A stretch of 32,595 nucleotides of DNA. It comes from a virus. The stretch covers positions 1-32,595 of IMG/VR virus record IMGVR_UViG_3300044675_005493, one strand, 5' to 3'. This document shows, piece after piece, positions 1 to 32,595 of this stretch (positions are counted from its first letter, which is position 1; every line of letters begins with the position of its first letter). The position numbers and the translations under genes are program-made. Below the pieces are notes generated by a model. That model was given only the letters and a program-made list of their open reading frames with translations, searched no databases and was not told the DNA's origin.

Positions 1-127
1 TGACCAGGCAACCCACCATAGATGATGGCTTTGCTCTTTTCACTATAGGTGAAGCTGTAGTTTACAAGTTCGGTGTACACCTCATCCATCAATTCTCTGG
101 ATGGTAATTTAATTCTCTTATCCTCAA
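1..127. repeat. Left copy of 127-bp terminal direct repeat
   Basis: Bases 1-127 are identical to 32469-32595. The large terminase reading frame continues without a break across the join, so the contig represents a circle (or a circularly permuted genome) of about 32,468 bp. A repeat of exactly 127 bases matches a common maximum assembly k-mer size, so this is probably an assembly overlap and not a biological terminal repeat. Confidence 0.95.
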
Positions 128-1142
128 TTGAGTTTTGCAATTGGTTGATAAGGTCTGGTTTGCTCACAGCAGTTGTTTTAAAGCCCTCTACGCCCTTCAT
201 TCTTGGTTGAAGGTGTTCATATACCGACACCCCTTGGTTGTTTAATTCCACAAGGGTTTTAACTGGTCTCCATCTTTTAAGGAATGCTTCCAGTTCGGTG
301 TTCAACTTATTTATACTTCCTGTCTTTGCACGGTAAATATCCACAACATTACCGTCCACATCCATTATGGTAGCAACGGTGTAGTCATGGAATAAACCAA
401 CGTCAATACCAGCATAAACATTCCCACCTGGGGTTTTCCAATCATTGAGGATGCAAACATCTCTTAGGTTGTTAAACACAGAACCATTGTCACTAAACTC
501 ACCCAAAAACTCAGCTCTGAATATTGCATCTGGTAATTGCTTCCTAATGCTTTCAATTTCTGTTGGGTCAAAGTATGGGTTTGCGGTGTAATCAAACTTG
601 AATGCTTTTATCGTTTTGTCATCTGGGTCAATACCCCTCATGAACATGTCATAAAAATAATTGGTTCCCCTTGGGGTTGAAGCTAAGACAACCTTTCTAC
701 CTCTGGCCAATGTGGTTGGTAATAACACCTTATCATAAACACCAGGTGGGTAATACGCAGCCTCATCCGCAAAAAGAAAATCAAAGGTGTGACCACGAAT
801 TGCATCATAGTTCTGGATGGATAAGAATTTGATACTGGACCCATTAACCAATTTTATTTCAAGTTCTGACTTATTATCTGACTTTAGGATGGGTGTTTTT
901 TGTAGTATCTCACTGATACTGTTGTAGATAAGTTTCGTCTGTTTATATGTCAAACTGACAACCCCTACGATGGCTTTTGAATTATTAATTGAAGTATCGA
1001 GCACCAACTGGCTGATAAGCAATGACTTACCAATCTGTCTGGACGTGTTTAAGATGTACGTCTTGTAATCATCGTTTTTATACGAATTATACACCTCTAA
1101 CTGCCAGTCAAATAACTGGGCACCCTCTAACTTTACATTCAT
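1..1142 (-). CDS. terL: Terminase large subunit, N-terminal and central part (continues from 32468 to 32372)
   Basis: ATP-driven DNA packaging motor and nuclease that cuts and pumps phage DNA into the prohead. Seen in the translation: a Walker A-like SRQIGKS at residues 34-40, Walker B LFADEA at 123-128, the coupling motif ASTPRG at 154-159, and a nuclease domain starting at GIDVG (Asp247) with a further acidic residue at Glu299. The gene runs off the left edge in frame and resumes at 32468, giving 412 residues, a normal size. The start ATG at 1142 shares one base with the stop of the methyltransferase gene (TAATG), which fixes the start. The nearest upstream genes are a methyltransferase and glycosyltransferase placed between the two terminase subunits, an unusual insertion. 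The family assignment is secure. Confidence 0.95.
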   Translation of the reverse strand, partial: MNVKLEGAQLFDWQLEVYNSYKNDDYKTYILNTSRQIGKSLLISQLVLDTSINNSKAIVGVVSLTYKQTKLIYNSISEILQKTPILKSDNKSELEIKLVNGSSIKFLSIQNYDAIRGHTFDFLFADEAAYYPPGVYDKVLLPTTLARGRKVVLASTPRGTNYFYDMFMRGIDPDDKTIKAFKFDYTANPYFDPTEIESIRKQLPDAIFRAEFLGEFSDNGSVFNNLRDVCILNDWKTPGGNVYAGIDVGLFHDYTVATIMDVDGNVVDIYRAKTGSINKLNTELEAFLKRWRPVKTLVELNNQGVSVYEHLQPRMKGVEGFKTTAVSKPDLINQLQNSIEDKRIKLPSRELMDEVYTELVNYSFTYSEKSKAIIYGGLPG

Positions 1143-1720
1143 TATTTGCTAATTTTTATACCATAACTCACACAACCATCCATTCCTTTCATCGATATTT
1201 CTTGGTTGTATTCTCGGCAAAATTCATCCACAGCTTTCTTAACACCAAAGTTGTAACTGTTATTTGTCTTGTCCATGTTATGTTCGTAATCGTGGCCCAT
1301 GATATAACCACCATCCTTAATTTTGTGGTAAGCGTTTATAAGGTCATTTAAAACACCTTCATAGCTGTGGTCGGCATCAATGTATATCATTGAAAAGATA
1401 TTGTCTGTAAAGGCCTTTAAAACGTCTGTGGTGGCTTTTACCATTGTTACAACCCCTCTACATTCCTTAATATTCATTTCTGTTAGGTAATATAGTTCCT
1501 CACCTGTGTAATATTGTCTTACACCGTTTAGGTGGTTCCCATTAACATCACCGCTGTATAAATTTTGACCAGACCAGCTATCAATCAGTATCAATTCTTT
1601 TGGTTGACATATCTCATCTATCTTAAGGCTAAACTCACCTTTGAACACACCCAATTCGGCTATCATACCACCTTTGGGTATTGCAGCAATCATCTCATCT
1701 CTGGTATCAAAAATTTCCAT
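1142..1720 (-). CDS. Class I SAM-dependent methyltransferase (Methyltransf_24/TylF-like)
   Basis: Predicted to transfer a methyl group from S-adenosylmethionine to an unknown acceptor, perhaps a sugar. Over 192 residues it shows the SAM-binding glycine-rich motif AELGVFKGEF at 21-30, an acidic strand end at Asp47 (LILIDSW), the IDADHSYEG motif at 114-122 typical of the Methyltransf_24/TylF group, and GGYIMGHDY at 137-145. The frame is open to 1786, but the upstream glycosyltransferase stops at 1722 and ATG 1720 follows one base later, so 1720 is preferred. It ends in a TAATG overlap with the large terminase. Proximity to the glycosyltransferase suggests the pair acts on the same glycan; this is inference. 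It does not resemble a DNA methyltransferase: no DPPY/NPPY or PCQ motif is visible. Confidence 0.85.
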   Translation of the reverse strand: MEIFDTRDEMIAAIPKGGMIAELGVFKGEFSLKIDEICQPKELILIDSWSGQNLYSGDVNGNHLNGVRQYYTGEELYYLTEMNIKECRGVVTMVKATTDVLKAFTDNIFSMIYIDADHSYEGVLNDLINAYHKIKDGGYIMGHDYEHNMDKTNNSYNFGVKKAVDEFCREYNQEISMKGMDGCVSYGIKISK

Positions 1721-1721
1721 C

Positions 1722-2447
1722 TTACTTATGTTGTATCCATGCTTGGTCAGCACCGTTATCTTCACCGTTGAATGCGAATGCACCACCTCTGTATTTTGTG
1801 TTTAATGGTAAACCAGATACAAAGCTTTCACCGTAATGTCTGTACACCACAGCGTTTGCCACAACCATATCAACTGTGGTCTTTGTTACGTTAGCTTCTT
1901 CCAGGATGTTTGCCATCTTTTCTGTTACATCCAACATCATTTCTCTGTTACCACCCAAGATGCCACAGTTCAATACCTGTTTATCGCTAAACTCGCTCAC
2001 ATATCCTGTAACCTCTGTATGGTTGATGCTTTTGTATCTTTCCATCATCCACCAGTTTTCTTTGTTTTTGCATTCTTCATTGCCAATGTAAATCATGTTT
2101 TTCTTCATTGATTTGAATGGGTTTTTTAGGATGACAACATCGCTAATATCCAAACAGTAAACGTTCTTAACCTCTGGCATTTCTTCCAATAGGTTGTGGT
2201 ACAATCTCCATCTGTAATCCACCATGTTTAATTTAACCTCATCCACCTTAACGAATTTAATTTTATCTGTGCTATATTGCTCAATAAATTCTTGTGAACA
2301 GTGGTCATGTAAAATCACACAATTTAATTTATGTTTAACCACCGAATTATAAAAATCTTTAATGATATTAAAATCATTGCTAGGCCAAGTCATTGGTCTT
2401 TGTGGGTCAACTGATGTTGTAAAGTAGGTTGTAAAAATGTAGTTCAT
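1722..2447 (-). CDS. Putative GT-A-type glycosyltransferase
   Basis: A 241-residue protein resembling nucleotide-sugar glycosyltransferases of the GT-A fold. The acidic segment YCLDISDVVIL (about residues 97-107), with Asp100 and Asp103, sits where the DxD metal site is expected. A later LNCGILGGNRE at 159-169 and LPLNTKY near the C terminus fit acceptor and donor loop positions in GT8-like enzymes. The frame opens at a TTG (2456), but ATG 2447 begins one base after the small terminase stop (2449-2451), so ATG is chosen. It lies between the terminase subunits and is directly followed by a methyltransferase gene. Substrate is unknown: candidates are virion fibres, host surface sugars or modified DNA bases. 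No signal peptide is seen, so it should act in the cytoplasm. Confidence 0.7.
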   Translation of the reverse strand: MNYIFTTYFTTSVDPQRPMTWPSNDFNIIKDFYNSVVKHKLNCVILHDHCSQEFIEQYSTDKIKFVKVDEVKLNMVDYRWRLYHNLLEEMPEVKNVYCLDISDVVILKNPFKSMKKNMIYIGNEECKNKENWWMMERYKSINHTEVTGYVSEFSDKQVLNCGILGGNREMMLDVTEKMANILEEANVTKTTVDMVVANAVVYRHYGESFVSGLPLNTKYRGGAFAFNGEDNGADQAWIQHK

Positions 2448-2448
2448 A

Positions 2449-2964
2449 TTATTCAATTATTTCTGTATCTTGAATGTCCTGTGGTTTTGCTTTTATCACA
2501 TTGGGCAATTCAAATTTTATAGTTACGTCTGATACGCTTATTGTTCCATCCAGCGTTGTTACAATTTTACTCATTTCTTTGAGAACGTCAAGTGCAAGTC
2601 GTTTCTCATCATCATAAATTGCTTCGCTGTACATCAACTCCAATCTCATTAGAATTGCATTTGCATCCACTATGGCTTTGTGCTTTAGGTTCTCCCTAAA
2701 TACCGTAACCATATCTTGTAGCTTGGGGTTACCAAGTAGTTCCCTGGCTTTTCTTTTTATCTGGGCCCTATCATCCCCCAATTCATACAATTCGCTTACC
2801 ACGGTCATTGCATCTTCACCAGCTGCTAAACGCATGCAAAAATCAATTGAGTGTGGTGATAACCTGTAGCTGTCAAACTTTTCCTGTATGTATTGAGGTA
2901 ACCTTTCCAGGGTTATAAACTCATGTACCTTGGTTGGTTTCTTATTGCTTGCTTTTCTTGCCAT
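2449..2964 (-). CDS. terS: Probable terminase small subunit
   Basis: A 171-residue, mostly helical protein that probably recognises phage DNA to start packaging. An N-terminal basic stretch is followed by a region that could form a helix-turn-helix (about 33-75) and then ARELLGNPKLQDMV at 73-86, which resembles the conserved 'LLxNPxVQ' segment of small terminases of the Terminase_2 kind. The central helices (about 86-130) would form the oligomerisation core. The start ATG at 2964 overlaps the upstream stop by one base (TAATG). Size and position a short way ahead of the large subunit agree, although two sugar- or methyl-transfer genes separate the pair. The call rests on this motif and on context, without a database match. 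Confidence 0.7.
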   Translation of the reverse strand: MARKASNKKPTKVHEFITLERLPQYIQEKFDSYRLSPHSIDFCMRLAAGEDAMTVVSELYELGDDRAQIKRKARELLGNPKLQDMVTVFRENLKHKAIVDANAILMRLELMYSEAIYDDEKRLALDVLKEMSKIVTTLDGTISVSDVTIKFELPNVIKAKPQDIQDTEIIE

Positions 2965-3827
2965 TATAAATATTTATCAATTTCGTTATTCCAATCAATG
3001 TTAGGGTTATCATAGTCAATGTCATCACCATCATCCATATAACCAGTTCTTTCAATATGTTCTGTTTCATTTTCTTGGTCCAATAACCAATCGTTAACTT
3101 CAAATTTGTCCACCAGGTATGCTGTTAATTTACCTTGTCTTTGCATGCGTTTCATTTCATCCCATATCTGGTTTATTTCACTCATTATCTCGCATTTCCT
3201 TTCAATATCAATTGGGCCCAATGTTAGGTCTAATTTAACATTCCTATTTTCAGTTCTACATTTGTTGCAAGCAACACCTTTTGCGTTTAGGGATGCTGCC
3301 AATGTTTCCCTTTGCGTTTTACATTTGATGCATTCAACTCTAAAGTTTCTGTAGACGTATCTACCGTTTTTGCTGATAACCCTTGGTAATTCTTCTAACA
3401 CCAAAAAAGTATCATATACACATTCAAATGTTTCACCAACAAACTCCTTTTTTGCTTTGTTAATGTACCTTGTATCAATGGTGCCATCCTTTTTTAATTT
3501 TGGTTCCCAGGTTTCTTCATTGAACCTATCCAACTTTGGTTTTGCAGCCCTTTCAGTTTTTGGTTTTTCAATTTTTGGTTTATTAGCCTGTTTGCATTTT
3601 ATGCATATGCAGTTATTCTTACCGAATATTGAACTGTAATCAGCGACCTTAACATCACCACAACTCTGGCATTCAATATTAAACTTTCTTATGGTTTGTT
3701 TTGGGTTTTCAATACCGTTGTTTCTATCTCTAGACCATCCACGTTCAGTCTCTGCAATTACCTTAAAGGTATAGCCACCCAGCTGTTCTACAACAGTACC
3801 AATTACATTTTTCGCTTTTCTTGGCAT
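2964..3827 (-). CDS. Double zinc-ribbon protein with internally duplicated module
   Basis: A 287-residue protein of unknown function. It contains two similar modules, about residues 19-80 and 133-191. Each has a strand-rich lead-in (FKVIAET; FECVYDT), an aromatic turn, then paired cysteines: Cys53/56 with Cys75/78, and Cys166/169 with Cys187/190. These should bind one zinc each. The linker (80-115) is very rich in Lys and Pro, and the C-terminal 30 residues are strongly acidic (Asp/Glu-rich). Zinc ribbons plus a basic linker suggest nucleic-acid binding, and an acidic tail is a feature of some single-strand-binding proteins, but this is inference. It sits between the sigma factor cluster and the small terminase, with one-base TAATG overlaps at both ends, so it is translationally coupled with them. 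Confidence 0.75.
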   Translation of the reverse strand: MPRKAKNVIGTVVEQLGGYTFKVIAETERGWSRDRNNGIENPKQTIRKFNIECQSCGDVKVADYSSIFGKNNCICIKCKQANKPKIEKPKTERAAKPKLDRFNEETWEPKLKKDGTIDTRYINKAKKEFVGETFECVYDTFLVLEELPRVISKNGRYVYRNFRVECIKCKTQRETLAASLNAKGVACNKCRTENRNVKLDLTLGPIDIERKCEIMSEINQIWDEMKRMQRQGKLTAYLVDKFEVNDWLLDQENETEHIERTGYMDDGDDIDYDNPNIDWNNEIDKYL

Positions 3828-4072
3828 TACTCGTCTTCACCGTTTATGATAATTCTCTCATACTCATGAACAAAACCCATTACCTGGTTCTTTGCCCTTC
3901 TGTTACATGCTGCGCATCCACCTGGTGATGAATTTAAACCAAATCTGGTTGACAACTCATGCAACTTTTTTAATTGGGTGTGGTTAATTTCTGCCATAGC
4001 ATTAATTTCTTCCAGGAACGCTTTTGCTTCGATGTAATCTGGTTCGTTTAAATTGAATTTATTTACTGCCAT
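3827..4072 (-). CDS. Small protein with a CxxC motif, unknown function
   Basis: An 81-residue protein. The N-terminal half is helical and charged; residues 50-60 read PGGCAACNRRA, with Cys53 and Cys56 as a possible half zinc site or redox pair, followed by another helix and an acidic end. Only two cysteines are present, so zinc would need histidines or a dimer. The start at 4072 lies inside the end of the sigma factor gene (14-base overlap) and the stop overlaps the next ATG by one base, so it belongs to the sigma-TerS-TerL transcription unit. I recognise the general look of small CxxC proteins near phage terminase genes, but cannot assign a role. Confidence 0.7.
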   Translation of the reverse strand: MAVNKFNLNEPDYIEAKAFLEEINAMAEINHTQLKKLHELSTRFGLNSSPGGCAACNRRAKNQVMGFVHEYERIIINGEDE

Positions 4073-4574
4073 CGTACTTACTTTTAATTTTGTTTTTAAT
4101 TTGTGTTATTGAATTATAACAACTGGTCTTTGGTATCTTGGTAAACTCAGATATTTTTTGGTAGGACATGCCTTCTTCAAAATATAATTTAACCATCTGC
4201 TTATCGTACCATTCCAAGTTATTTATTTCATCCTCAATAAAGGCTATTTTAGCCTCTGTGTCGTAATCAAACCCTTCATCCAATACTTCCATATTGTAAA
4301 CGTCATTATCGGCTATTAAATCGCTTCCTTTGCGATATTGATAATGAAACCTGGATGTTGATGAGTGATAGTTCCTAATTAATATTGATACAAAATAATA
4401 TTGTAATTGGTTTTTGTCAATAAGTGACTGTATCTTTTCCACATTTTTGTCCGTGAGCAAAACCTCAACACAATGTTGGAACAGGTCATCCGTGAGTTGA
4501 TGGCCCCTTGTAATGTTCTTTGCGGCTTGGTATAACGAATTATAATTTACCTTAATGTATTCATCCAAATTCAA
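4059..4574 (-). CDS. ECF-like sigma-70 family RNA polymerase sigma factor
   Basis: A 171-residue two-domain protein matching small (group 4) sigma factors, which redirect host RNA polymerase to alternative promoters. Residues about 10-70 fit region 2 (YQAAKNITRGHQLTDDLFQHC is the helical start), and residues 119-166 fit region 4 with the helix-turn-helix EEGMSYQKISEFTKIPKTSC at 134-153. The linker is acidic. No in-frame ATG is available: an upstream TAA lies at 4587-4589, so translation must begin at TTG 4574 (or TTG 4568). The gene begins just after tandem terminators and a TATATTTA element (4588-4595), so it must have its own promoter. It probably controls phage late genes; this is inference from family and context. 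Confidence 0.8.
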   Translation of the reverse strand: MNLDEYIKVNYNSLYQAAKNITRGHQLTDDLFQHCVEVLLTDKNVEKIQSLIDKNQLQYYFVSILIRNYHSSTSRFHYQYRKGSDLIADNDVYNMEVLDEGFDYDTEAKIAFIEDEINNLEWYDKQMVKLYFEEGMSYQKISEFTKIPKTSCYNSITQIKNKIKSKYDGSK

Positions 4575-4610
4575 ATTGTAATTTGTTTAAATATAAATAG
4601 TTTTAAAAAA

Positions 4611-4665
4611 TTGAAAAGACCAAAATGGTCCAAAAAAAAATGGGCCCCCGTTGTGGGAACCCATT
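4611..4665 (-). terminator. Tandem leftward terminators after the tail-tube candidate
   Basis: Read on the minus strand, the first hairpin pairs AATGGGUUCCC with GGGGGCCCAUU (11 bp including two G-U pairs, 5-base loop; 4639-4665) and runs into a T9 stretch. A second, smaller hairpin GACCA/TGGTC follows (4618-4630) with TTTTC after it. Together they should stop transcription from the capsid genes before the sigma factor gene, so a new promoter is needed for the genes beyond. Confidence 0.85.
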
Positions 4666-4688
4666 CTCATGTTGTTTTGACTTAGTTA

Positions 4689-5261
4689 TTAATAACCAGC
4701 TAATGCAAGCATTTGAGTTACAGCACCAGCAGATAGAGCAGCGATAGGTAAGTTTTCAGCACCAGTCAAAGTAACTGTAGCACCGTTTCTGTCACCCAAG
4801 GCAGTACCTGTACCAGCTTCAACAGCCGTTACGTCCAAACCTTTGTTGTAACCAACCATCCAGTAGATACCGTTATTATCTTTTACTACAGCAATCATCA
4901 AACCTGTTGCCAACATGTGGATAAGGTTTCTCTTTTCTGTAGTTAACTTGTTCATTACTAATGAAACAGTTGGTACGAATGATAGAGTACCATTCTGTAC
5001 GTTTACGTTAATTGCTTCAGCTAATGAAGATGTTTCTTTTACAGTATCGAATTGGTAGAAAGTTGTTCCAGTCAAACCTGTGATAGCAGTAATTTCACCA
5101 GTTGTAGTACCATCATAAACGAATTTGTTTGCAGCGGCACCACCAGGAACCAATTGCTTAAAGTTCGCAAAATAAACAGTTTCTACACCACCAACATTCG
5201 ACTTAGTACAACCTGTAAGTTCAAGACCCTCAGTTAAAAAGCAGTTTGTATTTAAAGGCAT
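4689..5261 (-). CDS. Virion structural protein, candidate major tail tube
   Basis: A 190-residue, Gly/Thr/Ala-rich, beta-type protein directly after the major capsid gene. The part from about residue 105 (MNKLTTEKRNLIHMLATG), through VKDNNGIYWMVG at about 126-137 and a final TLTGAENLP segment, resembles small tail-tube or capsid-associated proteins of Bacteroidetes phages. No other gene in the genome looks like a tail tube, and the tape measure shows one is needed, which supports this choice. A head-decoration protein is the main alternative. It shares an identical 18-base leader element with the major capsid gene (5270-5287 and 6200-6217), which suggests similarly high expression. A strong terminator follows directly. 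Confidence 0.6.
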   Translation of the reverse strand: MPLNTNCFLTEGLELTGCTKSNVGGVETVYFANFKQLVPGGAAANKFVYDGTTTGEITAITGLTGTTFYQFDTVKETSSLAEAINVNVQNGTLSFVPTVSLVMNKLTTEKRNLIHMLATGLMIAVVKDNNGIYWMVGYNKGLDVTAVEAGTGTALGDRNGATVTLTGAENLPIAALSAGAVTQMLALAGY

Positions 5262-5269
5262 AATTTATA

Positions 5270-5287
5270 GTTTTAAATTTTAATTTT
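5270..5287 (-). promoter_or_regulatory. A/T-rich leader element shared with the capsid gene
   Basis: On the minus strand AAAATTAAAATTTAAAAC ends 8 bases before the ATG at 5261. The identical 18 bases lie 3 bases before the capsid ATG. It may be an A-rich translation enhancer of the Bacteroidota type. Confidence 0.5.
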
Positions 5288-5308
5288 ATTATTTACGCTA
5301 ATTAACTA

Positions 5309-6196
5309 TTAGCAAGCTTTTTTGAAGATAGTCTTAGATACACCAGTACCAGCGTAGAATTGGCTTCTCAAGTAGATGTTGTTTGTAATTTGGTCATGGT
5401 AAACATTCAAACCTTCTGTATCAGAAAGTAATGCAGTACCGATGTGCAAGTGTGCAGTATCAGCCAAGTACAAGAAAGAGTGACCAGCTAAACCTTCAGT
5501 TGGGATAACTTTAATCTTCGTACCAGGGAAAGTAATTTCCATGTTAGCTTCCAAGTTAGCAGGGTTGTAGTGGAAGTAGTTTTTAACAACCAATTCTTTT
5601 TGCAACGCTCTAAATTTAGCATAGTTCAAGAAGATAGCAACAGTGTCGCTAGTTTCGAATGTACTATCAGCAGCAACAGCTGTGTCGATAGCTAAGTCGA
5701 TAGCATCGTAAACGTTTGAAGTTGAACCAGTAATGGTGTTAAGTCTTGAAGCAGCAGTTGCTTGAGCAACGAAACCGTTGAAAACGTCACCAGAACCTGT
5801 AGCACCTAACCAATACAAGTTATCTAATTTTTTGCTGATTTGGTCAGCTTTGTCTTGCAAGAATTGTGCAGCGTAAGGTAATTCTTCATAACCTTGTACT
5901 TCGTACATCATTGCTTTGCCTTCCAATGCACCAACACAGATAGCTTCCATAAATTCTACAGGTTTAACTGCAATTTCTACTTCAGAGAATGTTGATGTAC
6001 CGTTATTTGTGAATGAACATGAACCACCAGCGGCCAATGTTACAGATGAAGAAAGGAATGGAACCAAACCAGTACCTTTCAAACCGCTAACGATGTTAGC
6101 GTAGTTTGCAGTGTTACCTCTAGTTACCGCTGAAACGATAAGTGGGAAACCTTCTGCTTTTGCGTAGGCCGTAAGACCAGTTACTACTAAACTCAT
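5309..6196 (-). CDS. Major capsid protein
   Basis: A 295-residue protein that should form the icosahedral head (HK97-like fold expected from its context). It has the properties of a major capsid protein: low charge, rich in Ala, Gly, Thr and Val, with a middle section EVEIAVKPVEFMEAICVGAL (about residues 73-92) that recalls the conserved 'strong beta strand then Cys-Leu' segment of Bacteroidetes phage capsids, and a long P-domain-like helix around 105-130. It sits between the scaffold gene and the tail-tube candidate, the usual position. The gene starts at ATG 6196, preceded by the shared A/T-rich leader. No signal or membrane segment is present. Confidence 0.85.
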   Translation of the reverse strand: MSLVVTGLTAYAKAEGFPLIVSAVTRGNTANYANIVSGLKGTGLVPFLSSSVTLAAGGSCSFTNNGTSTFSEVEIAVKPVEFMEAICVGALEGKAMMYEVQGYEELPYAAQFLQDKADQISKKLDNLYWLGATGSGDVFNGFVAQATAASRLNTITGSTSNVYDAIDLAIDTAVAADSTFETSDTVAIFLNYAKFRALQKELVVKNYFHYNPANLEANMEITFPGTKIKVIPTEGLAGHSFLYLADTAHLHIGTALLSDTEGLNVYHDQITNNIYLRSQFYAGTGVSKTIFKKAC

Positions 6197-6199
6197 TTT

Positions 6200-6217
6200 G
6201 TTTTAAATTTTAATTTT
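6200..6217 (-). promoter_or_regulatory. A/T-rich leader element upstream of the capsid gene
   Basis: Identical over 18 bases to 5270-5287, placed 3 bases before the capsid ATG. There is no Shine-Dalgarno sequence; the A-rich stretch may stand in for one. Confidence 0.5.
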
Positions 6218-6226
6218 TAGTTATTA

Positions 6227-6790
6227 TTATTTTCTTTTTGGTAATTTAATTGCAGCTAAAGCGTTTTCTTCAACTACAGGTTTTCTTGTTTTGATAGGTT
6301 GTGCAGCTGGCTGTGCGCTCAATGCTTCAACTTTTTCATTTAATTCAGAATTTGTTTTGCTCAATGCCTCAACAGCACCTAACAATACCTCTTCCAATTT
6401 TGCAATTCTTTCTAGTAATGCAGCGTAATCTTCTTCAGAAATTTCGAAAGCTTTAACTTCTTCTTCAACCTCTTCTTCAACTTCTTCTTCAGCCAATTCT
6501 TCTTGTTCTTCAACTTCTTCTGCTTCAGGTGTTTTAATCTCAACAATAACACCAGCTTCGTCAACGTAGATGATGTTGCCATCTTCCATCGTGTGCTCAC
6601 CAGCTGGGGCTGGTATCATACCTTCTTCAGTTTCAATTTGAACAGCAGAACCAACAACAAATGCATCAGCTTCAGTGAAGATACGGGTCCCGTCCATCAA
6701 TTTGCTTTCAGCAGCTAAAGTTTCTTCTACGACATTGCTTGACAAAGTAATTCCAAGGATGGAAGCAATCTTTTGCAATTTTTCGTTCAT
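6227..6790 (-). CDS. Putative head scaffolding protein
   Basis: A 187-residue acidic protein just upstream of the capsid gene, where scaffolds usually sit. The N-terminal part (about 30-86) has a beta-type pattern with DGTRIFTEADAFVVGSAV and DGNIIYVDEAGVIVEI, a module I associate with scaffold-like proteins of Bacteroidetes phages. Residues about 88-113 are almost all Glu and Val, followed by a coiled coil (about 118-157) and a basic C terminus (TRKPVV to PKRK), which in scaffolds binds the capsid shell. A TATATTTA element lies 32 bases upstream (6823-6830). The head protease that would remove it is encoded far away, at the end of the leftward unit. Confidence 0.75.
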   Translation of the reverse strand: MNEKLQKIASILGITLSSNVVEETLAAESKLMDGTRIFTEADAFVVGSAVQIETEEGMIPAPAGEHTMEDGNIIYVDEAGVIVEIKTPEAEEVEEQEELAEEEVEEEVEEEVKAFEISEEDYAALLERIAKLEEVLLGAVEALSKTNSELNEKVEALSAQPAAQPIKTRKPVVEENALAAIKLPKRK

Positions 6791-6855
6791 AATTTTATAA
6801 TTTTATAAGCTTATTATACTGGTAAATATACTATTAAGTACATCGTTCCATTTTG

Positions 6856-6999
6856 TTAGCCTTGGCCAACATTTCTTTTTAGGTAGTTCTTACTACGCTT
6901 ACTTCTTGAAGCTTTTGTTTTAGAGTGAACCCCTGGTCTTTTCGCTTTGGGTTTCTGTACCCAACGTTTTACTTCTTTTGTTGACTTTGCTTTGGCCAT
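6856..6999 (-). CDS. Small, very basic protein (47 aa)
   Basis: Starts at ATG 6999 in a TAATG overlap with the preceding holin-like gene and ends at TAA 6856. About 40 percent of its residues are Lys or Arg. The middle (KRPGVHSKTKASRSKRSKNY) and the ending RNVGQG match a short basic protein that I recall near head genes in many Bacteroidetes phages. The role is unknown; nucleic-acid binding or packing inside the head is possible. The one-base overlap and the recognisable family pattern support it as a real gene despite its size. Confidence 0.75.
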   Translation of the reverse strand: MAKAKSTKEVKRWVQKPKAKRPGVHSKTKASRSKRSKNYLKRNVGQG

Positions 7000-7280
7000 T
7001 ATTTCTTTTTAGTTAATTTTAGCATCGTATATTCTAACATCGTTTTACCACTATATCCAGTTATAAACCCTACACCAGCCAAGGTGTTTTGGTTCATACC
7101 AAAAAGCTCAACTATAACAGGTGAGCAGTAATTCGCAATAAAGGCACCCACAACAACGGTGATGAATTGTTTCCACCAGGGCAATCCTGGCTTCATACCA
7201 ATTAACGAACCGATGATACCACCCAGTATTAAACTAACGTTTATCCCTAACTCTGTTAATGCTTCGTATATTATTTTCAT
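6999..7280 (-). CDS. Putative holin with two membrane segments
   Basis: A 93-residue membrane protein. Hydrophobic stretches lie at about residues 12-30 (INVSLILGGIIGSLIGM) and 37-62 (WKQFITVVVGAFIANYCSP), with a weaker third near 66-78, then a basic tail KLTKKK. The Pro-Gly-Leu-Pro-Trp-Trp turn between the first two segments and the total length fit phage holins, which open the inner membrane at lysis. It lies in a cluster of short genes with a second holin-like protein, but no endolysin is recognisable next to it. Its start lies within the end of a small upstream reading frame (7234-7350). Confidence 0.7.
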   Translation of the reverse strand: MKIIYEALTELGINVSLILGGIIGSLIGMKPGLPWWKQFITVVVGAFIANYCSPVIVELFGMNQNTLAGVGFITGYSGKTMLEYTMLKLTKKK

Positions 7281-7350
7281 CCTGTTCCTTTATCTGTTGT
7301 AATTTTATTATTGCTTCTTGTAATTTCTTTATGTTTTTCTTGTAAGCCAT
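7234..7350 (-). CDS. Small coiled-coil reading frame (38 aa), doubtful
   Basis: Starts at ATG 7350, two bases after the stop of the 58-residue gene, and ends at TAG 7234 inside the holin gene (47-base overlap). The product is Lys/Gln/Ile-rich with leucine or isoleucine at heptad spacing (KNIKKLQEAIIKLQQIKEQ), so it could form a short coiled coil. It has no membrane segment, so a spanin is unlikely. Tight spacing to the upstream stop argues for translation; the large overlap with the holin and low-complexity composition argue against it. Confidence 0.4.
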   Translation of the reverse strand: MAYKKNIKKLQEAIIKLQQIKEQDENNIRSINRVRDKR

Positions 7351-7352
7351 AT

Positions 7353-7529
7353 TTAAATTGGATATTGTTTTTTATGTTTTGGTCTGAATAAATTATTTAA
7401 CCACACCCTTCTTCTATCACACCCACAATCCTCATAGCCAAATAAGCGTGCTACAGCCATCGAAATGCGTTTGCCTTGTCCTAGGGTGACAATAGTAATT
7501 AAACGCTCTACAAAGTCACCTAAACCCAT
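7353..7529 (-). CDS. Small conserved phage protein with DCGC motif (58 aa)
   Basis: ATG 7529 follows directly on the stop of the 55-residue holin-like gene (TAAATG). The N terminus MGLGDFVERL, the central basic helix and the ending YEDCGCDRRRVWLNNLF (residues 32-48, Cys35 and Cys37) match a short protein I recall beside holin genes of Bacteroidetes phages. The function is unknown. The two cysteines close together could bind metal or form a disulphide. Its consistent neighbourhood suggests a role in lysis or the membrane; this is inference. Confidence 0.75.
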   Translation of the reverse strand: MGLGDFVERLITIVTLGQGKRISMAVARLFGYEDCGCDRRRVWLNNLFRPKHKKQYPI

Positions 7530-7697
7530 TTACGCTTGGTTTTTGTTGATAATACCCCAGATGGTTCCAATCAATGTCATAACCATACCGATAATTTCGC
7601 TAGATACGGCTTGGTCAATTAAACCTTTTGTTACCAATACACCACCAACGAATGTCAATGTGTGTCTGATGATAGATAGTACTTGCTCTTTTTTCAT
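7530..7697 (-). CDS. Putative holin, Pam3-gp28-like (55 aa)
   Basis: Starts at ATG 7697, two bases after the stop of the connector gene, and its own stop abuts the next ATG. It begins with the charged MKKEQVLSIIRH, followed by a hydrophobic segment (TLTFVGGVLVTKGLI, about 13-27), a short polar turn and a second hydrophobic helix (IIGMVMTLIGTIWGII, 35-50). This layout matches the small putative holins of the Pam3-gp28 kind. With the 93-residue protein downstream it gives two holin-like proteins in one cluster, perhaps a holin and a regulator (antiholin). Confidence 0.75.
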   Translation of the reverse strand: MKKEQVLSIIRHTLTFVGGVLVTKGLIDQAVSSEIIGMVMTLIGTIWGIINKNQA

Positions 7698-7699
7698 AA

Positions 7700-8281
7700 T
7701 TAAAATGTGAATTTGGTGTAATCTTCCTTGTCAGGATAAAAATTATTGTGAACTTTTTTACGTTTCTTGAAGTAAATTCCGCTCTCATAACCACCAGCTT
7801 TCACAGATGGGAATAAATCGTTTGCGCTGTAATCTGAATACTCTGGGAATAAACCTGTGTTGTTACACAGATAGGTTGTAAGACGTTGGGTATACCACTC
7901 AGCTTCATTTCTTACATCGTTACGGATGTATTGCATGGTTGGTAAATCAATACCCTCAGCGTATTGGTCTTGCGCTCTGGTGATACCTTTGTTGGTAAAC
8001 TTCAATGTAAGTGGTAAAATTGCTTCGTATAAAGCCCAGTTTGTTAATGATGGGATAACGTATTCTTCCAATAGGATGGCATAGTTACCAGTTACCCCTG
8101 TAATTGAGCCAGCTGTTTGAATATCATCAACCAATTTGTCATAAAGGGCTTTGCCCAAGATGCTTTGTATCTTAATGGTTTGTGCTTTTGTTATCGCTGC
8201 TGTAAGTACGTTTGCTTGTACGTTCTCCCCAACGAATGTTGTTTGTTTTAGGTAGCTGTCGCTTATAAATAATACTGACAT
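7700..8281 (-). CDS. Head-tail connector (neck) protein
   Basis: A 193-residue protein that should sit under the portal and join head to tail. It starts with FISDSYLKQTTFVGENV (residues 5-21), continues with AAITKAQTIKIQSILGKALY (28-47), and has a long middle helix with ITRAQDQYAEG and EAEWYTQRLTTYL. This order matches neck proteins (DUF6712-like) of Bacteroidetes phages. It lies directly behind the portal gene with one base between stop and start, which supports the role. The C terminus is basic and aromatic (FKKRKKVHNNFYPDK). Confidence 0.7.
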   Translation of the reverse strand: MSVLFISDSYLKQTTFVGENVQANVLTAAITKAQTIKIQSILGKALYDKLVDDIQTAGSITGVTGNYAILLEEYVIPSLTNWALYEAILPLTLKFTNKGITRAQDQYAEGIDLPTMQYIRNDVRNEAEWYTQRLTTYLCNNTGLFPEYSDYSANDLFPSVKAGGYESGIYFKKRKKVHNNFYPDKEDYTKFTF

Positions 8282-8282
8282 G

Positions 8283-9512
8283 TTATTCGGTTATTGCTGG
8301 GTTGTTATTTTCTTGTACCACCTCTAGGCCAACCATATCTCTAATTTCGTTTCTATCGGCAACTTGCAATAATGCTTGTTCTGATACTGTGAATGGCAAT
8401 GGTTCAGCTTTTATAAAATCCAATTTAGCACTAGTGCCATTAATTGTTAATATCTTGTGGTAAGCTTTTAATATGTGTTTTTGTAGTTTGTTTATAACTG
8501 TTGAATAGTATAAATCGTAAGCTTCCATCAACTCACTTCTACCACCCAATTGGCCAGCTGTTTTGATACCCAATAACATTGGTGATGTTACTTTGTTAGC
8601 TGTACACAATGCTTGCAATACGGCTTCATTTAACACCAAGAATTGCTTATCGCTGTCTGTGGTTTGAATTGGGATAAACGTAGGTGCCTGGTCTGTGCTT
8701 TCACCAAATGTCAACATGAATTTGTGACCTTTGTGACCTGTTAACTCAGACTTAATTTGTCTGAATAACTCATCCTGTTCTTCCATCTCTGGAATACCTG
8801 TGTTAATTTGCAACAAGTAGTTTGGTGATAATTGGTTTTTGATGTTGTTCAAGTGGTACATTCCAATTTCAAAGTCAATTTCCACATAAGGAATTGAAGC
8901 TGAATATTGTGGGATAGCGTAATATTTCATCGCTGGGTTGTACTCTTTACAGATGTAAATTTGGGATGGGTCTTTTCTTTCATCCATGCTGAATACAGCA
9001 TATGCTTTAGGTACATACTTTTTAATGTCACTCCAGTCATCGCTGTAGTAGTAGTATGGCATGTTACCATCCTCATCTGGTTTACCGCATCTTAATTTAC
9101 CGTAATCGATGTGATAAATTTCAGCGATGGTTTGTCTATCTTTTGACCAGATAATATTCAATGCATATGCACCATAAACGATAAGGTCCATTGCAATTTT
9201 GTAGGTTATGTCTTCCAAATTTTCGTATGGGTTTGGCATGTTCATAAACTTTGTTACAATTGCCATCTGGTCAGCTGGTAAATTCTCCGTTACAATTTTA
9301 AGACCATCACCTACGGTCATATCCTGTTTGCCAATTTGAATTGACTTATGTATTGCACTCTTTTCAAGCAATGATAAAAGATAATCTGGGAATAGGTTAT
9401 CCTCACCGTATTTGATAAAGTCATCACGTCTTGTTGTTACCTCAAGTAACTGTGGAACGTAAAGCTTTTCTTCTGCTATTATATTAATTTTTTTATTGGT
9501 CATAATTGACAT
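8283..9512 (-). CDS. Portal protein
   Basis: A 409-residue protein forming the ring at the unique head vertex through which DNA passes. Segments supporting this: FIKYGEDNLFPDYLLSLLEKS (about 32-52), typical for portals of Bacteroidetes phages; the central beta part with YHIDYGKLRCGK; and the C-terminal crown region VTSPMLLGIKTAGQLGGRSE (about 308-327), matching the 'P..LLG....GLGS' region of portals. Two starts are possible, ATG 9512 and ATG 9503; no Shine-Dalgarno sequence helps to decide. A TATATTTA element lies upstream at 9520-9527. It is the first head gene, placed after the fibre cluster. Confidence 0.85.
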   Translation of the reverse strand: MSIMTNKKINIIAEEKLYVPQLLEVTTRRDDFIKYGEDNLFPDYLLSLLEKSAIHKSIQIGKQDMTVGDGLKIVTENLPADQMAIVTKFMNMPNPYENLEDITYKIAMDLIVYGAYALNIIWSKDRQTIAEIYHIDYGKLRCGKPDEDGNMPYYYYSDDWSDIKKYVPKAYAVFSMDERKDPSQIYICKEYNPAMKYYAIPQYSASIPYVEIDFEIGMYHLNNIKNQLSPNYLLQINTGIPEMEEQDELFRQIKSELTGHKGHKFMLTFGESTDQAPTFIPIQTTDSDKQFLVLNEAVLQALCTANKVTSPMLLGIKTAGQLGGRSELMEAYDLYYSTVINKLQKHILKAYHKILTINGTSAKLDFIKAEPLPFTVSEQALLQVADRNEIRDMVGLEVVQENNNPAITE

Positions 9513-9548
9513 TTGTATTTAAATATATTTTTATGCGTTTTGGTCAAT

Positions 9549-10619
9549 TTAATAGTGTTGCCATTTACCAACCAAATAATCTTCAACCGTTGCTATATCA
9601 CCAGCGGATAACACATCATTATAAATTATTAACTCAGCAATCGCTTTTTTACCAGGGAAGCTACCATCCGATGTTGCGAACATCGCTAATGGTACAGCCG
9701 TACCAGGTGTTCCATTGTTATATGGTGTGGATGACACGGCACCATTTCTGGTTATAACAGTTTGTCCAGCATTACATACCATTCTGAATGTGTAGAATGT
9801 ATTATTATCAGCGGCTAATACAGCACCGTAGGGCTCGTTATTTGTCGCAACACCACCCAACACTTCTTGACTAGCTGAATTGCGGCTAAAATGGAAATTA
9901 TTTGAGAATGAGTTATCGATAAATCTTGAATAATTACCATCGCCTGTGTATTGTGCTGCAACAATGAATATTGTACAAGTTGTACCTATTTGTGTGAAAT
10001 TTGATGCTGTTACAAGTCGTTTATCACCGTATGTTAAAGTTGTATTTGGTATAGCAACACCGTTTAAGGTTACACCTAAAGCATCTGGTAATTTTTCAGT
10101 AGGTGCAATCAAATCGAACCCATTACCACTTATATCAGCCCATGATGAAACAAACTCACCAGCAGTTGTAACACCAGTGGTTGCATCATACCAAGCAAGC
10201 ATTGATGTTCTTGGAATATCACCACCAGTTCCGCTTGAACCGCTAGTTCCACTTGTTCCTGTTGAACCATATACAAATAAAGTACCTTGGTTATCGATGG
10301 TTCCTGTGCAATTTAAATAACCATCTACACCAAGATAACCAGTATATCCAACTGTTTCACTTCCTATCGTTACAGGTGGCAACGCTTCGATAGTTAAGTC
10401 ACCGTCAATGTGATAGTCTGTTGGGATAACTTTGTAATGACCTGGGCCAACTAATACATCACCAATAACAACATGTCTGTCTGGTCCAATTGTGTTAACT
10501 GTTGCACCAGTGGTTACAACTTGCAACTCACCACCAGGTGTGCTGCTCAGTACGTTCATGTACCCAGTTGTATCGCCTGTTACGGCAATTGCTGGTGGTA
10601 AGTATTGTTGGTTACACAT
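9549..10619 (-). CDS. Fibre-like protein with collagen-like stretch and concanavalin-like lectin domain
   Basis: A 356-residue protein, probably exposed on the virion and binding sugars. The N-terminal part (1-115) is Gly/Val/Thr-rich beta structure with HVVIGDVLVGPGHYKVIP. A short Gly-Ser/Thr repeat (118-133; GSTGTSGTSGSSGTGG) acts as hinge. The C-terminal part starts at LAWYDATTGV (about 142) and ends with ELIIYNDVLSAGDIATVEDY, a pattern of concanavalin-like LamG-type domains in phage and bacterial surface proteins. It overlaps the 56-residue upstream gene by 8 bases. It is the last gene of the fibre cluster before the portal. Receptor binding is inference. Confidence 0.7.
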   Translation of the reverse strand: MCNQQYLPPAIAVTGDTTGYMNVLSSTPGGELQVVTTGATVNTIGPDRHVVIGDVLVGPGHYKVIPTDYHIDGDLTIEALPPVTIGSETVGYTGYLGVDGYLNCTGTIDNQGTLFVYGSTGTSGTSGSSGTGGDIPRTSMLAWYDATTGVTTAGEFVSSWADISGNGFDLIAPTEKLPDALGVTLNGVAIPNTTLTYGDKRLVTASNFTQIGTTCTIFIVAAQYTGDGNYSRFIDNSFSNNFHFSRNSASQEVLGGVATNNEPYGAVLAADNNTFYTFRMVCNAGQTVITRNGAVSSTPYNNGTPGTAVPLAMFATSDGSFPGKKAIAELIIYNDVLSAGDIATVEDYLVGKWQHY

Positions 10620-10782
10620 TCGATAATAATTGTTCTATTTTTGCTTCTAATTCTGCTATTCTTTCTTCAGCTGACTTTTTAGGCGCTGGTACCTCAATAT
10701 TAGTAGTGTATTCCACTTCGTATTCACCATTTTCATTTATTTTGTGGTGAATGTGTATTGTTTGTATTGTTTCTTGTGACAT
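10612..10782 (-). CDS. Small acidic coiled-coil protein (56 aa)
   Basis: ATG 10782 lies 4 bases after the stop of the large collagen-like protein, and the stop at 10612 overlaps the start of the lectin-like gene. The N-terminal half is polar (His and Ile alternating, then Glu and Tyr), and the C-terminal half (SAEERIAELEAKIEQLL) is a clear heptad coiled coil. It could be a fibre chaperone or attachment helix, judging from its place between two fibre genes. No family is recognised. Confidence 0.65.
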   Translation of the reverse strand: MSQETIQTIHIHHKINENGEYEVEYTTNIEVPAPKKSAEERIAELEAKIEQLLSNV

Positions 10783-10786
10783 ATTT

Positions 10787-12655
10787 TTATGAGTTTAATT
10801 CTGTTTGCCAAACTATCGGTAAGGTTCTGTCATTAGCAAAAGATAGTTTCATTACTGGCCATGTGTTATTTTCTAGGAAGTATGAAAAGTTTGATGGCAT
10901 TGTGGTATATGTACTAGCTGTGTCATCAAATATCATCCACTGGTTTGTTTTAATGGTCGGATATACTGATGTAACGTGTGACATTTCATATGTTTCACGG
11001 TAACCTTGTGACCATTCAAAGTCGTTATTAGCCCTTTGTGGATAAAGCATAATAAACCAGAACTGTTCTTCAGTTGTACCAGTATGCTGATAGTTGTAGT
11101 CCCACGTTGACCATACCAAGTCACTGTAACTAGGACAAGTAACTGTTAATTCACTTTCATATTGTTTTGCGTATGGTGAATTTTGGTGTGGGTGGTTGTT
11201 GTAAATACCCACTTTGCAGTATGCTGTACCAGTTATTTTCGAATTGATAAACCCACCCAATTTTTTAATTTTTTCACCTGGTTTTAATGTGAATGGTACA
11301 ATATAACCCCATACCTTTGTGATGTATCCATCACCAGTACCACGGTCAATTCTTTCACTGTTAAAGTAAGTTGTTTTCCATTGGTCTAATAATGTACCAT
11401 AATAGTCATATTTTGTTTGGCCAGTGTAATGTACTTGGGTATTTAAATACGTTGCAGCACCACCACCGCCACCAGCGGATGATGTACCACTAGTACCAGC
11501 TGGCCCAGCTGTTCCACTTGTACCTGTCGCTCCACTCGAGCCCGATGAGCCAGTTGCTCCAGCAGCACCGCTGCTACCTGATGAGCCGCTAGCACCATTC
11601 GTACCGCTAGCACCATTTGTTCCACTAACACCATTCGTACCGCTCACACCAGCTGTACCGTTGCTTCCTAAGATACCAGATGCAACACTACTAAAGTACA
11701 TATCGAATGCTGCAATGTTACACCACTCACCAGTTGATAATGGGTTTTCTAAAACAGCTTTTATATAGAATGTTAAACCTTGGTTATAATCCGCTTGAAT
11801 GTTATATGAGCTAAGTGATAAAACTCTTGTTCTACCAACACCAGAATAACTAACATCAAAATCAGCTGATAAATCTATTGTTTGTAATGTTGATGTTGTG
11901 TATGTGTTGCTCTCACCGTTAAAGGTGCTTTTTGTTATAATCAATTGTAAGCTAGCGTATTCAACTTCAGTTCCAGTTGGTACAGACTGAGTACTATTCG
12001 GTCTTCTAACTAATGTTACATCAGTAATTTTTTTACCAGAAAATGCACCTATATTTTGTATACCAAAAGAATTAGATGGAACATCACTTTCATCCAAAAA
12101 TGAGCTTTGGTACATAGTTAAATTAGTTTGGCCATAACCAGCACCAATTAGGCTTGCATTAACATAACCTTCAACAGCACCATTTGGGTTAAAACTAGCG
12201 TAGTCACTAGCATTTCCATTCATTGCAACATCCTCAGTTACTTTAGCCAATGATGCTCCGCTTGTTCCAGATACACCGCTGGTTCCATAAGATAATCCAG
12301 ACGTACCACCAGCACCACTTGTTCCACTTGAGCCATTAGCACCATCGATACCATTTATACCAGCTGTTCCACTTACACCAGATGAGCCAGATGTACCAGC
12401 CAAACCTTGTGAACCAGGGGCACCATCTTGACCGCTAGTTCCACTAGCACCGCTGCTACCAGATGAACCTTTAGTGCCGTTAGCACCAGAGCTACCAGAT
12501 GACCCTTGCATCGCATAACCGCTTGTTCCGAATGTTATTACTTGACTACCTTTTTTTATGCTTGGTAAACCATTTTCATTTATGAAAAATGCGTATTGGT
12601 CACCTGTGGTTGTTGTTCCAGTTGTTGAACCAGAATACATTACTATTTTACTCAT
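10787..12655 (-). CDS. Large collagen-like fibre protein with two Gly-X-Ser blocks
   Basis: A 622-residue protein, probably a trimeric virion fibre. A short N-terminal domain (1-45; VMYSGSTTGT and QYAFFINENG) may attach to the virion. The first block of collagen-like triplets spans about residues 50-135, a beta-rich domain follows (about 140-330), then a second block (about 336-400) and a C-terminal domain rich in Tyr and Trp (about 405-622) that may bind the receptor. Triplets are mostly Gly-Ser/Thr/Ala/Val-Ser with almost no proline, unlike animal collagen. The gene overlaps the 63-residue upstream gene by 8 bases. Frequent Ser and Thr offer possible glycosylation sites; this is inference. 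Confidence 0.8.
   Translation of the reverse strand: MSKIVMYSGSTTGTTTTGDQYAFFINENGLPSIKKGSQVITFGTSGYAMQGSSGSSGANGTKGSSGSSGASGTSGQDGAPGSQGLAGTSGSSGVSGTAGINGIDGANGSSGTSGAGGTSGLSYGTSGVSGTSGASLAKVTEDVAMNGNASDYASFNPNGAVEGYVNASLIGAGYGQTNLTMYQSSFLDESDVPSNSFGIQNIGAFSGKKITDVTLVRRPNSTQSVPTGTEVEYASLQLIITKSTFNGESNTYTTSTLQTIDLSADFDVSYSGVGRTRVLSLSSYNIQADYNQGLTFYIKAVLENPLSTGEWCNIAAFDMYFSSVASGILGSNGTAGVSGTNGVSGTNGASGTNGASGSSGSSGAAGATGSSGSSGATGTSGTAGPAGTSGTSSAGGGGGAATYLNTQVHYTGQTKYDYYGTLLDQWKTTYFNSERIDRGTGDGYITKVWGYIVPFTLKPGEKIKKLGGFINSKITGTAYCKVGIYNNHPHQNSPYAKQYESELTVTCPSYSDLVWSTWDYNYQHTGTTEEQFWFIMLYPQRANNDFEWSQGYRETYEMSHVTSVYPTIKTNQWMIFDDTASTYTTMPSNFSYFLENNTWPVMKLSFANDRTLPIVWQTELNS
11440..11647 (-). repeat. 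Second collagen-like triplet block
   Basis: Codes about 69 residues of Gly-X-Ser/Thr/Gly triplets in the 622-residue fibre, including NGASGTNGASGSSGSSGAAG and a final GGGGG. At DNA level this gives an imperfect 9-base periodic repeat of the accacta-type. Confidence 0.8.
12256..12523 (-). repeat. First collagen-like triplet block
   Basis: Codes roughly 90 residues of Gly-X-Ser/Thr/Gly triplets near the N terminus of the 622-residue fibre. One short section (QDGAPGSQGLAG) is closest to classical collagen and contains the only prolines. Confidence 0.8.
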
Positions 12656-12839
12656 ATTCGTTTGTTTCTTTTAATTCGATATTATAATGTTGCATTGCTT
12701 CTTCATCTGTTTCAAAAAAGTCCCACCCAACATTCTCACCTTCGGGTGTCCATGCGGTGTTGCATTTTAACATATTTCTTGGTTCACCAGTTGTTAAGTC
12801 AACATAGTCACCTTCTTCTAAATATAATTTGTATTGCAT
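12648..12839 (-). CDS. Small acidic protein in the fibre cluster (63 aa)
   Basis: A 63-residue acidic protein starting at ATG 12839, six bases after the leucine-rich-repeat gene, and overlapping the start of the next fibre gene by 8 bases. It contains LEEGDYVDLTTGEPRNM and a C-terminal DFFETDEEAMQHYNIEL helix. Aromatic and acidic residues are frequent and there is no membrane segment. Coupling with fibre genes at both ends suggests a small fibre chaperone or linker, but no family is recognised. Confidence 0.65.
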   Translation of the reverse strand: MQYKLYLEEGDYVDLTTGEPRNMLKCNTAWTPEGENVGWDFFETDEEAMQHYNIELKETNEYE

Positions 12840-12844
12840 CGTTT

Positions 12845-14335
12845 TTATCCTGTTATTGTCCAGCCCTTGCTGGTTAATATCGCTCTATCACCAGCTGTTA
12901 AACCAGCAGCACCTGTGGCACCTGTGATGTTTATCGTTTTACCAGCTGTTGCTGCTGTGGCCGCTATGTCATTAAACAATGTTACCAATGCAGCTGTGCT
13001 TAGGTTGGTGTATGATACGTTTATTTGTGGTGATGTACCAGCAAAGGTTGAAGCTGTATTTGTAAATCTCAATGAACTTAAATCAACTTTGGTCGTGGAT
13101 GAGTTACCGTTTAAAGCGAACCTTGACATACGAAATGGTATACTTAAATTATCCAACCTAAAGCAGCTTAAAAAAGCTGTGTTCGCATCTATTTGGTTTG
13201 TATTGGTTGACGCAAATCCATTAAAATTTAACGTCTTTAAATTGCTACAACCAGAGAATGTCGAACTCATGCTTGTTATACCAGTACCATTGCCAGCTGG
13301 CATAACAATGCTAGTTATTGCTGAGCAGTTTTGAAATGTATTAGCTAAACCTGTGACAGCACTACCCACTATAACCGAACTTAAATCAAGTTCATATAAT
13401 GAGTTACAGTTATTAAAGGCGGTTGTTAACGCAGTAGATAAATTTAAACTTATGTTAGATGGTAATCTAATTTCTTTAACAGATACGCAGTTTTGGAATG
13501 CACTCTGTAATGTTGTGATGACCCCTACGTTTCGACTTATATCTATTAATTCAAGTGACCTACAAGCAGTGAAGGTACCATTCAAACTTGTAAAATCAAG
13601 TGATGTTGGTAACACAAGCTCTTTTAAACCACCTATGTTGAATGCACCAGCAACGTTGTTTATGGTACAATCTTGTGGAAAAACAAGGCTTTGTAATTTA
13701 AAGTTATTATCATGGGACTGGAGCATATTAGATATACCCAAAATATCGTTTTCAGTTGAGCTTGGTAAATCAATCCTTTCTAAATCGCTGCTACTGGTGC
13801 CGTTAAAAAATGATGATAGCGTACCAGCTGTATAAACCGATGGTAATTTAATATATCTTAAATATTTACAGTTTATACCAGCGTTTGTTGATATACTGAA
13901 CCACGTGTTTAATGGTATGTCTGGGTTTGTACCAAAATAAGCCTCTAATACACTACCAAAAATAAAGCTGTTAAAAGTTTTACCACTTGCATCGGAAGCG
14001 TTCTTATACGGTCTGGCATTTGTTAAGGTAACACCAGCATCACAATATATTCTAACAACCCAGACTTTGTATGTTGGGTATCTATCATTTGTTACCACCG
14101 TGCCACCAGTTGTGTATACGTGTTCGGCAACCCATGAACCAGAATTGCTTTCTATGACACCATCACCCCAATCAACATAGGTATTACCCACACCAGTCTT
14201 TGCTATCTGAAATGCTGTGTATGGGGTTAAATCAGAGACTAAATAAACCATCTCATTTGACCCAACGTTTAATCGTGGCCATTCATATGGTCTTTCATAT
14301 AATATGGGCTCTGGGGCTGAAAATCTAAAAGCCAT
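12845..14335 (-). CDS. BspA-type leucine-rich-repeat fibre protein with PKD-like N-terminal domain
   Basis: A 496-residue protein, probably a surface-exposed adhesin of the virion. The N-terminal domain carries VDWGDGVIE (54-62) and HVY (72-74), a pattern of PKD-type immunoglobulin-like domains. From about residue 150 it has a series of roughly 22-25-residue repeats with the pattern 'F.nC.sL..I.lP' (for example AFQNCVSVKEIRLPS, TFQNCSAITSIVMP, TFSGCSNLKTLNF), which is the BspA or LRR_5 type common in Bacteroidota surface proteins. The last 60 residues (AALVTLFNDI through RAILTSKGWTITG) resemble the end cap of such proteins. The stop of the upstream gene abuts its ATG. Its repeats may be borrowed from the host; this is inference. 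Confidence 0.8.
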   Translation of the reverse strand: MAFRFSAPEPILYERPYEWPRLNVGSNEMVYLVSDLTPYTAFQIAKTGVGNTYVDWGDGVIESNSGSWVAEHVYTTGGTVVTNDRYPTYKVWVVRIYCDAGVTLTNARPYKNASDASGKTFNSFIFGSVLEAYFGTNPDIPLNTWFSISTNAGINCKYLRYIKLPSVYTAGTLSSFFNGTSSSDLERIDLPSSTENDILGISNMLQSHDNNFKLQSLVFPQDCTINNVAGAFNIGGLKELVLPTSLDFTSLNGTFTACRSLELIDISRNVGVITTLQSAFQNCVSVKEIRLPSNISLNLSTALTTAFNNCNSLYELDLSSVIVGSAVTGLANTFQNCSAITSIVMPAGNGTGITSMSSTFSGCSNLKTLNFNGFASTNTNQIDANTAFLSCFRLDNLSIPFRMSRFALNGNSSTTKVDLSSLRFTNTASTFAGTSPQINVSYTNLSTAALVTLFNDIAATAATAGKTINITGATGAAGLTAGDRAILTSKGWTITG

Positions 14336-15769
14336 TTATGGTATAATTGTTACGTAAACCTCACCTGTAATATCACCCATTGGGATATATTGCGATGTTA
14401 TTTTTGCTGAGCCAGAAGCTGGTTGTATATATGGGAATACAGCCGCTTGTGTTGCTATCGATACTGATGAGTTGTAAGGGATAAAATCAACGTTGGTTGT
14501 GGCTGTTATATTTGCATTGGTGTATGTGCACTCATAATAGGTTGTTCCTGCGTTATATGTGAACCCTGTTTGTGGTAATGTAACGTTTGTAAACCTACTA
14601 ACACCAACCATACCACTTGAACCGCTGCTTCCGCTTGAACCAGCTACTGCACCTACGGTGGTTAATACGAATGAATAGTATGCTGTACCCTCAGTTATCC
14701 ATTGGACGCTATGTGATGATGCATTTACAATGTAAATTTTAACTATCATCCTGTTAGTTGGGTCAACAGTTGTTGTGCTTAATGTAAGGTCCGTTGTCAC
14801 CTCAACTGGGGTAACACTATCAATCCATCCAATTGTGCCATTACCAGTGCTTAAAACAGGTCCTATGCCTGTTCCACTGGCATCAGCCAATTGAATTGTC
14901 ACATAAGTATCTATTTGATGGTTTTGGTTTGTTTTTAAATAGTGTAAGTGGAAACGTTGTGTACCACCTGGTATTGTTGCGAACCCAAACTCTGGGGTTA
15001 AAAATTGTTGAACCAACACTGGTGTTGAATTATTACCAGTTTTCGTTACGCTTTGCTGTGCTGATGTTGATGGTACAGTTGATAATACTTTATATGGGCT
15101 CACATCGCTTGACTGCGACTGGTTGAAATAATAGACCTGGCCAGCACTAATTCCACTAGCACCACTTGAGCCACTGGTTCCAGATGACCCTGTTAAACCA
15201 GATGAAGCTGATGAGCCACTTGAACCGCTAACACCACTTGTCCCATTTACACCGCTTGTTCCGCTGATACCAGAGGTGCCTGTTAAACCACTACTTCCGC
15301 TACTTCCACTCGTTCCTGTAGCACCTGTGCCACCACTACTTCCGCTTGAACCTGTAATACCACTGGTACCGCTTATTCCGTTTGTTCCACTAAAACCGCT
15401 GGTCCCACTCGAACCAGATAATGGGTTGTTAATTACGGTTGTGTTTTGTGTTTGGTTTTCAATGATGGTTGGGGTTGGTCCAATCATAAAGAACTGGCTA
15501 TCCTCAATGGTTGTTCCGTTCTTCTTTAACTTATAATCGTAATACCCATCGTATTTAAGGAAAATAGTACCACCAGTTAAATTTTCTGTTCCACCTGTTA
15601 TGCTGGTGAATTGACACTTAAACCAGTTGTCTGTAATCGTTTGTATTATAGGTTTAACTGTTTTCGGTATATTTTCCGTAACTTGGGTCAACTCAAGTGT
15701 AATCGTATCACCTGTTGTAATTGCGTGATAGAATACCACTTCATTTGTCGCAAATTGGTTTATCTTCAT
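14336..15769 (-). CDS. Collagen-like fibre protein, first gene of the leftward unit
   Basis: A 477-residue protein. The N-terminal domain (1-105) is a beta-rich module with TTGDTITLELTQV and GGTIFLKYDGYYDYKL, resembling baseplate or attachment domains of fibre proteins. Residues about 118-208 are an almost unbroken set of Gly-X-Ser/Thr triplets (for example GTSGVSGSSGSS). A beta-rich domain follows (about 210-375), then a short second repeat (GSSGSSGSSG, about 378-387) and a C-terminal domain. The ATG at 15769 lies 19 bases after a TATATTTA element (15789-15796). It should form a trimeric fibre; order and size relative to the next large collagen-like protein suggest both are parts of one adsorption apparatus. 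Confidence 0.8.
   Translation of the reverse strand: MKINQFATNEVVFYHAITTGDTITLELTQVTENIPKTVKPIIQTITDNWFKCQFTSITGGTENLTGGTIFLKYDGYYDYKLKKNGTTIEDSQFFMIGPTPTIIENQTQNTTVINNPLSGSSGTSGFSGTNGISGTSGITGSSGSSGGTGATGTSGSSGSSGLTGTSGISGTSGVNGTSGVSGSSGSSASSGLTGSSGTSGSSGASGISAGQVYYFNQSQSSDVSPYKVLSTVPSTSAQQSVTKTGNNSTPVLVQQFLTPEFGFATIPGGTQRFHLHYLKTNQNHQIDTYVTIQLADASGTGIGPVLSTGNGTIGWIDSVTPVEVTTDLTLSTTTVDPTNRMIVKIYIVNASSHSVQWITEGTAYYSFVLTTVGAVAGSSGSSGSSGMVGVSRFTNVTLPQTGFTYNAGTTYYECTYTNANITATTNVDFIPYNSSVSIATQAAVFPYIQPASGSAKITSQYIPMGDITGEVYVTIIP
15145..15415 (-). repeat. Collagen-like triplet block in first fibre gene
   Basis: About 90 residues of Gly-X-Ser/Thr/Gly triplets, with almost no proline, encoded by imperfect 9-base units. 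Confidence 0.8.
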
Positions 15770-15795
15770 TTTAAACTAGTTTCTTATATAAATAT

Positions 15796-15814
15796 AAACA
15801 AAATCATTTTGTTT
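15796..15814. promoter_or_regulatory. 19-bp perfect palindrome, candidate operator
   Basis: AAACAAAATCATTTTGTTT is a perfect dyad with 9-base arms around a single centre base (15805). It overlaps by one base the TATATTTA element in front of the first leftward gene, so a bound protein could block or help transcription from there. No matching repressor gene is obvious; the winged-helix protein at 17284-17712 or the sigma factor are candidates. Confidence 0.45.
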
Positions 15815-15819
15815 TAAAT

Positions 15820-15850
15820 AAAAAAACCCCCAAGAAGAACATCCTGGGGG
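15820..15850 (-). terminator. Leftward terminator ahead of the first fibre gene
   Basis: On the minus strand CCCCCA pairs with TGGGGG (6 bp, loop of about 12 bases), followed by T7. It would stop leftward transcripts that begin between it and about 16.1 kb, before the first virion gene at 15769. It could act as an attenuator for the long leftward unit or as the end of a small RNA. Confidence 0.75.
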
Positions 15851-16098
15851 GGTAAAATACCTTATGGGAGTATAAAAGGTATCAGTGGGTGTCAAATAAA
15901 TATGGCAAACCTAAAAAACCACCCAACATATATAGAACAGATATAAAATATCCGATAATGTTCAAAAAAAATGCCCATCTTGTCTATGAGGTAAACTTAA
16001 CGGGCATTCGTAATCAATCTTTTATGGAAAACATTCGTTTGAATTACATTACAATATTAGGTGCACCAGCAAAAAAAAACAACTATTTTTAAAAAAAA

Positions 16099-16130
16099 TT
16101 TGGTTATTACTGTACTTCTTCGTATATTTG
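16099..16130 (+). promoter_or_regulatory. Bacteroidota-type promoter for the rightward unit
   Basis: TTTG (16099-16102), a 20-base spacer and TATATTTG (16123-16130) match the -33 TTTG and -7 TAnnTTTG consensus of the primary sigma factor in Bacteroidota. The first gene starts at ATG 16155, about 18 bases after the expected transcription start. Confidence 0.8.
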
Positions 16131-16154
16131 TGTATATTTATTAAAAACAATAAC

Positions 16155-16355
16155 ATGAAAACAGAAAAAATGTGTAGCCTATGTGGTAAAGTAAAACCAG
16201 TAGAAGACTTTGTTACCAAGCGTAACAAGTGTAAAAAGTGTCATGCAGCTAACAATGTTGAGTGGCGTAAAAATAATCAAGACTTGAACCGTCAAATTCA
16301 AAGCGAATATGGCAAACGTAAAAGACTTGAGGCAAAATTAAACAAACAAAACTAA
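16155..16355 (+). CDS. Small zinc-ribbon protein (66 aa)
   Basis: First gene of the rightward unit. Cysteines 7, 10, 26 and 29 (CSLC and CKKC) form a four-cysteine zinc site; MCSLCGKVKPVEDFVTK recalls the zinc-ribbon region found at the front of many phage HNH endonucleases, but the HNH part is absent here. The remaining C-terminal helix is rich in Lys, Arg, Asn and Gln. The frame is open from TTG 16128, but that overlaps the -7 promoter element, so ATG 16155 is the start. It may bind DNA or RNA early in infection; this is inference. Confidence 0.75.
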   Translation: MKTEKMCSLCGKVKPVEDFVTKRNKCKKCHAANNVEWRKNNQDLNRQIQSEYGKRKRLEAKLNKQN

Positions 16356-16365
16356 ATTGAATACT

Positions 16366-16578
16366 ATGGAAGCGTTATTTAAATTAATGGTAGTCGATGA
16401 AGACTATTCTAAAGAATTGTTTGATGCGTGGTCAAATAGTTACACCCAATATAATTACATCACATGGCTAAAAATACATGCATTTAACAACACAATGGGT
16501 GGTGCTGATAAAAATCATGTAATTAAAAATCAAAAATTATTGGCTGTATTAATAAACGAATTAGAAAAACAAAACTAA
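16366..16578 (+). CDS. Small early protein of unknown function (70 aa)
   Basis: Starts at ATG 16366, ten bases after the stop of the zinc-ribbon gene; an earlier TTG at 16357 is less likely. The product is mixed helical, with several aromatic residues (SYTQYNYITWLKI) and an Asn/Lys-rich second half. No domain, membrane segment or cysteine motif is seen. It shares the promoter at 16099-16130 with its neighbours, and ends with the same ELEKQN/KLNKQN-like tail as the preceding gene, perhaps a trace of duplication around the gene ends (the DNA AAACAAAACTAAATT occurs at both stops). Confidence 0.65.
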   Translation: MEALFKLMVVDEDYSKELFDAWSNSYTQYNYITWLKIHAFNNTMGGADKNHVIKNQKLLAVLINELEKQN

Positions 16579-16586
16579 ATTAAATT

Positions 16587-17270
16587 ATGGAAAACAAAAC
16601 AAGCTTTTATCTACACAACGACATGTTGAACGTGTTGGATAAATTAACAGACGAACAAGCTGGAAAGCTATTCAAAGCAATTAGAAATTATCAATATGGC
16701 ATCGAAGATGAGTTGGACCTATTGCTTGAAATTACATTTATGCCATTTAAAAATCAATTTGATAGAGACAACCTCAAATATCAAAGTGTTGTTGAACGCA
16801 ATAAGGAAAATGGTAAAAAAGGTGGACGACCAAAAAAAACCCAGGATAACCCAAAGGAAACCCAAAAGAACCCAAAAAACCCAAGTGGTTTTCTGAATAA
16901 CCCAGAGAAACCCAAAGAAACCCTAAAAGAGAAAGATAATAATAAGGGTAATAATACTGTTAGTGAAACTGATATTGATGGAATTAATTTCTTTAAATCT
17001 ATTAAAGATGAAGAAGAGTTTAATGATGAATTAGGTTGGGATGCTTATCCAGAGGTTTATATACCAAATGTATTTAAAATTGTTTATAACAAACTTGGTT
17101 GTACTAAATCAGATATAAATGATATAAAAAATATGGATGGATACACCAACGGTTCAAATGAAGATAAGTATATTTGTGTATCACAATACATCAATTTAAA
17201 TTATGGTGATAACATAATACCATTTGACATTGCTCAAGATAAATTAAATAAAATTGAATATAATTTCTAA
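16587..17270 (+). CDS. DUF6291-like protein, candidate replication initiator (replisome organizer)
   Basis: A 227-residue protein. The N-terminal 75 residues (SFYLHNDMLNVLDKLTDEQAG, then AIRNYQYGIEDE and FDRDNLKYQSVVERNKENG) match the DUF6291 pattern that ends in KKGGRPKK, seen in phage proteins from replication regions and in front of replisome-organizer-like proteins. A linker (about 84-118) made of Asn-Pro and Lys-Pro-Lys-Glu-Thr repeats follows, then an acidic C-terminal region. The DNA of the linker carries eight AACCC repeats in phase with the helix and is followed by very A/T-rich DNA, which suggests an origin inside the initiator gene as in phage lambda O. No other replication gene is recognisable in the genome, which adds weight. 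Function is inferred. Confidence 0.6.
   Translation: MENKTSFYLHNDMLNVLDKLTDEQAGKLFKAIRNYQYGIEDELDLLLEITFMPFKNQFDRDNLKYQSVVERNKENGKKGGRPKKTQDNPKETQKNPKNPSGFLNNPEKPKETLKEKDNNKGNNTVSETDIDGINFFKSIKDEEEFNDELGWDAYPEVYIPNVFKIVYNKLGCTKSDINDIKNMDGYTNGSNEDKYICVSQYINLNYGDNIIPFDIAQDKLNKIEYNF
16838..16924 (+). repeat. Eight AACCC(A) repeats in helical phase; candidate iterons/origin
   Basis: AACCCA (last copy AACCCT) occurs with its CCC starting at 16840, 16850, 16861, 16871, 16880, 16901, 16911 and 16921. Spacing is 10, 11, 10, 9, 21, 10 and 10 bases, so all copies face the same side of the helix. A/T-rich DNA follows at about 16925-17010. It lies in the middle of the DUF6291-like gene. The repeats also encode the Asn-Pro/Lys-Pro linker, so a protein-level cause is possible. 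Confidence 0.5.
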
Positions 17271-17283
17271 ATAAATTAATACC

Positions 17284-17712
17284 ATGGCAAATACATTAAC
17301 ACCAACACAACAGTTCAAATTAAAAGAACTAAACAACAGACTTTACACAGGTATCAATGGTACCACCAGGGAAGAATTAATTGAAAATTTTGATGAGTTT
17401 CTTCAACAGTATGAAAAACACATCCAATTTTATGAAGAATTAAACTTTTTCAAGAATAGCGTCAAAGAACGCTTCTACATGAAGCAAATGGAGTTAAAGG
17501 TAGGTAAGGGTACCCAAAACAAATTAGAAGCCGTTAAAGGGTGGTTAGAGCAAGGGAAAACCATCAATTGGTTACAGGCTGCTGAGTACTTTGGTTGTGC
17601 CAGGTTGGCACCAGTAATTCATATCCTAAGACATGAACACCAAATGAACATCGTGGATATTGGTGAGCACCGTTGGGCTGAATATAAACTCATAGATGAT
17701 GCCAACGCATAG
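17284..17712 (+). CDS. Protein with C-terminal winged-helix domain (HTH_39-like)
   Basis: A 142-residue protein. The N-terminal half is helical with many aromatic residues (EEFLQ and KHIQFYEELNFF type pattern) and may form a coiled coil. The C-terminal half (about 78-138; WLEQGKTINWLQAAEYFGC then LAPVIHILRHEHQMNIVD) fits a winged helix-turn-helix in which 'ITWLEA..FGC.RLA..I..LR..G..I' is the conserved line. It should bind DNA. It follows the candidate initiator by 13 bases. It could be a transcription regulator of the divergent region or a replication accessory protein. Confidence 0.65.
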   Translation: MANTLTPTQQFKLKELNNRLYTGINGTTREELIENFDEFLQQYEKHIQFYEELNFFKNSVKERFYMKQMELKVGKGTQNKLEAVKGWLEQGKTINWLQAAEYFGCARLAPVIHILRHEHQMNIVDIGEHRWAEYKLIDDANA

Positions 17713-17748
17713 CGATGGCAATGCTATAAAGGAAAAGAAATAAAAGAA

Positions 17749-18354
17749 ATGGAAACAAAAGAAACAATTAACAATTTATTTGGTAGGACCTTATTGGATA
17801 AATTAAAATTAAACCTTGAAGAGAGTAATCAACTTATTGAGCAATTAAATAACCTAGGTATCGACTTTAATAGAAAAGATGGTAGTTATGACTTTTCAAT
17901 TGACCCAAAAAATATAAATGGTCAATTAATGGAAACAATTTATGCTCATCAAATTACTGATAAAAATATAGAGCATGAGGCAAAATCAGAACATATATCA
18001 AAATGGATGAAAAGTGGAAATATGTACATTGAATATGCTCAACAAAAAAATAATGTGTGGGTACCAAGTGGTATATCAATTACAAAAGCTTCTGTGTGGG
18101 TCCATATCTTAAAAGACTTTGATAATAAGATGTTAATACCAATACCAATACCAACCGACTATCTTTTAAAGAGAATTGAATACCTATTGAGTATTGGTCT
18201 ATGTCGAAAGAGTGGTAAAGTAAGGACGGATGATGGTACGGCCACAAAAGGGTATTTATTACCATTACAATATTTGTACATAACACCAAATGAAATTGGT
18301 TTATATCCAGCGATGGAAAGAAAAATAATATCAGTTAAAATGAAAAACAAATGA
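17749..18354 (+). CDS. Unknown early protein (201 aa)
   Basis: A 201-residue, A/T-rich gene product with no family recognised. The N-terminal part is helical and acidic (ETINNLFGRTLLDKLKLNLEE). The middle contains Gly-rich beta segments and TKASVWVHILKDFDNKMLIP. The last third has LLKRIEYLLSIGLCRKSGK, which could be a helix-turn-helix but is not convincing. No zinc site, nucleotide-binding loop or membrane segment is visible. Its last four bases overlap the next gene (ATGA), so the two are translationally coupled. The neighbouring candidate initiator and winged-helix gene suggest a role in replication or control; this is inference only. Confidence 0.65.
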   Translation: METKETINNLFGRTLLDKLKLNLEESNQLIEQLNNLGIDFNRKDGSYDFSIDPKNINGQLMETIYAHQITDKNIEHEAKSEHISKWMKSGNMYIEYAQQKNNVWVPSGISITKASVWVHILKDFDNKMLIPIPIPTDYLLKRIEYLLSIGLCRKSGKVRTDDGTATKGYLLPLQYLYITPNEIGLYPAMERKIISVKMKNK

Positions 18355-18623
18355 ATAATATGCAAATAACAACTCATGAAGGTTTCCAGGTTGAGGTACT
18401 ACCCAACATATTGAACCTGCGACATAACACCATATGCAAAACACCTAAAGGAACAATTGTGTTGGTGCATAACCAATCCAAGAAACTCCAGCTGGTGTTT
18501 GCACCAGATGTGGATGACTGGACCATCCAAAGCTCTATCTTAGCAATTGAACGCATAACTGAGGCTTTGCCGATGGCAATAACAATACAAAATTACATAC
18601 CACCAATTGATGAAAACTTATGA
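18351..18623 (+). CDS. Small unknown protein (90 aa)
   Basis: Starts at ATG 18351, overlapping the upstream stop by four bases (ATGA), and overlaps the glycosyltransferase start in the same way at its end. Product: mixed beta strands and helices, with ITTHEGFQVEVLPN and KGTIVLVHNQSKKLQLVF near the middle and a helix SSILAIERITEAL. No cysteine motif or membrane segment. It could use the second ATG at 18360. Base composition is visibly richer in G and C than the genes just before it. No function assigned. Confidence 0.65.
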   Translation: MNNMQITTHEGFQVEVLPNILNLRHNTICKTPKGTIVLVHNQSKKLQLVFAPDVDDWTIQSSILAIERITEALPMAITIQNYIPPIDENL

Positions 18624-19342
18624 TAGTACACATACACGTCCTTTGCTACAATGAACAAATCATGATACCACACTTCCTAAGACATTATGGGGATGTGGCC
18701 ACCAGGATATTCGTTTATGACAATATGTCAACAGATAACTCATTAGAGCTTCTTAGAGCGCATGAAAAGGTTACGGTGGTACCTTACGATACCGATGGGG
18801 AGATAAGGGACGACAAGTACCTAGAAATTAAAAATAACGCATGGAAGGACCATGACTGTGATGTTGTCATTGTGGTTGACATGGATGAATTTCTTTATAA
18901 GAAAGACTTGGGCAAATACATCCAAGAATTTCATGAGAGCGAAGCCACCATAGTTAAGCCCCAGGGGTTTGAGATGATGAAACTCTACTTTGACATTACC
19001 AAATCAAAAAACCTTGTTGGTGAGGTTCAAACTGGATACCCACATCACCACTTCGATAAGTTGTGTATGTTCAAACCAAAACACATCACAGATATTAATT
19101 ACAACTTTGGGTGTCACAATGCTGCACCCCAGGGGAACGTGGTACTGTATGACAGACCATGCAAGTTGCTACACTATAAGAAAATTGATATTGACCACTT
19201 CCTGGACAAGATGGAAGCTTACAAAGAACGTATGAGTTACTTCAACAAAGCGTTAAAGTTGGGGTTTGAATATGAGTTTGATGAGGCCAAGCATGAAGCC
19301 AATTTCATGGATGAATTAAAAAAAGTTAAAAAAATTATTTAA
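18620..19342 (+). CDS. GT-A glycosyltransferase (GT2/GT92-like)
   Basis: A 240-residue enzyme expected to transfer a sugar from a nucleotide donor. It opens with VLCYNEQIMIPHFLRHY (residues 6-22) and IFVYDNMSTDNSLELL (about 31-46), the start of GT2/GT92-like folds, and has the metal-binding DVVIVVDMDEFLY (about 81-93) with the DxD at Asp88/Asp90. HNAAPQG and HYKK near the C terminus fit acceptor-side motifs of the same family. It is translationally coupled to the upstream small gene (ATGA overlap). It is the second glycosyltransferase of the genome and the only one in the early unit, so it may act on the host (receptor masking or DNA) before the late genes are made. The substrate is unknown. 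Confidence 0.75.
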   Translation: MIVHIHVLCYNEQIMIPHFLRHYGDVATRIFVYDNMSTDNSLELLRAHEKVTVVPYDTDGEIRDDKYLEIKNNAWKDHDCDVVIVVDMDEFLYKKDLGKYIQEFHESEATIVKPQGFEMMKLYFDITKSKNLVGEVQTGYPHHHFDKLCMFKPKHITDINYNFGCHNAAPQGNVVLYDRPCKLLHYKKIDIDHFLDKMEAYKERMSYFNKALKLGFEYEFDEAKHEANFMDELKKVKKII

Positions 19343-19346
19343 AAAA

Positions 19347-19377
19347 TTTGGTGGGTAAGAAAAAACCACTATCTTTG
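19347..19377 (+). promoter_or_regulatory. Second Bacteroidota-type promoter
   Basis: TTTG (19347-19350), a 19-base spacer and TATCTTTG (19370-19377) match the -33/-7 consensus. It lies just after the glycosyltransferase stop and serves the cluster of small genes from 19404 to 20262, giving a leader of about 20 bases. Confidence 0.85.
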
Positions 19378-19403
19378 TATCATAATCTAAAAAGGAAAAC
19401 AAA

Positions 19404-19601
19404 ATGGCAGAACAAATTATCTTTACAAACATCGCATCAGTTGATGGGGTGTACATGAATGATGACAGCACGGACGTGCACATCGTTTGCAATGACTTTA
19501 GTGGTAGAAACCACGTTATCGTGATGCACCCAGCACAGGTGTTTAAAATTAAACAACTGATGATGGATGAAATTGTTGGACCACAAGAAAACGCTGAATA
19601 A
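19404..19601 (+). CDS. Small unknown protein (65 aa), possible paralogue of the next gene
   Basis: First gene behind the promoter at 19347-19377, preceded by AAAAAGGAAAAC, the nearest thing to a ribosome site in this genome. The product is beta-type then helical: ASVDGVYMNDDSTDVHIVCNDF, a middle RNHVIVMHP and a C-terminal helix. The next protein has the same order of elements (vHI/tIH, D.FG.H.I.M), so an old tandem duplication is possible. No function is recognised. Confidence 0.7.
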   Translation: MAEQIIFTNIASVDGVYMNDDSTDVHIVCNDFSGRNHVIVMHPAQVFKIKQLMMDEIVGPQENAE

Positions 19602-19602
19602 G

Positions 19603-19818
19603 ATGGAAATTAATAAAATAAACGTTTTGACAATTGAACACGTTGAAACGAACAGCGGTACTAACGAAGTAACTATCCACCTTTTGGATAATACATTCGG
19701 TACGCATCTTATCACAATGGATGCCACAATGTTGAGGGATGCACATTACGCAGCGAACACATCTTTTGAGGGGTCACACATTCTAGAAAAAATGTTATAT
19801 GGCAGTCAAGAAAGTTAA
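19603..19818 (+). CDS. Small unknown protein (71 aa)
   Basis: The frame opens earlier (19567), but ATG 19603 follows the upstream stop by one base and is preferred. The product shows NVLTIEHVETNSGTNEVTIH, NTFGTHLITMD and a C-terminal helix (HYAANTSFEGSHILEKML). It weakly resembles the preceding 65-residue protein in the order of strands and the '(F/S)GxHxIxM' segment. It overlaps the following basic protein by 20 bases. The role is unknown. Confidence 0.65.
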   Translation: MEINKINVLTIEHVETNSGTNEVTIHLLDNTFGTHLITMDATMLRDAHYAANTSFEGSHILEKMLYGSQES

Positions 19819-19915
19819 ATTAGCACGTGGGTTTAAATACGTCAAGGTGACAGCCAAACAAGGTGCGGTACCCAAGCAAAAGAAAAGCAAACCAACCAAA
19901 AGATATAAAAGATAA
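19799..19915 (+). CDS. Very small basic protein (38 aa)
   Basis: ATG 19799 lies inside the end of the preceding gene; the stop at 19913-19915 overlaps the next ATG by one base (TAATG), as in many gene pairs here. More than one third of residues are Lys or Arg (MAVKKVKLARGFKYVKV and a PKQKKSKPTKRYKR tail). Such a protein could bind nucleic acid or the ribosome. The conserved overlap pattern supports it as real. Confidence 0.55.
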   Translation: MAVKKVKLARGFKYVKVTAKQGAVPKQKKSKPTKRYKR

Positions 19916-20262
19916 TGGGAAGAAACCGACCTAAAAACACAGCACACCATCCCTTGCGTACTCACTTCGAGCGCAAGGGGGCAATTGGAATGGGTGATAA
20001 CCCACACAAACGTTCAATGATAATTCATAACCAATTGTTTCACAAAGAAGGTTTTGGGTATATCTATGAGATAACATACGATAGCCCACCGTTCTATCAC
20101 ATCTTTAAGGAACGCTATTACGATACGGATGATGGTGGCACAGGTGTCAACTACCCAGGTGACGATGCGTTCAGAGAGAATGACCACCAGTGGGCCTGGT
20201 GCGCAACTAATCTTGAGGATGCCAAAGAGATACTTGAAACATTCGAAAATATCTTTAAATAA
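19915..20262 (+). CDS. Unknown protein (115 aa), last gene of the rightward unit
   Basis: Starts in a TAATG overlap with the small basic gene and ends one base before the terminator. The N-terminal 35 residues are basic with several histidines (PKNTAHHPLRTHFERKG); the rest has aromatic strands (GFGYIYEITYDSPPFYHIF), an acidic loop (YDTDDGGTGVNYPGDDAF) and a C-terminal helix LEDAKEILETFENIF. No membrane segment or known catalytic motif is visible. No family was recognised. Confidence 0.7.
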   Translation: MGRNRPKNTAHHPLRTHFERKGAIGMGDNPHKRSMIIHNQLFHKEGFGYIYEITYDSPPFYHIFKERYYDTDDGGTGVNYPGDDAFRENDHQWAWCATNLEDAKEILETFENIFK

Positions 20263-20263
20263 C

Positions 20264-20288
20264 AAAGGGGCCTAGCGCCCCTTTTTTT
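20264..20288 (+). terminator. Terminator between the convergent units
   Basis: AAAGGGGC pairs with GCCCCTTT around a 5-base loop (8 bp) and runs into T7 on the plus strand. On the minus strand the same stem is followed only by TTTGTTATTT, so it may also slow leftward transcripts. It starts two bases after the last rightward stop. Confidence 0.9.
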
Positions 20289-20418
20289 ATATCCCTAGAT
20301 GTTCATCATACATCAAAGGGGTTTCTTCTTCCTTAAGCTCTTTTTTGGCCCTAAGAATAAGATAGGCGATAAACAGACAAAGTTCAACACCAATAGTAAG
20401 AAGTATTCCACTTAGCAT
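20287..20418 (-). CDS. Small single-pass membrane protein (43 aa)
   Basis: Begins at ATG 20418, two bases after the stop of the head protease gene, and is the last leftward gene; its TAA lies in the A/T tract of the shared terminator. Residues 2-23 (LSGILLTIGVELCLFIAYLI) form one membrane helix, and the tail (RAKKELKEEETP) is charged and should face the cytoplasm, by the positive-inside rule. It could be a lysis accessory or superinfection protein; without other evidence the role is unknown. The close spacing to the upstream stop supports translation. Confidence 0.6.
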   Translation of the reverse strand: MLSGILLTIGVELCLFIAYLILRAKKELKEEETPLMYDEHLGI

Positions 20419-20420
20419 CT

Positions 20421-21476
20421 TTAATTAGTTCCTTGTCTTCTTATCTTATTCAACTCACGTTGTGCCCACTCGATGCCTTCACGTCCACCCCAAGCCAAAA
20501 TCATAAGCTTAGCACATCCATCACCAAGTTCTTTGTTATCATATTGTAGGTGTCTGGCAAATGATGCCATTCTGGCCAACGTTTCTTCTGACAATGGTCT
20601 ACCAGATGCAAGGTCGTTTGCACGTTTTTTACCCACAGGGGTACCACAAGAACCCCATCCATTCTTTTCAGCATAATCCAAAGCACGTTGTGCGTTTTCT
20701 TTGATAACCTTTGGGTAGTTTCTCCAAACGTTTCTGGCCATCAATACCTCTTTAATAAGCAACTCAGCTTCTTCAGCTGTTAAGGTGTACTCTGATAATT
20801 GCTCATCCCATTTGCTGTAACAAACAGCAGCTGCCTGGTCTGGGTCCATTCCAGCTTCAATTTCAACACCGATGCATCTTGAAACAAATTCATCTTTGCT
20901 TTCATCAGAACGTGGTTCAACAACCAATTCCTGTTTTGATAATTCTTCAGCAAGTTGTTGAGCGAAAGCACCCTCGATGCTGAACCCACGAACCTTACCA
21001 GTTTTTACATATTCATCCCAGAATTGTTTATCTTCAACCTTAACGGCAACCATCCAGGTGCCAGGAACTAGGTTTTTAAAGCCATATAAGACACTTTGGT
21101 CATAGGTTGGGTCCTTGACTATCCAGCTCTCCATAATAACGCCTTGTACGTCATTTTCTTTGTTGTGCTCAAGGTTAAAATTTAGGACCTTATTTTGGGT
21201 GAAATAACGCAATACAATTTTTGCGATAGCTTCCTTGCTAAATTTGATATAGTACTCAGCTCCAGTCTTAGGGTGAACACGATAAATCAAACGGTCTGGT
21301 ACCAATGCTGGGCCAGTCACTATCATCTTATCATCTTCAGCTGCAAGCTTTATTTCTTCATTCATTGCAACCCACAGTTCCTGGATGGCTGGGTCCTCAA
21401 CAAAAGCAATCTCATCCACCCCAAGGTGCATTGCTTCATCAATTGATATTTCGTATACTGGCAATTCGTATTTCAT
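20421..21476 (-). CDS. Head maturation protease (XkdF-like) with extra C-terminal domains
   Basis: A 351-residue protein. The first part (1-175) has LPVYEISIDEA, VDEIAFVEDPAIQ, NLEH at 101-104 and GFSIEGAF at 164-171, the signature line of XkdF-like phage proteases; His104 and Ser166 are likely catalytic residues that cut scaffold and capsid precursors. A short Cys-containing segment follows (about 205-230; RCIGVEIEAGMDPDQAAAVC), then a helical domain (about 245-345; NAQRALDYAEKNGWGSCGT through ILAWGGREGIEW) of unknown role that I recall behind XkdF domains in other phages. It is unusual that the gene sits at the end of the tail genes, far from scaffold and capsid. A TATATTTA element lies 4 bases before the ATG (21481-21488), so it may be transcribed separately. 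Confidence 0.75.
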   Translation of the reverse strand: MKYELPVYEISIDEAMHLGVDEIAFVEDPAIQELWVAMNEEIKLAAEDDKMIVTGPALVPDRLIYRVHPKTGAEYYIKFSKEAIAKIVLRYFTQNKVLNFNLEHNKENDVQGVIMESWIVKDPTYDQSVLYGFKNLVPGTWMVAVKVEDKQFWDEYVKTGKVRGFSIEGAFAQQLAEELSKQELVVEPRSDESKDEFVSRCIGVEIEAGMDPDQAAAVCYSKWDEQLSEYTLTAEEAELLIKEVLMARNVWRNYPKVIKENAQRALDYAEKNGWGSCGTPVGKKRANDLASGRPLSEETLARMASFARHLQYDNKELGDGCAKLMILAWGGREGIEWAQRELNKIRRQGTN

Positions 21477-21497
21477 GTTTTAAATATAGTTATATAA

Positions 21498-24400
21498 TTA
21501 TTTAATTCTAGCCTCTCTAGCTAATCTAGCGTTTTTAACTGACTGTGATGTAACATCAGCATCCAAGATGTATGCACGTACAGCTGACTGTCCAGCCACC
21601 GCTGCAATGTCTTGAATATTATTTACATTCACATTACCAGGTGTTGCTGATACAACTCCACCGATGGCAAATTTTGGTCTTATCGGTGCACCACCAGTGC
21701 TTTCATTAATAGCGGAAAGAACAGGGGCAAACTTTTGTACAGCTGCTGCATTGATGACAGCCTCACCGTTGGATGCCATGATAGGTACAAGGTCATCAGT
21801 TGGTCCGCCAGAACCGTAAACCATACCACCTAATGCAAGTCCTTGGATGGCTTGTCTTTGCGCAATGGCGGTTGCAATTTGTGCAGCACTTGTTGCAGCA
21901 AATATGGCAGCGAACACACCACCACCAATAGGACCCAAATCAGAGAAACCACGGATGAACGCCAAGGCGGTGTTTGCAAGAATTTCTGAGATGGTGATAG
22001 CCAAATCAATATCAGCTTGTTTCTTTTTAACTTCCTTAAGTTTCTTTTGTTTTTCTTCCTCAATCTTGGCTTGCTCAACCGCTGCTTGTCTTTGAAGCTC
22101 AGCTATTTGACTTTCAGTTAATTCCTCATTCTCCAATCGCTTATCCAAACGAGCTTGTTCAGCCTTCGCTCTTTTCTCATATTCTTCTTCAATACGTTTT
22201 GTTTCCGCATCCAAAATAGCTTGTGACAATTCAGCTGCTTCTTGAACCAAACCAAGGGTATCACTAATTAGCTGTGATATACCATCCTTCTTCTTTTGTT
22301 CAGCATCCAATTTGTTTTGTACGTCTTCTTCATACAACTGTTTGCTGTTTTCATTCATTTGCCTCTTGATGGCAAGTTCTTCTTTTGAACCTTCTTTGAT
22401 GACCTTAACTTGTTCACCGTTCACCTCAACCGTCTGGTCAAGTTGGGCTTGCAAATCTTTGTTTTGGTCTTCAACCCTTTCCCTGTTTAATTTCTTTTCA
22501 AGGTCAGCACGTCTCTTAATAAATTGGGTAAGTGTTTCACCTTCCTCTTGCTTAAGGTCAATAAGTTGTTGTGAGTTTGCAATTTCAGCTTGCAAGTTAC
22601 CAATTAAGGTATCTTCACCAAGTTGCTTGGCAGCCAAATCTTTTCTTAGCTTGGCCAAATCAGCGGCTTGTCTTATGATAACATCCTTGGTGTCTTTACC
22701 TTGTTGTTCTAAGTTCTTTAACTCAATTTCGTTTTGCTTAACCTGTAATGCAATTCTATCATTAAACGATGCATCTTCTAACTTAACCTTTTCTTGTAAA
22801 ACACGTGCTTCTTCATTCAAAGCATCCATTTTAATTTTAAGTTCAGCTTCAGTTGTCTTGGTGGTGTTATTGATGGTTTCGGTATCAATAGCCTTCAAAG
22901 CAGCAGCAGCGTTCTTTCTTAATACAACCTTATCCTGTTCGGTTTTAGCAACCTTAAGGTCCAAAGCTAATTGGTCATTGATGCTCTTTGTTCTGGCATC
23001 CTTAGAAGCTTTAAACGCAGCATTCTCAGCATCCAATCTTTCCTTATCGGTTTTTGCTTTTGATAAAGCAGCAGCCTTTTCGTTTTCAATCTGTGCAAGG
23101 GTCAATTGCAAATCAGCATTTACAACAGCTTTTCTACGGCCAATACCTTCTTCAAACAACCTTCTTTGCTCAGCTGCTTGTTGTATTCTTAATTCAGCCA
23201 ACTTCTGGTTGGTGTCTTCTTCCAACTTATAATTTACATCGGCTTGCTTACCGTTAATTTCAAGAATTTTGTTGTTTAACTCAATTTGCAAAGCGATGGT
23301 GCTTTTGCCCTCAGCTTGTCTTAAAGCAATCTTCTTTCTAATTTCTTTAGTGGCCTGGTCAATTTCATTTTGTCCAGCTTCCCTAGCAATGTTGAAACGT
23401 TCAGCTCTAGCACTAGCTTCAGCTTCTTTGGCTTTACCCAAAGCAACCTTGGCATCATCCAATTTTTGTTTGGCTTCCTTTGTATCACTCTCACCACTGG
23501 CTCTATTAAATTCTTGTTCCAATCTAAATTGGTCAGCATAAGCTTTATCGCTTTGCGCTGATAAGGCATTAATTAAATCCTGGTTATCTTTCTTTAATTG
23601 TTCGTATTGTTTCTTGGGGTCAAAACCTAATTGTGATAACCTCTCAATTTCAATTTTTGTTTGGTTAAATCTTGAACTAATAACATCAGCTTGTGCAGAT
23701 AATGTATCACCCAATTCTTCAGACTTTTCTTGGGCTTCTTCAGATGCGCTTTTAAAGTTGCTTGCAAAATAAGCAGCAGCTGCACCCAAACCAACGATGA
23801 TGGCACCAATACCAGTTGATATTAATGTGGCTTTAAATGCGTTTGTTGCAGCACTAGCGGCTGTCATACCACCAGCAACTCCAGCACCAGCTGTTGCACC
23901 ACCAGCACCCAATGCTACTTCAGAAGCGGCAGCTGTTTGTGTGTTGGTTGCCAAAGCCTTGGCTTCCAATGCAGCAACCTTTTGTGCTTTACCCAATAGA
24001 CCCAATTGTGCAGCAAGCTTACCAATTCCACTTGGCAACCCTTGGACCAACTGTCCTATCTTTGTAAAGTTGGGGATGCTATCTTTGAATGCCTCAATAC
24101 CATTAACAATGGCCAATGCACTTTGAACCTTAAGCAATGCTTTTTGAACATCCTCACTCTCTTTACCAAACAAACCAGCTGCACCCTGTAAAACAGAGAA
24201 TGCACCAGCGGCACCTTGTAGTCCACCAATCAATGCATCAGCACCAGACTTGTTTGCGTTAATAGCTCTGGCGTTTTCTTCCAACTGGTCTTTTAATGCA
24301 CCAGCTCTTTGCGCTGCAAGGTTATAACCTTCGGTGCCTTGCTCAAATTCACCTAAAGCTGCAACAGCTTCACGATATTGTTGTTTAAGGCTTTTTGTTT

Positions 24401-24632
24401 CGTTTGTTAAATCTTTGGTGCTTTCAGCAGCCTTTTCTGTTTGAACTGATAAATTGGCTATGTCATCAGCCGTTTTATCAATACCGTCCATTCTAAATTT
24501 GACGGAATTGTTTGCGGCTTTCGATATATCGGCTACCTGTTTTTTAACATCCTCTAAACTACCAGATAACTTTTGTACGTCACCTGTGTTTGATATTACT
24601 TCAACTTCTATTACTTTTTTTATAGCGGCCAT
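21498..24632 (-). CDS. Tail tape measure protein
   Basis: A 1044-residue protein that sets tail length and may help DNA entry. N-terminal coiled-coil region (about 20-130), a hydrophobic stretch (about 268-290; TLISTGIGAIIVGLGAAAA) able to span the host membrane, a very long Lys/Glu/Gln/Ala-rich coiled coil (about 295-860), and a C-terminal part with GGPTDDLVPIMASNGEAVIN (about 950-970), a line conserved in many tape measure proteins. At about 1.5 angstrom per residue it would give a tail of roughly 150 nm. The ATG at 24632 is preceded by TATATTTA at 24647-24654. Its place after the tail-tip genes differs from the usual order. Confidence 0.9.
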   Translation of the reverse strand: MAAIKKVIEVEVISNTGDVQKLSGSLEDVKKQVADISKAANNSVKFRMDGIDKTADDIANLSVQTEKAAESTKDLTNETKSLKQQYREAVAALGEFEQGTEGYNLAAQRAGALKDQLEENARAINANKSGADALIGGLQGAAGAFSVLQGAAGLFGKESEDVQKALLKVQSALAIVNGIEAFKDSIPNFTKIGQLVQGLPSGIGKLAAQLGLLGKAQKVAALEAKALATNTQTAAASEVALGAGGATAGAGVAGGMTAASAATNAFKATLISTGIGAIIVGLGAAAAYFASNFKSASEEAQEKSEELGDTLSAQADVISSRFNQTKIEIERLSQLGFDPKKQYEQLKKDNQDLINALSAQSDKAYADQFRLEQEFNRASGESDTKEAKQKLDDAKVALGKAKEAEASARAERFNIAREAGQNEIDQATKEIRKKIALRQAEGKSTIALQIELNNKILEINGKQADVNYKLEEDTNQKLAELRIQQAAEQRRLFEEGIGRRKAVVNADLQLTLAQIENEKAAALSKAKTDKERLDAENAAFKASKDARTKSINDQLALDLKVAKTEQDKVVLRKNAAAALKAIDTETINNTTKTTEAELKIKMDALNEEARVLQEKVKLEDASFNDRIALQVKQNEIELKNLEQQGKDTKDVIIRQAADLAKLRKDLAAKQLGEDTLIGNLQAEIANSQQLIDLKQEEGETLTQFIKRRADLEKKLNRERVEDQNKDLQAQLDQTVEVNGEQVKVIKEGSKEELAIKRQMNENSKQLYEEDVQNKLDAEQKKKDGISQLISDTLGLVQEAAELSQAILDAETKRIEEEYEKRAKAEQARLDKRLENEELTESQIAELQRQAAVEQAKIEEEKQKKLKEVKKKQADIDLAITISEILANTALAFIRGFSDLGPIGGGVFAAIFAATSAAQIATAIAQRQAIQGLALGGMVYGSGGPTDDLVPIMASNGEAVINAAAVQKFAPVLSAINESTGGAPIRPKFAIGGVVSATPGNVNVNNIQDIAAVAGQSAVRAYILDADVTSQSVKNARLAREARIK

Positions 24633-24670
24633 TGTGGTCTTTTAGTTAAATATAAATTTATATTATTTGG

Positions 24671-27600
24671 TTAGCCTCTGGATATAATCCATTTCTCTTT
24701 GGTGGCATCATATTTTGCAATGACGCTATTACATGAGTTTATAATGAATATTGCATTGCTGGTGGCATTACCATTCTCAATTTGCATGAACGTTGTTGTG
24801 GTGTCATTTAAAGCATCAAAATTAACCGTGAAACCATCATTTGCAGCAACATCCTGTAAGGTGATAATGAACAAAACGTTTCTGGCCTCAACATCAAAAT
24901 AAACCTGGCTGTATCTACCATCCAATGTTTGGTTACCAGCATCCTTATCCTCATAGGTAATACTCTCACCAATCGGCTTATTATCAGCTGTTTCTTTAGC
25001 ATCAAGTATCGCATTAAACTGTTGGCTTAATGTTTCACGAATATCATTTGTGCCAGTGAAAACATCAACACCTTTATCAAAATAAGTTGGTGCCAAACCT
25101 TCAGCATTCAATATAATTGAATTTCTTGTTTGGTTGATGGTATCAACCGTGTTTAACGAATATTGAACAGGGTTACCAATAGGACCCAAAGCAACAACTG
25201 ATGGAGTTACACCATTCAATGTACCTTGACCAGTTGTAACACCGCCACCAGTACCACCAGCGATACCAAGATAACCACCTTGGATGTAATCGATAAGGGT
25301 GTTTGTGTTCGCTCTAATTATCTTAATTAACTCAACCTTAGTTGTTTGGCTTACGTCACTTGAAGTATCGTAGTCAACAATTTTGTTTACTCTCCAGTAT
25401 TCTTTGTGTGCGTACACAATGTCATTGAACCTAAAGTTTGCTATATCTGTAGGTGTCAAGTTTATGTAGCATGTCATTAACCTCGCAGTTTGGTCAGTTA
25501 ATTCAACCATCTGGTTCTTGTAGAACGTGGTGTACAAGTTGTTTTTAAGCTCAACATTTAAAAGCACCATCTTCCAGTTGTTAATTGTAGCTGTACCAAC
25601 TTTAAATGTCACTTTTAATGTAACAGTTGTTGATGTGTTTGATATAACCAACCCCTCAAAATAATTTGTGAGTGGACCTGTGGTGTTTTCATACACCCTA
25701 ACGTACTTATTAACGGCTGTGTTGACGTTAAAATAAGCGTTTGTACCTTTTGACATAACAATGTTTTGACCTATCGTTAATGTGGATAAGTTAACAGATG
25801 TTGTTGATGTGGTTTCAATGATGTTACCCACCACGTTATTCCAATAAGAGGATGGCAAATAATGTGTATCTGTATAAAAGTTTAAGTCAAAGGTTGGTTC
25901 AATTGGTTTATCATAGTGACCAGCGTAACCATAGTGGCTAAACTCAACTCTAAATTCATCACCTTCACTGTCGATGCTGGTAAGATAAAAATCATACGGT
26001 CTGAATGCATCATCTGGCAAAGCAATTTTACCACCATAGATAAGAATACGTGGTTCTTTCTTCCATTCAGCTGGGTCACCGTTGTAACCTGGCTTCTGGC
26101 TTTCTGGGTCAATAATCTTGGTGATGACCATTGGACCACCATTTAAACCTACAAGGTCTTGCAACGGTTCTGTACCATTTATCTTTTCCAAATAAGATGC
26201 AGCGAACGGCAACTCAAATTCATCTGTTTCAGTTGTGTATTCGTTTGGTGATGTAAATTTATATGAACCAAAATTCAAACCATTTGGGGTGAACTTTTTA
26301 TATTGTTCTGTATTAAAATCTGTGCTATCATCCATGTATTTAAACACATAATTTTTTGGTTGGTCATGTGATAGGATGCTTATCTCAAGCGCCTTGCTAT
26401 AATCCAATTTCTTTTCCCAGTTCAATACACGTCCATCCTCATAATATGCATCACGTGGCTCAATGTAAATTGTCTTTTGGTCTTGTTTATCTGGCTCAAA
26501 ATAAAGGTTGAACATCTTGGCCAATCCAAGAATAAAGTCCTTTTGTTTCATGTTACGTGGCAACATGTAGGTAAGGTTGTCAACTGTTTGACCCATCCAG
26601 GTACCACATCTACCGTATTTAATGTAGGTTGTACCGAATTTAAGAATTGTCTTTGAGAAATAACCTGTTGCATCCGCATTGTTTGGGTCCATCTGAGCTT
26701 CAGCGGATGCCAATAAGATAACACGGCAAAGGTCACCTCTTTCAAGTTCAACAGTTTCATTTATGTTAAGCCTAAAGTCCTGGTTCAATGTGTTAGCAGC
26801 TCTCTTAAATGTAACCACCTTTTTTTCCACCCACTGGCTTTTTGATGGCTTGGTGAATAATGATGGGTCATTGATATAAGAACCACCCTTTAAAACCTCA
26901 ATTTTAAGACGATATGTTAAACCCTGGTAAGCTGTGTTTGCTGTGTTGGTACCATAAAGCACTGGCAATGATGTTGCATCAAGCTGTGCATCCACTGTGT
27001 ATCTACCAGCAACCAAAGCTTTTAAAACATAACCGTAATCAGCACCAGAATAACCATGTGTTGTAAGGTTGGATGCGTTGGCATAGGTGAATGTCTTCTT
27101 TAAAAACTCAACGTAGTTGTATCGTATGTTGTTTATCTTCCAATAATTTGTTCCAACTGCGTTTGGTCTACCACCAAATAATAACGCATTGTATTCGTAT
27201 GATGTGATGTTTGCACTGTTTGGTAAGTCATTATCTTGTATTGGTTCGGTGATGGTGTAACCTGTACCAGTTGAACCTGTGTATACGGCTTCAAATTGGT
27301 TGGTAACAACCTCATCTTCTTCCATCCCACCGATGACAATTAGCTTCTTAAATAAATCAGCGTTGGTGTCCAAGAATTTTGACTTGTATTTGAACCCACT
27401 CTGTTGGAATATAGCATCCCAGACACGTTTAACGAATACAGCTGGTCTTAGGTCATCGAACTTAACTTTCACCTGGTTTCTACCAGCTTCTGTTTGGTTG
27501 CTCAATGTGATGTTGGTTGCTGAGAAAGGATAGGTCTGGTTGTAGTCAACCAATGGGAAACAAATGTCACTATTGGTTGAGCCAGTTGCTGTTGCAATGT

Positions 27601-28711
27601 TATTTAATACATAAGCCTCATCAATCAATAGGTTGTTTGTCACCTGTACAGTAACAGATGTTGATGTTCCTGTAACTGATGATAAAGCTGGGTTAATTGA
27701 CAATGGTGCACCAGTAGGGCTTACTACGTTGTTCCTTACAACCACAAGATAGATAGCCTGACCAGCTAACAATAAATGTGTTGGTTGGTTTTGTGGGAAT
27801 TTAGCAGCTGGTGATATTGTGGTGTTTAAAACAGTCGATGCTGTAATTGTTGCCGATGAACCTGTACCACTTGTTGGTCCTGTACCACTCTGTAACGTTG
27901 TATGCGTCCATGTACCATTGGCGTTTGGTGTGGCCTTAATCCAGTGAAATTTATAAGTTTCTGGTACGTTAAAACGCATGTTAGCCGTTAAACTAATTTG
28001 TTGGTCAAACGCAGCCACAAAAGCATTGATGGTTGGTGTTGTTGCCAGACCACCTGGTGTACCACCAATGGCCCATGATGAACCAACAATTGATACACTC
28101 TTAGGGATGGTTTCCAATTGACCAAAAATACCACCAGTCATACTAAGACCATTATTATTGGTGTGGTATCTTCTTGATGTGGTTTGACCACCGCCACCAC
28201 CTTGGCCACCACCACCGTTGTTTTGAATAACAGCGTTGTAGTTGGTTCCAAAATAGTCATCCAATGTAATTGTACCAGTTGTTAAACCAGTTGTTGATGT
28301 GGTGCCTGTAAGGGGTAAATATAGGTTGGATAACTCAAGGTCACCCAATGCGCTAATAAAGTTAATGCTGTCCTCAAAAATAACCCCATGGTATGTCACA
28401 TATTCGTTATCAATAATGGTGATGCTGTTAAGCTTGAAATAACCACGCATAACACAAACACCGTCAATAAATAATTCCGTTGTTTTCTTTGAAATTGGGT
28501 TGAAATAACCCTCAGAACTTACATCAAAAAGATGTGAGAAAATTTGGTTATTTATCTTTGTTGCTGGTATGTCAACCTCTTTGGAATAAGAGGTGGTTTT
28601 AGCTGATATGTCACTAATGTCAGCGATGTTAAAATTTAACAAGAACGCCTCATCACCATACAAATCAATTTGTCTACCTTCAACGTATAATTCTGTCTTT
28701 TTTAAATTCAT
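24671..28711 (-). CDS. Large tail-tip/baseplate protein (1346 aa)
   Basis: The largest protein of the genome. The N-terminal section (1-130; LYVEGRQIDLYGDEAFLLNF, TSYSKEVDIPATKINNQIFS, and GYFKLNSI) matches the first domain of large tail-tip proteins of Bacteroidetes phages. The middle contains a Gly-rich loop (about 165-175, GGGGQGGGGGQ), many Thr/Asn-rich beta segments and KQKDFILGLAKMFNLYFEP (about 730-750), a conserved stretch seen in these proteins. Near 1115-1150 there is DIVYAHKEYWRVNKIVDYDT. The last 130 residues (YEDKDAGNQTLDGRYSQVYF) look like a separate binding domain. It may carry the host-contact function of a tail hub; no enzymatic motif was found. Confidence 0.7.
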   Translation of the reverse strand: MNLKKTELYVEGRQIDLYGDEAFLLNFNIADISDISAKTTSYSKEVDIPATKINNQIFSHLFDVSSEGYFNPISKKTTELFIDGVCVMRGYFKLNSITIIDNEYVTYHGVIFEDSINFISALGDLELSNLYLPLTGTTSTTGLTTGTITLDDYFGTNYNAVIQNNGGGGQGGGGGQTTSRRYHTNNNGLSMTGGIFGQLETIPKSVSIVGSSWAIGGTPGGLATTPTINAFVAAFDQQISLTANMRFNVPETYKFHWIKATPNANGTWTHTTLQSGTGPTSGTGSSATITASTVLNTTISPAAKFPQNQPTHLLLAGQAIYLVVVRNNVVSPTGAPLSINPALSSVTGTSTSVTVQVTNNLLIDEAYVLNNIATATGSTNSDICFPLVDYNQTYPFSATNITLSNQTEAGRNQVKVKFDDLRPAVFVKRVWDAIFQQSGFKYKSKFLDTNADLFKKLIVIGGMEEDEVVTNQFEAVYTGSTGTGYTITEPIQDNDLPNSANITSYEYNALLFGGRPNAVGTNYWKINNIRYNYVEFLKKTFTYANASNLTTHGYSGADYGYVLKALVAGRYTVDAQLDATSLPVLYGTNTANTAYQGLTYRLKIEVLKGGSYINDPSLFTKPSKSQWVEKKVVTFKRAANTLNQDFRLNINETVELERGDLCRVILLASAEAQMDPNNADATGYFSKTILKFGTTYIKYGRCGTWMGQTVDNLTYMLPRNMKQKDFILGLAKMFNLYFEPDKQDQKTIYIEPRDAYYEDGRVLNWEKKLDYSKALEISILSHDQPKNYVFKYMDDSTDFNTEQYKKFTPNGLNFGSYKFTSPNEYTTETDEFELPFAASYLEKINGTEPLQDLVGLNGGPMVITKIIDPESQKPGYNGDPAEWKKEPRILIYGGKIALPDDAFRPYDFYLTSIDSEGDEFRVEFSHYGYAGHYDKPIEPTFDLNFYTDTHYLPSSYWNNVVGNIIETTSTTSVNLSTLTIGQNIVMSKGTNAYFNVNTAVNKYVRVYENTTGPLTNYFEGLVISNTSTTVTLKVTFKVGTATINNWKMVLLNVELKNNLYTTFYKNQMVELTDQTARLMTCYINLTPTDIANFRFNDIVYAHKEYWRVNKIVDYDTSSDVSQTTKVELIKIIRANTNTLIDYIQGGYLGIAGGTGGGVTTGQGTLNGVTPSVVALGPIGNPVQYSLNTVDTINQTRNSIILNAEGLAPTYFDKGVDVFTGTNDIRETLSQQFNAILDAKETADNKPIGESITYEDKDAGNQTLDGRYSQVYFDVEARNVLFIITLQDVAANDGFTVNFDALNDTTTTFMQIENGNATSNAIFIINSCNSVIAKYDATKEKWIISRG

Positions 28712-28716
28712 ATTAA

Positions 28717-30636
28717 TTAATTTGTGGTGTTCTGCTCAAATCTTATTGCTGGGGTAATTTCTATAACAAAGTTCTTCAACTTGGCTTCAACACTGTTGTT
28801 CATAAACTCAACCTCTTCTTGTTGAACAAAGACTGGGTACTCCAAATCAAACTCAGTTGTTGTAACATATTTTTGGAATGGTTCTGGGTTCAACAAATAA
28901 ACCTCATCGCTGGTGAATAGGTCAAGCATCCATTTAGCTGTTCCATCTTCAACCCAATCAGAAATGACTGTGTAGGTGTCAAGCAATTTAATGTTCAATG
29001 ACTGATAACCACGGTCAGATGTTAATTCTTGGTAAGATGTGGCTGATATTGTACCCCTAGAACGCTTGAAGTTTTCACGTTCAATGCTGGTTCTTGCTTT
29101 GCTAACCATGGTGAAGGTATAATAGTCCCATCCACCCAATTGGTTTTTCCACTTCAACCTAAATTTTTCACACTTTTCACAGTTGTCCAATTTCTGGTAT
29201 ATCTTTTCGCTCAAACCAATGACAGCACCTAAAGCATTTCTTAATCTAACTCGGAACCATTTAGCAGCTGTACCACCAGTGTTTAACCAGAAACCTGTTG
29301 TTGCGTCTTGGCCAGTTGGGTGATATTGCTTGTATGGACCCACAGGGGTGTCAAAACGTGACTGTGCTGTATCATTCAAAGGAATAATGTTAGCGGTGTA
29401 ACCAGTTGGCATTGTGTATACGGTGTTATCATCGGTGATAACTTGAACATCGGCCACAAATGGTGTGCTGGTGTTAGCTGTTTCATATAAAGTTGCGCTG
29501 GTCCAGTTAACGTTAACGTTGTTCATCAGACCCAATGGGAATGATGTGGCGTTTGGTGTTTGAACTTGTATCTCAATTGCTGTAATATCACCAGTTGTAA
29601 ATGATGAGTTTGTTGCAAACGTAATTGTTAAACCTGGCCATGTAGTAGGTGAACCCAATGAAGCCTGTGTAACCGTAACACCCACACCTGTAAGTGGGGT
29701 AAAGTTTGTTCCAACAACAACTGGTCTAAATGTCAATGCATTCGATGGTGATGATGTTGCTGAACCACCAGGATATGGACCTGTTAATACCTTCGCACCT
29801 ATGGTAAATTTATATGATGTACTGGCTGATAAATCTAGGTTGGTGAACTTGAATATCATCAACGATGTTGCCGTACCTGTAACACCAGCCAAAGTTGTTC
29901 TTAAAGATGGTGGGGTTGTTGTTGCACCCACACCCAAGGTTGTTAAAGCATTCTTGGTGATACCAGTGTAAGCTGTCATTACGTTTGATGATGTTGCCAC
30001 ACCAACTGCTGCAATATTGCTGAATGTACCGTAATTACCGTGGATGTATTCCAACTCATTTACACCCAAGTCGTTTCTTGAAAGCCATGACAATGTAAGT
30101 GGTTCCTTTTGAATAACAGCAAAGTCATCACCACCCATCAATTGGTGATAATGCAATGGCTTTTTGTTGTTCGTTAAACCATCAATTAAGTAAGGGGTAA
30201 TACCTTCGTTACCAGCCCCATCAATTGCGTAATACTCACCCAAAGATGTTTTGGTTCCAGAGATGAATGCACCTGTGGTGTCCAAATATCTCTCTGTACA
30301 GAATACCTTAAATTTTGTTATACTATTTGCACACGCTGTTGCGAATGTTTGTTTATGTGTACCAAGGTCAAAACTAATGGCATCAATAATCAAAGGTGAT
30401 ACGTCAAAGAATGAATAATAGTTATCTGGTCTTGGGGGAATTGCAATCGATGCATAGGTCTTGTAGGTACCATTACCTAATTGAACCACCACATCAAATA
30501 CAAATCTGAATGCACGCTCAATGGGGTCGATACCACCTGTTCCACCTGGGCCTATTAATGTTGACTTAACCAAGAACGGAATTGTCTGCTTGGCATAGTT
30601 AAATTCGTTTGGTACTTCTATTGTTTGAATAGCCAT
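28717..30636 (-). CDS. Tail-tip protein, distal-tail-like (639 aa)
   Basis: A 639-residue protein between the tail-completion gene and the large tail-tip protein. The N-terminal part has FRFVFDVVVQLGNGTYKTYA (about 44-63) and YSFFDVSPLI, a pattern I associate with Bacteroidetes tail proteins of the distal-tail type; an insertion of Thr/Gly-rich beta structure follows (about 205-390). The C-terminal part has CEKCEKFRLKWKNQLGGWDY (about 485-504), a clear conserved line of the same group, including two close cysteines. It should form the collar or ring joining tube and tip. A tail fibre is a less likely alternative. Confidence 0.65.
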   Translation of the reverse strand: MAIQTIEVPNEFNYAKQTIPFLVKSTLIGPGGTGGIDPIERAFRFVFDVVVQLGNGTYKTYASIAIPPRPDNYYSFFDVSPLIIDAISFDLGTHKQTFATACANSITKFKVFCTERYLDTTGAFISGTKTSLGEYYAIDGAGNEGITPYLIDGLTNNKKPLHYHQLMGGDDFAVIQKEPLTLSWLSRNDLGVNELEYIHGNYGTFSNIAAVGVATSSNVMTAYTGITKNALTTLGVGATTTPPSLRTTLAGVTGTATSLMIFKFTNLDLSASTSYKFTIGAKVLTGPYPGGSATSSPSNALTFRPVVVGTNFTPLTGVGVTVTQASLGSPTTWPGLTITFATNSSFTTGDITAIEIQVQTPNATSFPLGLMNNVNVNWTSATLYETANTSTPFVADVQVITDDNTVYTMPTGYTANIIPLNDTAQSRFDTPVGPYKQYHPTGQDATTGFWLNTGGTAAKWFRVRLRNALGAVIGLSEKIYQKLDNCEKCEKFRLKWKNQLGGWDYYTFTMVSKARTSIERENFKRSRGTISATSYQELTSDRGYQSLNIKLLDTYTVISDWVEDGTAKWMLDLFTSDEVYLLNPEPFQKYVTTTEFDLEYPVFVQQEEVEFMNNSVEAKLKNFVIEITPAIRFEQNTTN

Positions 30637-30637
30637 G

Positions 30638-31096
30638 TTATAATTCGTTTAATTTTTGTTGTAAATATTTATCTAAGTCTTTGTTCAAAACCTCATCTAT
30701 AATTTTGTCATATAGGGGTAGGTTCTGGTCAAATGTTTTTTCAAGAATTGGTCTAGCCTTAATACCTTGTCTTTTAATTTTGGTGTTGATGGCAAATGCA
30801 ACCGCTGTAACCTTAGCATCATCCGTTGCAATCCCCTTTGCTTTTATCCACTGTTTTAACGCACTCACTGGGGCGTATTTACCTGGCTTTCTACCTTCAT
30901 CAACATAGGTGATGTAATCATTACCATTTAAGTTAATTACAGCACCCTGTGGGGTTAATTGTACAGTAAAGTTCACAGACTTAAGCAAGTCACCAGAGGC
31001 GATGGCTTTGGTACGTCTTAGCTCTTGAATTAAATTCTTTTTTAATTCATCACCCAACGCTTTATATAACTCTGTTGATATTACTAAAGCTTCCAT
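30638..31096 (-). CDS. Tail-completion protein, HK97-gp10-like
   Basis: A 152-residue protein. The segment YITYVDEGRKPGKYAPVSAL (about 61-80) followed by WIKAKGI and, near the end, GIKARPILEKTF (about 115-126) reproduces the conserved line of HK97-gp10-like proteins, which lie between head connector and tail. The start at 31096 shares one base with the stop of the tail-terminator candidate (TAATG). Its stop is directly followed by the next gene (one base). Confidence 0.75.
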   Translation of the reverse strand: MEALVISTELYKALGDELKKNLIQELRRTKAIASGDLLKSVNFTVQLTPQGAVINLNGNDYITYVDEGRKPGKYAPVSALKQWIKAKGIATDDAKVTAVAFAINTKIKRQGIKARPILEKTFDQNLPLYDKIIDEVLNKDLDKYLQQKLNEL

Positions 31097-31530
31097 TAAT
31101 TCCCGAATGGTAAGTCACAATTGTTTATATTCAACACCTCGATAACAAAATCGAACTGGAAGCCAGTGCACAAATCTGGTAGGTTGTCTGTGAAAGGGGT
31201 GAATATCACGCTATCTTCCAACAAATCAAATGTAGCCGTCTGGCTATCAATCAATATCTGGTTGATAATATCACGGCCAATATCAAACATGTTTGACTGC
31301 TTGGTAATTTGTTGTAGAGTGGCATCATCCATAATGTCGGCAACAATCATGGTCATGTTGTATCTTATTTTGTTTATGCTGAACGTACCTGGTTGACAAA
31401 CAAACATCACCATTGGATAGTTGTTCTCACCCCAGTTTAAGTTCTCAACATAACCAGCCTCAGCATACACCACGTTAAAGTGTGCAGCTGCGGTGTCTTT
31501 CAAGTAGGTTGTTAATTGACTGTAATTCAT
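31096..31530 (-). CDS. Tail-terminator-like protein
   Basis: A 144-residue mixed alpha/beta protein, in the position of tail terminators that cap the tube before it joins the head. It contains YAEAGYVENLNWGENNYPMV (about 21-40), a middle strand NKIRYNMTMIVADIMDD and a C-terminal FQFDFVIEVLNINNCDLPFG, a pattern I recall in Bacteroidetes phages. The ATG at 31530 overlaps the stop codon (31530-31532) of the upstream gene, but only in the -1 frame of that gene, which shows that this frame is used at the end of the upstream gene. Confidence 0.65.
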   Translation of the reverse strand: MNYSQLTTYLKDTAAAHFNVVYAEAGYVENLNWGENNYPMVMFVCQPGTFSINKIRYNMTMIVADIMDDATLQQITKQSNMFDIGRDIINQILIDSQTATFDLLEDSVIFTPFTDNLPDLCTGFQFDFVIEVLNINNCDLPFGN

Positions 31531-32338
31531 TATCTTTTATATTTTGACTTTTGTTCTTCTTCTTTGCGTACCGCTGTAATCATATTATTCTTGGAAGTTT
31601 TATACGCCAGATATGTAAGCACTTGTCTAAACGAAATGTCAACAACATAATCAAGCTTAGTAATATCTTCATCACACGCATCCATAATCCAGATATAATA
31701 AGACCAACCGTTTGCAAAATTGCTTTCATGGTTAGACGCATTACCACTTTGTGCAAAGAGGACACCATATTGCGTTGCGACTGTTTTTGACCATGCAAAA
31801 AAAAAGATGAAACCGCATTTGCTTTGGTAGCTGGCAACGCTTTTATTATCTGTTCCTTTTCAGCGTTTGTGAAGTTTAATTTGGTTTCCCTAAACCTCAA
31901 CCTCTTTATATCCCTTTTCTGGGATATGTCACACATAAAAGATATTAATTTAATTAACTCGTATTGGCTTTTAATATTTGAGAGGTGCATCAACTCAGTG
32001 TATTCACCAAATGTTAGGGTTTCAAAGTTCTTAATTCTAATAATTAAACCATTATGTTCCAATGTGTTAGAATAGGTGGCATTATTAAATTTGGTTGATA
32101 TAAATTTGATGGCGGTTTTAAACTTTTCTATATCTTTAAAATTAATAGCACCATATGAGTGGTCTGTTGAACCTGTTAATATTCTAACTAGGTTGGAATA
32201 AAATATTTCATCTGGATAATCTTCCTGGTCAGCAACGTTTTTAAGGTAATCTGATAGTTTTAAAAACTGCTCAAAGTTCATTTCTTCCCACGATGTAGGT
32301 ATGTTGTAAACTTTATTATTGATGGTAATTTTCTCCAT
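31530..32338 (-). CDS. Tail assembly protein expressed by probable -1 frameshift (or homopolymer error)
   Basis: Two reading frames form one gene. The zero frame starts at ATG 32338 (INNKVYNIPTSWEEMNFEQF, a start I recall from tail-assembly-type proteins of Bacteroidetes phages) and stops at 31580 after 252 residues, but its last 65 residues look like a shadow frame. A -1 shift at the T9 run (31797-31805) joins it to a protein-like end (FAWSKTVATQYG, then DACDEDITKLDYVVDISFRQ and a basic KEEEQKSKYKR) that stops at 31530-31532 in a TAATG overlap with the next gene. The full product is 269 residues. Tail assembly chaperones are often made this way. A sequencing or assembly slip in the run would give the same picture. 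TATATTTA lies 8 bases upstream of the start (32347-32354). Confidence 0.75.
31797..31805 (-). other. Slippery T9 run, probable -1 frameshift site
   Basis: On the minus strand the zero-frame codons are TCT TTT TTT TTG. T-TTT-TTT fits the X-XXY-YYZ heptamer, so both tRNAs can re-pair after a one-base slip, and reading goes on as TTT GCA TGG. Confidence 0.65.
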
Positions 32339-32371
32339 GTTATTTGTAAATATAATTTTTGTGTTATCGTT

Positions 32372-32595
32372 TTATCCAAACATCAACCTGACCTTTGGTT
32401 TAATTTTGTAATGTGCTTCGGTGAACACCTTGTTAACAAGGGCCAATGAAATTACTATATCGTCATGATGACCAGGCAACCCACCATAGATGATGGCTTT
32501 GCTCTTTTCACTATAGGTGAAGCTGTAGTTTACAAGTTCGGTGTACACCTCATCCATCAATTCTCTGGATGGTAATTTAATTCTCTTATCCTCAA
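32372..32595 (-). CDS. terL: Terminase large subunit, C-terminal end (joins 1142..1)
   Basis: The last 74 or so residues of the large terminase, partly duplicated with the left end through the 127-base repeat. It has GGLPGHHDDIVISLALVN (about residues 376-393 of the full protein), the C-terminal nuclease motif; Asp383/Asp384 complete the acidic metal site begun by Asp247. The stop is at 32372-32374, 33 bases ahead of the next leftward start. The frame matches the left part exactly across the circle. Confidence 0.95.
   Translation of the reverse strand, partial: EDKRIKLPSRELMDEVYTELVNYSFTYSEKSKAIIYGGLPGHHDDIVISLALVNKVFTEAHYKIKPKVRLMFG
32469..32595. repeat. Right copy of 127-bp terminal direct repeat
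   Basis: Identical to bases 1-127; see the left copy. Removing one copy closes the genome. Confidence 0.95.

Follow-up and report, generated by a model that had tools for sequence, protein, structure and literature searches.

The DUF6291 gene and its product

The DNA analysed here, referred to as the window, is a virus record of 32,595 bp. Near its middle lies a gene for a DUF6291 protein whose coding sequence holds an array of short direct repeats followed by an A/T-rich tract, a combination that a first-pass annotation had put forward as a candidate replication origin. The features of the locus are the following:

16587..17270, + strand: gene for the DUF6291 protein (227 aa), proposed replication initiator with the origin within its coding sequence, on the basis of Pfam, weak PHROG matches and the neighbours of homologues (DnaB, primase-helicase or loader genes)
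16602..16835, + strand: DUF6291 domain, residues 6-83, with three helices predicted at high confidence (Pfam and structure prediction)
16809..16838, + strand: NGKKGGRPKK motif after helix 3, inferred candidate specificity element; conserved in protein with freely varying codons, its type tracking the iteron class
16838..16843, + strand: iteron 1, AACCCA (Thr-Gln)
16848..16853, + strand: iteron 2, AACCCA (Asn-Pro)
16859..16864, + strand: iteron 3, AACCCA (Thr-Gln)
16869..16874, + strand: iteron 4, AACCCA (Asn-Pro)
16878..16883, + strand: iteron 5, AACCCA (Asn-Pro)
16899..16904, + strand: iteron 6, AACCCA (Asn-Pro), 21 bp past iteron 5
16909..16914, + strand: iteron 7, AACCCA (Lys-Pro)
16919..16924, + strand: iteron 8, AACCCT (Thr-Leu)
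16853..16873, + strand: 21-bp block (seven codons, two repeats) missing in the relatives L002 and L003; one of several equivalent placements
16878..16890, no strand: AACCCAAGTGGTT, degenerate counterpart of the conserved palindrome AACCCAGTGGGTT, from comparison with relatives
16924..17010, no strand: A/T-rich tract (78% A+T), proposed DNA-unwinding element, with its weakest 60-bp duplex at 16949-17008
17284..17712, + strand: next gene (142 aa), with weak winged-helix similarity, at the position of the helicase or loader of relatives and recognisable as neither

The assignment of the host gene to DUF6291 was confirmed, its product matching PF19808 with E=5.4e-25 and 87.8 bits against a curated Pfam cut-off of 27.2. 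This is the sole significant Pfam match of the protein, which in PHROG matches unknown families and, weakly, primosomal proteins. No match to a lambda O-type family was found for it in Pfam or PHROG; a distant DUF6291 relative (L209) weakly matches an O-like PHROG. AlphaFold2 predicted helices at residues 11-19, 22-36 and 45-77, with pLDDT mostly above 90, and a low-confidence, probably disordered remainder beyond them. A fold search with the DUF6291 domain returned no convincing solved structure, so that the predicted fold itself gives no support for DNA binding, and a sequence search of solved structures with the protein gave no match. Spliceosomal fold matches (Z<6) were set aside, as they may merely reflect a common helical arrangement.

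An array of AACCC repeats in three codon frames

The eight copies of AACCC begin at 16838, 16848, 16859, 16869, 16878, 16899, 16909 and 16919, and their CCC starts (16840, 16850, 16861, 16871, 16880, 16901, 16911 and 16921) are exactly those given in the first-pass annotation. Successive copies are spaced by 10, 11, 10, 9, 21, 10 and 10 bases, and the mean pitch of 10.1 bp roughly bears out the proposal that the motifs share one face of the helix. No other part of the window has such a cluster: there are eight copies per 90 bp here and at most two in any other 90-bp stretch, while the AACCC count over the whole window is at chance (72 observed, 69.9 expected). In two near relatives that are 95% identical (L002 and L003) exactly 21 bp are missing, which corresponds to two repeats, two helical turns and seven codons.

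One alternative is that this is an ordinary low-complexity linker of Asn, Pro, Lys and Thr, its repeats arising from amino-acid composition and slippage, and the region is indeed of low complexity and predicted to be disordered. The copies, however, occupy all three codon frames (2, 0, 2, 0, 0, 0, 1, 2) and encode Thr-Gln, Asn-Pro, Lys-Pro and Thr-Leu. When the peptide of the window gene was fixed and synonymous codons were drawn at random, a mean of only 2.2-2.7 AACCC was obtained against the eight observed, a count with P of about 1e-5 under genome codon usage and of 2.4e-4 when only the linker's own codons were shuffled. The motif was picked after the window data had been viewed; the homologue sets described below form the independent test and carry the weight.

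The DNA motif is kept in homologues while the peptide varies

Homologues were fetched with DUF6291 protein sequences and not with DNA motifs. In 71 distinct linkers obtained in this way, 253 AACCC copies were counted where 40 were expected, and in a partly overlapping collection of 85 GGRP-type DUF6291 genes there were 320 against 64, with none of 500 simulations exceeding 85. The step from one copy to the next is mostly 9, 10 or 20 bases; less often it is 30, and a 5/15 variant also occurs. The three frames hold 67, 104 and 90 copies, two or three frames are used in 60 of 72 genes, and period-3 coherence is absent from the array.

Codon choice depends strongly on the context. Asn before Pro is written AAC 94 times and AAT twice in the linkers, compared with 13 and 23 times in the remainder of these genes; ACC encodes Thr before Gln in 99 of 101 cases (3 of 25 in the remainder), Pro after Lys or Glu is CCC in 112 of 147 (16 of 104 elsewhere), and Pro after Asn is CCA in 93 of 96 linker cases, conservation in the homologues extending to AACCCA. 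The GGRP residues, which are conserved in the protein, use synonymous codons freely and serve as an internal control. The homologue alignment that had been proposed as a check of the origin thus came out in its favor, AACCC and its spacing being kept while codon frame and residues vary, and the pattern that would have refuted it, a conserved peptide with codons that destroy AACCC, was not seen (94 AAC to two AAT before Pro in the linkers). The linker-only explanation is rejected by the use of three frames, the excess over the synonymous expectation, the codon context, the frame changes among homologues and the fact that the same DNA gives different peptides, and we give it practically no credence.

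The 10-bp phasing was dropped as an independent measure, since synonymous randomisation of the same peptides scores 0.65 against the observed 0.70; the peptide already constrains the phase, and the informative facts are the AACCC count, the mixing of frames and the change of peptide. When four AACCC with a period of 10 bp were scanned for, many simple tandem repeats that have nothing to do with initiators came up as well. As far as comparison of sequences can establish it, a DNA signal is kept across about a hundred related phages while the encoded protein changes.

A palindromic element read in two frames

Matches to AACCCAGTGGGTT-N4-GG-N-AACCC, a pattern in which 20 bases are fixed, occur in 51 viral contigs, for which the chance expectation is, by our own estimate, well below 1. 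Some phages translate the element as KPSGLxGNP and others as NPVGFLETQ; that one element is translated in two frames shows directly that conservation acts on the DNA. Rarely does a DNA signal take precedence over protein sequence so clearly: one stretch of DNA lies in different frames, and the protein follows. The translations examined place the element in DUF6291-type linkers, except for a DUF1376-like primosomal protein in L064 (and the fragment L063). In the window phage the central palindrome is degenerate (AACCCAAGTGGTT). The palindrome scan of genome contigs gave seven matches; in three bacterial MAG contigs (L228, L225 and L230) the element is intact and the surrounding reading frame is apparently shifted or lost, and these are possibly decayed prophages or assembly errors.

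The occurrence of the element behind different N-terminal families (DUF6291 and DUF1376-like) and before varied C-terminal parts would also fit a recombination landing site, that is, a conserved linker at which phages swap N- and C-terminal modules of the initiator. We consider this very unlikely, as it leaves unexplained the 10-bp phasing, the frame shifts with conserved DNA and the existence of a second and a third repeat class (see below).

The A/T-rich flank

Very A/T-rich DNA had been reported after the repeats, and the next 87 bp, with 78% A+T, do fall in the top 1.4% of 87-bp windows. The weakest 60-bp duplex within the tract is at the 99.4th percentile of weakness in the window; the window has still weaker spots outside the tract, of which two lie in the DUF6291 gene itself (at about 17074 and 17239). 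The A/T-rich flank is also present in the homologue average. An adjacent A/T-rich unwinding element, as is expected of an iteron origin, is therefore supported on composition and duplex stability only, and unwinding is inferred.

In many loci (L005, L024 and L034, for instance) runs of a GATNNT-type 6-bp repeat, encoding Asp-Ser, Asp-Asn or Asp-Thr, lie past the last iteron, often preceded by a (G/A)CCGATA junction. Under a strict pattern they were found in 28 of 85 genes, and they are perhaps part of the unwinding element.

Gene neighbourhood, a plasmid relative and GC skew

The array-bearing gene occurs in named phages of Vibrio, Aeromonas, Shewanella and Pseudoalteromonas, where an annotated DnaB-like helicase or lambda P-like gene often lies directly 3' of it. 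Among the 68 next-downstream ORFs of homologues, 22 match DnaB_C and 34 a primase/helicase PHROG, and there are several DnaC-like loaders and one match to SPP1 G39P (these counts overlap). While many homologues thus have a helicase or loader beside the initiator gene, none was recognised in the window phage: neither a helicase nor a loader can be recognised in the ORFs at 17284-17712 and 17749-18354, and the earlier remark that no other replication gene can be recognised was borne out for the + strand cluster of the window with Pfam and PHROG. The same cluster includes a glycosyltransferase family 2-like gene (18620-19342), and ACCCCC and TGGGGGGGT arms, which form a possible hairpin, lie at 15825-15852, in the space that separates the genes of the - strand block from those of the + strand block.

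A circular Spirosoma plasmid record of 17,271 bp, which includes phage genes, has the DUF6291 frame intact, with the palindrome and six copies of AACCC (spaced by 10, 10, 20, 10 and 10 bases). The annotated start of this gene (NZ_CP056033.1, 5778-6236; L260) is too late, the DUF6291 frame beginning upstream and including the array. A search for plasmids near-identical to one viral relative found no match.

The GC skew, suggested earlier as a further check, gave a mixed answer. In four phage relatives the array lies within 1.4-6.1% of the detrended minimum, whereas in the window and in the Spirosoma plasmid it is not at an extreme, the window array being 12% of the record away from the skew minimum. 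As a locator of the origin the skew was discarded, being moreover confounded by gene orientation, which switches at the same place.

Comparison with known origins and a proposed mechanism

Origins inside the initiator gene are already known, from lambda (PMC7466680) and from SPP1 (PMC6316719). As in lambda and lambdoid origins, the array of the window phage lies in the middle of the initiator gene and is followed by an A/T-rich tract, and a helicase or helicase-loader gene comes after the initiator gene, here in the relatives. In Stx phages two more iterons add 13 aa to the initiator (PMC7466680), and extra iterons lengthen the protein here as well, two of them by 7 aa. Lambda differs in having four longer iterons with inverted CCC/GGG ends, compared with a 6-bp core at a pitch of about 10 bp here; the relatives of the window phage have one central palindrome, and the window protein matches DUF6291 in Pfam and not lambda O. 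In the Bacillus phage SPP1, oriL lies in gene 38 (G38P being the replisome organizer, G39P the loader and G40P the helicase), and it too places direct repeats and an A/T-rich unwinding element inside the gene of the origin-binding protein (PMC6316719); in one relative the array gene is immediately followed by a member of the G39P family. SPP1 has, in addition to oriL, the origin oriR some 13 kb away, and the window protein has no match to a replisome-organizer family of the G38P kind. PICI/SaPI origins also combine iterons with an A/T-rich melting region (PMC6092414), but they lie 3' of the initiator gene and not within it, and sets of iterons flank their A/T-rich region on either side.

The repeats almost certainly form an array to which protein binds. 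They also fulfil one criterion of an iteron-type intragenic theta origin, as several direct repeats in phase, constrained as DNA, lie within the gene of the proposed initiator. All the DNA-level evidence, on the other hand, concerns binding sites and not replication as such, and a phased array fits any cooperative DNA-binding protein. It could then be an intragenic operator through which the DUF6291 protein or another phage regulator controls transcription of the replication operon, the origin being elsewhere. We regard this as unlikely, given that the array is in mid-gene rather than at a promoter, that it has an A/T-rich flank, that the helicase or loader genes of relatives come after the array gene, and that the origins of lambda and SPP1 occupy the same position (PMC7466680; PMC6316719).

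Most likely, the array is the place where DNA copying begins, an activity that is inferred in the absence of binding or replication data. More specifically, we think it probable that 16838 to about 17010 constitutes a lambda-like intragenic origin with DUF6291 as initiator, AACCCA as iteron and the A/T-rich tract as melting site, although there are no binding, footprint, read-depth or plasmid data. The earlier origin proposal stands as far as the DNA-level signal in homologues and the lambda O-P type gene order in many phages are concerned; its replication function is unproven. The DNA constraint, the composition of the flank, the synteny in relatives and the association of motif with repeat class (below) were obtained by computation. 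For binding, melting, recruitment of the helicase and origin activity we rely on inference from lambda and SPP1, and on that analogy the DUF6291 protein, through its three-helix domain and the basic GGRPKK segment, would bind AACCCA about once per helical turn; an oligomer would assemble as a nucleoprotein complex along one side of the DNA and, by strain, open the A/T-rich DNA that follows the last iteron; and a DnaB-type helicase, the product of the next gene in many relatives and either host-encoded or unrecognised in the window phage, would then be recruited.

No paper mentioning DUF6291 was found in the library searched, and nothing relevant on an AACCC iteron of this kind in the literature searched. 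Within the reach of these searches, what would thus be new is the family of initiators, the design with one iteron per turn, conservation irrespective of frame, and the naturally occurring repeat classes. A domain family of unknown function would acquire a probable function, and the origin of many phages would become predictable from sequence alone.

Repeat classes and the motif after helix 3

Where relatives lack AACCC, a different repeat takes its place in a similar arrangement, either TACCA with the palindrome TACCACTGGTA or AGCAA, and these relatives have another residue motif after the DUF6291 helices; one relative (L097) has AACCT in place of the expected AACCC. In the protein-fetched set, the GGRP motif goes with AACCC in 79 of 85 cases, GGK/GGE/GAEA with AGCAA in 18 of 18 and KR[YWH] with TACC in 7 of 7, and AACCC is absent from the AGCAA and TACCA classes. 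Each of these two repeats is in synonymous excess in its own class (AGCAA, 96 observed and 19.5 expected; TACCA, 22 and 4.6). These classes also bear on whether the GGGTT strand might act in replication or expression through a G-quadruplex or other nucleic-acid structure, for which eight G3 runs at a pitch of about 10 bases are available on the - strand. The TACCA and AGCAA relatives, however, keep a similar layout without G3 runs, and the conservation of AACCC reaches AACCCA, which leaves this explanation barely tenable.

The classes were defined after the sequences had been seen, and since motif and iteron are neighbours in the DNA their association could partly be physical linkage; judged from the sequences, it is also what coevolution of initiator and iterons would give, and it speaks only indirectly for iteron binding by the initiator. 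Natural iteron classes make the specificity between protein and DNA directly testable by swaps of motif and repeat. We advance only tentatively, leaning slightly against it rather than for it, the wider hypothesis that DUF6291 is a widespread undescribed class of phage initiators, whose all-helical DNA-binding domain would place one subunit per turn on 6-bp iterons in its own gene, with specificity largely set by the motif after helix 3 (GGRP for AACCC, GGK/GGE/GAEA for AGCAA, KR[YWH] for TACC), the whole forming a swappable initiator-origin cassette.

Finally, three initiator-type genes (L179:1720-2361, L201:3-452 and L202:6706-7518) carry the array in the opposite orientation, with GGGTT recurring at intervals of 10-11 bases on their coding strand; one of them is weakly DUF6291 and two match DnaD-like/replisome-organizer PHROGs.
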